Below, one piece after another: positions 1 to 45,784 of a stretch of 45,784 bases of DNA. The notes under the pieces are model-generated. The model saw only the letters and a program-made list of their open reading frames with translations. It was not told the DNA's origin and made no database searches. A program made the translations under genes and the position numbers. This stretch comes from an uncultured Candidatus Melainabacteria bacterium (lineage in GTDB: Bacteria > Cyanobacteriota > Vampirovibrionia > Gastranaerophilales > Gastranaerophilaceae), in assembly GCA_947090755.1 (NCBI GenBank), contig CAMUPF010000014.1, positions 1 to 45,784 on the forward strand, read 5' to 3'. Position 1 is the stretch's first letter; every line of letters starts with the position of its first letter.

Positions 1-1
1 A

Positions 2-1093
2 CTGCGGAGTTATGCGAGAGTCGAGCGCGCGACGCGGAAGACCGCGCTCTTTCGCACTCTGCCGAGCAAAACAATTGAGTATTGTTTTGCGAGAGGCGGC
101 GCGAGCGTTGGCGTTTTACGCGAAGCGCAGTACCCACGTTACGCATTTACGATGGCAGAAATCCTGTTATCCCTCACAATCATCGGCGTAGTTGCGGCAA
201 TAACGCTTCCGTCACTGACCGGCAATATTAATGAACGCACATGGAACACCCAGCGCAAAGCGCTTTATGCAAGATTTTCGCAGGCGGTAGCTTTAATGCC
301 CTCGTTGAACGGTTACGGAACCCTTACTGAGGGTAACGATTCAACATCAGCCGAGGACAATGCGGCTGAAACCTTTGTGACGGAAGGACTTTCTAAAGTC
401 TTGAAGATTAACAATATCTGTGACGCTGACCACCTTGCGGATTGCGGTATTCCTAATCAGCTTACAACAATGAAAGGGGATGTTACCAGCGCGTTTCCAA
501 CCACTATGGGAATGCTCAATAGCGCAATAATAAATGTTTCCTGGAATGACTACAATGGAACCGGAATAGTTCACTCATATTCCCAGTTAAATACAAAAGC
601 CGCGGCTTTTGAAACTCAAAACGGCGAAAGTATTGCTGTTTATTATAATCCTAATTGTATGACGCAGTTGCCATCAGGCGTTTTGCCGTTCGCCCAGCAT
701 ATAATGTGTGCGAATTTTGTGTATGATTTGAACGGTAATAAAGGTCCTAATACTGTTGGCAAAGATATCGGTTTTATGACGGTGTTTAATTCTGTTGATC
801 CCGTTGTCGTTGCACCGGTTCCGCTTGCACGTGATGGTGCGAAAGTAGCCCAGTTTGACGCAACAGCGGAATGTAAAAAGATTGATATAGAAAGCCGGCT
901 TCCAAATAGAAACGAGATGTTCTCCGTTTTTATTAACCGTGAACTTGTCGGAATGAGGTCTGGTGTTTATTGGACTGCGCAGCTTTCAGTACTGGGGAAT
1001 GCACCTACCGCAGAATATGTTGATATAAGTAACGGTCATTCAGCAGGCTGTACCAGAACAATTCCTGAAAATGTCCGATGTGTAAAACGTTAA
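2..1093 (+). CDS. Prepilin-like protein 1, 5' end outside window
   Basis: Type IV pilin-like secreted protein. The reading frame is open from the window edge to the TAA at 1091-1093. The mature N terminus FTMAEILLSLTIIGVV begins at base 146: Phe+1, Glu+5 and a long hydrophobic helix, as in prepilins. The residue at -1 is Ala, not the usual Gly. The ATG at 152 lies inside the prepilin motif (FT-M-AE), so it cannot be the natural start. By analogy with copies at 12680, 38516 and 45720, the real start and a poly-G tract should lie upstream of the window. The ~49 codons before the motif are GC-rich, arginine-rich and look like a translated intergenic repeat. The middle carries VYDLNGNKGPNTVGKD, shared with the other copies. 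The C-terminal part (SRLPNRNEM, YW, terminal RCVKR) resembles DUF1566/Fib_succ_major-type lectin-like domains. Function as a surface pilin or pseudopilin is inferred. Confidence 0.85.
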   Translation: MRSYARVERATRKTALFRTLPSKTIEYCFARGGASVGVLREAQYPRYAFTMAEILLSLTIIGVVAAITLPSLTGNINERTWNTQRKALYARFSQAVALMPSLNGYGTLTEGNDSTSAEDNAAETFVTEGLSKVLKINNICDADHLADCGIPNQLTTMKGDVTSAFPTTMGMLNSAIINVSWNDYNGTGIVHSYSQLNTKAAAFETQNGESIAVYYNPNCMTQLPSGVLPFAQHIMCANFVYDLNGNKGPNTVGKDIGFMTVFNSVDPVVVAPVPLARDGAKVAQFDATAECKKIDIESRLPNRNEMFSVFINRELVGMRSGVYWTAQLSVLGNAPTAEYVDISNGHSAGCTRTIPENVRCVKR

Positions 1094-1096
1094 TCC

Positions 1097-1129
1097 AAGC
1101 CCGCGTAAGCGGGCTTTGTTAATTTTTGT
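1097..1129 (+). terminator. Rho-independent terminator after prepilin-like gene 1
   Basis: Perfect stem AAGCCCGC/GCGGGCTT (1097-1104, 1109-1116) with a GTAA loop, followed by a T-rich stretch. It starts four bases after the stop codon. Confidence 0.9.
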
Positions 1130-1165
1130 AAATTATTTGCTGGAGAATCAGCAAAAATAAAAATT

Positions 1166-1204
1166 GAGGGATTTTGTATGATTACAAAACTCCCTTTCTT
1201 TTAT
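1166..1204 (+). terminator. Second hairpin terminator
   Basis: Near-perfect stem AGGGA-TTTTGTA / TACAAAA-CTCCCT with a 4-nt loop, followed by TTTCTTTT. It lies about 50 bases after the previous terminator, with no gene between them. It may end a small unannotated transcript or act as back-up. Confidence 0.6.
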
Positions 1205-1258
1205 AGTACAAACTAGACTATAAATAATACCAATAACATAACCAAAATAACCAACCTT

Positions 1259-1284
1259 GACCCCGATCATAGGGGTCTTTTTTT
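1259..1284 (+). terminator. Third hairpin terminator
   Basis: Stem GACCCC/GGGGTC (1259-1264, 1272-1277) followed by seven T. No coding frame is visible between 1204 and 1259. The structured repeat at 1304 follows directly. Confidence 0.8.
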
Positions 1285-1303
1285 GCGGCTACGCCGATGT
1301 GAA

Positions 1304-1411
1304 GTGCCGGTGCAGACACACGTTAGTGTGGCTGGCAGGGCACGTAACATAATATCAGCGACGTTTCAAATTTAGCAACAGCGAAGCTGTTGATTTAAAT
1401 TTGTCAGGAGC
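1304..1411 (+). repeat. Structured ~108-nt intergenic element, copy A
   Basis: Two nested hairpin units. Unit 1: outer stem GTGCC/GGCAC (1304-1308, 1339-1343) around CACAC-GTTA-GTGTG (1317-1330). Unit 2: outer stem CAAATTTA/TAAATTTG (1367-1374, 1396-1403) around CAACAGC-GAA-GCTGTTG (1376-1392). The stretches AGCGACGTTTC (1357-1367) and GTCAGGAGC (1403-1411) are shared with copy B at 16655-16763 on the other strand, while the stem sequences differ but still pair. It could be a small structured RNA, a DNA-level repeat or a MITE-like element. I do not recognise a named family. Confidence 0.7.
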
Positions 1412-1490
1412 AGAAAGTGCTAATCAAGAGTGAATTAATTCCCTCTTGCAAAAGAAAATGTTCATGCTAGTATAATAAAGTAAACATTTC

Positions 1491-1563
<73 letters not shown>

Positions 1564-1564
<1 letters not shown>

Positions 1565-1603
1565 AATAAGGCAGGATAACTTTTGTTATCCTGCCTTATT
1601 TCT
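1564..1603 (+). terminator. tRNA-Arg terminator
   Basis: Perfect long stem AAATAAGGCAGGATAAC / GTTATCCTGCCTTATTT with a short T loop, ending in TTTCTT, directly after the tRNA. A diverged copy lies at 1747-1786. Confidence 0.85.
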
Positions 1604-1642
1604 TGTGATAGCGATGAGAAAGCCTTTTTTGCGTTCGAGCGG

Positions 1643-1731
1643 GAGCGAGCTGAGGGCGGAGGCTTGTCGGCAAAATAGCAAAGCTATTGCAGACGACAAC
1701 CGCAGACCCGTTAAACGCGAGCGACCAAGAC
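1643..1731 (+). repeat. GC-rich hairpin repeat, class 2, copy a
   Basis: Conserved flanks GAGCGAGCTGAGG (1643-1655) and CCGTTAAACGCGAGCGA (1708-1724) enclose a variable hairpin (TTGTC...GACAA around AATAGC-AAA-GCTATT). The reverse complement of 11445-11545 has the same flanks (GAACGAGCTGAGG, CCGTTACACGCGAGTGA) around an unrelated hairpin. No protein is encoded convincingly. Confidence 0.6.
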
Positions 1732-1786
1732 AATCGCATCCAGGGTAAATAAGACAGGATAAATTTGTTATCCTGTCTTATTTTGT
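1732..1786 (+). repeat. Direct repeat, copy 2, with duplicated terminator
   Basis: Exact copy of the last bases of tRNA-Arg (1732-1753), followed by the hairpin AAATAAGACAGGATAA / TTATCCTGTCTTATTT. Compared with the terminator at 1564 it carries a compensated base-pair change (GGC/GCC to GAC/GTC). No tRNA body precedes this copy. Offset from copy 1 is 183 bases. The remainder up to 1904 holds only the 5' region of the autotransporter gene. Confidence 0.8.
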
Positions 1787-1904
1787 ATATGTAATAAATT
1801 TGTAACATGCTTCCTATAAAAGGGGGATAACGCTTTACAATTTAATGTATTTCAGGTAAAATTCCACTATAATTTTCGATTATTAAAATAGGAATTAGTG
1901 TAGT

Positions 1905-4900
1905 ATGAATGGAATTTTTAAGAATACGCTTGCGATTGCAGGTTTATTGTCAATTATGACATTTTCAGCAGCCAGTGCTGATGACAGGCTGATTATGGAT
2001 AAAGACGTTACTCTTATTATCCGGAATTTCTCCGGAATTTCTACAAGTAACGCCGGTAATGGCGGTGCGATACTTAACAACGGGTATAATTTGAGTATAC
2101 TCGGAGGTTCTTTTAGTAATAATATTTTAGAAGCTGCCAATCAGGCGGTATTTGGCGGTGCTATTTATCAGGCCGGCGGAACTTTGACGATTGCGAACGG
2201 AGTTGTTTTTGATGGCAACAGGGTTCAGAGTGTTAGCCAGAGATATGAAGGCTGGGATGGTCAGGATGGCCCTGCGGGTGGCGCTATTTATATTAATGCG
2301 GTAAATGCTACTATCGGAAACGTTACTTTTAATAATAACCATGCGCTAAATTCTGTTAATGGCGATGAATCTAACGGCGGGGCGATGTTTATTCAAGGTG
2401 CGCCAAGCGTTGCAATGGGTAATGTCGTTTTCTCAAATAATTCTTCTGTAACCAGAGGCGGCGCGATTTATAACGGCGACAGTCTTGTTGATATTGAAAA
2501 AGGTGAATTTACCGGAAATACCTCCGGCTCCGGCGGTGCGGTATGGATGTATGATGTTACCGGAAACACCGTGTTGAATACCGGTAACGGTTCAAAATTT
2601 GATTCTAACCGTGCGACAAGCAGTCATGGCGGCGCAATCGCTAATTATAACGGTGTTGTTAATGTTGAGGCAAATAATACATTTAGTAACAACACAGCGG
2701 CTAATAACGGCGGTGCGATTTATAATGCCACTTATTATTCAGAAAGACCTGCTACCACAAACATTGCGGGCGGAACTTCTTTTACCGGAAACTCTGCGCA
2801 AAAGGGCGGTGCAATTTATAATTCAGGCCTTTTAAATCTGGATTCTACAGCAGGTGACATAACCTTTTCAGGCAATACTGCACAGCAGGGAAGTTCTGTT
2901 TATTTAGACGGAACGGCCGCTAAACTTACCTTAAAAGGCGACAGCAACAGCGTTATTTTTGAGGATGACGGCGCTATTGCAGGTAATGGTAGTGTTGAAA
3001 AAATCGGAAACGGCACTGTTTCATTCAAAAATAATACAAATGTTTCTGGATTTACCGGAAAATACACTCATAAGGGTGGGAAATTAGAGTTAAGTGACAG
3101 TTCAAAGATGTTTAATAACTATGAAATTCAAAATGGTGAATTTTATATTGTAAACGGCTCGTCAGCAACAATCAATGCTACAAATAAAGTTGTGGCTAAA
3201 GGTGTTGACATTACTGTTGGCGGTTCGTCAATTACAAGGGCCGGATCTGAAAATGCCGTTTTAAATCTTGATGGAGTCAGGATTGGTGATAACAATGTGT
3301 TAAATGTTCTTGGCGGCGGGCAGGTTAATGTCGCAAAAAATTCATCGCTGATTTTTGATAGCAATAATGCGTGGGAAGGTGATGTTAATAATGCCGGTTC
3401 AGTTGTTCTTGACGGATTTACGCATTCAACGGCGAGCGGCGGTGGAAACTATGTTCAGAACAGCGGGTCGCTGGCGTTAAATAATGGTTCTACCTTAACT
3501 CTTGGTAATGCAGAGAGTAAAATTACGAACGGCACTGTTTCAGTGGGTTCAGGCAATACGCTTAATGTAGAAGGCGGTTCTGTAATTTCAGGCGGCCAGA
3601 CAAATGTGGGCGGTGCTTTGAATGTCGGGAATAACGGCGCAATTACCGGCGGAACTACCACTGTTCAGAATGGCGGCAATTTGTCTGTAAATTCTGGTGG
3701 CTCAATATCTGGCGGGACAACATCCGTTCAGAACGGAGGCAACCTGAATGTTAATGCAGGCGGCGCTATTAACGGAAATGCAAATACAACAATTCAATCA
3801 GGCGGTACGCTTACTGTTAACGGCGGTACGATTAATTCTACCGGTAAAACTGATATCCGGACCGGTTCATCTCTGGTAATGCAAAATAATGGTAATGTTA
3901 CTTTGCACAAAGGTGATAACTGGAGCGGTTCGATTACCAATAACGGTAGTACTTTGACATTAAATAATCTCAGTCATAATACATCAAATGGTGCTTATAC
4001 CCAGTCAGGCGGTACATTAAATCTTGATAACAATTCTTCGTTATCACTTGACGGAAACGGTTCTATTACTGACGGTATAATTAATGTAACGGATTCATCA
4101 TTTATTCTTGATAATGGCGGCACCGTAACCGGCGGTACTATTAATATGGGCGACGGGTCTATCTTTGATATGAAAGAAGGCGGCGTTATGAGCGGCGGTA
4201 AAGTTGAATTTACCGGTGAAAACACTACTATTAATGTTAATGGTACGGTTATTGCGGACGCAGTTTTTGATATTACAAACGGAAAAGTCGCTATAGGTCA
4301 AACCGGTAATTTGACGGTTAATAGCGGAAGTACAACCGGAGATTTATGGGATTCAAACGCTTCGGTAGAACTTAACGGCGGTACATTTAATTTTGAAGGT
4401 ACCAAAAACGGCGGTAACGGAACATTTATCGGGAACTCCGGAATATTAAATGTTGCCGGCGGTTCTCAAGGGCTGGTTATCGGTGAAGGCGGATTGATTT
4501 CCAACAATGTAAATACAACGATTAATAACGGTTCATTGCTTGATATCTCGGGTGGTGATGTTTCATTAAACAGCAGTTCTGTTTGGAACGGTAATGTTAA
4601 TATTTCTAACGGAAATCTTAATTTGAACAATGCTTCTAAGGCTGCAACGGGTCAGTATGTTCAAACCGGCGGTACTACAAACCTTGTCGGTAACCTTGAT
4701 TTGAATAACGCGAATGATTCTGTGACCGGCGGAACGTTAAATATCGGTTCTGCGTCTGATGTTGGTGCTATAAATATGTCTAATGGTGTAATCGGTTCTG
4801 ATGCGGCCTTGAATATTGCAGGTCAGGGTGCGTTAAATATCAGCGGCGGTGAGGCGACATTGAACGGTACCGGTGACGGGGCAGATAGCTGGGCAGGCAC

Positions 4901-7900
4901 TGTTGATTTGACCGGCGGAACGTTAAACCTTAACGGAATCCAAAATGATAACGGCAAGCTTCTTGCATCCGGCGGTGCGTTGAATGTTACCGGCAGTGAA
5001 TTAACACTTGCTAACGGAAGTAATATTACATCAGGCAGTGCGTTGAATCTTGCGGGTGACAGTATACTGAATGTTACTAACAATGGAAGTCTTGCACTTG
5101 GTACCGATTCTGTCTGGGCCGGTGCTGTAAACCTCAATAATGGTGGTATATTCACTTTTGAAGGCACAAAAGACGGAACACAGGGCGCATTCAATGGTCA
5201 AGGAGGAAATCTTGTTATTTCCGGAGGTTCACAAAATTTTGTAGTCGCAGAAGGTAGTTTAATCTCTGACGCTGTAAATACGACAATCAACGGTGGTTCA
5301 GTTCTTGATATTACAGGTGGTGACGTTGCGTTAAATAACAACACCGTTTGGAACGGAGATGTAAATATTTCATCAGGTAACTTAGCGTTAAATAATGCGT
5401 CTAAAAATTCCGGCGGTAAATTTAACCAGACCGGCGGAACATCAACTGTTACAGGAAACTTTGCACTGAATAACACTGACGATTCAGTAACGGGCGGAAC
5501 TTTCAATATAGGTGCGGAAGGTAGAAACGGCACGGTTAATCAATCAGCCGGAACAATTGCTTCAGATGCAATTGTTAATATTGCAGATTCCGGAACATTA
5601 AACATCACCGGCGGTCAAACTTCTTTGACAGGTACCGGCGATGCGGCTGATAACTGGGCCGGAACAATCGGTCTTGCACAAAGCGGTGTTTTAAACCTTA
5701 ATGAAATAACTTCTAACGGTAAATTGATGGCTCAGGGCGGAATTCTTAATATTACCGGCTCTGAACTTACAATTGCAGATGGCAGCCTTATTGCAAAAGA
5801 CGCTGATGTGGCGTTTTCTGCCGATAGTATTTTAAATGTTGGTAACAACGGAGGTGTTGCATTCGATAAAGACAGCGAGTGGGCAGGTACTGTTAATCTT
5901 AAAGGTGGTGCCCTTGATTTCGCCGCGCAGTCAAACGGTGCATTGCACGCTGAGTCCGGTAGATTTACTTCTTCTGCCGACAGTATTCTGAATATTGCAG
6001 GCGGAAGTTATATTGAAAACGCTGTTAATACGAATATTCAAGGATTGTTGAATATTTCCGGAACCTCCGCGGAGGATACAGGCAGAGTTGCTCTCAATGA
6101 CGGGGACACTTTGCTTGGCAATACGAATATTAATGATTTTGGTATTCTTGATATAGGCGACAATGTAAATATGGGCGGAAGCGGCCAGAAAATTACATTC
6201 GGCGGTGCTGATTCTACAATGAACCTTGTTGGCAATAATAATCTTGACCTTAAAGCTGAACTTGTCGGCGCGAATGGCCAAATTAATAAAGAAGGCTCCG
6301 GTGACGTAATTTTCTCCGGCGGAACAAGTAATTTCACCGGCAACATGCTAGTTGATAACTCCGGTAACCTGACTTTTGTTGACGCTGACGGCTTTGGCGG
6401 CAACCTTGAATTCGGAAATATTGACGGCAAAAAAATAGGTATTTTCGCTGATAAGATTCAAGGCGCAATTAATCAGGATAAAAATGCCGAAATTACTTAT
6501 TCAACATATCGCGATATTGATTTGTTCTTTAATGATAAAGTACAGGTTTCTGACGGAAAACTTATTGCACTTTCCCACGCCGGAAATGACATAGTGTTCA
6601 ACGAACTTGTAGAAGTTACAAATGGTGCTTCTTTCCTTGCTCAGAGCGGTCGTGACATCGAAGTGAACACAAACCTTTCGGCTGCCGGCTCTGCTGATGG
6701 TAAAAGGGCTTATGTGGGCTTAATCGGAAACAGCGTTGCAACAAAAGATATTACTGCTGATAATACTTTGATTTTTGCAAATGCTCAAAAAGCTGTGTTT
6801 GAAAACCTGAATCTTAATAATTCAACATTGCAAATGGCACAGAACGGATTCCGCGCTGATAGCATTTCGCTTGCCGGAAATTCTGATGTGCTTATGATGA
6901 ATGGAACTCTAAACGACGCGAATGCTGATTATATTACCCTTGCAGATGGCGCGACAGGTAACTTCTCAATTGATATTTCGCCTAGAGATTGGAAATCCGA
7001 CAGGATTCTTGCAGGCGCCATTACCGCTGATGGTAAAGGAACATTGAATATCAGTGATTTCCAATTCATAAATAAATGTCCGATTGACAAAAATGTTCCA
7101 ATTACGGTATTCAATACTTCAAATCCGGGCTATGAAAACATAATGTTCACTGCAACGAATAAAGAAGTATTTACCCCTATCGGTTATTACGGTTTATTCC
7201 CTACAGGTGCCGGAAACGGAACATTCAGAGCGTCATTGACAAGATACAATCCGCAGGTGTTTAGAGGACAGGTCGCAACAATCGCCAGCTGGCAAAACCA
7301 GCTTGTCGTGAACAATATTCTGTTTGATCACGTTCAAGAAATCAACATGCAATATCTTTCACAGTCCAACCCTAACAAATACGCTGCGGCTTATCCGCAA
7401 TTCGCACCGTATCAATATAATAAAAAAGACGGCAGTCTTTGGGTAAAACCTTTCGGTGTAGTTGAACGCATGGGGATGACTCAGGGCTTAAACGTAAACA
7501 ACACTTACTGGGGTGCATTAATCGGTGCGGACTTCCCTGCGCTTGATTTGAAAAAAGGCTGGACAATGCTTCCAACCGCATATATCGGCTATACCGGCGG
7601 TCACCAATCATTTAATGGTGTTGGTATGACCCAAAACGGAGGTCAGGCAGGTGCTATGGCAACCTTTATGAAAAATGAATTTATTGGTTCCATCCTTGCT
7701 TATGGCGGCGGTTTCACAAATAATATGGATGTTGCAGGATTTACCGACAATACAGGAAACTGGTTTGCGGGTACAGCGGCAAAAGCGGCATACAATTTCC
7801 ATCCTTCAAAACACTTTATTATCCAACCGACATTCTTGGCATCATACAATTACTACGGTCAACAAAATTGGCATACAAACTTCGGTGATATGAGTATGCG

Positions 7901-8198
7901 TGCGGATATGATGCACGGGGTTAACGTTGCACCAGGAATTAACTTTATTTACGGACGCGAAACATGGAGTGTTTACGCTACAATCCAATACTTCTATAAC
8001 ATTCTGGGTTACGCCGGCGGCCGTGCAGGTAATGATGTATGGCTTCCGCACGTCAGAATGCGCCACGGCTTCTTGCAATATGGTATAGGGGCTACAAAAA
8101 CTTGGAAAGACAGATTCAGTGCATACTTCCAGTTCATTATCAGAAATGGTGGAAGAACAGGGGTCGGCTTCCAGGGTGGTCTAAACTTCAAGTTATAA
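1905..8198 (+). CDS. Giant autotransporter adhesin (type V secretion)
   Basis: A 2097-aa protein. Residues 1-25 form a Sec signal peptide ending in ASA, with cleavage before DD. Residues ~40-340 contain repeated GGAIYN and F-NN motifs typical of the polymorphic outer-membrane/pectin-lyase-like beta-helix. Residues ~340-1750 are long G/N/T/S-rich beta-helix repeats. Residues ~1840-2097 (GSLWVKPFG onward) are rich in alternating aromatic strands and end in GGLNFKL, consistent with an autotransporter beta-barrel. The passenger would be exported through that barrel and displayed outside the cell. Start ATG 1905 has AGGA 11 bases upstream. The gene stands alone between tRNA-Arg and a strong terminator. 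Many antisense frames inside it are by-products of the repeats. Ligand unknown. Confidence 0.9.
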   Translation: MNGIFKNTLAIAGLLSIMTFSAASADDRLIMDKDVTLIIRNFSGISTSNAGNGGAILNNGYNLSILGGSFSNNILEAANQAVFGGAIYQAGGTLTIANGVVFDGNRVQSVSQRYEGWDGQDGPAGGAIYINAVNATIGNVTFNNNHALNSVNGDESNGGAMFIQGAPSVAMGNVVFSNNSSVTRGGAIYNGDSLVDIEKGEFTGNTSGSGGAVWMYDVTGNTVLNTGNGSKFDSNRATSSHGGAIANYNGVVNVEANNTFSNNTAANNGGAIYNATYYSERPATTNIAGGTSFTGNSAQKGGAIYNSGLLNLDSTAGDITFSGNTAQQGSSVYLDGTAAKLTLKGDSNSVIFEDDGAIAGNGSVEKIGNGTVSFKNNTNVSGFTGKYTHKGGKLELSDSSKMFNNYEIQNGEFYIVNGSSATINATNKVVAKGVDITVGGSSITRAGSENAVLNLDGVRIGDNNVLNVLGGGQVNVAKNSSLIFDSNNAWEGDVNNAGSVVLDGFTHSTASGGGNYVQNSGSLALNNGSTLTLGNAESKITNGTVSVGSGNTLNVEGGSVISGGQTNVGGALNVGNNGAITGGTTTVQNGGNLSVNSGGSISGGTTSVQNGGNLNVNAGGAINGNANTTIQSGGTLTVNGGTINSTGKTDIRTGSSLVMQNNGNVTLHKGDNWSGSITNNGSTLTLNNLSHNTSNGAYTQSGGTLNLDNNSSLSLDGNGSITDGIINVTDSSFILDNGGTVTGGTINMGDGSIFDMKEGGVMSGGKVEFTGENTTINVNGTVIADAVFDITNGKVAIGQTGNLTVNSGSTTGDLWDSNASVELNGGTFNFEGTKNGGNGTFIGNSGILNVAGGSQGLVIGEGGLISNNVNTTINNGSLLDISGGDVSLNSSSVWNGNVNISNGNLNLNNASKAATGQYVQTGGTTNLVGNLDLNNANDSVTGGTLNIGSASDVGAINMSNGVIGSDAALNIAGQGALNISGGEATLNGTGDGADSWAGTVDLTGGTLNLNGIQNDNGKLLASGGALNVTGSELTLANGSNITSGSALNLAGDSILNVTNNGSLALGTDSVWAGAVNLNNGGIFTFEGTKDGTQGAFNGQGGNLVISGGSQNFVVAEGSLISDAVNTTINGGSVLDITGGDVALNNNTVWNGDVNISSGNLALNNASKNSGGKFNQTGGTSTVTGNFALNNTDDSVTGGTFNIGAEGRNGTVNQSAGTIASDAIVNIADSGTLNITGGQTSLTGTGDAADNWAGTIGLAQSGVLNLNEITSNGKLMAQGGILNITGSELTIADGSLIAKDADVAFSADSILNVGNNGGVAFDKDSEWAGTVNLKGGALDFAAQSNGALHAESGRFTSSADSILNIAGGSYIENAVNTNIQGLLNISGTSAEDTGRVALNDGDTLLGNTNINDFGILDIGDNVNMGGSGQKITFGGADSTMNLVGNNNLDLKAELVGANGQINKEGSGDVIFSGGTSNFTGNMLVDNSGNLTFVDADGFGGNLEFGNIDGKKIGIFADKIQGAINQDKNAEITYSTYRDIDLFFNDKVQVSDGKLIALSHAGNDIVFNELVEVTNGASFLAQSGRDIEVNTNLSAAGSADGKRAYVGLIGNSVATKDITADNTLIFANAQKAVFENLNLNNSTLQMAQNGFRADSISLAGNSDVLMMNGTLNDANADYITLADGATGNFSIDISPRDWKSDRILAGAITADGKGTLNISDFQFINKCPIDKNVPITVFNTSNPGYENIMFTATNKEVFTPIGYYGLFPTGAGNGTFRASLTRYNPQVFRGQVATIASWQNQLVVNNILFDHVQEINMQYLSQSNPNKYAAAYPQFAPYQYNKKDGSLWVKPFGVVERMGMTQGLNVNNTYWGALIGADFPALDLKKGWTMLPTAYIGYTGGHQSFNGVGMTQNGGQAGAMATFMKNEFIGSILAYGGGFTNNMDVAGFTDNTGNWFAGTAAKAAYNFHPSKHFIIQPTFLASYNYYGQQNWHTNFGDMSMRADMMHGVNVAPGINFIYGRETWSVYATIQYFYNILGYAGGRAGNDVWLPHVRMRHGFLQYGIGATKTWKDRFSAYFQFIIRNGGRTGVGFQGGLNFKL
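4395..5924 (+). repeat. Tandem ~255-residue repeats inside the autotransporter
   Basis: The passenger contains two aligned copies of a ~765-bp unit. FEGTK, NTTIN-GS-LDI-GGDV, VWNG-VNIS and DDSVTGG recur in the same order: EGTK is encoded at 4395 and again at 5160. A third, shortened copy follows (WAGTVNLKGG, then NAVNTNIQ). The copies are diverged at DNA level, so the duplication is not recent. Confidence 0.75.
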
Positions 8199-8204
8199 TA
8201 AACC

Positions 8205-8234
8205 AAAAGAGGCAATCGAAAGATTGCCTCTTTT
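8205..8234. terminator. Bidirectional terminator
   Basis: Perfect stem AAAAGAGGCAATC / GATTGCCTCTTTT with a 4-nt loop, A-run on one side and T-run on the other. It serves the autotransporter on the + strand and the convergent gene ending at 8239 on the - strand. Confidence 0.9.
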
Positions 8235-8238
8235 AAAA

Positions 8239-8580
8239 TTATTTTCTTTCTGTGATTGAATCAATAATCAGGCCGAGGAATGATAGGACCAGCGAACCTA
8301 AGAGAGCGCTAAGGAACCCGTCAATATGCACCCCCGGTGCGAAGTGACCTGCGAGTATGAATAAAAGCGCATTGATGATAATTCCGAATAACCCGAGTGT
8401 TAAGAGGTTTATCGGCAGTGTAATGATTGTTACCAGAGGGCGGATAAATATGTTAATTAAAGCCATAATTACGCAGATTAACATTGCGCTTTGAATATTA
8501 GCGACATCAATCCCCGGTACAATCCAACCAACAAGCATTACTGCAAGAGTGTAGAGAATCCATCGTAAAAGTAGTATCAT
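8239..8580 (-). CDS. Phage-holin-family-4 (YvlD-like) membrane protein
   Basis: A 113-aa protein that is almost entirely hydrophobic, with about four membrane spans (residues ~4-20, 30-48, 55-80, 88-108). The IRP-V..ITLPIN-LTLGLF signature is typical of the YvlD/holin-4 superfamily. Members are chromosomal in many bacteria and their function is largely unknown; the holin name is historical. Nothing nearby is phage-like. It ends against the shared terminator with the autotransporter gene. The family call is from motif recognition. Confidence 0.8.
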   Translation of the reverse strand: MILLLRWILYTLAVMLVGWIVPGIDVANIQSAMLICVIMALINIFIRPLVTIITLPINLLTLGLFGIIINALLFILAGHFAPGVHIDGFLSALLGSLVLSFLGLIIDSITERK

Positions 8581-8662
8581 AATTTTCCCTTTCTGTTTAT
8601 TTTATGAATAACAGATTTTCAAGGGAAAATCGATACCCTTACGGGTTATTTTTTAGAATAAT

Positions 8663-9463
8663 CTAATCCCACGCAAAATTGCAGCCAACGCTTACGTCGC
8701 CTAAATTCACGTAACGGGAGAGTATAAGTCTTGATTCCAAATCCGTGCAGTGGCAAGGGTAAATCTTTTCTACCCCCTGATTTTTAAGATATTGGCCTAA
8801 AGCGTTAATCTCATCTGATGAACGATTGATAAGATAAATTCCACCGATGATAGTTTTAACTTTGTTTTCACCGGTTACACGTTTAGCGTGTTCTATTATG
8901 TTTTCCACTCCGCTGTGAGAACAGCCTGAAATAACGACAAGACCGTCGTCGGATTTGTAACAAAGAGCGGTTTCATCAGGTGCATAATCCGGTTTTACGG
9001 CTCTTTCAATAGGAATACTGCCTAAATAATATAAGTTTTTACAAAGTTTTTCAGGTTCTTTGTTAACATTTATGTTGAAAATTTCATCAATACTATCTTT
9101 TTCAAGGCGAACATTTTCTTCACCGTGGGCACCTTCCTCTACAATTTCCTCTTCAAAAATATCGGGATGGGCAATAATATTTTTAGGGTTAAATTTTAAC
9201 CCTGTATTTCTTAACTTCTGGTATAAAAGCTGCAATTTTAAAAACCCGCCTATATGGTCGGTATGACTGTGGGAAATAACGATATCGGTTACGTATTTCA
9301 AATCAATTCCCATTTTGTGGGCGTTGTTTATAAACGCGTCAGTAGTGCCGCAGTCAAAAATGAGTTTTTTATCTGCTTCTTCAATATAGAACGAAAGACC
9401 ATGTTCAGGGGTAAGTTCATTACCCATGTTTGTGTTATTATCCACCAGTACAGAAAGTTTCAT
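8663..9463 (-). CDS. MBL-fold metallo-hydrolase
   Basis: A 266-aa metallo-beta-lactamase-fold protein. The zinc motif SHSHTDHIGG lies near residue 65; further ligands are in GCSHSG and in the C-terminal PCHCTD. The fold matches the family annotated as 7,8-dihydropterin-6-yl-methyl-aminobenzene-phosphate synthase or, in anaerobes, general MBL hydrolases; the substrate is not evident. I chose ATG at 9463 (MKLSVLVDNNT). The 12-codon upstream extension from a TTG would overlap the -35 box of a consensus promoter. The -10 box ends eight bases before this ATG, so the mRNA is probably leaderless. It is divergent from the gene at 9519. Confidence 0.85.
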   Translation of the reverse strand: MKLSVLVDNNTNMGNELTPEHGLSFYIEEADKKLIFDCGTTDAFINNAHKMGIDLKYVTDIVISHSHTDHIGGFLKLQLLYQKLRNTGLKFNPKNIIAHPDIFEEEIVEEGAHGEENVRLEKDSIDEIFNINVNKEPEKLCKNLYYLGSIPIERAVKPDYAPDETALCYKSDDGLVVISGCSHSGVENIIEHAKRVTGENKVKTIIGGIYLINRSSDEINALGQYLKNQGVEKIYPCHCTDLESRLILSRYVNLGDVSVGCNFAWD

Positions 9464-9470
9464 ATATGTT

Positions 9471-9499
9471 ATAATATAGTATGTTTCAACTCTTGTCAA
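9471..9499 (-). promoter_or_regulatory. Consensus promoter for the MBL-fold gene
   Basis: On the minus strand TTGACA (9499-9494), 17-bp spacer, TATTAT (9476-9471). Expected transcription start falls at about 9463-9465, on or next to the ATG, which implies leaderless initiation. Confidence 0.75.
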
Positions 9500-9518
9500 G
9501 CATGCGAAAGGATTATAT

Positions 9519-10172
9519 ATGTTTGAGAATAAAAAAGTAAATTTTGATAAACTTGTGCAATACGGTTTTGCCTGTGTGCACGGGAAATATATTTATAAAA
9601 CAGAATTATTGGACGGTGAGTTTTGTCTGACTGTTTGCGTTACGAATAAAGGTGATGTGGGTACTGAAGTTGTTGAAGTTTCTACTGGCGAACTTTATAC
9701 GTTACACTTGATTGAGGGCGCCAACGGTTCATTCGTGGGAAAAATCCGTGAGGAATACGAAACGGTTTTACAGGATATCGAGGAAAAATGTTTTGAATTG
9801 GATGTTTTCAAATCTCCGTATACAAGACAGGTTATAGATTTTGCGCGAAAAGAGTACGGCGACGAGCCGGAATATTTATGGGAAAAGTTTCCGGATAATG
9901 CTGTTTTGCGTCGCAAGGATACATCTAAATGGTACGCTGCGATTTTGACTGTTAAACGTGAGAAACTCGGTCTGGAAGGAGATGGAAAGGTTGAGGTTAT
10001 TGATATAAGAATGAACCCGCAGGAACAAGAATCGTTGGTTGATAACAAAACTTATTTTGCGGGTTATCATATGAATAAAAAACACTGGTTAACTATCGTA
10101 CTTGATGGCTCTGTCGGAATTGAAGAAATTTATTCCCGTATCCGGACGAGTTATTCTCTTGCGGTTAAATAG
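9519..10172 (+). CDS. MmcQ/YjbR-family protein
   Basis: A 217-aa soluble protein. The C-terminal half (residues ~100-215) fits the MmcQ/YjbR (DUF419) fold: VIDFARKEYG-EPEYLWEKFP, then RRKDTSKWYAAILTV, and FAGYHMNKKHWLTIVLDG near the end. The fold is CyaY-like and thought to bind DNA or small ligands; no reaction is established. The first ~95 residues match the N-terminal extension seen in some members (short antiparallel strands, TGELYTLH). An AAAGGA ribosome site precedes ATG 9519. It is a single gene, divergent from the MBL hydrolase. Confidence 0.75.
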   Translation: MFENKKVNFDKLVQYGFACVHGKYIYKTELLDGEFCLTVCVTNKGDVGTEVVEVSTGELYTLHLIEGANGSFVGKIREEYETVLQDIEEKCFELDVFKSPYTRQVIDFARKEYGDEPEYLWEKFPDNAVLRRKDTSKWYAAILTVKREKLGLEGDGKVEVIDIRMNPQEQESLVDNKTYFAGYHMNKKHWLTIVLDGSVGIEEIYSRIRTSYSLAVK

Positions 10173-10184
10173 CGATTAATTATA

Positions 10185-10814
10185 TCATAATGTTAGAAGA
10201 ATTTTACTTGATTTTTTCAGCAGGTCAATTGCCCATCTTGCAATAACAATACCGCCGGTTAAGCCTATTACCGGATCAAGAAATACCAAGCCGAAGTATT
10301 TGCCCAACAATAACGCTGCAATTGCAAGCAATGATGTAAACGCGTCAGCCAGAATATGCATATACGCAGCTTTATAATTGAGGTTTTCGTGTTCGTGATG
10401 ATGGCAGTGGTTATGCTCGTGTGAATGATTTTCTCCCATAAGCAAAATGCAAACGGCGTTAACAATCAAGCCAATGACTGCAACAATAATCGCGTCTGAA
10501 AAAGAGATTGATAACGGATTGAAAAAGCGTTCAATAGATTCCCCAATTATTCCGAGGGATGTGAAACCTAATAAAATCGCGCTTGTATACCCGCCAAGAG
10601 CATTGAACTTTTCTTCTTTGTTTTTAAATTTCATTGCAAAATAACAAACAATCACAGTGATGAAAAGTGCAACCGCGTGTGTTCCCATGTGGAATCCGTC
10701 AGCCAGCAAGGCCATAGAATTGGTTATAAACCCAAAATAAATTTCGGCCGCCATCGTTAATAAAGTAACGCCAATAACCAACTGTGTTTTCTTCAATAAA
10801 ATATTGCTATTCAT
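10185..10814 (-). CDS. CDF metal exporter, DmeF-like
   Basis: A 209-aa inner-membrane cation diffusion facilitator with about six spans. TM2 has ADGFHMGTHA and TM5 has HILAD, the paired His/Asp metal site; the ADG-HM-THA form is characteristic of DmeF-type exporters. A His-rich cytoplasmic loop (HSHEHNHCHHHEHE) lies between TM4 and TM5. The large cytoplasmic C-terminal domain of typical CDFs is absent; the protein ends just after TM6. ATG 10814 is preceded by GAGGTGG, a better start than the ATG at 10826. It is divergent from an ArsR/SmtB zinc-type sensor, with operator-like sites between them. Likely job: efflux of Zn, Co or Ni. The substrate is inferred. Confidence 0.85.
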   Translation of the reverse strand: MNSNILLKKTQLVIGVTLLTMAAEIYFGFITNSMALLADGFHMGTHAVALFITVIVCYFAMKFKNKEEKFNALGGYTSAILLGFTSLGIIGESIERFFNPLSISFSDAIIVAVIGLIVNAVCILLMGENHSHEHNHCHHHEHENLNYKAAYMHILADAFTSLLAIAALLLGKYFGLVFLDPVIGLTGGIVIARWAIDLLKKSSKILLTL

Positions 10815-10853
10815 AATCCACCTCAACAGTTTAGCACGTATTCAACTATTAGT

Positions 10854-10883
10854 ATTATAATTGAATACCTGCTCAACTGTCAA
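10854..10883 (-). promoter_or_regulatory. CDF promoter with operator in the spacer
   Basis: Minus-strand TTGACA (10883-10878), 18-bp spacer, TATAAT (10859-10854). The spacer contains TGAATACCTGCTCA (10862-10875), one mismatch from the TGAA-N6-TTCA core bound by SmtB/CzrA-type repressors. Binding there would block polymerase. Confidence 0.8.
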
Positions 10884-10921
10884 TCGTTGTGACTGTGAAT
10901 TGTTGCATTTCTTAATAATAG

Positions 10922-10950
10922 TTGAATTGTTGTTCAATCGTTGTTATGAT
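10922..10950 (+). promoter_or_regulatory. ArsR-gene promoter with operator
   Basis: TTGAAT (10922-10927), 17-bp spacer, TATGAT (10945-10950). A perfect TGAA-N6-TTCA core (10923-10936, wider TTGAA-N6-TTCAA) overlaps the -35 box and spacer, consistent with autoregulation. Confidence 0.8.
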
Positions 10951-10967
10951 GAAAATGGAGGGAAGTT

Positions 10968-11324
10968 ATGACTAAAAAACAAACAGATTGCGTTGCACAT
11001 AATTTAGAACTTGTCGAAAAAATGAAAGGTACAATGCCTGATGAAAACTTATTAGCAAGTGTTGCGGGTTTTTATAAGATTATGGGAGATTATACAAGAA
11101 TTAGATTGTTATGCGCACTGGAGGGGGCTGAAATGTGCCTGTGTGATTTGTCTGTTTTGCTGGATATGACAAAATCTGCATTATCCCATCAGTTGAAAGC
11201 GTTAAAAGAAGCCCGCCTTGTTAAATCCAGAAAAAGCGGTAAACATGTTTTTTATTCACTGGATGATAATCATATAAAATTGATTCTTGATATGGCAATA
11301 AGCCACTTGCAGGAAAAAGTTTAG
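10968..11324 (+). CDS. ArsR/SmtB-family zinc-type metal sensor
   Basis: A 118-aa winged-helix repressor. Residues 40-95 hold the HTH (SALSHQLKALKEARLV). Both known metal sites are present: the alpha3 motif EMCLCDL (Cys57, Cys59, Asp60) and the alpha5 motif D100-x-H102-x10-H113-x2-E116, the Zn-binding pattern of SmtB/CzrA/ZiaR. It should bind operator DNA without metal and release it on Zn binding, derepressing the divergent CDF exporter. Start ATG 10968 has GGAGGG upstream. Family and logic are well known; the actual inducer needs testing. Confidence 0.92.
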   Translation: MTKKQTDCVAHNLELVEKMKGTMPDENLLASVAGFYKIMGDYTRIRLLCALEGAEMCLCDLSVLLDMTKSALSHQLKALKEARLVKSRKSGKHVFYSLDDNHIKLILDMAISHLQEKV

Positions 11325-11337
11325 CTTGTTTGCGCTC

Positions 11338-11368
11338 GAACCAAGAAGGCTCACGCCTTAGTTGGTTC
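11338..11368 (+). terminator. Hairpin after the ArsR gene
   Basis: Stem GAACCAA..AAGGC / GCCTT..TTGGTTC with a TCAC loop, 13 bases after the stop. There is no T-run, so it may be an RNA-stabilising hairpin rather than a terminator; a strong terminator follows at 11391. Confidence 0.45.
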
Positions 11369-11390
11369 TCAAGCATAAAGAGTTTGTGGC

Positions 11391-11423
11391 AAAAAAATAC
11401 CGACACGAGGTCGGTATTTTTTT
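11391..11423. terminator. Strong bidirectional terminator
   Basis: Perfect 14-bp stem AAAAAAATACCGAC / GTCGGTATTTTTTT with a 5-nt loop. It ends the ArsR transcript and can work in both directions. Confidence 0.9.
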
Positions 11424-11429
11424 GCAATA

Positions 11430-11438
11430 CCCCCCCCC
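11430..11438. repeat. C9 homopolymer tract
   Basis: Nine consecutive C between the ArsR terminator and a class 2 hairpin repeat. No credible gene runs through it on either strand, so unlike the poly-G tracts at 12713, 38546 and 45750 there is no frame for it to switch. Confidence 0.8.
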
Positions 11439-11444
11439 AGGTTC

Positions 11445-11545
11445 TCTTGCTCACTCGCGTGTAACGGCAATTCCGCGTTTTGTTTTTAGCGGCCCTGCCG
11501 CTTCAAACAAAAGCGCTTCAGCCTCAGCTCGTTCGCGCTGGACTC
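11445..11545 (-). repeat. GC-rich hairpin repeat, class 2, copy b
   Basis: Read on the minus strand it has GAACGAGCTGAGG (11536-11524), a central hairpin TTTTGTTT...AAACAAAA around GCGGC-AGG-GCCGC, then CCGTTACACGCGAGTGA (11467-11451). The flanks match copy a at 1643-1724; the central hairpin is unrelated in sequence. The rest of the 11324-11821 interval holds terminators and tRNA-Asn, with no gene. Confidence 0.6.
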
Positions 11546-11577
11546 TCACAGTTGGTTCTCCCCTCAACCCAAAAAAT

Positions 11578-11617
11578 TCCATATAAAAAGCGGGTATAAA
11601 CCCGCTCTTTATATGGA
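11578..11617 (-). terminator. tRNA-Asn terminator
   Basis: Long stem TCCATATAAA..AGCGGGT / ACCCGCT..TTTATATGGA with a 4-nt loop; on the minus strand it is followed by a T6 run. It sits four bases after the tRNA. Confidence 0.85.
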
Positions 11618-11621
11618 AAAA

Positions 11622-11693
11622 CTCCCCAGGTTGGACTCGAACCAACAACCTACCGGTTAACAGCCGGTTGCTCCGCCATTGAGCTACTGAGGA
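11622..11693 (-). tRNA. tRNA-Asn (anticodon GTT)
   Basis: Minus-strand cloverleaf with acceptor TCCTCAG/CTGGGGA, discriminator G, anticodon stem CCGGC/GCCGG-like around TGTTAAC, and T-arm TTGGTTCGAGTCCAA. CCA is not encoded. Confidence 0.95.
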
Positions 11694-11820
11694 ATCTCTC
11701 TATATTCTTATACTACATCAAACATTTTTTTTGTAAAGACCCTTTTATTAATTTATTGTTAATTTTTTTATTTTTTAACACGCTTATTATATAATGTTAT
11801 ATGTATAAAAGGAGAATTTT

Positions 11821-12597
11821 ATGGAAAATAACGAACAAAACAACATCGTTCCTCGCAACACCGGAAATCCGGCCTTTAATCCCGAATTTCTGGCCGATGA
11901 AAGAGTGCTTGATGGCGAGCCAATGACCGTTAACGGTACTATTAACAAAACAGCTATCAGTTTGTTACTTGTCTTTATTGCGGCGGCTTTTACATGGAAT
12001 TTGGCGGCTAAAGGGTTTATGGATCTCGCGCAGGGACTTACGGTTGTTTCTTTAATCGCGGCCTTCGTTCTCGGGTTCGTAATCATTTTTAAGCGGACTT
12101 CATCGGTTATTCAGTATCTCGTTCCTGTCTATGCATTGCTTGAAGGTACCTTCCTTGGAAGCGTTTCTTATATGTTTGAAGCTTCTTTCCCAGGGATTGT
12201 TCAAACTGCAATTAAAGCTACACTTTTATGTGTTGCGGTCATGCTTATTCTTTTTAGAACAGGAGTTATCAGAGTTACGGAAAAACTCCGTGCGGGTGTA
12301 ATTATGTGCACTATAACTGTTGCGGGTGTTTATCTTATTGATTTGATTTTGAGTTTGTTTGGAATAAGAGTTCCGGCGATTAATGCAGCGACGCCGTTCG
12401 GTATTGGTCTAAGCATTTTAATTGTTGGCATTGCCGCATTTAACCTGTTGTTAGATTTTGATTTTATCGAAGAGGCAAGTCGCCGCTTAATGCCAAAATA
12501 CATTGAATGGTACGGCGCATTTGGTTTGATGGTTACGATTGTATGGTTGTACATCGAACTTTTAAAACTTTTAGCGAAACTCCAACGCAGACGTTAA
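11821..12597 (+). CDS. Bax inhibitor-1/YccA-like membrane protein
   Basis: A 258-aa integral membrane protein with about seven hydrophobic segments from residue 43 onward. A cytosolic N-terminal stretch contains NPAFNPEF, typical of the BaxI_1 family. C-terminal features DFDFIEEA and P-YIEWYGAFGLMVTIVWLYIELL match the family's conserved acidic pair and last span. Members are thought to affect Ca2+ leak or protease regulation; in bacteria the role is not settled. AAGGAG precedes ATG 11821. It is monocistronic, ending at the terminator 12600-12625. Confidence 0.85.
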   Translation: MENNEQNNIVPRNTGNPAFNPEFLADERVLDGEPMTVNGTINKTAISLLLVFIAAAFTWNLAAKGFMDLAQGLTVVSLIAAFVLGFVIIFKRTSSVIQYLVPVYALLEGTFLGSVSYMFEASFPGIVQTAIKATLLCVAVMLILFRTGVIRVTEKLRAGVIMCTITVAGVYLIDLILSLFGIRVPAINAATPFGIGLSILIVGIAAFNLLLDFDFIEEASRRLMPKYIEWYGAFGLMVTIVWLYIELLKLLAKLQRRR

Positions 12598-12599
12598 TT

Positions 12600-12625
12600 A
12601 AAAGCTCCCATAAGGGAGCTTTTTT
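12600..12625 (+). terminator. Terminator after the Bax inhibitor-like gene
   Basis: Stem AAAAGCTCCC / GGGAGCTTTT with an ATAA-type loop and T6. The promoter of prepilin-like gene 2 begins two bases later. Confidence 0.9.
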
Positions 12626-12626
12626 A

Positions 12627-12655
12627 TTGACAAACGCAAAAACATGGTACATAAT
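12627..12655 (+). promoter_or_regulatory. Promoter of prepilin-like gene 2
   Basis: TTGACA (12627-12632), 17-bp spacer containing AAAACATG, CATAAT (12650-12655). The same arrangement is found before prepilin-like genes 3 and 4. Confidence 0.85.
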
Positions 12656-12679
12656 GATTGTAAAAGAAAGGATGAAATT

Positions 12680-13757
12680 ATGAAAAAACATAGTAATGTA
12701 TCAATTTGTGCAGGGGGGGGGGGGGCCGGCTGAGCCGGTTCTATATACGGGTTCCGAGCTTGCGGACGACGTGAAAATTAACGCGAAGGGCGGAGAGCCG
12801 GCGGGGCTTGCTTTTACGATGGCCGAAATCCTGTTATCTCTAACGATTATTGGTGTAGTAGCGGCGATAACGCTTCCGTCGCTGACCGGTAACATAAACG
12901 AGCGCACATGGAATACACAGCGCAAGGCGCTTTATGCAAGGTTTTCTCAGACAATCGCTCTGATGCCATCGTTGAATGGTTACGGAACATTGAGCGCGAC
13001 AGAAGATACAGCGGCTGAAACTTTTGTTACGGAAGGCCTGACCAAAGTTCTTAAGATTAATAATATATGTGATGCGGACCACCTTGCTGACTGTGGTGTT
13101 CCTGCAAAAGTCACGACTTTAGACGGAACTTCTGTTTTTTCTATCCCATCTACGTTGCTTGCTTATAATGATATTTTTTCTATAAGTGCTTGTAATTCAG
13201 GTGCAGCAGACATAAATTCTGAAGGATATTGGACGTATGCGCAGCAGGATACAAAAGCTGCAGCATTTGAAACTCAAAATGGTGAAAGTATACTGGTTTA
13301 CTATAACCCCAATTGTCAGGGGGCAATGGGGGATACTGCCGGCTATTTTGCACAGCCTAAGATGTGTGCGAATTTTGTGTATGATTTGAACGGTAATAAA
13401 GGCCCGAATACTGTGGGCAAAGATGTAGGTTTTATGACTGCCATGTATCCGTCAGATGCAATCGTTGTAGCACCAGTACCTCTTCAACGTTATTATCCTC
13501 AAGCTGTTGTTCAGCCTGTCGCCGGTGAAAAATGTAAGGAAATGGATTCTGAAAGCCGAGTTCCAAACCGTGATGAGTTGGCTTCTATGTTTTATAATGA
13601 AAAACTTTTGGGCGCCTTTAAAGGGCACTACTGGTCAAGCACCATTGAATATGATGTATCAAATGGTTCCCGTGCTTGGATTCAGTATTTTGATTATGGC
13701 CGTCATTTCCCTTTTCAACGAGATGGCTTGGGCTTTGTATGGTGTGTTAAAAGGTAG
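12680..13757 (+). CDS. Prepilin-like protein 2, phase OFF (poly-G frameshift)
   Basis: Type IV pilin-like protein: FTMAEILLSLTIIGVV after a long leader, with Ala at -1 and Glu+5. The RBS-backed start is ATG 12680 (GAAAGGATG upstream). From it the frame reads MKKHSNVSICAGGGGAG and stops at TGA 12731, just after a run of 13 G (12713-12725). One G fewer would join it to the prepilin frame and give ~358 aa. An ATG at 12696 is already in the prepilin frame but has no ribosome site. The body is ~65% like gene 1: VYDLNGNKGPNTVGKD, then SRVPNRDELASMF, YWSST and terminal VWCVKR, a DUF1566-like, possibly lectin-like C-terminal domain. Current state is inferred OFF. A one-base homopolymer sequencing error would also explain it. 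Confidence 0.85.
12713..12725 (+). repeat. Poly-G tract (13 G), contingency locus
   Basis: Thirteen G starting 33 bases into the coding region of prepilin-like gene 2. Length modulo 3 decides whether the start codon connects to the prepilin; 12 would be in frame. Confidence 0.9.
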
Positions 13758-13802
13758 AGGCTATTACCTCTTGTAACGAAAAGTTACACAATTTCGCACT
13801 AC

Positions 13803-13831
13803 TTGCCTAAATTTTTTTTATCAGGTATAAT
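13803..13831 (+). promoter_or_regulatory. acpP promoter
   Basis: TTGCCT (13803-13808), 17-bp spacer with a T8 run, TATAAT (13826-13831). The start would lie near 13838, leaving a ~45-nt 5' UTR. Confidence 0.75.
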
Positions 13832-13883
13832 GGCATGGTGTAGTAACACAGTTTAATTATTTTAATTGAAGAGGAAAGAAAAG

Positions 13884-14114
13884 ATGAGTACATTAGAAAA
13901 AGTTAAAAAAGTTGTAGTTGATCAATTAAGCGTAGATGAAGCAATCGTTACTCCTCAAGCTAGTTTTACTGGCGATTTAGGTGCTGATTCTTTGGATACA
14001 GTTGAATTGGTTATGGCTTTGGAAGAAGAATTCGGCTGCGAAATCCCTGATGAAGAAGCTGAAAAAATTCAAACAGTTCAAGACGCTGTTGACTACATCG
14101 AAGCACATAAATAG
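13884..14114 (+). CDS. acpP: Acyl carrier protein
   Basis: A 76-aa acidic four-helix carrier for type II fatty acid synthesis. Ser36 in [11 protein letters not shown] is the 4'-phosphopantetheine site. The length matches the family when ATG 13884 is used ([11 protein letters not shown]); AGAGGAAAG is well spaced before it, while an ATG at 13866 would add six unusual residues. fabF lies 74 bp downstream. A strong hairpin between the two probably keeps acpP mRNA in excess. Confidence 0.97.
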
Positions 14115-14122
14115 TTTTATTT

Positions 14123-14159
14123 CGGCAATTGAGCGCTTTTATCTCAATTGCCGATTTTT
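14123..14159 (+). terminator. Intra-operon terminator between acpP and fabF
   Basis: Perfect 11-bp stem CGGCAATTGAG/CTCAATTGCCG (14123-14133, 14143-14153), followed by ATTTTT. No good new promoter is visible before fabF, so partial read-through is the likely mode. Confidence 0.8.
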
Positions 14160-14188
14160 AAGCCGTTAATATTAAAAAAGGTATTAAG

Positions 14189-15439
14189 ATGACTAAGAAA
14201 AGAGTTGTAATCACAGGATTGGGTGTGGTTTCTCCTTATGGAGCTGGTGTTGATAAATTGTGGACCAATCTTGTTGAAGGTAATAGCGGAATAAGCGTTC
14301 CTGACCTCGTGGATATTGAAAAACACGTTGTTAAAATCGCAGGCGAAGTTAAAAACTTTAACCCTGAAGATTTTATGGAAGCTAAAGACGCGAAAAAGAT
14401 GGATAGATTTATTCAGTTCGCTATGGTTGCGGCTGATGAAGCTGTTAAAGACGCTAAGCTGGAAGATTTAGGCGACATTGACCCTTATCGTGTTGGTGTT
14501 ATGGTTAGTTCTGCTGCCGGCGGCTTTATTACTTTTGAAGAAAACCATAAAAGAATTATTGAAAAAGGGCCGAATAAATGCTCACCTTTCACAATTCCGA
14601 TGATGATTGTTAACATGCCATCAGGCAGAATTTCAATCAAACACGGGTTCAAAGGTGTTAACAAAGTTGTTATTTCTGCATGCGCGACAGGTACTCACTC
14701 TGTTGGTGACGCATTCAGAACTATTCAATACGGCGATGCTGATATTATTTTGGCAGGCGGCGCGGAAGCTACTATTTGCGACGTTGGTTTAGGCGCATTC
14801 GCTTCTGCAAGAACACTTTCCAGAAGAAATGATGAGCCGACTAAAGCTTCAAGACCTTATGACAAAGACCGCGACGGTTTTGTAATGTCAGAAGGTGCCG
14901 GCGTTCTTGTTCTTGAAGAATATGAACACGCTAAAAAACGCGGCGCTAAAATTTACGCTGAAATCGTTGGTTACGGTCAATCTGCTGACGCGTATGACGT
15001 TGTTGCTCCTTGCCCTGAAGGCAACGGTGCTACAAAATCAATGGAATTTGCGCTCAGAGATGCGGGTATTAAACCGGAAGAAGTTGATTACATCAACACT
15101 CACGGAACAAGTACAGGTCTTGGCGATGTTGCCGAATCAATGGCCGTTGCAAGAGTTTTCGGTGACAAAACACAAAACCCTCACCTTCTTGTAAGCTCTA
15201 CAAAGAGTATGCACGGACACATGCTTGGAGCAACAGGCGCTGTTGAAGCTATCGCTTGTATTAAATCAATTAATGACGGAATTGTTCCGCCGACTATCAA
15301 CCTTGATAATCAAGACGAACATGTTGCTGATTTGGATTACGTTCCTCACAAGGCTCGTAAGGCTGAAGTTAATATCGCTCTTTCAAATTCATTTGGATTT
15401 GGCGGTCAAAACGCAACTATTATCTTGAAAAAAATATAG
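14189..15439 (+). CDS. fabF: Beta-ketoacyl-ACP synthase II
   Basis: A 416-aa condensing enzyme that elongates acyl-ACP with malonyl-ACP in the cytosol. The thiolase-fold triad is complete: Cys165 in SACATGTHS, His305 in NTHGTSTG and His344 in SMHGHMLGATG, with Lys339 before the last. The C-terminal NSFGFGGQN loop is present. Full length for FabF. AAAAAAGG lies upstream of ATG 14189. Downstream of acpP, as in many bacteria; fabI is at 24129 on the other strand. Confidence 0.97.
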   Translation: MTKKRVVITGLGVVSPYGAGVDKLWTNLVEGNSGISVPDLVDIEKHVVKIAGEVKNFNPEDFMEAKDAKKMDRFIQFAMVAADEAVKDAKLEDLGDIDPYRVGVMVSSAAGGFITFEENHKRIIEKGPNKCSPFTIPMMIVNMPSGRISIKHGFKGVNKVVISACATGTHSVGDAFRTIQYGDADIILAGGAEATICDVGLGAFASARTLSRRNDEPTKASRPYDKDRDGFVMSEGAGVLVLEEYEHAKKRGAKIYAEIVGYGQSADAYDVVAPCPEGNGATKSMEFALRDAGIKPEEVDYINTHGTSTGLGDVAESMAVARVFGDKTQNPHLLVSSTKSMHGHMLGATGAVEAIACIKSINDGIVPPTINLDNQDEHVADLDYVPHKARKAEVNIALSNSFGFGGQNATIILKKI

Positions 15440-15459
15440 TTGAAAATAAATTATTTTAA

Positions 15460-15488
15460 AAAGCCCTCGCTTTTAGCGGGGGCTTTTT
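15460..15488 (+). terminator. Terminator after fabF
   Basis: Stem AAAGCCC-CGC / GCG-GGGCTTT with a TTTTA loop and trailing T5. Confidence 0.85.
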
Positions 15489-15550
15489 GTGTTCGCAAAT
15501 TTTTCTTTGCGCATGTTTTAATAAATTAAAGTAGTGTGAAAGGAAATATT

Positions 15551-16586
15551 ATGCAGGTTAGAAATGATATTCAGTCAATAAATAGAACGCAGAAACCGCT
15601 TCGTAATGTACCCTCGTTCGGCAGGAGGGGGGGAGTTACTTAACCGTTTAACACAGGTCATACCGGACACAAAAGTTTCTAAAGGTTTGACTCAGTTGGA
15701 TAAAAATTGTTTTCAAAGTTATGTTTATTCCATGAAATTTAAACTCGGCACAACCGCTGAGGAGATTAAGGCGCTCACTAAACTGCAAGGTGAGGATTTT
15801 GTGATTGGTGCGTACGATTTGTTAACGAAGAAAATGGGAATTCCTGATGAGATTAAACCGCCTCTGATTCCAAAACAACAGTCTGCAACAGCTCCGATGG
15901 CATATATGTTTAATTATAATGCTATAGCTTTAAATCCTGATTTATCTACTTTGTCGCAAGGTATGATTTTTAATGGGCTGCGTCATGAACTCCAGCATTT
16001 CAGGCAGAATATGGATATTTTCAGGCATGAAACTTTAGGGGAAAAAGTTGTAGATATTCATGTAAACGGCCTCATTAATACCGAAAAAGCTACGGTTAAA
16101 CATTTACTTACAAATATGAGTTTGGACGAAATGGTTCAGCAAGGTGTTATTCAAACACAAGAGGTTTACGATGCCATGGTTCGTTATAAGAAATGTCTTG
16201 AAAACAACGACATCGCCGCTTTTGATAAAGAAGTTGAAAAATTGGCACCTGAATTTCGCCAGCAGGTAACAGCATTCCGGCAGAAAGTGATTGATTTTAT
16301 GGGGATTATAAAAACCGGAACAAAAGAAGCTGAAAAAGCCGAACACTATCTTAACGATTTTCAAAATACAAACTATTTTGATGGTGGTGACAAAGTTGAT
16401 TATGCTAAGTATTTTGCCTCAGGAATTGAGCAAGAAGCTTTAATCGCCGGAGAACGTGCAGATTTTGAGTTTTCCGGCGAGGGCTGTATGGTTAAATTTT
16501 CGAAAGACAAATTCAAAGCGGCTATGGCTTCGAAAGATGCGGAAGTTAAAAAGATGTTGGATGATTTGGAACGCGCTGAGGGATAA
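15551..16586 (+). CDS. HExxH putative metallopeptidase, interrupted by a G7 frameshift
   Basis: From ATG 15551 (GAAAGGAAATATT upstream) the frame reads MQVRNDIQSINRTQKPLRN and stops at 15641, just past a run of seven G (15627-15633). The long downstream frame continues from the same point in another frame to 16586. With six G the two join into a 344-aa protein. The downstream part has HELQH (first residue encoded at 15984), a zinc-metallopeptidase HExxH motif, and a later EQEALIAGERADF that could supply a gluzincin-type third ligand. No signal peptide or membrane span is seen. An internal ATG at 15606 lacks a ribosome site. I do not recognise the family. The break could be phase variation, decay or an assembly error. 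Confidence 0.65.
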
Positions 16587-16602
16587 GCACCGGCTTACGC
16601 AT
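16586..16602 (+). repeat. 17-bp direct repeat, copy 1
   Basis: AGCACCGGCTTACGCAT, starting at the last base of the preceding stop codon. It is repeated exactly at 16759-16775, flanking structured element B. Confidence 0.85.
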
Positions 16603-16654
16603 CGCGCTATTCCGCCTGTGTAAATTTTTGCCAACGGCGCACTCGCAAAAATTC

Positions 16655-16763
16655 GCTCCTGACAAAATTTAAGCTAGTGTTAATAACACTAGCAAATTTT
16701 GAAACGTCGCTATCGTAGTGCTCACCTGCTTGTCACACTCACGTGTGCCAACACCGTGAGCAC
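16655..16763 (-). repeat. Structured ~108-nt intergenic element, copy B
   Basis: Minus-strand counterpart of 1304-1411. Unit 1: outer stem GTGCTCAC/GTGAGCAC (16763-16756 with 16725-16718) around CACAC-GTGA-GTGTG. Unit 2: AAAATTT/AAATTTT around CTAGTGTT-ATT-AACACTAG. AGCGACGTTTC (16711-16701) and GTCAGGAGC (16663-16655) are identical to copy A, whereas the stems differ and remain paired. As in copy A, a terminator T-run lies just upstream on the same strand. Confidence 0.7.
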
Positions 16764-16775
16764 CGGCTTACGCAT
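16759..16775 (+). repeat. 17-bp direct repeat, copy 2
   Basis: Second exact copy of AGCACCGGCTTACGCAT. It overlaps the outer stem of structured element B and touches the terminator at 16776. Confidence 0.85.
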
Positions 16776-16804
16776 AAAAAAAACGACATCTGTTAGAATG
16801 TCGT
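16776..16804 (-). terminator. Terminator for the 16980-17990 gene
   Basis: On the minus strand ACGACAT/ATGTCGT (16804-16798, 16789-16783) followed by T7. It lies about 175 bases after the stop at 16980. Confidence 0.75.
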
Positions 16805-16869
16805 CGGAAATCAATAGGAAAAGGGAAAGGAAAAATTAGTTATGTGTAAGTCTTTATAAATATAAACGC

Positions 16870-16978
16870 TACGCCCTCGCGATAGACGCCACCGCTCGCG
16901 TTAGCGGTCAAGAGCGCGGTCTTGACCGTCGCACGCTCGTCTCTTCGGTTGCTTCGCAACCTGCGTGGCTCTGCTCGG
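16870..16978 (-). repeat. GC-rich hairpin repeat, possible class 2 copy c
   Basis: Minus strand contains GGTTGC-GAA-GCAACC and GGTCAAGA...TCTTGACC hairpins and a CCGCTAACGCGAGCGG stretch resembling the 3' flank of copies a and b. It abuts the stop codon of the next minus-strand gene. Together with element B it fills the 16587-16979 interval; no gene is seen there. Confidence 0.4.
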
Positions 16979-16979
16979 G

Positions 16980-17990
16980 CTACCCAAATGTTTTGAATCC
17001 GCCTTCAACGGCTTTTGCAATAACTTTGGATACTGCTTCTTTTTCGTTTGATACTGCGTTGTGTTCTGTATCAAGTTGTTTTAATCTTAATTCTAGGTTT
17101 TTGTCCTCCGCTTGAATAATCTCAATTTTTGCGTTAATTTCTTCGATTGATTGGTCATATAACGCTTTATCGTATTCGTACTGGTTCATAGCGTCTTCGT
17201 ACGCGTCCTGATCGGTTACGGTATTTGTTGAAAGCGCATAAGTTTTGCCATCAATTTTGATATTGATATAACGTCCGGTTGAATCCTGTTCTAATTGACA
17301 GCCCGCAAGACCTTTAATTTCTTCAACTCTGTCAGCGGAACCGTTTTTGTACGCTGCGACAAAGGATTGTGTGTTGCCGCGTTCATCTAAGACGGCCCCT
17401 TGAACATCTTTTTGGTTATAGAAGATACCTTCATATTCACCTGTTGAGGTGTTTTGAACATATCTTACATAATAGCCGTCAGTGTTGCCGTGAGTGTCTT
17501 GTAAAAGTTTAAGGTAAGCTTGTTCTTCTTTGATTAAGTTAGCTTGCTGATCAGGTGATAGTGAATCATAGTATTCATCGACACCTTTTGCCGGTGCTGT
17601 ACCTAAATCTCTCAATGTTACTGCGCCAATTTTATAAGTATTACCGGCTGCTTTAGTGATAATACTAGGTGATGCAGAAACGATAGAAAAGTCATCTGTC
17701 CAAGATTTGATGTAGCTGACCTTGTAAGAACCGTCTTTTTTCTCGTTATCATAAATTAAAGAGGTAATCTGGTTAGTCAGGGCTCCATCGTTGAAAGTGT
17801 ATACCGTTTGGGTATATTCTTCGACAGACGGTGCAGTCGGAACTGACATACCTAACAAGTCGCTGTAGTATGAAGCGGATTTGTTAGAAAGAGCAGTTCT
17901 TTGTTGGTTAATCTGCTGTCCTTCATATTCAATGTTGTTCATTCTCGCAGTCAGTCCCAAAAACCGAGCTTGCGATGCTGCCATACCCAT
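16980..17990 (-). CDS. Flagellin-like-ended hypothetical protein (MGMAASQAR family)
   Basis: A 336-aa protein of unknown function. The N terminus MGMAASQARFLGLTARMNN and a C-terminal coiled coil (EDKNLELRLKQLDTEHNAV, then KAVEGGFKTFG) are shared with the 750-aa protein at 19289-21541, while the centres differ. Conserved amphipathic helices at both ends around a variable core is the layout of flagellin, hook and other secreted filament proteins. There is no Sec signal. A hairpin GGCGCC-TTAAA-GGCGC sits just upstream of the ribosome site. It lies downstream of a FliK-like gene, same strand. I recall such proteins in gut Melainabacteria; the flagellar link is inference. Confidence 0.7.
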   Translation of the reverse strand: MGMAASQARFLGLTARMNNIEYEGQQINQQRTALSNKSASYYSDLLGMSVPTAPSVEEYTQTVYTFNDGALTNQITSLIYDNEKKDGSYKVSYIKSWTDDFSIVSASPSIITKAAGNTYKIGAVTLRDLGTAPAKGVDEYYDSLSPDQQANLIKEEQAYLKLLQDTHGNTDGYYVRYVQNTSTGEYEGIFYNQKDVQGAVLDERGNTQSFVAAYKNGSADRVEEIKGLAGCQLEQDSTGRYINIKIDGKTYALSTNTVTDQDAYEDAMNQYEYDKALYDQSIEEINAKIEIIQAEDKNLELRLKQLDTEHNAVSNEKEAVSKVIAKAVEGGFKTFG

Positions 17991-18173
17991 TGGTAACGCC
18001 TTTCGCGCCTTTAAGGCGCCCTTTCATTTGTACCGAATTACGTTCGACCGTGTTGTGTAATTCGTGAGTCTTTTGTGTTTCGTATCATGCATGTCGGTTA
18101 CATGTTTTTAAAACTTTAGGAAATTGCTTCATGTAACTTAACACTTTGTAACATGTCGGTGAAAGGACTGCTA

Positions 18174-19247
18174 TTAAAGGGCTTCGCGGTCAAGTTCTAC
18201 TACGTGTCTGATTATTAAATGCGCCGTTAAAAGCAGGTAAGGGTTTATTTCGTTTGTGTTAGACATATTGATTGTCGCTTGAGTTTTAGGGGCTTGAGAT
18301 TTTGATTGCTTGTGTGTGTAACTCAAAGATGTTTGCGCTGAATAATTTTTGTTTTCTGCGTCAAGACGGAGTGAAAGTTCGTCTTTTGGAAACTCGTCTG
18401 TACACTGGATATTAATACTTACTGCGTTTGCGTCTTCAAGTACAAGCATTGCGGTTACTTCGCCAAAGTTTACGGTTTGAATTTTTATTATCAAAATACT
18501 GTTGTCGGATTTTTCTTCATTTTTAGATTGAATTTCCAGTTCAAAGTCTACGCCTTGCTGGAGCGGAAGCCATGGGAGGTATAAAAGCATAAGCATTTTT
18601 AATGTCTGGGCGTTGTCTTTCTGTGAGGCAACGGCGACGCTGGCGTTAATTAATTTTGCAGCTTCTTTCATTTGCGAAACATCGTTGATACCGTTTTTGG
18701 CAGAATTTGCCATATTAATAATAATTTGTGTTATTGCTTCTTTCCCGTTGGCCTTAATCATCGCGGCAAGGTCGGCGATATTTATCATTCCGCCGGCAGT
18801 AATGGGAAGTTTTTTAATTGAGGCTTCAAGCTGTGTTAACATTGCCTGATTAAGTTTTGTGTTCTGCATTAATTCTGCGGAATTCAGCCCTTGAAGTTGT
18901 GCCAGAATCCGGGTTTGTGTTTGGGAAAGTTGCTTGCCGGCTAGAAGGTTCTGGTGCAAACGGGCTTGCAGTTGAGCATTGGTCAGATTTTTTTGAATTA
19001 TATAAATTAATGCGTTAAAGTTTTTGGGAAACTTCATCATTTCTTTAATATAAGACGCGTTTTCTGTACTGCCCATTGCGGCAGATTGAAGATTTTGTGA
19101 AAATTGTGTTTGTGTCGTAGCAGGTTTTGGTGTTGCCGGCGTTGGTGTTGGAGAGGGCTGAACATTAGAATGTACTGCCGGCTTTTGTGGATTTGCCCGC
19201 AGTACATTCTTACCTGCTAGTTGAGTTAGATTAATTTTATTCTCCAT
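18174..19247 (-). CDS. FliK-like hook-length-control candidate
   Basis: A 357-aa protein. Residues ~25-50 are a Pro/Thr/Gln-rich linker. Residues ~70-215 are helical and Gln/Leu-rich. Residues ~225-310 (LPWLPLQQGVDFELEI...FGEVTAMLVLEDANAVSINIQ) resemble the C-terminal Flg_hook domain of FliK, where an L-x-x-VxFGEV-like strand precedes a VxxxI-IxC strand. FliK measures hook length and switches export specificity. The match is by pattern only and the rest of a flagellar operon is not in the window. It lies between the two MG[M/L]AASQAR proteins on the same strand, 41 bp after the upstream one, so co-transcription is likely. Confidence 0.5.
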   Translation of the reverse strand: MENKINLTQLAGKNVLRANPQKPAVHSNVQPSPTPTPATPKPATTQTQFSQNLQSAAMGSTENASYIKEMMKFPKNFNALIYIIQKNLTNAQLQARLHQNLLAGKQLSQTQTRILAQLQGLNSAELMQNTKLNQAMLTQLEASIKKLPITAGGMINIADLAAMIKANGKEAITQIIINMANSAKNGINDVSQMKEAAKLINASVAVASQKDNAQTLKMLMLLYLPWLPLQQGVDFELEIQSKNEEKSDNSILIIKIQTVNFGEVTAMLVLEDANAVSINIQCTDEFPKDELSLRLDAENKNYSAQTSLSYTHKQSKSQAPKTQATINMSNTNEINPYLLLTAHLIIRHVVELDREAL

Positions 19248-19288
19248 ACAATTATTTTAATTCATTTTTGAAGAAAGGCCATACTCTT

Positions 19289-21541
19289 TTACGAGTACAT
19301 TTGGAAATTCCGTTCAATATTGCCGGACATAGCTTTTTTGACTGATTCGTATTCAGATTCAAGAGCGGAGTGTTCGGTGTCGATATTTTTAAGTTCCAAA
19401 TCGAACATTTCGTCTTTTGCTTCAATTTGACGCATTGCCTTGTTGTATTCAGCTTCGGCAATTGTAGCGGCAGTTTTGTCGTTTTGTTCAATAATATCAG
19501 AACAGCTTGTGTATGTAATTGGCTGCCAGTTGGCTTCTGAATTGATTTGTTCCATTATAACGATACCGTTTTCGAGTGCGAACTGAATCCATTCGGTGCT
19601 GCTAGCAAGTCCTTTTGGTAACATTTGATATCCACATTCTTTAATTTTGTTAAAGAGATTGAGATACCAGGTAGCTTCTTCTTTAGCAGTAACCAACTTG
19701 CCGTTAGAATCTTCTTTCATATAACCGTAAATCGGTTCACCGAACAAGTCCATCATGGTGTCGATAACGTATGCATTGACTAGCGGAATAAAGTCTTTTT
19801 GGATAGAGCTTGCAGGAATTGTAACTTCTGTACCTGCTGAATCTGCAAGTTTTAGAACAATATCACTTTTCTTGTCCCATTTAGCGGACATTATATAGTC
19901 TAAGAATGCAGAAACTTCTTTGTCATTTTGGAATTCTCTATTAGGGTTGCCTAGGTCGTCTTCACCGAATACAATTTTGCTGATATTTTTAATTACATCA
20001 CCTAATTGCAAATCATTAGCAGTAGTATTAGAAAGTATATTTTTTTCCTCTTGGGTGAAATCTTTCATTGTTCCATCTTCTGCAGGGTATTGGTTAACAA
20101 AATTGTCATTGTTGATTTTTGCTCCGTTTTGACAGATGGTAAGAATGCATTTCGCCGCCGCTTCTTTTAAGCTCTTTTTGAGTTCATTTAAAAGCTCTGT
20201 TATCGGTACTTCTCTGGATATTGTCGCAGTTGTAGGATTACCGCTTGTACCGCTGACAGGGAATGAACCGGTGTTAAAATCAGGGTATTTATATGTAAAT
20301 TTACCACCATCACCATCATCAAATGCGTATTTCAGACTATTACCGTTGTGTTGAACATTTAATGTCGGGGTATTGCCATCAATTGTTAAAGCTGTCATTG
20401 CGGAACCGTTCCAGGTATAAAATTCGCTGGAGGCTGTTCCGGCTGTCGGAATTTTAGCATAGCACGGAGTAGATTCACCGGAAGGGTGTTCAACTCTTGC
20501 ATAGTAATCAAATCCACCCATTGCATTAGGTATTTTAAGATATAATGCATTTGCATTGTAACCGGATGAATATAAACTTGTTATATTAGCTCCAAGGTAA
20601 TCATTGATACTTCCGGACATATAGCCATAGCCGCCACTTGTAGATATATTGCTAAGAATGTCTTCACTTATAGTTGGTATCGTTAGGGTGCTTGCAAATG
20701 TAAAGTATTTTCTAATATCGTTCTCTAACGCTGTGTTTATAGCAGCGAAATTCGCGGGGATGCTAGTAAGGCTGTCAATAGCTCTGTATGTTTCACCGGC
20801 TTTTAATACTGCCTGTGCATAAGAACCCATTAATTGATTTCTTTGTGCGGCTTGTTGTGATATTGCTGAAGCCATTTGACTAAAAGAATCTACATAGGCT
20901 GCAAAGTCAGTATATTTTGATGTTTTAATAGTATCATTGTAAGAAGGTATTGCTGGGTTAGTTGTTTCATTGCCTTCATACATTTCACGTAATGTTGCAG
21001 AATCGAAGAAATTGTAGGTGCCGTCCTTTGTAGTGTTTGCAATAGCATTTCCTGCAGAGTCATATTTCGCATAATCTCCATCATTCGGTTCTGCGACGCC
21101 GTCACCATCAGGGTTACTATAAAAACTTTCATTTGTACGAAGCTGGTCGTCAAGTGTATCCCAGTATGAAGTTGTGTATGTAATACCGTATTGTTTTAAA
21201 AACTCTTCGCTATCTCCGCCGGAGTTTCTGTATTTTTCCGCATCTGATTCGGAAATCAAAATGTTTCCGGCTGTATTTGTTAAGCCGTACTGGTTATTGT
21301 ATTGATTGAATGCTGTTAAATTATTGAATGTTAAAGGCACATTTTGTGCTTTATCATCTTTATCATAGTTCGCAAATACAAGGTTCGTTTTATTTAAAGC
21401 ATTAATATAGTTTTCGCTTACTTTTGAACTGTCAGCAGAAAGACGCATTTTCTGATTGTTAATGAGTTGTGCTCTTAACTCATTATCAGAGATTCTTGAT
21501 GTTATTGAGAGTAATCTTGCTTGAGATGCTGCCAATCCCAT
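19289..21541 (-). CDS. Large flagellin-like-ended hypothetical protein (MGLAASQAR family)
   Basis: A 750-aa paralogue of the 16980-17990 product. MGLAASQARLLSITSRISDNELRAQ opens it and a coiled coil with DLELKNIDTEHSALESEYESV closes it. The centre (residues ~110-620) is unrelated to the paralogue, rich in Asn, Asp, Ser and Tyr, with hook- or adhesin-like low-charge stretches. No signal peptide. GAAAGGA precedes ATG 21541. Candidate filament, hook-associated or scaffold protein; the function is not established. Confidence 0.7.
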   Translation of the reverse strand: MGLAASQARLLSITSRISDNELRAQLINNQKMRLSADSSKVSENYINALNKTNLVFANYDKDDKAQNVPLTFNNLTAFNQYNNQYGLTNTAGNILISESDAEKYRNSGGDSEEFLKQYGITYTTSYWDTLDDQLRTNESFYSNPDGDGVAEPNDGDYAKYDSAGNAIANTTKDGTYNFFDSATLREMYEGNETTNPAIPSYNDTIKTSKYTDFAAYVDSFSQMASAISQQAAQRNQLMGSYAQAVLKAGETYRAIDSLTSIPANFAAINTALENDIRKYFTFASTLTIPTISEDILSNISTSGGYGYMSGSINDYLGANITSLYSSGYNANALYLKIPNAMGGFDYYARVEHPSGESTPCYAKIPTAGTASSEFYTWNGSAMTALTIDGNTPTLNVQHNGNSLKYAFDDGDGGKFTYKYPDFNTGSFPVSGTSGNPTTATISREVPITELLNELKKSLKEAAAKCILTICQNGAKINNDNFVNQYPAEDGTMKDFTQEEKNILSNTTANDLQLGDVIKNISKIVFGEDDLGNPNREFQNDKEVSAFLDYIMSAKWDKKSDIVLKLADSAGTEVTIPASSIQKDFIPLVNAYVIDTMMDLFGEPIYGYMKEDSNGKLVTAKEEATWYLNLFNKIKECGYQMLPKGLASSTEWIQFALENGIVIMEQINSEANWQPITYTSCSDIIEQNDKTAATIAEAEYNKAMRQIEAKDEMFDLELKNIDTEHSALESEYESVKKAMSGNIERNFQMYS

Positions 21542-21651
21542 TGTAATCCGTTCCTTTCGTAAGTTCGTAATTGATTCCTTACATTCTTAGTCGGATTAAT
21601 TGCTTTAATACTTCAATATTTTACGGGGTTTATTAAGAAATGTAACGGCGC

Positions 21652-23772
21652 TTAATTTATCAAACCGTAGAAGGTCGTCAGTGCACGTTCTTTATTTTCG
21701 TTAATGTATCGGATTTTTTCTTGTACCTCTTTCAGCGCGTGTTTTTGTGTTTTGAAGGAGGCGTTTTTTACTGAATGGAAAATTTCTGATAAAATCGCGC
21801 GTACAAGTAGTTTGAAGTCGCCTGACTCTTTCATTTGAGTAAGCATTGTTTTTAACTTATCACCGAAATCATGATTTTTGTTGATTTCTCTGACAAGACC
21901 TTCTTGAATTTTATTTCTTAATTCAAATATATTAGAGAAGTAAGTTGTTTCTGCTTTAATAAGGTTTGCGTTATCAGCGTTAGGAATAATTTTCATTTCA
22001 CGCATAACTTGTGTGCAGAATTCATTTATTGTATTAGGTGGTGGAATTCGGGTTTTATTGTTGAAGATATGTTCATCAAGTTTTGCGGTAAGTTTTTCAA
22101 GCGCGGTATCGTGGCTCATGCCTTCCGGAAGAATGGCACCTTCCAGATTGGTTCGGGCAAGACTTCTGGAATTACCAAATATAAAATCTAAATGTCCCAG
22201 TGCATTGCGTGTGGCTGTCAGGTTGTCGTAGCGTAGAACATTCCCTAAATCCAAAAATGTAATAGGTTTTTCGAGGTTTTTGATATCGATAAAGATGTTT
22301 GCCGAATTCGGGTCTGCCTGAACAATTTTCTGCCCGCTGCGAGGGATTGAGATTAACTGTTCAATGAAAACTCTGTTGTAATTTAATAAAAGTTTTCTTA
22401 CCTGTTCTTCCGTAAGTTCTACATTATTGGTTTGCAAGTATTCATCAAGCTGGTTTAAGCGTACACCATTTGCCTTTTCCATTACGTAAATGTTGTCCTT
22501 TATCTCCATAGGTTTTACAACATTGAATCTTTTGGCGTTTTGAGCCATAATTTCTGCAGCTTCTTTTTCTAAGGAAAGGTCACATTCTTTTGACCAGGCG
22601 CTGAACATTACATCAATGTATTTTTTCAGATATTCAAAATCTTCTTTGTTTTTTGCTATTTCAGATTTGGCAAGAAGTTTGTGCGCCTGTTCACGATCGG
22701 CTTCAATTTTTTCTTTATTGATACCTTTTTTCAAAAATTTAATAACAACTTCATTGCCTGTTTTATTTTCTTTTGCGAGGTAAGTTTCAGCTATTGTTCC
22801 GACGCCAAGTGGGTTTTCGCCTACAATAGAATACTTCTTGCCGTAGGTTTTTGTAATAAGAGCCTGTGCCTCTTCGTTTGTATATGTACGCGGACAAACT
22901 CCTTTAAGTTTTTTGATGAGGTTTTTCATTTCCGGCGTAATTTTAAACCCGCCGATTTCCTTAAGCCCGTCAATTTTTTTGTCAGGAAGTGTTTGAAGCC
23001 ATTTGGTGACGAAAATGTTGCTGTCTACGATAGTGTTTTCGTTAAAATTGAGAAAAACAGTTACGAGTTTATTTTTAACCTTTGCCATGGTTGACTTACC
23101 CATACGGCGCGTAATTTCCTCCATATTAATACTACCGTATGGATTCTTGAAGGCTTTTAGGGCTTCGTTGTTTTCTTTTGCTTTTTTGCAGGCAAAATTC
23201 CAGGCTTTTATTGCTCCTTTGCCGCCTGTGGCAAGGGCTCCAAGACCTAACGCAGTGCCAAGCAGGTGAAGACCGGCGTTGTGTTTTTGAATTTGCAAAT
23301 ATTCATTCAGGTTTTTATTGTCGTTTCTTTCAGAAAGGTATCTTGCGCTTGTGGTGATTCCGGCGAGTGCCGGCAGGGTCAGAAGTATATGTGATGTTGC
23401 AAGAAGCGGAGACGCCAGTCCGTTTAAAGCTCCCAGTGCGAATTTATTTAAAAGCGAATGTTTTTGTTCTTTTTTTTCAGAACCTACGAATGGTTTCATC
23501 GCATAAGAAAGAATCGGGTTAAGAGCCGTGCCGGTTAAAACGGAGGCTGCGAGTGCGATGCCTGTTGTCTTTTTGCCAAGCCCTTTTTTAAAAAGTTCGG
23601 TGACAGAACTGAACTGCGTAATATTTTTAAACACAGAAAACGACGCACCGCTTACTATCAAATCCGTTGTAAGCCCTGCGACATCCTGCTTGACGTTACG
23701 GTTGTTTTTGTGCCGGTCAGCGCCTCTATATGAAATATAAGAGTTGTTAGAGTTAATATTTTGAACGTTCAT
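21652..23772 (-). CDS. ABC1/UbiB-like atypical kinase
   Basis: A 706-aa protein. Residues 1-40 are polar. Residues ~65-190 hold several hydrophobic, glycine-rich segments, possibly membrane-embedded. Residues ~305-560 are an ABC1/ADCK-type kinase fold: nucleotide loop PLGVGTIAETYLA (321-333), Lys345 in VVIKFLKKG, Glu401 or Glu403 in LSLEKEA, catalytic-loop counterpart ADPNSANIFID (486-496) and metal motif FLDLG (506-510). The usual HADPHPGN is changed to QADPNSAN, with Asp and the last Asn kept. UbiB-type proteins support isoprenoid-lipid or quinone metabolism; the substrate here is unknown. The N terminus (ISYRG) fits a short-motif pattern seen in neighbours. Confidence 0.75.
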   Translation of the reverse strand: MNVQNINSNNSYISYRGADRHKNNRNVKQDVAGLTTDLIVSGASFSVFKNITQFSSVTELFKKGLGKKTTGIALAASVLTGTALNPILSYAMKPFVGSEKKEQKHSLLNKFALGALNGLASPLLATSHILLTLPALAGITTSARYLSERNDNKNLNEYLQIQKHNAGLHLLGTALGLGALATGGKGAIKAWNFACKKAKENNEALKAFKNPYGSINMEEITRRMGKSTMAKVKNKLVTVFLNFNENTIVDSNIFVTKWLQTLPDKKIDGLKEIGGFKITPEMKNLIKKLKGVCPRTYTNEEAQALITKTYGKKYSIVGENPLGVGTIAETYLAKENKTGNEVVIKFLKKGINKEKIEADREQAHKLLAKSEIAKNKEDFEYLKKYIDVMFSAWSKECDLSLEKEAAEIMAQNAKRFNVVKPMEIKDNIYVMEKANGVRLNQLDEYLQTNNVELTEEQVRKLLLNYNRVFIEQLISIPRSGQKIVQADPNSANIFIDIKNLEKPITFLDLGNVLRYDNLTATRNALGHLDFIFGNSRSLARTNLEGAILPEGMSHDTALEKLTAKLDEHIFNNKTRIPPPNTINEFCTQVMREMKIIPNADNANLIKAETTYFSNIFELRNKIQEGLVREINKNHDFGDKLKTMLTQMKESGDFKLLVRAILSEIFHSVKNASFKTQKHALKEVQEKIRYINENKERALTTFYGLIN

Positions 23773-23890
23773 TATCTACACATACCTGACGTTTATATAA
23801 AACTCTACAACAAAAATTTTTGCGTGAAAAGCCAAGAGGGTTAATAATTCTTAACTTAGTAGGGGTTCGTAAAACTCAATGTGCATAATA

Positions 23891-23922
23891 AAAGAGGTCA
23901 TAACATACGTTATAACCTCTTT
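23891..23922 (-). terminator. tRNA-Glu terminator
   Basis: Stem AAAGAGGT-ATAAC / GTTAT-ACCTCTTT with a short loop, five bases after the tRNA on the minus strand, followed by T-rich sequence. Confidence 0.8.
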
Positions 23923-23927
23923 TATGG

Positions 23928-24000
23928 TACTCCCAAGGGGATTCGAACCCCTGCCGCATCCGTGAAAGGGATGTGTCCTAGGCCTCTAGACGATGGGAGC
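23928..24000 (-). tRNA. tRNA-Glu (anticodon TTC)
   Basis: Minus-strand cloverleaf: acceptor GCTCCCA/TGGGAGT, D-arm GTCTAGAGGCCTAGGAC, anticodon loop CTTTCAC, T-arm GGGGTTCGAATCCCC, discriminator A. CCA is not encoded. Confidence 0.95.
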
Positions 24001-24093
24001 CTATCTATCGTCTTACCAATGCTTTAATCACCTCGGCTATCGACAACTATTATCTTATCAAATAAATTTTTCTTGTCAACAACTTTTTTAAAA

Positions 24094-24121
24094 AAGCGTC
24101 GGATAAATCTCCGACGCTTTA
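24094..24121 (-). terminator. Terminator after fabI
   Basis: Perfect 11-bp stem AAAGCGTCGGA/TCCGACGCTTT; on the minus strand the T-run TTTTTT follows after a few bases. Confidence 0.85.
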
Positions 24122-24128
24122 AATATCA

Positions 24129-24929
24129 TTATTCTCTTGTTAACAAGTCCATTTCTTCTAATGAAGCGTATACAGCGTGACAGCCGCAGTCTACATACAA
24201 GATTTGGCCGGTTGTGCCGCTTGAAAGGTCTGAAGCAAGATAAAGTCCTGCACGGCCGACATCTTCCAGGGAAACGTTTCTGCCCAAAGGAGCTTTTGCT
24301 GTTGCTGCCTTTAACATTTTGCCGAATCCTGCGATTCCGCTTGCAGCCAATGTTTTTACCGCACCTGCTGAAATACAGTTTACACGAACGCCTTTTTTGC
24401 CCAGATCAGCCGCTAAGTATCTCATTGAGGATTCTAACGCTGCTTTAGCCACACCCATTACGTTGTAGTTTGCAACTACGTATTGTGAACCAAGATATGT
24501 AAGAGCGAAGATTGAACCGCCTTCCTTCATAATAGGTTCTACGTTACGGCAGATTGAAATGAGTGAGTATGCGCTGATACCCATTGCCAAATCCCAGCCG
24601 GCATGGGAAGTATCAATAAATCTTCCTTGTAAATCTTCTCTTGCCGCAAATGCTACTGCGTGAACTACAAAGTCTAATTTGCCGTAAACTTTTTCGCATT
24701 CAGCAACAACTGCTTTGATGTCTTCTTCTTTTGTAACGTCACATTCAAGGATGATTTTTGCGTTCATTTCTTCCGCGATTGGTCTAACGCGTTTTTCCAT
24801 TATTTCGTTAGCGTATGTAAAAGCTATTTCAGCACCTTCATCAAACAATTGTTTTGCGATACCGTACGCAATACCGTGAGTGTTTGATACACCAAAAATA
24901 AGCCCTTTTTTACCTGTCATTAATCCCAT
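24129..24929 (-). CDS. fabI: Enoyl-ACP reductase (NADH)
   Basis: A 266-aa short-chain reductase that reduces trans-2-enoyl-ACP in the last step of each elongation cycle. The FabI nucleotide site GVSNTHGIAYGIA (13-25) is present, with catalytic Tyr145 and Tyr155 and Lys162 in TYLGSQY and NYNVMGVAK, the Y-x6-K pattern. C-terminal SSGTTGQILYVDCG is typical. AAGGAG is seven bases before ATG 24929. Partner genes acpP and fabF are 9 kb away on the other strand. Monocistronic between its terminator and the divergent gene at 25105. Confidence 0.96.
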   Translation of the reverse strand: MGLMTGKKGLIFGVSNTHGIAYGIAKQLFDEGAEIAFTYANEIMEKRVRPIAEEMNAKIILECDVTKEEDIKAVVAECEKVYGKLDFVVHAVAFAAREDLQGRFIDTSHAGWDLAMGISAYSLISICRNVEPIMKEGGSIFALTYLGSQYVVANYNVMGVAKAALESSMRYLAADLGKKGVRVNCISAGAVKTLAASGIAGFGKMLKAATAKAPLGRNVSLEDVGRAGLYLASDLSSGTTGQILYVDCGCHAVYASLEEMDLLTRE

Positions 24930-25104
24930 AATTTTCTCCTTATTTAAAATGTCTTTAGGACTATACCATTTTACCTGAAAAGTTTTAATTTCGCAAGTTT
25001 GTTAGAATTGTAACAATTTATTAAAAACTACTATAAAAATAGCACTTTTTGAATAATTTTTACTTATACTAACTATACCCGATTAAAAATGGAGTGTGTG
25101 TAGT

Positions 25105-26313
25105 ATGAATTTTGCAATTACCCCAAACTTTACCCGTAATAAAAATGTTCAAAATAATAAAAATATACTGGCCTTTCCGGCTCAAAGGCAGAATTTGCCG
25201 GCAAATTCTAATCTCGCACCTTTGGCGCGAGATACCGTTTCCTTTTCAGGAAAAGATAAAATTTTTAAAAGTGCTGCCGGTGCTGTGGCTGAAACTGTAA
25301 ACGGCCTGCGTAGTGAAAAAGTTGGCGGTCATTATATTAATGATTTTAACTACCAGATGGCTTGTGATATCGTTAGGGACGCAGAAGTTCCGATGGGTTT
25401 CTTCCAAAACACTCTGTTTAGATTTCTGAGAAAACATATTTCTTCGGATATGGGTGATGACAGAATTATTCAACGTTTAGATTTTCGTATCAAATCTCCG
25501 GATTCTATTTATGAAAAATTGAACGCGATTGGTTTTAAAGCTAAAGAAAAGGCCAGACTTAATGGTAATGAAACTTTCTTTGCTACAAAGCAAGATGCAA
25601 ATAATATGCTTGGCGACGTTATTGCCGGCAGAATCGTATTGCGGGATTCCTCCAAAAAATCTGTTAAAAAAGTTCTACAAATCTTGGAACAAATTGTTAA
25701 GGAAGGAAAGTTTAAAATTTCCGAGATTGAAAACTATCATCCGGTTTTAAGTTCTGTTCCGGTGCCGTTTCAACAAGCATTAAGAAAAGATCTTGGTATT
25801 AAACTGGATGAAAAAATGATTAAGGATATGACTAAACCTGATTATTTTTCATACGCTGACCCTAAAGATATCAGGTCACTGGCGGAAGCTGCACGTTCAA
25901 CATATCCTGATTTGGTTGTAAAAGCTGGGCAGGATTTACCAAACGGTTATCAGGCTATGCATGTAAGTATTATTTTGCCTGACGGGTCAAAGGCTGAATT
26001 GCAGATTATCGGTCGTGACGTTGAGGTATTGAAATCTATTGAAGACTATGTTTATAAGGCTAAGTGTCATAAAAAAGTGAAAAAGCAAGCGCTGGCTGAA
26101 CGTCTTAAACCTATTGGTGATGAAAATGAAGCAGCATTGCAGGCTGAACATATCAACTATACCCGCGGTGCATATATTGCACAGCGTTTGAAAGGCCAGC
26201 AGCCATATAACCATAAAACAAGCGAAAAATTTCTGGTAGCACCAAAATCTATTCTGGCTAGAGGCCTTGGTTATAATCAATTGATGACATTGGCAAGAAA
26301 ACCGGAAGTTTAA
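25105..26313 (+). CDS. RelA/SpoT-type synthetase-domain protein
   Basis: A 402-aa protein. Residues 1-50 are Asn/Pro-rich and end in VSFSGKD. Residues ~85-315 resemble the (p)ppGpp synthetase fold: R128-x-K130-SPDS-IYEK138, DVIAGRIVLRD (171-181), NGYQAMHVSII (280-290) and AELQIIG (297-303), with the Glu and Gln of the ExQ motif kept but the usual following Arg absent. No HD hydrolase, TGS or ACT domain. It could be a small alarmstone synthetase or a family member with another nucleotide product. Start ATG 25105 is chosen over GTG 25096 because GGAG at 25091 is ten bases from the ATG. It converges with and overlaps the rlmD-like gene by four bases. Confidence 0.75.
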   Translation: MNFAITPNFTRNKNVQNNKNILAFPAQRQNLPANSNLAPLARDTVSFSGKDKIFKSAAGAVAETVNGLRSEKVGGHYINDFNYQMACDIVRDAEVPMGFFQNTLFRFLRKHISSDMGDDRIIQRLDFRIKSPDSIYEKLNAIGFKAKEKARLNGNETFFATKQDANNMLGDVIAGRIVLRDSSKKSVKKVLQILEQIVKEGKFKISEIENYHPVLSSVPVPFQQALRKDLGIKLDEKMIKDMTKPDYFSYADPKDIRSLAEAARSTYPDLVVKAGQDLPNGYQAMHVSIILPDGSKAELQIIGRDVEVLKSIEDYVYKAKCHKKVKKQALAERLKPIGDENEAALQAEHINYTRGAYIAQRLKGQQPYNHKTSEKFLVAPKSILARGLGYNQLMTLARKPEV

Positions 26314-27665
26314 GGGACATCAATAATCGCCACATTTTCTATGTGATAAGTATGGCAGAACATGTCAAACGGTTGTATGCGACCTGAAATTCTTGCGCCT
26401 CTGGCGCACAAATATTTCAGGTCGCGTGCTAATGTTGCAGGGTTACAGCTTACGTAAATTATTTGCTTGCCGCAGACTTTCAGTGCGTTGTCTAAAGATT
26501 CCTCGGTACAGCCGCTGCGCGGAGGGTCAAGAATTACAACGTCAAATTTATGTTTTTCACGTGCGAAAAATTTGCCTGCGTCCATGTTGTTTATTTCAAT
26601 ATTTTTAACTTTGTTTTCGCGTGCGATTTCGTGCGCAAGTTCACAAGAATCGGTATTTTCTTCAACACAAACGACTTCTTTTGCGACATCGCTCACCGTG
26701 ATTCCGAACGCGCTTACGCCGGAATACGCGTCTAAAACCGTCGGACGGTCAAAGTTTTCGGCGATATGTTTTTTTACGTATTCGAAAATGTTTTCGGCGC
26801 TTTTCGGGTTGATTTGGAAAAATGTGTTTGCACCGATTTTGAAAGTTTTGCCTAAAATTCTCTCAATTATATAGTCTTTACCGCAGAGGCATTCTGAGGT
26901 TTCCCCCAGAATAACGTTAGTTTTTTTCGGGTTAAAGTTTGCACAAACGCCTGTTACGGCCTCAAATTCGTCAAATATACACTGTGCGAAATCTCTGAGG
27001 CGCGGGAAAGAACGTGTTGCATTAATAACAAGCGTGACAAGGATTTTACCGCTGTCGGCAGATGCGCGCAGAACAATATGGCGCAGGTCGCCGGTGTGTT
27101 TTTTCTCGTTAAAACCCGAAATTCCGAAATCAAACGCCTTATTGCGTATAAATTCTATAATTTCATCACAGATTGCAGGTTGAACCGGACAATATTTTAT
27201 ATTAACAATTTCGTGTGATTTTTGTTTGAAATAGCCGGCAAGAATTCGTTTAGAGTTTTTTGTTTCGCCAACCGGATATTGAATTTTATGTCTGTAATTC
27301 AATTTTTGCGGGCTTGGAACCGGTGTATTTACTTCTACGTCCAGACCGCCGATTTTGCGCATTGCGTCTTCGACATTTTGACGTTTTAATTCAAGCTGGT
27401 AGTCATAGTCTATGAACCCCAACTGGCATGCGCCGCAAACTTTTTGAAGCGGGCAAACGGGTTCTGTTCTGTGCTCGGACGGGGTTAGAACTTTTGTGGC
27501 GGTTGCGTAAGTAAAGTTTTTACAAACTTTGTCTATTTTAACTTCGACTTCATCCCCCGGACAGGCGTTAGAAACGAACACAACTTTCCCGTCCTGACGT
27601 GCGATACCATAGCCAAGATTGGAAAAGCTTTCTATTTTAAGCGTGATTACGTCATTTTCTATCAT
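26310..27665 (-). CDS. rlmD: RlmD/TrmA-type 23S rRNA uracil-5-methyltransferase
   Basis: A 451-aa SAM-dependent methyltransferase that forms 5-methyluridine in RNA. N-terminal TRAM domain (residues 1-60), then the 4Fe-4S cysteines in CPLQKVCGACQ. The Rossmann part has VLDAYSGVSAFGI and VVILDPPRSGCTEE, and the catalytic cysteine lies in VSCNPATLARDL. The exact uridine target (RlmD or RlmCD type) cannot be decided from the sequence. Its ATG shares one base with the stop of the upstream CsoR-like gene (TAATG), so the two are translationally coupled. Confidence 0.88.
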   Translation of the reverse strand: MIENDVITLKIESFSNLGYGIARQDGKVVFVSNACPGDEVEVKIDKVCKNFTYATATKVLTPSEHRTEPVCPLQKVCGACQLGFIDYDYQLELKRQNVEDAMRKIGGLDVEVNTPVPSPQKLNYRHKIQYPVGETKNSKRILAGYFKQKSHEIVNIKYCPVQPAICDEIIEFIRNKAFDFGISGFNEKKHTGDLRHIVLRASADSGKILVTLVINATRSFPRLRDFAQCIFDEFEAVTGVCANFNPKKTNVILGETSECLCGKDYIIERILGKTFKIGANTFFQINPKSAENIFEYVKKHIAENFDRPTVLDAYSGVSAFGITVSDVAKEVVCVEENTDSCELAHEIARENKVKNIEINNMDAGKFFAREKHKFDVVILDPPRSGCTEESLDNALKVCGKQIIYVSCNPATLARDLKYLCARGARISGRIQPFDMFCHTYHIENVAIIDVP

Positions 27666-27940
27666 TACTTAATCATTCTGTCAATAAATATAACGAGTTT
27701 GTCGACTTTTGCTTTTCTGTCAACGGAATCCGGTGTTACAACGATGTCTTCAATTTGAGCCGTGATTTCGTCTTTGATAATGTCGTTCTGGCAGCCCTTA
27801 ATCAATGCCATAACGGCGTTTAACTGGTCGCTGACTTCGACGCTTTCGCGTTTAGTCAAAATCATTTTTAATATACCTTCAAGCTGGCCGATTGCCATTT
27901 TAAGGTTTTTATTGATACGAATATTTTGAATAAATCCCAT
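27665..27940 (-). CDS. CsoR/RcnR-like small helical protein without metal ligands
   Basis: A 91-aa helical protein. NLKMAIGQLEGILKMI followed by SDQLNAVMALIKGCQNDIIKDEI follows the helix pattern of the CsoR/RcnR/FrmR repressors. The canonical first Cys before the QL-AV helix is missing, and the later His and Cys of the metal site are replaced; the single Cys lies in KGCQ. It is therefore either a regulator sensing something else or not a sensor. Coupled by a one-base overlap to the methyltransferase gene. GGAG precedes ATG 27940. Confidence 0.6.
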   Translation of the reverse strand: MGFIQNIRINKNLKMAIGQLEGILKMILTKRESVEVSDQLNAVMALIKGCQNDIIKDEITAQIEDIVVTPDSVDRKAKVDKLVIFIDRMIK

Positions 27941-28002
27941 TATTGTCTCCTTTTTTAATTCTACGATACCATGATATGACGTTTTATGTCAATTGCGGCG
28001 GG

Positions 28003-28031
28003 TTGACAGAGTGTGAATTTTGTTTTATATT
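28003..28031 (+). promoter_or_regulatory. Promoter of the Trp-leader transcript
   Basis: Perfect TTGACA (28003-28008), 17-bp spacer, TATATT (28026-28031). The predicted start at about 28038 coincides with the leader-peptide ATG. Confidence 0.8.
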
Positions 28032-28037
28032 GCATCT

Positions 28038-28088
28038 ATGAACAAAATAGTTTTATTAAATTCAAATTTTTCTTGGTGGCGCCTGTAA
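28038..28088 (+). CDS. 16-aa Trp-Trp leader peptide
   Basis: Encodes MNKIVLLNSNFSWWRL and stops at TAA 28086-28088. Tandem TGG codons at 28074-28079 sit just before an RNA hairpin, the layout of trp operon leader peptides. The ATG lies at the expected transcription start and has no ribosome site, so it would be translated leaderless. Its stop codon is inside segment 1 of the attenuator. It is too short for routine gene calling. The role as a translational sensor of charged tRNA-Trp is inferred from this arrangement. Confidence 0.7.
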   Translation: MNKIVLLNSNFSWWRL

Positions 28089-28161
28089 TTAGTACAGGTT
28101 AGCTTGAATTTTTCATAAAATTAACGGCCTGTACTTATTTGAGTATAGGTTTTGTAGTTTT
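28082..28161 (+). promoter_or_regulatory. Tryptophan-type transcription attenuator
   Basis: Four pairing segments: 1 CCTGTA (28082-28087), 2 AGTACAGG (28091-28098), 3 CCTGTACT (28128-28135), 4 AGTATAGG (28142-28149). 1:2 forms a hairpin with a 5-nt loop. 2:3 forms a perfect 8-bp antiterminator. 3:4 forms an 8-bp stem (one G-T) followed by TTTTGTAGTTTT, the terminator. An outer stem AAATTCAA (28058-28065) / TTGAATTT (28104-28111) encloses 1:2. A ribosome stalled on the Trp codons would cover segment 1, favour 2:3 and allow read-through. Confidence 0.75.
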
Positions 28162-28177
28162 ATGGAGAAAAAAGAAA

Positions 28178-29341
28178 ATGTCAGTGAATTTAATAAATAC
28201 ATTATCCCAACCGTTGAAAGGTGTTTCAAAGTTTGTAGCATATCAGGAAAAAGCGAACGGGCTTTCGGGTTCAAGATTTGTACAGGATACAGCGGTGAAT
28301 CTTGTGCCTAAGGCGGTTTTTGCAAGAAGTAAGGCTGATTTGACAGAAAATACCTTTCTTGAATTGTCCGAAAGCGCACTTGTATATTTTGTTCCGGCGT
28401 TTCTTGGCGAAAAGATTTTCAGAAAACCGTTTACGACAGGTATGAGCGCAGAAATGAAAAAACAGGTTGCAACGCCGTTTTCGCAACTTGCAAAAAGTAA
28501 GGTTCATAAACGGGTATTGGCTGCAAAGGCCGCTCTTGCTATGTGTGCACTTACGATTCCGATTGTTGAATTTTCTCTGAACTATATTAAAAATCTTCTG
28601 ACACTGAAAGCCTTCAAACAGGGCGATTTTAATAACATTGCAAGTCTTTATAAAAAAAGTGAGGATGGTGAAGTTCAGGCTCGTGTTGAGAAGTCTGCGC
28701 GTAAAAATATTGCCCGTGCCGCCGGTGCGGTGGCACTGAGCATTGCAGGCGGGATTTTTATGTCAAAAAAAGGCGCAAGCAGCAAGATTCTACAAAATAT
28801 TGGTGAAACAATCCTTGCCCCGGGTACAAAATTTTTCAAAAAGAATGAAAAAGCGCGCAAGTTTTTTGATAAATATTGCGGGTTGGATTTCAACGGTGAA
28901 AACGGAAAACTTGCGCTTAGTAAAGGCCAATTGACCTCCTGTGTTATGATTGGCGGGCTTGGATATTTCGGTGCGGCAAAAGACAGAGGACGTCAAAATT
29001 TCCTTGAAACCCTTTTCCGCTATCCGCTCGTCGGGTTTTACGTTATTACCGGCTCTGAGCTTTTTGAAGACGGCTTTAAAGGTTTGTTGAAAAAGGCCGG
29101 TAAGTGCAAGGAGGTTATTGCCAAAAATCCGAAAATGTCAGAACTTCCAAAACTGGCTGAAAAACTTGCCGCACAACGCAAAACATCGGTTAGTGCGGAA
29201 TTTAAACGGCTTGCAAAACAAAAAGCTGTAATAAATGGTGTTCCTTATCTTTTCAGCATTGGCGTTATGGGATTTTTTGTTGCCGGAGTTTCAAATCTTT
29301 TTACAAAATATCGTTTTGATAAATCTGCTCAAAAAAATTAA
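28178..29341 (+). CDS. Hypothetical membrane protein under Trp-leader control
   Basis: A 387-aa basic protein of unknown function. Hydrophobic stretches near residues ~95-120, 155-175, 240-255 and 355-375 suggest three or four membrane segments separated by Lys-rich regions. It has no recognisable enzyme motif, and no similarity to tryptophan biosynthesis enzymes or known Trp transporters that I can see. ATG 28178 has GGAG ten bases upstream; an upstream in-frame extension from 28139 would start inside the attenuator. The stop overlaps the end of the convergent HxlR gene. The only clue to its role is the Trp-codon attenuator in front of it. Confidence 0.7.
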   Translation: MSVNLINTLSQPLKGVSKFVAYQEKANGLSGSRFVQDTAVNLVPKAVFARSKADLTENTFLELSESALVYFVPAFLGEKIFRKPFTTGMSAEMKKQVATPFSQLAKSKVHKRVLAAKAALAMCALTIPIVEFSLNYIKNLLTLKAFKQGDFNNIASLYKKSEDGEVQARVEKSARKNIARAAGAVALSIAGGIFMSKKGASSKILQNIGETILAPGTKFFKKNEKARKFFDKYCGLDFNGENGKLALSKGQLTSCVMIGGLGYFGAAKDRGRQNFLETLFRYPLVGFYVITGSELFEDGFKGLLKKAGKCKEVIAKNPKMSELPKLAEKLAAQRKTSVSAEFKRLAKQKAVINGVPYLFSIGVMGFFVAGVSNLFTKYRFDKSAQKN

Positions 29342-29685
29342 TTTTCGTTTTGTTTTTCTAAAAGTTTTACAAAATACTTGTAATCCGTTCCCCAGCTTGC
29401 CATTGCGTTGAGAACAGGCAAAAGACTGTACCCGACGTCAGTCAGGGTATACTCTACTTTGGGCGGAATTGTATTGTAAACTTTTCGCTCAACAATCCCT
29501 TCTTTTTCAAGGTTTCTGAGTGTTGTGGTGAGAACTTTTTGAGTTATGCCCTCAACCGATTTTTTTAACTCTCCAAATCTTTTCGTTCCGGTCAGCAAAT
29601 CCCGTATTACCAGAGCTTTCCAGCGTTGGCCGACCATCAACAGAGTCGTTTCAACAGGACACTTAGGAAGGTCTTTATATCCCAT
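29338..29685 (-). CDS. HxlR-family regulator
   Basis: A 115-aa winged-helix protein. The family hallmark is an N-terminal Cys followed by a helix (KCPVETTLLMVGQRWKALVIRDLL), then RFGELKKSVEGITQKVLTTTLRNLE as the recognition region and VEYTLTDVGYSLLPVL as the wing. Cys9 corresponds to the thiol sensor of HypR/YodB-type members, so response to quinones, aldehydes or other electrophiles is plausible. It has its own promoter inside the end of the HAD gene, with an operator-like palindrome in the spacer. Confidence 0.88.
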   Translation of the reverse strand: MGYKDLPKCPVETTLLMVGQRWKALVIRDLLTGTKRFGELKKSVEGITQKVLTTTLRNLEKEGIVERKVYNTIPPKVEYTLTDVGYSLLPVLNAMASWGTDYKYFVKLLEKQNEN

Positions 29686-29701
29686 AAAATCACCTTTAGT
29701 A

Positions 29702-29731
29702 TCTGATAGTAACTATATTATCAGAGATTAA
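29702..29731 (-). promoter_or_regulatory. HxlR promoter and candidate operator
   Basis: Minus strand TTGTTA (29731-29726), 17-bp spacer, TACTAT (29708-29703). Inverted arms TCTGATA (29702-29708) and TATCAGA (29719-29725) enclose the smaller palindrome TAGTAACTA (29707-29715). Position over spacer and -10 suggests autorepression. Confidence 0.6.
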
Positions 29732-30512
29732 CAAATTTTTCAACTGCTTTTATCCAGCCGCCGTTTTCTACATTATCGGTGATATATGTTGCAACTTCTT
29801 TTAGTTCCGGTGTTGCATTACCCATTGCAACACGCACTCCACCGGCCTGTAAAAGCGCGATATCGTTATTTTGATCGCCTATTGTTAGAACTTCTTCGTC
29901 CTTTAGACCATAATAATTTTGTAAAAATTTTACCGCATCGCATTTGTTGGCTTGAAGATGAGATATTTCACAGAAATACGGAGTTGATTTTACAATAAAA
30001 CATTGCGGAAATTTTTCTTTTAATTCATCAACCCAGCCGGTCACTGTTTCAGGATTGTTAAAGTCAATAGCAAGCATTTTGCTGGCATATTCAGGGTTCA
30101 GGTCGTCAAAATTAACTATTTCGTAGGGAACATTTTGTTCTCTTGAGTAGCGCTGAATAAAGGCGTTATCCTGTTCCGCGTAAAGGGTGTCATTATAATA
30201 AACTTGCAGGTGAATCCTGTTTTCGCGTGCCCATTTTATTGCCTTTTGAACGCATTCTTTATCAAGAGTTTTCTGGTAAAGAATTTTGCCGTCCGGAGAG
30301 TTGATTTGCCCGCCCTGATATGAAACAAGCGGATTTTTTAGCTGCAAAAGGTTATAAATTTTTATTGCCGCGCGATGCATTCTTCCTGTAACCGGAACTA
30401 CTTTAACTCCCTGTTCTTCAAGGTTTCTCAGAAAATCCATAAGTCCTGTCGGGCAGGTATAATCTTTTTGTAATAAAGTTCCGTCGATATCTGTTGCAAC
30501 AAGTTTAATCAT
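29721..30512 (-). CDS. Cof-type HAD hydrolase
   Basis: A 263-aa cytosolic haloacid-dehalogenase-fold phosphatase of the Cof/YbiV group. Motif I is TDIDGTLL (Asp8, Asp10), motif II VPVTGR, and motif IV GDQNNDIALL near residue 215, with the alpha/beta C2 cap between. Likely a sugar-phosphate or nucleotide phosphatase; the substrate cannot be read from sequence. It lies 46 bp after the Nudix gene and 35 bp before HxlR on the same strand. Confidence 0.9.
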   Translation of the reverse strand: MIKLVATDIDGTLLQKDYTCPTGLMDFLRNLEEQGVKVVPVTGRMHRAAIKIYNLLQLKNPLVSYQGGQINSPDGKILYQKTLDKECVQKAIKWARENRIHLQVYYNDTLYAEQDNAFIQRYSREQNVPYEIVNFDDLNPEYASKMLAIDFNNPETVTGWVDELKEKFPQCFIVKSTPYFCEISHLQANKCDAVKFLQNYYGLKDEEVLTIGDQNNDIALLQAGGVRVAMGNATPELKEVATYITDNVENGGWIKAVEKFVNL

Positions 30513-30558
30513 GTTTTTTCCTCAACTGTTCTGTTATATTTGGGCCGTCGCGAACATT

Positions 30559-31095
30559 TTAAAATGTTCTAACCTCTTGTAATGCGCGGTGGATTGCGCA
30601 AATTGTTTTTGCGTCAGAAATTCTTCCGTCCGCAATCATTTTTTCAACTTCTGAAATTTTGTATTCGTAATTCTCTAAAATTTCACCCTCATCAGGGTGT
30701 TGGCCGACAAATTCGAGGTCTTGCGCTAAATAAAGATATAATTTTTCGTTGCAAAAGCCGATTGATGTGTAAATGTGGCCCAGTGATGTCCAGTGTTTTG
30801 CGCGGTAACCTGTTTCTTCTTCGAGTTCGCGCTCGCATGCCTCGTCAGGATTTTCGTCTTTTTCAAGTTTTCCGGCCGGAAGTTCAAGCATGACTTCTTT
30901 TATAGGGTAGCGAAATTGCTTAACAAAAAGAATGCTGTCGTTTTTGATTGCAACGATTGTGACGCCGCCTGAATGCTCTACAACTTCGCGAAAAGACTTG
31001 TGTCCGTCAGCGACTTCGACTTCATCGCAACGAACCGTCATTATTTTCCCGTCGTAAACTATTTTTGAACTAAGTGTTTTTTCTTCCAATTTCAT
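30559..31095 (-). CDS. Nudix hydrolase, ADP-ribose pyrophosphatase type
   Basis: A 178-aa Nudix enzyme. The complete Nudix box runs from Gly75 to Tyr97: GKLEKDENPDEACERELEEE followed by TGY, with the metal-binding EE pair. The LELPAGK prefix and length match ADP-ribose/ADP-sugar pyrophosphatases (NudF type). It lies 16 bp downstream of the XRE regulator gene, probably co-transcribed with it and with the HAD phosphatase. Confidence 0.9.
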   Translation of the reverse strand: MKLEEKTLSSKIVYDGKIMTVRCDEVEVADGHKSFREVVEHSGGVTIVAIKNDSILFVKQFRYPIKEVMLELPAGKLEKDENPDEACERELEEETGYRAKHWTSLGHIYTSIGFCNEKLYLYLAQDLEFVGQHPDEGEILENYEYKISEVEKMIADGRISDAKTICAIHRALQEVRTF

Positions 31096-31111
31096 AAATT
31101 TTATTATATCA

Positions 31112-31330
31112 CTAAATAATAAAATTAAAAAGTTCCTTTATATCAAGTTTTAAAGCATTGGCAATATTTTCAAGGTTTCTCACGGTAACGTTTGTTTCGC
31201 CGCGTTCAATCATCCCTATAAAATTCCTGTTCAAGTCTGCAAGTTCTGCAAGTTTTTCTTGGGAAATTTTTTTCTTTTGGCGTTCTACACGAATCTTAAG
31301 TCCGAGTTTTTGTATAGTATTCGTATTCAT
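31112..31330 (-). CDS. XRE/Cro-type HTH regulator
   Basis: A 72-aa single-domain helix-turn-helix protein (SQEKLAELADLNRNFIGMIERG at residues ~23-44), of the size and type of restriction-modification controller proteins and small XRE repressors. No restriction or methylase gene is present. It is divergent from the glycan pair at 31414; an 18-bp near-palindrome between them is a candidate operator. It heads a compact minus-strand set with the Nudix and HAD genes. Confidence 0.9.
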   Translation of the reverse strand: MNTNTIQKLGLKIRVERQKKKISQEKLAELADLNRNFIGMIERGETNVTVRNLENIANALKLDIKELFNFII

Positions 31331-31354
31331 ATTTATATTTTAATAACTACTATA

Positions 31355-31401
31355 TTGACAATCTACATAATTTAGTTATATAATGACCAATATATTAGTC
31401 A
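31355..31401 (+). promoter_or_regulatory. Promoter of the glycan pair with candidate XRE operator
   Basis: TTGACA (31355-31360), 18-bp spacer, TATAAT (31379-31384). TGACCAATATATTAGTCA (31384-31401) is palindromic except for its fifth base pair, and covers the transcription start, a repressor position. Binding by the divergent XRE protein is inferred. Confidence 0.65.
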
Positions 31402-31413
31402 AAAAGGAATTTT

Positions 31414-32259
31414 ATGAAATTGTTGAGGAAAGTATTTTCATTAAGAAATGAAAATCGAGAATATAAAGTATTATGGTTGTTCGGAATAAAGTTTCGGTTT
31501 ATACGTGATAGTTACATAACTTCCTGTTTAAAGCTTTTGGAATATTTTCGGGTTCCGGGTTTTTCGCCGGTGTCCTCGTTATATGGTCAGATGCAGTCTG
31601 TTGTTCATACGGCTTTGCTTCATCAGAAAAGTTTTAGTGATTTGCGTTATATAAATGTGGGCAAAGATGTTGTGTTGTGCGCAACGGGGCCAACTCTTGA
31701 TTATTATTCACCGATTGAGGGGGCGGTGCATATCGGAGTAAAAGACGCTTTCAAGATTGAAAGGATTAAATTTGATTATCTTTTTCACCATGATGTCAGC
31801 GGGTATAAGTCAAAAATAATTCCGGGTGAGTTTATAAACTATAGAGCGCAAGATTGTATAAAATTTATCGGTAATTCGGTACCATTTTTAATTGGCGAGA
31901 ATCCTACCGCTAATAAAATAAGATTTTTTAATTCGGCAAATACTCTTAATTATCAAATTGATTATTTACCATTGCCGGATTATGGCAGTATTATTTTCCC
32001 TGCGTTTTTCTTTGCTTTATGGACGAAACCGAAGCGTATTTTTATAGTTGGGGCTGATTGCAGCACAGGGCATGCAAGTGGTGCAAATGTCGAACATTTC
32101 TCAGATGTAAGATATGCGAGCGGAGGTTGGAAATTAATGAAAGATTTTGCTGATAAATATTATCCTGATGTTGAATTGATATCGATAAATCCGGTTGGGC
32201 TTAAGGGAATGTTTAAAGATGTATATACTAATGATTATTTAAATACGGAGGTTTTATGA
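31414..32259 (+). CDS. Glycosyltransferase-like protein with GPTL motif
   Basis: A 281-aa protein. VVLCATGPTLDYY (residues ~86-98) resembles the nucleotide-proximal GPS/TL loop of DUF115/Maf proteins and GT42 sialyltransferases. RIFIVGADCSTGH near residue 210 is a second conserved-looking strand. The N terminus is basic and amphipathic (MKLLRKVFSLRN). It overlaps the downstream CMP-sugar synthetase gene by four bases (ATGA), which supports transfer of a CMP-activated nonulosonic acid. The call is a pattern match, so the precise family is uncertain. Codon use is more AT-rich than in flanking genes, suggesting acquisition. Confidence 0.55.
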   Translation: MKLLRKVFSLRNENREYKVLWLFGIKFRFIRDSYITSCLKLLEYFRVPGFSPVSSLYGQMQSVVHTALLHQKSFSDLRYINVGKDVVLCATGPTLDYYSPIEGAVHIGVKDAFKIERIKFDYLFHHDVSGYKSKIIPGEFINYRAQDCIKFIGNSVPFLIGENPTANKIRFFNSANTLNYQIDYLPLPDYGSIIFPAFFFALWTKPKRIFIVGADCSTGHASGANVEHFSDVRYASGGWKLMKDFADKYYPDVELISINPVGLKGMFKDVYTNDYLNTEVL

Positions 32260-32924
32260 GGGAGTCTGTTACAGCGGTTATTCCTGTGCGCGCAGGCAGC
32301 AGGCGTTTACCAAACAAAAATATTTTGCCATTTGGTGACAGTAATTTGTTAGTGCATAAGATAAGGCAATTAAAACAGGTAAAAGGCTTGGATAGAATTA
32401 TTGTATCTTCCGATAGTGATGAAATGCTTGAAATGGCAAATAGCGAGGGCGTTCAAACTCATAAACGTGAAATTGAATATTGTGATGAATGTACAAAAAC
32501 ATTTAATGAGGTTGTTGAATATATTGCAAAAGGAGTAGAGGGCGATATTTTAATGTGGGCACCTTGTGTTTGTCCGCTTACTTCGGTAGAAAGTTATGAA
32601 CATGCGTTGACCGATTTTGAGCAAAAGGTACTTATAGAGGGTAAATATGACTCTTTAATTAGTGCGAAAAGTTTTAAAGAATATTTATTTGATGAAAACA
32701 AACCGCTGAATTGGAACCCTGAATTTCATATACCATCGCAAAATTTACCGGCGTGGAAAGTTATTGTAAACGGCTTTTATATTGCTCCGCGCGAAAAAAT
32801 GATTGAATGGAAGTATTTATACGGTAAAAACCCTTACCTTTATATCCTTGATAAACGAGAATCAGTTGATATAGATGATAGAGAGGATTTTGAAGTCGCA
32901 AGGGCTTTGCTTGGGATTTCGTAA
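32256..32924 (+). CDS. CMP-sugar cytidylyltransferase (NeuA/PseF-type)
   Basis: A 222-aa enzyme that activates an acidic nine-carbon sugar with CTP. The N-terminal IPVRAGSRRLPNKNILPF loop is the CMP-NeuAc synthetase signature. VSSDSDE, WAPCVCPLTS and the C-terminal VDIDDREDFEVA (metal and substrate Asp) follow. The sugar could be sialic, legionaminic or pseudaminic acid; none of their biosynthesis genes is in the window. ATG overlaps the preceding stop, so it is translationally coupled. Confidence 0.88.
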   Translation: MRESVTAVIPVRAGSRRLPNKNILPFGDSNLLVHKIRQLKQVKGLDRIIVSSDSDEMLEMANSEGVQTHKREIEYCDECTKTFNEVVEYIAKGVEGDILMWAPCVCPLTSVESYEHALTDFEQKVLIEGKYDSLISAKSFKEYLFDENKPLNWNPEFHIPSQNLPAWKVIVNGFYIAPREKMIEWKYLYGKNPYLYILDKRESVDIDDREDFEVARALLGIS

Positions 32925-32934
32925 TTATAAAATT

Positions 32935-34071
32935 TTATAATGCATCAATTATTGATTTGATGTTTTCATCTGTTACGTTTTGAAGTGCGATGGATTTTGT
33001 TTCATTATCCCACGCACCGAGTTTTTTCAGAACTTCTGCGGATTTGAGAACAATTGTCTGATTGCTTGTGGTTAAAAGTTTTTCTACTGCGGAGGCGTTG
33101 GTCGTTAATTCAAGTGCCGTAAACACAAACGGGCTTTCTTCTCTCAATTCGGCGTCAGCCGTAGTCACGTCAAGGTTCAAACCGTCAAGAAGTTTTTTGA
33201 TTTCTAAAACTTCGTTTTTGGTGTTTTTGTCCTCATCAAAAAGATATTCATCGTTTTCGGTCAGAGTGTTGAATTTTTCACGTGCGTTAAGAAGTACAAT
33301 CGGACTGTCGACTTTTTCAAAAACCTCATACAGGTTGTAGTCGAAAACGCCTGTAAGCGGCAGTATTTCGCCGAGCCCGTTAATAATATTGTTTAACACA
33401 ACGAGGCCGCGTTTGTCTTCTATGAGTGTCAACATGTCGACAAGGTAAGGGATTTCGCCTGCGATATTTTCGGCCATTGAAGATTTTTCCATCGTGTCGA
33501 TTATTGCGTTGAGGGCGTTTTTATCGCCATAAGAAATCAGAAATCTGATTGCGCTGAATTGTTCAAAATCGTCGTCGGATTTGAGTTTTTCAAGTGCAGC
33601 GCCGTAACTTTCTTTGTCGCCAAACGCACCCAGTGTTGAAGCACAATTTGAAGCGAGGCTTTCATTTTCGCTGCATGCGCCCTCACGTAGAAATTCCAGC
33701 GCGAGAGGGTCTTGTATGTGTGAAAAATATTTCGCACAGTACGTTTTTTCTGACTCTGTGCCGTTTTCAAAGATTTCTAATATTTCGTCGGTCAAATCTT
33801 CGTCCGCAAATTTGGCAAGCGTCGAAACAATAAAATCCTCATAATATGGCGAATAGATTTTCATTAGCGCCAGAAGATTGCGGTAATTTGATTTGTTGCA
33901 CGCTTTTTGCAAACGGTTTGCGACATTTTGTTTTACAAAATCGAATAAAAAGTCATCCTGTTTTACGAGTTCTCCAAAGAGATTAATATCAGCGGTATTA
34001 ATCAATTGACGTGCAACCGGCTCGTAATCGGACTGGTTTTTTCCGGTTAATTTTTTTATTAAATTCTGCAT
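32935..34071 (-). CDS. HEAT-like repeat protein
   Basis: A 378-aa all-helical protein with repeating pairs such as DPLALEFLREGACSEN and GDKESYGAALEKLKSDD, in the manner of HEAT/PBS-lyase-like solenoids. No catalytic motif. Likely a protein-binding scaffold. Its start codon shares one base with the stop of the DprA-like gene, so the pair is coupled. It converges with the cytidylyltransferase gene. Confidence 0.65.
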   Translation of the reverse strand: MQNLIKKLTGKNQSDYEPVARQLINTADINLFGELVKQDDFLFDFVKQNVANRLQKACNKSNYRNLLALMKIYSPYYEDFIVSTLAKFADEDLTDEILEIFENGTESEKTYCAKYFSHIQDPLALEFLREGACSENESLASNCASTLGAFGDKESYGAALEKLKSDDDFEQFSAIRFLISYGDKNALNAIIDTMEKSSMAENIAGEIPYLVDMLTLIEDKRGLVVLNNIINGLGEILPLTGVFDYNLYEVFEKVDSPIVLLNAREKFNTLTENDEYLFDEDKNTKNEVLEIKKLLDGLNLDVTTADAELREESPFVFTALELTTNASAVEKLLTTSNQTIVLKSAEVLKKLGAWDNETKSIALQNVTDENIKSIIDAL

Positions 34072-34649
34072 TAATCCAAGTAGAACACAGTAATAACTTT
34101 GTGGCCTTCTTCAGCGTATTGAACGGCGCTGTGTAAAGTTTTACTTGTGTGAGAAAGGAAAACTATCAACTGGTTGCAGTCGTCGATAATTTCTCTGTTG
34201 CAGACTCTTGACGCATCAGCGAGGGTCATCATTGCTCTGTCTGAATGTTCAACGATATTTGGAACACCGATAAGCTGGTTTTGAACGTCGCTTGGTTGCT
34301 GGCCGATTGTTTGAGGTAAAATAACTTTCAATTTGTCAGGATTTGCTTTCATCGCACCGCGGATGGCCGCTGCGTTGGTACCTGAAGAACCTCCGGAAGT
34401 GATGATTGTATTACCCTGCATAACGAGTGCTGTTGCAAGGGTTTCTATTGTTTGCTGGTGAGTGATAGGAAGGTTACGGCTTCCGATGATGGCAATTTTT
34501 TTGGCCGATTGCTGGATTGTAGCAAGTTCCATTGCTAATTCGTCTAAAACCTCAGGATCTTCGCCTGCTCTGTCCAAGTCGTCCAGCGGAACCACAATTG
34601 ACGGCTGTTGTTGTTCTTTTTCATCATCTGAGCTTAACAATATTTCCAT
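34071..34649 (-). CDS. DprA/SLOG-type protein
   Basis: A 192-aa protein. Residues ~50-192 form a Rossmann-like SLOG/DprA core: KIAIIGSRNLP, then NTIITSGGSSGTNAAAIRGA, then LIVFLSHTSKTLHSAVQYAEEGHKV. The N-terminal 45 residues are acidic and low-complexity. It resembles the short cyanobacterial proteins annotated as DNA recombination-mediator protein A. It lacks the SAM and winged-helix domains of full DprA, so a nucleotide- or ligand-binding role other than RecA loading is possible. AAGGATGAT precedes ATG 34649. Confidence 0.75.
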   Translation of the reverse strand: MEILLSSDDEKEQQQPSIVVPLDDLDRAGEDPEVLDELAMELATIQQSAKKIAIIGSRNLPITHQQTIETLATALVMQGNTIITSGGSSGTNAAAIRGAMKANPDKLKVILPQTIGQQPSDVQNQLIGVPNIVEHSDRAMMTLADASRVCNREIIDDCNQLIVFLSHTSKTLHSAVQYAEEGHKVITVFYLD

Positions 34650-34665
34650 ATCATCATCCTTATAA

Positions 34666-34694
34666 TTGCATTCTACATTTTACTGTTTTATAAT
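34666..34694 (+). promoter_or_regulatory. pcrA promoter
   Basis: TTGCAT (34666-34671), 17-bp spacer, TATAAT (34689-34694). The expected start is near 34701, a ~29-nt leader. Confidence 0.75.
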
Positions 34695-34729
34695 GATAGC
34701 ATAAAAATCATTTTTTGGGAATACGGGAT

Positions 34730-37255
34730 ATGGAAAAAATATTAGAAAATCTTAATAAAGAGCAGAAAGAAGCTGTGCAAACCCTTCGCGGGCCGCTTTT
34801 AATCCTTGCGGGTGCAGGCAGCGGCAAGACTAAAGTGTTGACTTCGCGCATTGCGTATTTGATTAAAAATGGTGTTAGACCGCGGGATATTCTGGCTGTA
34901 ACGTTTACCAATAAGGCCGCAAAGGAGATGAAAGAGCGTCTTGCGGGCATGCTGGGTGAAAATGTTGTAAAATACATGTGGGTCGGAACATTCCACGGGA
35001 TTTGCGGCAGAATTTTACGTGAAAATGTTGAGAATTACCAGTTCCCGTCAGGTAAAAAACTTGATAGAAATTTTACCATATATGATGAAACGGACTCTAA
35101 TGCGCTTATCAAGCAGGCGATTAAAAAACTAAACCTTGATGAAAAACTTTATGCGCCTAAACTTGTAAAAACTGTTATTTCTGACGCAAAAAACAAGATG
35201 ATGGACGCACATGCGTTTCAAACTTTTGCGCGTGATTTTAAATCTCAAAGAATCGGCCAGATTTATGAAGAATATGAAAACGCGCTGAATAATAACAACG
35301 CTATCGACTTTGACGATATGCTTCTTTTGACGGTAAAACTGTTAGAGCAGAACCCTGAAGTGCGAGAGTTTTACTATAGCCGCTTCCGGCATATTCTGGT
35401 TGATGAGTATCAAGATACTAACCAGGCCCAGTATAATCTTGTGAATATGCTATATACTAACCTTTCCAAAGAAGTTCCGCCTGAGCGCTCGCTTTGTGTT
35501 GTAGGTGACGTTGACCAGTCAATTTATAGCTGGCGTGGCGCGGATTATACGATTATTATGAACTTCCAGAAGGATTTTAAAGACGCTACTCTTATCAAGT
35601 TGGAACAAAACTATCGTTCAACTGCGAATATTCTGAATGTTGCAAACGCAATTATTCAAAATAACGTTGACCGTGTTGATAAAGTCCTTTATTCACAAAA
35701 AGGCGACGGCGAATTGCTTGATTACTTTGAGGCGCAGGATGAAGCGGATGAGGCGAACTATATTTTGAGCCGGATTAAGCAAACAAATGACGGGAATTAT
35801 AACCGTTACGCTATTCTTTACCGTACGAACTCCCAATCCCGTGCGATAGAAGAAGCCTGTATGGCGGCGGGGATTCCTTATAGAATCTACGGCGGCCTTA
35901 AGTTCTACGAGCGTAAGGAAATCAAAGATGTTCTTGCGTATTTGAAATTAATCTATAACACCGACGATTCACAAAGTTTCAAACGAATCGTTAATGTTCC
36001 GAAACGTGCAATCGGCGACACTACTATCAAAAATCTCCAAAAATTTGCCGATGAAAAAGATGTTAGCCTGTTTGAAGCCGTTAAACTTCTCGATACTGAC
36101 GGGCTTGAGTTTACGCCAAAAGTCCGCTCTAAATTAAAAGATTTTTGTGAGTTGATATTGAAATTCAAAGAGGCGCAAAGTTCTTATTCCCTGCACGAAT
36201 TCGTAACCCTTGTTATTGAAAAAACCGGCTATCTTGCAGAGCTTCAAAGCCAGAATACGGCTGAAGCAGAAGCGGATATCGAAAACTTGCAGGAATTAGT
36301 TAACGTCGCGGGTGAATTTATTCCCGAGGACAGCAGCAACATTCTGGGCGAATTCCTGCAGCAGGTTGCACTCGTATCTGACCTTGACAGTATGGATAAC
36401 GTTGCAAACAATGTTACGCTTATGACTCTTCACGCCGCAAAAGGTCTGGAATTTCCGGTGGTTTTCCTTGCCGGCATGGATGAGGGGATTTTCCCGCACC
36501 AGCGTTCACTCAACAATACAAAAGAAATGGAAGAAGAACGCCGTCTTATGTATGTTGGCGTTACCCGTGCAGAGGAAAAACTTTATTTGACATCTGCAAA
36601 ACGCCGTCAAACGTGGGGCGAATATAAATACTACATGCCAAGCCGTTTCTTAGAAGAAATTCCGCCGCAACTGGTTAATAAAACAGCGTTTAGCGGAAGT
36701 ACCAGTGATTCTTCAACGTTTAGAAACGCGGTTTCTAAAGTTAAAACAGGTCGTTCAAATTATTCTTTCGGCGCGGTTCAGTCTGACAGCGACGGTTACG
36801 TAAAACCGTCAAGCGGATTCGGTAAAAACTTTGTAGCCCCTGGCCGCAAACCTGTTGAGACGCCGCAAAAATCTTCATACTCATACGGAGGTTATCAAAA
36901 GCCTAACCGTACACCAAGCCGTACGATTTTGGTTAAATCAGCCGCAAACAAGGCAAGAGATGATGAAAAAGTTAAAGAGTTTTTTAAAGACAACGCGATA
37001 AAACGTATGCTTCAGGAACGTGACAAGCAGGTTGAGGCTTCAGAAATCGAAAAACAAAAACTTGAAGAAGAACGGCTTAATAAAGTTGTAGACGAAATCT
37101 TTGCGCAGGGTGACAGAGTGTTTCACGAAAAACTGGGTGTCGGTCATATTTTAGACGTAATGCAGGTTGGCTCAAGCACAATGTATACAATAGATTTCGG
37201 CAATGCCGGCAAGAAAGCTATGGACGCGTCATACGCCAGATTGAAGAAGTTTTAA
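34730..37255 (+). CDS. pcrA: UvrD/PcrA-type DNA helicase
   Basis: An 841-aa superfamily 1A 3'-5' helicase for repair and fork clearance. Walker A AGAGSGKTKV (28-37), Walker B DEYQDTNQ, motif III GDVDQSIYSWRGA, motif V TLHAAKGLEFPVVFLAG and motif VI EERRLMYVGVTRAEEKL are intact. The C terminus has the PcrA/UvrD tail: a Ser/Gly-rich linker, then GDRVFHEKLGVGHILDV, the Tudor-like RNA-polymerase-binding module. ATG 34730 is chosen over TTG 34715. rimI follows at 22 bp and bioY overlaps rimI, a likely operon. Confidence 0.95.
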   Translation: MEKILENLNKEQKEAVQTLRGPLLILAGAGSGKTKVLTSRIAYLIKNGVRPRDILAVTFTNKAAKEMKERLAGMLGENVVKYMWVGTFHGICGRILRENVENYQFPSGKKLDRNFTIYDETDSNALIKQAIKKLNLDEKLYAPKLVKTVISDAKNKMMDAHAFQTFARDFKSQRIGQIYEEYENALNNNNAIDFDDMLLLTVKLLEQNPEVREFYYSRFRHILVDEYQDTNQAQYNLVNMLYTNLSKEVPPERSLCVVGDVDQSIYSWRGADYTIIMNFQKDFKDATLIKLEQNYRSTANILNVANAIIQNNVDRVDKVLYSQKGDGELLDYFEAQDEADEANYILSRIKQTNDGNYNRYAILYRTNSQSRAIEEACMAAGIPYRIYGGLKFYERKEIKDVLAYLKLIYNTDDSQSFKRIVNVPKRAIGDTTIKNLQKFADEKDVSLFEAVKLLDTDGLEFTPKVRSKLKDFCELILKFKEAQSSYSLHEFVTLVIEKTGYLAELQSQNTAEAEADIENLQELVNVAGEFIPEDSSNILGEFLQQVALVSDLDSMDNVANNVTLMTLHAAKGLEFPVVFLAGMDEGIFPHQRSLNNTKEMEEERRLMYVGVTRAEEKLYLTSAKRRQTWGEYKYYMPSRFLEEIPPQLVNKTAFSGSTSDSSTFRNAVSKVKTGRSNYSFGAVQSDSDGYVKPSSGFGKNFVAPGRKPVETPQKSSYSYGGYQKPNRTPSRTILVKSAANKARDDEKVKEFFKDNAIKRMLQERDKQVEASEIEKQKLEEERLNKVVDEIFAQGDRVFHEKLGVGHILDVMQVGSSTMYTIDFGNAGKKAMDASYARLKKF

Positions 37256-37277
37256 CATTTTGTGGTAATATAATTTT

Positions 37278-37811
37278 ATGGCAGATTTCAAAGTTAAAAT
37301 CAGAAGAATGGAAAACAAAGACCTTGATCAGGTGGAGGCAATCGAAGCGGCTTCTTACGGCCCGCACCACTGGTCGAAGGATGCGTTTGCCAATGAACTT
37401 CATAACGCTTATGCCAGATACTATGTTGCATTGAATACAAAGGACGAAGTCATAGGTTATATGGGCCTCTGGCACATAATTGACGAAGCGCATTTTTCAA
37501 CAATCTGTGTTTCTCCTGATTATCGTCGTAAATCTGTCGGTGAAGCGCTTTTTAAACGCCTTGTTGATGACTGCTACGAGAATCTTATTAAATATATTAC
37601 GCTTGAAGTTCGGGTTAGCAACCATACGGCGCAGGGCCTTTATACCAAATACGGGCTTAAAAATCTCGGAACCCGCAAGGGATACTATCAGGACAACAAC
37701 GAAGACGCGTACATAATGTGGTCTGAAAATATTTTTTATGATAAATTTAAAGAGATTTATGCAAGAAATGTTGAAGATTTAGCGGCTAAAATAGAGATTG
37801 AAATACTGTGA
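37278..37811 (+). CDS. rimI: RimI-type GNAT acetyltransferase
   Basis: A 177-aa N-acetyltransferase. ICVSPDYRRKSVGEALFKRLV is the acetyl-CoA-binding motif A, with a Lys-Ser variation of the usual QxxGxG/A. TLEVRVSNHTAQGLYTKYGLKNLGTRKGYY and DAYIMW give the RimI-type C-terminal end. The family acetylates the ribosomal protein S18 N terminus or other proteins; the target here is not shown. The last four bases (GTGA) overlap the bioY-like start. Confidence 0.85.
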   Translation: MADFKVKIRRMENKDLDQVEAIEAASYGPHHWSKDAFANELHNAYARYYVALNTKDEVIGYMGLWHIIDEAHFSTICVSPDYRRKSVGEALFKRLVDDCYENLIKYITLEVRVSNHTAQGLYTKYGLKNLGTRKGYYQDNNEDAYIMWSENIFYDKFKEIYARNVEDLAAKIEIEIL

Positions 37812-38458
37812 AGAAAAGAATTTTAAAGAAAAATAACGAAAACATTAGATTTTCACTCGGAACGCTGGTTCTGGTTCTTTTTTGTACCTTTTTACTAATG
37901 ATTTCGACATTCGTCGTATTTGATGTTTATTATCCGGTAATCCCTTCTGCACAGGACGGAGTGAACGGTCTTTCACCTGCAAGCTTTTTCAAAACTTTTG
38001 CTATAATCCCTCAGGTACCGGCTGTAATTTTTGTGGGTGCGCTTTTAGGACGCAGGCTTTCGATTACGGCAATAATTTTGTATATTTTAACGGGCCTTTT
38101 CTTATTGCCTGTATTTGCACTTGGCGGCGGCTGGAAATATATTTTTCAGTATGGTTTTGGTTATATTCTGGCTTACATACCTGCTGTCTTAATTCTTGGC
38201 GGCTTCCTTAAATCCGGCTGGAATGTACGCAATATCGCGCTGGGTGTGCTTTGTGCCGTTCTTTCAATACATTTAATCGGACTCGGGTATATGACACTTG
38301 TTGCGTTAATAAAAGGTGATGGCTGGATGTTTATTAAAGGCTGGATTATTAATCAAAGCGGGTGGAAAGTCGTGTTTGATTATATCTTAAGCTTTGCGCT
38401 TGTGTATTTTACAAAACTGCTCCGCCCGCTGTTATGGTGTTACAAAAAGCCTTACTAA
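37808..38458 (+). CDS. bioY: BioY-family biotin transport S component
   Basis: A 216-aa membrane protein with six spans. VIFVGALLGRRLSITAIILY and LTGLFLLPVFALGGG...YILAYIPAVLILGG match the BioY signature of biotin-binding subunits in energy-coupling-factor transporters. Start is GTG 37808, overlapping the rimI stop. No EcfA or EcfT gene is present nearby, so it would use a shared module or act alone. Confidence 0.85.
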   Translation: MKKRILKKNNENIRFSLGTLVLVLFCTFLLMISTFVVFDVYYPVIPSAQDGVNGLSPASFFKTFAIIPQVPAVIFVGALLGRRLSITAIILYILTGLFLLPVFALGGGWKYIFQYGFGYILAYIPAVLILGGFLKSGWNVRNIALGVLCAVLSIHLIGLGYMTLVALIKGDGWMFIKGWIINQSGWKVVFDYILSFALVYFTKLLRPLLWCYKKPY

Positions 38459-38463
38459 CGGTC

Positions 38464-38492
38464 TTGACTAAAGTGAAAACATGCTGCATAAT
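38464..38492 (+). promoter_or_regulatory. Promoter of prepilin-like gene 3
   Basis: TTGACT (38464-38469), 17-bp spacer with AAAACATG, CATAAT (38487-38492), five bases after the bioY stop. Nearly identical to the promoter at 45668. Confidence 0.85.
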
Positions 38493-38515
38493 GAAAACAT
38501 AGAAAGGAGTAAATT

Positions 38516-39487
38516 ATGAAAAACGAACTTGTAAACATGTCAGCAGGGGGGGGGGGGCGTGCCTTAACAGGCACATCTAAGCGCTTAGGGTTTACGATGG
38601 CCGAAATCCTCTTATCATTAACCATAATCGGCGTGGTTGCGGCGATAACTTTGCCGTCATTGACAGGCAACATTAACGAACGCACCTGGAACACACAGCG
38701 CAAGGCGCTTTATGCAAGATTTTCTCAGGCTATTCCGCTGATAGGTGCCTTGAACGGGTATGGAAATTCTGAAACTTTTATCACCTCCGCGTTGAGTAAA
38801 GTTCTGAAAATCAACAATATATGTGATGATGAGCATATTCAGGATTGCGGGATTCCGTCTAAATTTGTAACTCTTGCAGGTAGTAACTACAGTTATTCTG
38901 TTCCGTTTAAAATGTCGGATTATCAGTCAAAAATGACGAATATGTCTTATTCCCCGCTGTCACTTTCTTATGGCGGTGATGATTCAAACGCGGCGGCGTT
39001 CGAAACCGCGAACGGCGAAAGTATTCTTTTATTTTATTTCCCTAAATGTCAGCCTGATATGAATGAAACGACGACATATTTTGTTCAGCCTAAAATTTGT
39101 GCCAATATGATTTATGACCTGAACGGTTCTAAAGGCCCGAATACCGTTGGTAAGGACATTGGTATTATGACGGTGTTATATTCGACGGACAGTGTGGTCG
39201 TTGCGCCTCAAGTATGGTATCGTAATTCGGCGAGTGTTGAGGGCGATTATAGAGCGGCACAAGAGTATTGTAAAGAACTTGGTTCTGATTTGCGAATGCC
39301 AAATTTGGATGAACTTGCTTCAATATTTGTTAATAATGCTCTACTGAATGTCGGTGAATCTTGGGCGTTTTGGTCGTCTAAAATTGCCAGCCAGAATTAC
39401 GCGTGGGATCAATCGTTTGTAACCGGAAATAGACGTATTACTCCTAAAACGGACACTGCTGTGAGAGGAAGATGTGTTTATAGATAA
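38516..39487 (+). CDS. Prepilin-like protein 3, phase ON
   Basis: A 323-aa type IV prepilin-like protein. Leader MKNELVNMSAGGGGRALTG continues to a KRLG^FTMAE cleavage site: Gly25 at -1, Phe+1, Glu+5, with basic residues before the cut. The hydrophobic helix EILLSLTIIGVVAAIT follows. The GGGG is encoded by exactly twelve G (38546-38557), so the start codon is in frame with the prepilin. The body shares YDLNGSKGPNTVGKDIG and DLRMPNLDELASIF with genes 1 and 2 and ends in RGRCVYR; the region between is divergent (WAFWSSKIAS). Likely a surface-exposed pilin or pseudopilin with a variable, possibly lectin-like tip. AAAGGAG precedes ATG 38516. It follows the bioY operon but has its own promoter. 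Confidence 0.9.
   Translation: MKNELVNMSAGGGGRALTGTSKRLGFTMAEILLSLTIIGVVAAITLPSLTGNINERTWNTQRKALYARFSQAIPLIGALNGYGNSETFITSALSKVLKINNICDDEHIQDCGIPSKFVTLAGSNYSYSVPFKMSDYQSKMTNMSYSPLSLSYGGDDSNAAAFETANGESILLFYFPKCQPDMNETTTYFVQPKICANMIYDLNGSKGPNTVGKDIGIMTVLYSTDSVVVAPQVWYRNSASVEGDYRAAQEYCKELGSDLRMPNLDELASIFVNNALLNVGESWAFWSSKIASQNYAWDQSFVTGNRRITPKTDTAVRGRCVYR
38546..38557 (+). repeat. Poly-G tract (12 G), contingency locus
   Basis: Twelve G, four glycine codons, in the leader of prepilin-like gene 3. This is the in-frame length; gain or loss of one G would abolish the protein. Confidence 0.9.
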
Positions 39488-39507
39488 GATTTGCGGCCAT
39501 TGATTTT

Positions 39508-39534
39508 AAAAAAGAAAGCGCTCGTAAGAGCGCT
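39508..39534 (-). terminator. Terminator after the TolC-like gene
   Basis: Stem AGCGCTC/GAGCGCT with a 4-nt loop (39517-39534); on the minus strand TTTC and TTTTTT follow. A small GTGCC-TGA-GGCAC hairpin at 39552-39564 lies between it and the gene. Confidence 0.75.
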
Positions 39535-39604
39535 GCAGAAATAGAGTTCAGGTGCCTGAGGCACATCTATAATTTGGTTGATAGTTCAGATTTTACCGAT
39601 TGTT

Positions 39605-40996
39605 TTATAATTTACTTCCGGTTGATTTGTACAACCCGATGAAGCCCACCAGGCGTTCGGTTTTGTACGCGTCAAGTTGTTTTTCCAGCGCTAAAAGGCT
39701 TTCCTGATAGCGCAAAAGGTCAAATTTTGAAATTACACCCTCGTTGTATTTTATCTGGTTTAGCCCGAAGTTTGTACTTTCAAGATTGTATTGTTTGATA
39801 AGCTGCTCATAACGTTCGTCGTCGGATTTTAAGACATACAGAGCGTCGTTAACCTCTTGAATTGCAGTCAGGTTTGTCTGGTAGTAGGTTTCCAGAATTC
39901 TTTCGTACTGCGCTTTTTTCATTTTTAAGTTTGCAACGCGCTGGCCGCCGGTGAATAATGGTGTCATAATCCCTGCGCCAAGCCCGATTAACATGTTTTT
40001 CGTTGTGAAAAGGCTTCCTAAATCGTGCGCATTGAATAGTCCGAATCCGCCGAGGTTAAAGGACGGAAGAAATTCTTTTCGCGCAACTTTTACATCTAAG
40101 CCGGCTTTTTGTACTGCAATTTCTGCTTTTAGATAATCAGGGCGGCCCGTGATAACTTCTGTTGCGATTTCCGTTGGAATGGTTAGCCCGTCTTGAAGTT
40201 CTTCCAAGGTTTTGCGTTGAAGATTCGCAGCATTTTCAGGGCTTTCACCGATTAGAACCGCGAATTGATTCAATAATTTAAAATGTTGTTTTTTCAACTC
40301 AATTAAATCGTTTTGTGCACTTATAAGGCTTTTTTCGCTGTTAACGACATCCATAGAGGAAGAAATTCCCTCGTCAAATCGGAGTTTTTCAAGGTCATAA
40401 AGGTTTGAACGCAACGCAACGATTTCTTCCTGAAGCTTTATTGTCTTATCCATTCTGACAATATTTATGTATGTTGTTCCGACGGCTGACGCTACTGAAA
40501 TATGAGCGGAGCGTTCGTCTTGAACAGAACCTTCAAAGGTTTTCTTTGTAGATTGAGTTTTATTACGATTTTTTAAGAAAAGGTCGAGTTCGTAACTCGC
40601 ATAGACCGGAAGTGCAAAACCCCAGTCAGAATGCGTTGTCCCCGGCATTTTGCTATATCCCGGCAAGAATCCTGCGCCTACCTGCGGGAGTTCGGAGGCA
40701 AATTGAGCCTTCATTGCCTGATAATATTCCTGTGTCACAAGTGTTGAGGCCTTAAGGTCGTGGTTTTTGTCGATTGCCTGACGAATATAGCCTGAAAGGT
40801 ATTCATCACCAAATGAATCCCACCAGCCAAGGTTTACATAATCAAATCTATATTGATTTTTATCAACTTTTGCCTTACGGGCAAATAATGCTTTCTTTTG
40901 TTTTGGGGCAGATGTATCAGCGTTTATAGCCAGTGCAGGCATGGTGTTCATGCTGATTATGCTGAGTAAAAGTGCTGTTGCTATTACCTTTTTCAA
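39605..40996 (-). CDS. TolC-family outer-membrane efflux protein
   Basis: A 463-aa outer-membrane channel protein. Signal peptide KKVIATALLLSIISMNTMPALA at the N terminus. Two long alpha-helical repeats typical of the OEP family follow, e.g. VVNSEKSLISAQNDLIELKKQ and GRPDYLKAEIAVQKAGLDVKVARK. The likely start is TTG 40996, nine bases after a perfect AGGAGG; an ATG far upstream would place the divergent MarR gene and its operator inside the frame. It is divergent from the marR-emrA-emrB genes and would complete a tripartite pump. A MarR-type operator overlaps its -35 box. Confidence 0.9.
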   Translation of the reverse strand: MKKVIATALLLSIISMNTMPALAINADTSAPKQKKALFARKAKVDKNQYRFDYVNLGWWDSFGDEYLSGYIRQAIDKNHDLKASTLVTQEYYQAMKAQFASELPQVGAGFLPGYSKMPGTTHSDWGFALPVYASYELDLFLKNRNKTQSTKKTFEGSVQDERSAHISVASAVGTTYINIVRMDKTIKLQEEIVALRSNLYDLEKLRFDEGISSSMDVVNSEKSLISAQNDLIELKKQHFKLLNQFAVLIGESPENAANLQRKTLEELQDGLTIPTEIATEVITGRPDYLKAEIAVQKAGLDVKVARKEFLPSFNLGGFGLFNAHDLGSLFTTKNMLIGLGAGIMTPLFTGGQRVANLKMKKAQYERILETYYQTNLTAIQEVNDALYVLKSDDERYEQLIKQYNLESTNFGLNQIKYNEGVISKFDLLRYQESLLALEKQLDAYKTERLVGFIGLYKSTGSKL

Positions 40997-41038
40997 GATT
41001 TTATTCCTCCTGCTTGCATTTTTTATAGATGTATGATA

Positions 41039-41062
41039 ACATAATATTGTTGCAAATGCAAC
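41039..41062. promoter_or_regulatory. MarR operator over the TolC-like promoter
   Basis: Inverted repeat GTTGCA-AA-TGCAAC (41049-41062). On the minus strand it contains the -35 TTGCAT (41061-41056); a 17-bp spacer ends at 41039 and the -10 TATCAT follows immediately downstream of it. Repression of the channel gene, and possibly the pump genes, by the adjacent MarR protein is inferred. Confidence 0.65.
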
Positions 41063-41091
41063 ATGTAATTTTTGAAACATAAAAGGATGAT

Positions 41092-41553
41092 ATGGCAAAA
41101 GCACAACATTATATAGATTCAATATATTACGATTTGGAATTAACCTCGCACGCAATGAAAGCACTGGGCAATCATTTATTTGAACACTTGAATTTGGGTT
41201 TGACACCTGTTGAGCATGCGGCATTGGATACTATTTTTTGTAATACCGGAATTTGTCAAAGGGATTTGGCTAAATTAATTTTGAAAGATAGGGCTAATAC
41301 CGGCAGAATACTGGCTTCTCTGGAGGAAAAGGGGTTGATTACAAGATTCGTTGATGTGAAGAATAACCGGCTGGTGAGAAAAATGGGCGTTACCGAAAAA
41401 GGACACAAGGTTCTTGAACAGGTTCGTAAGAAAATTGAAGCTTATGTAAAAAGTATAAGTGTTCAGTTTTCAGAGGAGGAAATTGACCAGCTTCAACAAA
41501 CATTGAGAAAATTTAGAGAAAATATTTTAGAATTAGCTAATATGAAGATATAG
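41092..41553 (+). CDS. MarR-family regulator
   Basis: A 153-aa winged-helix dimer. LTPVEHAALDTIFCNTGICQRDLAKLILKDRANTGRILASLEEKGLITR (first 20 residues onward from ~40) is the MarR HTH, followed by the wing with the DVKNNRLVRKMGVTEKG sequence. It leads the emrA-emrB-emrB genes 11 bp downstream and is divergent from the TolC gene, so it probably represses the whole efflux set until a drug, phenolic or bile-like ligand binds. The ligand is inferred. Confidence 0.92.
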   Translation: MAKAQHYIDSIYYDLELTSHAMKALGNHLFEHLNLGLTPVEHAALDTIFCNTGICQRDLAKLILKDRANTGRILASLEEKGLITRFVDVKNNRLVRKMGVTEKGHKVLEQVRKKIEAYVKSISVQFSEEEIDQLQQTLRKFRENILELANMKI

Positions 41554-41564
41554 ATGAGGTAAAA

Positions 41565-42551
41565 ATGACAGACGAAATTCAAACTGAACAACAGGAAAAT
41601 AAAAAGAAAATGCCGTTATGGCTAATTATAACAATTGCAGTTGTTGCACTCGGTGCGGTTGTGTATTTTGTGCATGACGCGCTGCGTTTTCAATCCACTG
41701 ATGACGCTTACGTAGAAACTACAACGGTTTCTGTTGCGCCAAAAGTCAGCGGTGAAGTCGTTGAGGTTCTTGTCGCAGATAACCAGTATGTCCGCGAGGG
41801 CGATGTGGTCGCAAGAATTGATGACGTTGATTATAAGATTAAATTAGAACAGGCTGAAGCAAAATATGAAAAAACACTTTTAAATCAAAAAAATGCAAAA
41901 GCTAATTTCAACGCGCGTCAGACAGATATTGAGGTTGCGAAAAAAGATTTGGACCGTTATACAAGTCTTTATGAAAAAGGTGCGGTTTCAAAGCAAACAC
42001 TTGATAATGCTCAGGCAAAATATGATTCAGCGGTTGCCGGTCATACAAGTGCAGAACAAGGTGTATTATCAAGTAAAAAAGACCGTGTTGCTGATGCTGA
42101 CTTGAAAGAAATTAAAGCGCAAAGAGATTGGGCCGAACAACAGCTTAAATATACTGAAATCGTTGCGCCGCAATCAGGATTTGTAACAAGCCGCCGCGTT
42201 GAAAAAGGTATGTTTGCGCAGGTTGGCTCACCGTTATTCGTAATCGTTCCTGATAATGTATGGGTTGTTGCGAACTTCAAAGAAAACCAGTTGACTAATA
42301 TGAAAGAGGGTCAGCCGGTTGATATTAAAATCGATACATACCCGAATAAAGTATTTAAGGGTAAAATCGACAGTATCCAAAGAAGTTCCGGTGCGAAATC
42401 AAGTTTGTTCCCGCCGGAGAACGCTGTCGGTTCGTTTGTAAAAATTGTTCAGCGTATTCCGGTGAAAATCGTTATCACAGAGGATTACGACAGAGAGCAA
42501 TACAAAGTAATCCCTGGCATGTCAGTAGTACCAAAAGTTAAAGTTCGCTAA
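41565..42551 (+). CDS. emrA: EmrA/HlyD-type periplasmic adaptor
   Basis: A 328-aa membrane-fusion protein. One N-terminal span (LWLIITIAVVALGAVVYFV, residues ~18-36), then the biotinyl-lipoyl halves around VSGEVVEVLVADNQYVREGDVV and YTEIVAPQSGFVTSRRVEKG, separated by a coiled-coil hairpin (residues ~85-185). VVANFKENQL and the FPPENAVGSFVKIVQRIPVKI end match EmrA. It links the inner-membrane MFS pump to the TolC channel. Three bases separate it from emrB. Confidence 0.93.
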   Translation: MTDEIQTEQQENKKKMPLWLIITIAVVALGAVVYFVHDALRFQSTDDAYVETTTVSVAPKVSGEVVEVLVADNQYVREGDVVARIDDVDYKIKLEQAEAKYEKTLLNQKNAKANFNARQTDIEVAKKDLDRYTSLYEKGAVSKQTLDNAQAKYDSAVAGHTSAEQGVLSSKKDRVADADLKEIKAQRDWAEQQLKYTEIVAPQSGFVTSRRVEKGMFAQVGSPLFVIVPDNVWVVANFKENQLTNMKEGQPVDIKIDTYPNKVFKGKIDSIQRSSGAKSSLFPPENAVGSFVKIVQRIPVKIVITEDYDREQYKVIPGMSVVPKVKVR

Positions 42552-42553
42552 TT

Positions 42554-44107
42554 ATGTCTGAAAATTTAGTTACACAAGAACAATGGAAGCCGACGGTAAA
42601 TCCATGGCTTATGATAGTTCCTGTCATGCTGGCGACGTTTATGTACGCGCTTGACGAAACCGTTGCAAACGTAGCACTGCCGCATATTGCAGGCTCATAT
42701 TCGGTTAGCAGTCAGGAATCTATCTGGGTTTTGACAAGTTACCTGATGGCAAGCAGTATTGTAATCCCGATGATAGATTTTTTCTGCCACCTGTTTGGAA
42801 GAAGAAATTTCTTTATCCTTGGCGTGTTTATTTTTACGCTGGCGTCTTTCTTGTGTGCGGTTTCGAATTCTATCGGAATGATAGTTATAGCGCGTGCTTT
42901 GCAGGGCTTGGGCGGCGGCTGTTTAATGCCTATGGCGCAGGCGATAAATATGGAAAGCTTTACGGGTGAAGCGAGAAACAAAGCGATGGCGGTTTTCGGA
43001 CTGGTCGTTGTTGTAGCGCCTATTCTGGGGCCTGTTCTTGGCGGCTGGATTACCGAAAACTGGTCGTGGCCTTATATTTTCCTTATTAATATTCCGGTCG
43101 GGTGTTTGTGCATACTTCTTGCTAAAAAATATTTGCAAGACCCGCCTTATGCAAGACGGCAGAAAAATATTCATCTTGATAAATTCGGTTTTCTCTGGCT
43201 TTGTGTCTGGCTTGTTCCGCTGCAAATTGTCTTTGATAAAGGTAACGACGAGGATTGGTTCAATGCTCCTTGGATTTGCTGGTTGACTGCGATTGCGGTT
43301 ATTGGAGGAATTTTATTCTTTATTTCGCAGGCAAGAGGCAAAAAGCCGCTGGTTAAACTTGATGTTTTTAAGGATGCGAATTATCTTTGCGGAACGTCGA
43401 TGTTAATTATGATTAACGCTGTTTTGCTTGCGTCTTTAGCGATTTTGCCTCAAATGCTTCAAAACATGCTCGGGTATGATTCATTTACAAGCGGTTTGGC
43501 GATTATGCCGAGGGGGCTGGGTGCGTTTACGGCGCTGTTGATTTTTGGCGGTCTGGGCGGACGGTTCAGTTATAGAACGTATGGAATTGTCGGGATTTTA
43601 TGTCTTGGGCTTGGCGGCTGGATGCTGGGTTTGTTGAACTTACAGATTAACCCTATGAATATCGCGATTCCGAACTTTATTTTCGGGCTGGGGCTTGTGT
43701 TCTCGATGATGCCGATTACAACGCTTTCTTGTATAACGCTACGAAACGACCAGATGACAAACGCTTCGGGGTTGCAAAATTTGTTGAAAACAATCGGCGG
43801 TGCGATTGGAACTTCGCTTGTTGCCACTATGATTTCAAGGTTCTCTCAGGTTCACCAATTTGGTTTGGTTAAAAACCTTAACGATTTGAACCCTGCGTAT
43901 ATCGAAAGGATTCAGAATTTTACGGGCGCATTTATCGGACAGGCCGGCGACGCGATGAATGCTGCAAATATGGCGATGAAAATGCTTTATAACCAACTCT
44001 TACAGCAATCAACGCTGTGCGCTTATATGGATACATTTAAAGTGTTCGCGATTGCGTGCTTTATTTTGCTGCCTTTTTTGTTTATACTGAGAAACGAGAG
44101 AAGTTAG
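42554..44107 (+). CDS. emrB: EmrB-type DHA2 drug:H+ antiporter, first copy
   Basis: A 517-aa, 14-span major-facilitator exporter of the DHA2 family. ALDETVANVALPHIAGS in TM1, LTSYLMASSIVIP in TM2, ARALQGLGGGCLMP in TM4 and the antiporter motif C GLVVVVAPILGPVLGGW in TM5. The TM2-3 loop FGRRNFF is motif A. Ends with no intergenic base before the second copy. Confidence 0.93.
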   Translation: MSENLVTQEQWKPTVNPWLMIVPVMLATFMYALDETVANVALPHIAGSYSVSSQESIWVLTSYLMASSIVIPMIDFFCHLFGRRNFFILGVFIFTLASFLCAVSNSIGMIVIARALQGLGGGCLMPMAQAINMESFTGEARNKAMAVFGLVVVVAPILGPVLGGWITENWSWPYIFLINIPVGCLCILLAKKYLQDPPYARRQKNIHLDKFGFLWLCVWLVPLQIVFDKGNDEDWFNAPWICWLTAIAVIGGILFFISQARGKKPLVKLDVFKDANYLCGTSMLIMINAVLLASLAILPQMLQNMLGYDSFTSGLAIMPRGLGAFTALLIFGGLGGRFSYRTYGIVGILCLGLGGWMLGLLNLQINPMNIAIPNFIFGLGLVFSMMPITTLSCITLRNDQMTNASGLQNLLKTIGGAIGTSLVATMISRFSQVHQFGLVKNLNDLNPAYIERIQNFTGAFIGQAGDAMNAANMAMKMLYNQLLQQSTLCAYMDTFKVFAIACFILLPFLFILRNERS

Positions 44108-45664
44108 ATGGCAGAAGAAATCAGAGAAGAAACCAGAAACCCTTGGATAACGGCGATTCCGCTAATGCTTGCGATGTTTATTTATGTTCTTGACGGAACA
44201 ATCGCAAACGTAGCGCTTCCGCACATGGCCGGAACTTTTTCGGCTACACGTGATGAATCCTTGTGGATTTTGACAAGCTATATGATTGCCGGCGGTATTG
44301 TAATCCCGACGGTTGGCTGGTTCAGCAAACTTATGGGGCGTAAAAACTTCTTTATGTTCAGTATTTTTCTTTTTGCGCTTGCCTCAATGCTTTGCGGGAT
44401 GGCGAAAAATATTGAATTTATGATTTTTGCGCGTATTTTGCAAGGTTTTGGCGGCGGCGGGATTTTGCCGCTCGGACAGGCTATACTTCTTGAGGGATTC
44501 CCGAAAGAGAAACGCGGGCTTGCGATGTCAGTATTTGGCCTTGGTGTAATCCTTGCACCTATTATAGGTCCGGTTCTTGGCGGCTGGATTACTGATAACT
44601 GGTCTTGGCCTTGGATTTTTTATATTAACGTTCCGTTCGGGTGTCTTGCCGTAATGCTTTCGAAAAAACTTCTTTATGACCCGCCTTATGCAAGACGTCA
44701 AAAGGGCGTAAAAATAGACACTGTCGGCTTCTTAACCCTTGCACTGTGGCTTGTTTCATTGCAGGTAGTACTGGATAAGGGTAATAATGCTGATTGGTTT
44801 AACGCTACATGGATTTGTTGGACGTTTGCATTTTCAGTTGTCGCCGGAATTTGTTTCTTTATTTCACAGATGAAAAATAAGGATTCACTTGTTGATTTGT
44901 CTGTTTTTAAGGATAAGAATTTTTTCACCGGTACGATAATTCAGATTGTAATGCAGGGCGTTTTATACGCATCACTTGCGATTCTGCCGCAGTTTTTACA
45001 GAATATGCTGGGGTATACGGCGTTTTTAAGCGGTGCGACAATGATGCCGCGCGGAATCGGTGCGTTAATCTCAATAGCAATTTGTTCGGTGCTGGCGGAT
45101 AGGATTAATAAAAAATTCCTTGTTGGAACAGGGCTTGTGCTGCTGGGCGTTTCGACGTTTATTTTCGGGTCTTTGAACCTGCAAATCTCAAACATCAATA
45201 TCGTGATTCCAAACTTTATTATGGGTATGGGTATGGGACTTTCAATGATTCCGATTATTGCGATTTCGGTTGAAACCCTTTCTAATGAACAAATGACAAA
45301 CGCAACAGGCTTACAAAACCTGTTGAAAAATATCGGTAGTGCAATCGGAACATCAATAGTCGGAACAATGCTGACGCGGTTTGCGCAGATTCACCAGTAT
45401 ATGCTTGTCGGGAATCTTTCAGAACTTAACGATAATTTTTTAATCAGGCTAAAAAGTATGGGCGGTGCGCTTATGCAGTATAATGCGCCTGACATTGCAA
45501 ATCACATGGCGCAATATCAGATGTATAGACAACTTATCCAGCAATCCACACTGCTTGCGTTTATGGACGCATTCAGAATCTTCGGAATTCTGTGTATTGC
45601 TGTAATTCCGCTGCTTTTGTTCTGTAAAACGACCAGTCACAAGCGTTCAGGACAGCCTAAATAA
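44108..45664 (+). CDS. emrB: EmrB-type DHA2 drug:H+ antiporter, second copy
   Basis: A 518-aa paralogue of the preceding gene, ~50% alike along its length: VLDGTIANVALPHMAGT, MGRKNFF, ARILQGFGGGGILPLGQ and GLGVILAPIIGPVLGGW are all conserved. The Asp in TM1 is followed by Gly where copy 1 has Glu. The start ATG follows the previous stop directly. Two adjacent EmrB proteins with one EmrA could form alternative pumps or a heteromeric unit. The promoter of prepilin-like gene 4 begins three bases after its stop. Confidence 0.93.
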   Translation: MAEEIREETRNPWITAIPLMLAMFIYVLDGTIANVALPHMAGTFSATRDESLWILTSYMIAGGIVIPTVGWFSKLMGRKNFFMFSIFLFALASMLCGMAKNIEFMIFARILQGFGGGGILPLGQAILLEGFPKEKRGLAMSVFGLGVILAPIIGPVLGGWITDNWSWPWIFYINVPFGCLAVMLSKKLLYDPPYARRQKGVKIDTVGFLTLALWLVSLQVVLDKGNNADWFNATWICWTFAFSVVAGICFFISQMKNKDSLVDLSVFKDKNFFTGTIIQIVMQGVLYASLAILPQFLQNMLGYTAFLSGATMMPRGIGALISIAICSVLADRINKKFLVGTGLVLLGVSTFIFGSLNLQISNINIVIPNFIMGMGMGLSMIPIIAISVETLSNEQMTNATGLQNLLKNIGSAIGTSIVGTMLTRFAQIHQYMLVGNLSELNDNFLIRLKSMGGALMQYNAPDIANHMAQYQMYRQLIQQSTLLAFMDAFRIFGILCIAVIPLLLFCKTTSHKRSGQPK

Positions 45665-45667
45665 TAC

Positions 45668-45696
45668 TTGACTAAATTGAAAACATGTTACATAAT
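45668..45696 (+). promoter_or_regulatory. Promoter of prepilin-like gene 4
   Basis: TTGACT (45668-45673), 17-bp spacer with AAAACATG, CATAAT (45691-45696). The stretch from here to the poly-G tract is about 86% identical to 38464-38557. Confidence 0.85.
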
Positions 45697-45719
45697 GAAA
45701 ACATAGAAAGGATGAGATT

Positions 45720-45784
45720 ATGAAAAACAATATTGTAAACATGTTAGCAGGGGGGGGGGGGGCCTCTTTTAGGTAGAGTGAGTG
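45720..45784 (+). CDS. Prepilin-like gene 4 start, phase OFF, cut by window end
   Basis: ATG 45720 with GAAAGGATG upstream opens MKNNIVNMLAGGGGASFR and stops at TAG 45774 after thirteen G. With twelve G the frame would read GGGGPLLGRVS and stay open to the window edge, as in gene 3. The prepilin motif itself lies beyond the window, so identity rests on the shared promoter and leader. Confidence 0.75.
45750..45762 (+). repeat. Poly-G tract (13 G), contingency locus
   Basis: Thirteen G in the leader of prepilin-like gene 4, one more than the in-frame length seen in gene 3. Confidence 0.9.

Follow-up and report, generated by a model that had tools for sequence, protein, structure and literature searches.

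The run of 13 guanines inside the leader of a prepilin-like gene is best explained as a slipped-strand contingency switch, a reading to which a probability of roughly 0.8 is given; the switching itself we infer from the sequence. The gene lies in the window, which here means the whole analyzed stretch of 45,784 nucleotides. The anatomy of the locus, its recurrence throughout a family of paralogues, the coexistence of ON and OFF tract lengths, the conserved reading frames, the presence of the layout in related species and a gene for a prepilin peptidase were all seen directly.

Organization of the prepilin locus

The gene appears to be a single-gene unit on the forward strand, where its parts and the other family copies of the window also lie. 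A sigma-70-like promoter, TTGACA-17-CATAAT, was read by eye at 12627-12655, with the TTGACA box at 12627-12632 and the CATAAT box, at 17 bp spacing, at 12650-12655. The ribosome site AAAGGA (12667-12672) stands at a good spacing from the ATG at 12680. The start codon and the first part of the leader, MKKHSNVSICA, cover 33 nt (12680-12712) and run into the 13-G tract, the proposed switch (12713-12725). A post-tract leader spacer beginning with CCGGCTGAGCCGGTTCTATATACGGG follows (12726-12812), a module that also occurs in other paralogues. The mature pilin, beginning with FTMAEILLSLTIIGVVAAITLP and bearing a predicted C-type-lectin-like head, comprises 314 aa and a stop codon (12813-13757).

With 13 G, as assembled, the start codon is out of the pilin frame and its reading frame ends at the TGA at 12731-12733. 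The neighboring frame, shifted by one base, stays open as far as 13757, and a tract of 12 or 15 G would be in the pilin frame; a leader of 44 aa and a mature pilin of 314 aa then make up 358 aa. The first-pass annotation had read the gene from ATG 12680, with its ribosome site, through 13 G to the TGA at 12731, and had expected a prepilin of about 358 aa upon loss of one G. Its coordinates and frames are correct, and the predicted length agrees. Another ATG, located at 12696 and lacking a ribosome site, is in the pilin frame at 13 G; because of it, the list of open reading frames hides the frameshift and shows a seemingly intact gene of 353 aa. This is a warning that gene callers hide such a switch by picking a downstream start.

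Overlapping G8 words number 19 in the window, against 0.31 expected. Three further family copies are visible. At 146-1093, only the mature part and the stop codon are present, the leader and any tract lying beyond the contig start. A second complete member of 323 aa (38516-39487) is ON, with 12 G in frame at 38546-38557. The third copy (45732-45784) has its start and a tract of 13 G (45750-45762), and the contig ends before the pilin motif.

Two other runs were noticed in the window. A gene with a HELQH (metallopeptidase-like) motif, at 15551-16586 and without a match in Pfam, carries a degraded run, GGCAGGAGGGGGGG, that breaks the frame at TAA 15641. Its counterpart in the related genome G002 (JAMPIJ01) has 13 G and is in frame, and the gene looks like a second, non-pilin switch. 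The other is an intergenic run of 9 C (11430-11438), directly after a terminator-like hairpin behind an ArsR-like gene.

Guanine runs across the genome

The genome of which the window is part (1,779,235 bases, or 1.78 Mb, in 53 contigs; 99.98% complete) holds 115 runs of at least 9 G. A total of 1.27 Mb, covering the listed tracts, was analyzed in stretches: G or C runs of at least 9 amount to 117 there, compared with 0.93 expected under a first-order Markov model. The run lengths are bimodal, being common at 6, rare at 7-10 and peaking at 11-13, with the top at 13. Nearly all long runs sit in the leader of one prepilin family of about 105 members, among which tract lengths range from 8 to 15 G.

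The layout is common to about 100 members: a start codon with a Shine-Dalgarno (SD) site, 27-49 nt, a pure G run, an in-frame leader and the pilin motif. An SD-linked ATG lies at a fixed distance (27/29/30/33 or 46/48/49 nt) ahead of 100 of the 118 runs of 8 or more G, and an AAAGGA/GGAGG-type ribosome site is found 27-49 nt ahead of the tract in about 100 genes. The tract state was tallied in the 81 of 100 genes that have both the start and a readable pilin motif: 19 are in frame (ON; two of them have a stop codon in the leader), 57 have one G too many (ON+1) and five have one too few (ON-1). The in-frame requirement is a multiple of three (12) for class I leaders and 10 or 11 for class II leaders. 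The ON+1 excess tracks the frame particular to each leader class and not a single tract length (p about 1e-5 by permutation, with the simplification that paralogues count as independent). Tracts of 11, 12 and 13 G occur together within one leader class, even behind one spacer module. Of 20 near-identical leader pairs, 10 differ in tract length, close to the number expected from the overall distribution. As contig ends often coincide with tracts, single tract lengths may be misassembled; lengths of 12-13 G in a draft assembly are uncertain for each gene, and the interpretation draws on the entire family.

GGG accounts for only 9-13% of the glycine codons, yet the run is always pure GGG. Hence, what is conserved is the run in the DNA rather than the encoded peptide, which rules out selection for poly-glycine as such. 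A full-length MutL is present in the genome, so loss of mismatch repair was discarded as the cause of the hypermutability.

The post-tract spacers are shared modules, present at 12726-12812 of the window and at about 60 other loci, often with small inverted repeats. The module of the window gene was found in 11 genes behind seven different upstream leaders, as if leaders recombined at the G run. Long G runs also occur in non-pilin genes of the same genome (L055:16311, L034:7618 on the reverse strand, L072:2030 on the reverse strand, L056:2355 and L056:3466). Their products are an acyltransferase 3 (PF01757), a PRTase-CE protein, an HTH-repeat protein, an acetyltransferase-like gene product and one unassigned protein.

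Selection on the paralogue family

Full-length members (295 aa or more) number 102 of about 105, and the few short ones hit contig or stretch ends. In 98 of 105 members, residues 1-40 of the mature protein are the same, and the DNA encoding them differs at a mean of 25 of 120 sites. Pairs in which both genes are OFF have a median dN/dS of 0.125, and of 0.23 for the C-terminal head; these values are rough, as dS exceeds 1 and is near saturation. With an invariant N-terminus in spite of synonymous change, and a low dN/dS, the copies are old, are maintained by selection and have to be expressed now and then. The downstream frames of the OFF genes are intact and under purifying selection; these genes are therefore not relics. 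Recent duplication spreading one founder length was ruled out, as no paralogue pair compared exceeds 84% amino-acid identity and dS is above 1.

The prepilin leader and the predicted lectin-like head

In the 12-G copy, the class III signal is recognized by TIGR02532 with 19.5 bits, above the cut-off of 16.3; the Pfam N_methyl score of 19.9 is slightly below its cut-off of 21.2. The family fits the definition of a type IV prepilin, which calls for a short basic leader, a cleavage site before FTxxE and a hydrophobic helix. The leader carries the tract and ends just ahead of the mature pilin; leaders of the family are unusually long, 18-95 aa. A prepilin peptidase is encoded in the same genome (PF06750, E 2.4e-33, at G000:C17), and pilB, pilC, pilT and pilD have been reported for a termite Gastranaerophilus (PMC5877343).

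An AlphaFold2 model built from an alignment of 63 paralogues reached a pLDDT of 89. The best Foldseek match of this model is the C-terminal domain of Legionella Lcl (PDB 8q4e, E 1.5e-4, TM-score normalized by target 0.61), followed by the C-terminal domain of Bdellovibrio Bd2740 (PDB 8oks, E 2.7e-3, TM-score normalized by target 0.63) and then by snake C-type lectins. The head is thus predicted to have the C-type-lectin-like fold of Lcl. Pfam Lcl_C (PF07603) matches weakly, at E < 0.01, in 34 of the 63 paralogues. Both window copies score 27 bits, below the gathering cut-off of 34.9, and for this reason the head is named Lcl-like and not Lcl_C. Diversity-generating retroelements also use lectin-like folds. 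The Lcl and Bd2740 domains resemble the variable head of the family in predicted fold, but they are not borne by a prepilin, unlike the head described here. Lcl is reported to bind sulphated glycosaminoglycans (PMC11162425); for the heads of the family, glycan binding is only presumed.

Tracts in related genomes

The genus is close to Candidatus Gastranaerophilus: a flanking gene has 82% protein identity to Ca. G. phascolarctosicola Zag_221, a koala MAG with a 12-G in-frame prepilin in the slot of the window gene. Six further genomes of the genus were counted for runs of at least 10 G: five hold 87-127, and one, G005, holds none. The counts are 0 to 88 in the family's other genera and 0-3 in the remaining families of the order. 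The tract layout is shared by most genomes of the genus and by many in the family.

The slot before acpP-fabF (12597 to 13866 in the window) holds no pilin in G002, a different pilin in G004 and, in G005 (L144), a pilin with the short leader MKKRFKTA and no tract. Presence, absence and exchange of cassettes are thus apparent at one place. Fourteen slots are common to the window's genome and G002 or G003, with outer flanks 74-93% identical and different leaders. At 11 of the 14, the tract lengths also differ; as the leader sequences there differ too, and the species are not the same, these differences are not creditable to slippage alone. The pattern is read as cassette turnover at fixed slots, and shared slots are therefore not clean allele comparisons. 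The scan of genome contigs, which covered genomes other than the window's own, returned no conspecific alleles, only other species (G002, i.e., JAMPIJ01, and Zag_221), and no relative was found in the viral contigs scanned; a pattern search also gave 11 matches. A public MAG labelled Fusobacterium sp. (L238, JAMPIJ010000009.1) is identical to G002 over 4.6 kb; it is a Gastranaerophilus relative, and its label looks wrong.

The offsets from the ON length are specific to the genome (loci L115, L123, L148-L237 and L329-L358 for G012, G027, G003 and G002). ON+1 is the prevailing state in the window's genome and G003, and ON-1 (10 G where 11 would be in frame) in G012 and G027; G002 is mixed (8/7/5), with all three frames represented. 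Opposite and mixed offsets are at odds with a single constant assembly error and with a single frameshift decoding rule.

Proposed mechanism and alternative explanations

Replication slippage would alter the run by one or two G. In the window gene, lengths that are multiples of three would join the start to the pilin frame (ON), and other lengths would lead to a nearby stop (OFF). The run encodes only glycines of the leader, which the prepilin peptidase should remove before the FTMAE motif; because the run lies in the part to be removed, the mature pilin would be the same at any in-frame length. About 100 old, divergent paralogues would each carry such a switch, and each mature protein would combine an invariant assembly helix with a differing lectin-like head. 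A population would then hold many ON/OFF combinations of pilus-borne adhesins, most of them OFF in any one cell. In this scheme, we infer slippage within a clone, protein loss in OFF cells, cleavage of the leader, pilus assembly and adhesion to glycans of host or food. Slippage at the RNA level could let OFF genes leak.

The strikingly uniform states within the window's genome, G003, G012 and G027 speak against slippage, since free drift would spread the lengths over the frames. Our best guess is that ON is disfavored and that the assembled consensus of a mixed population reflects a mutational equilibrium. Uniform offsets would also suit a fixed decoding rule, by which transcriptional slippage or ribosomal frameshifting at the run keeps every gene steadily at low expression at any length, and the purifying selection on OFF genes is in line with this. 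However, the shift needed is opposite between genera (one G has to be removed in the window's genome and G003 but added in G012 and G027), every frame is represented in G002 and many copies are plainly in frame, which makes such a rule unlikely. Quite unlikely, too, is that the assembled lengths are off by a constant, most genes being truly in frame and the run being ordinary coding sequence. Homopolymers of 12-13 G are hard to sequence, contigs break at tracts, 57 of 81 genes exceed the in-frame length by exactly one G, whatever the leader class, and a Bifidobacterium G run had a reference length different from the main length in culture (PMC9187656). But 11, 12 and 13 G coexist in one leader class and behind one spacer module, two other genera are one G too short and G002 is an even mix, which leaves little room for a constant error of +1. 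Moreover, pure GGG runs in about 100 old paralogues would need a reason.

The start of the window gene could instead be ATG 12696, in the pilin frame at 13 G, so that the gene would be ON as assembled. This is very unlikely, as it is ATG 12680 that has the ribosome site, and several ON+1 paralogues (e.g., L044 6853) are without any in-frame alternative start. An alternative start therefore cannot be the family rule, and the start survey ruled out one common start in the 13-G frame across the family. The frameshift in the assembled sequence would fit a decaying relic, but such a state is hardly credible with 314 intact codons downstream, 102 full-length copies in the family, a dN/dS of about 0.1 and an N-terminus that stays invariant while synonymous sites change. 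The slipped-strand switch is hence retained as the preferred explanation. Its extension to the lineage is more tentative, at somewhat less than even odds: phase-plus-antigenic variation in gut Cyanobacteriota, with about 100 switchable lectin-like pilus adhesins per genome, tracts one slip from ON and mostly resting OFF, and whole cassettes exchanged at fixed slots.

Comparison with known systems and biological meaning

The principle of poly-G switching is classic, being known from Neisseria pilC, Campylobacter and Bifidobacterium pili. In Neisseria gonorrhoeae, pilC1 and pilC2 have a homo-guanine tract in the signal peptide region (PMC5354566). As in pilC, the G run here lies in the cleaved N-terminal signal of a putative type IV pilus adhesin gene, where one-base slips would turn it ON or OFF. 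Unlike here, pilC exists in two copies rather than about 100, and its switching was demonstrated experimentally. PilC/PilY1 is, moreover, a large tip adhesin and not a prepilin with a class III signal.

Poly-G phasomes have been described in Campylobacter with PhasomeIt (PMC6321876) and in C. upsaliensis (PMC539331), and most C. jejuni have 18-39 phase-variable genes (PMC6321876, PMC539331). In both systems, G runs lie within genes, on the coding strand, throughout the genome and switch surface functions, putatively so here. The Campylobacter runs are mostly of 9-10 G over many unrelated genes, in contrast to 11-13 G in almost exclusively one paralogous family. The sortase-dependent pilus of Bifidobacterium breve, another gut commensal with a G run in a pilus gene, has 10-12 G, with mixed lengths measured in one culture (PMC9187656). 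It involves one or two clusters per genome and Gram-positive sortase pili, compared with type IV prepilins here.

Nothing relevant on phase variation in Melainabacteria or Gastranaerophilales was found in the open-access literature searched, nor was a repertoire of such size in a gut commensal lineage. This agrees with the first-pass annotation, which had held the arrangement to be undescribed for type IV pilin-like families of gut Cyanobacteriota. Its recognition of a slipped-strand layout is borne out by some 100 members built alike, by in-frame and out-of-frame lengths that coexist, by the conserved downstream frames and by relatives that share the layout. A uniform 12 G at every copy, which it had named as contrary evidence, is not what this assembly contains. 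The present interpretation goes beyond that first view, as it concerns a whole repertoire and not one gene. The novelty lies in the lineage itself, in how large the set is within a single family, in the tract's position inside a disposable prepilin leader and in its coupling to a predicted lectin-like head.

In a non-photosynthetic cyanobacterial genus of the gut, with no sign of pathogenicity, the set of putative switches is among the largest, and pilus adhesins of a single family account for nearly all of it. The question is testable with existing metagenome reads. If switching is true, individual cells would differ in the adhesins that they display, which offers a concrete idea of how these uncultured bacteria could alter their exterior in response to immunoglobulin A, phages or changing glycans.
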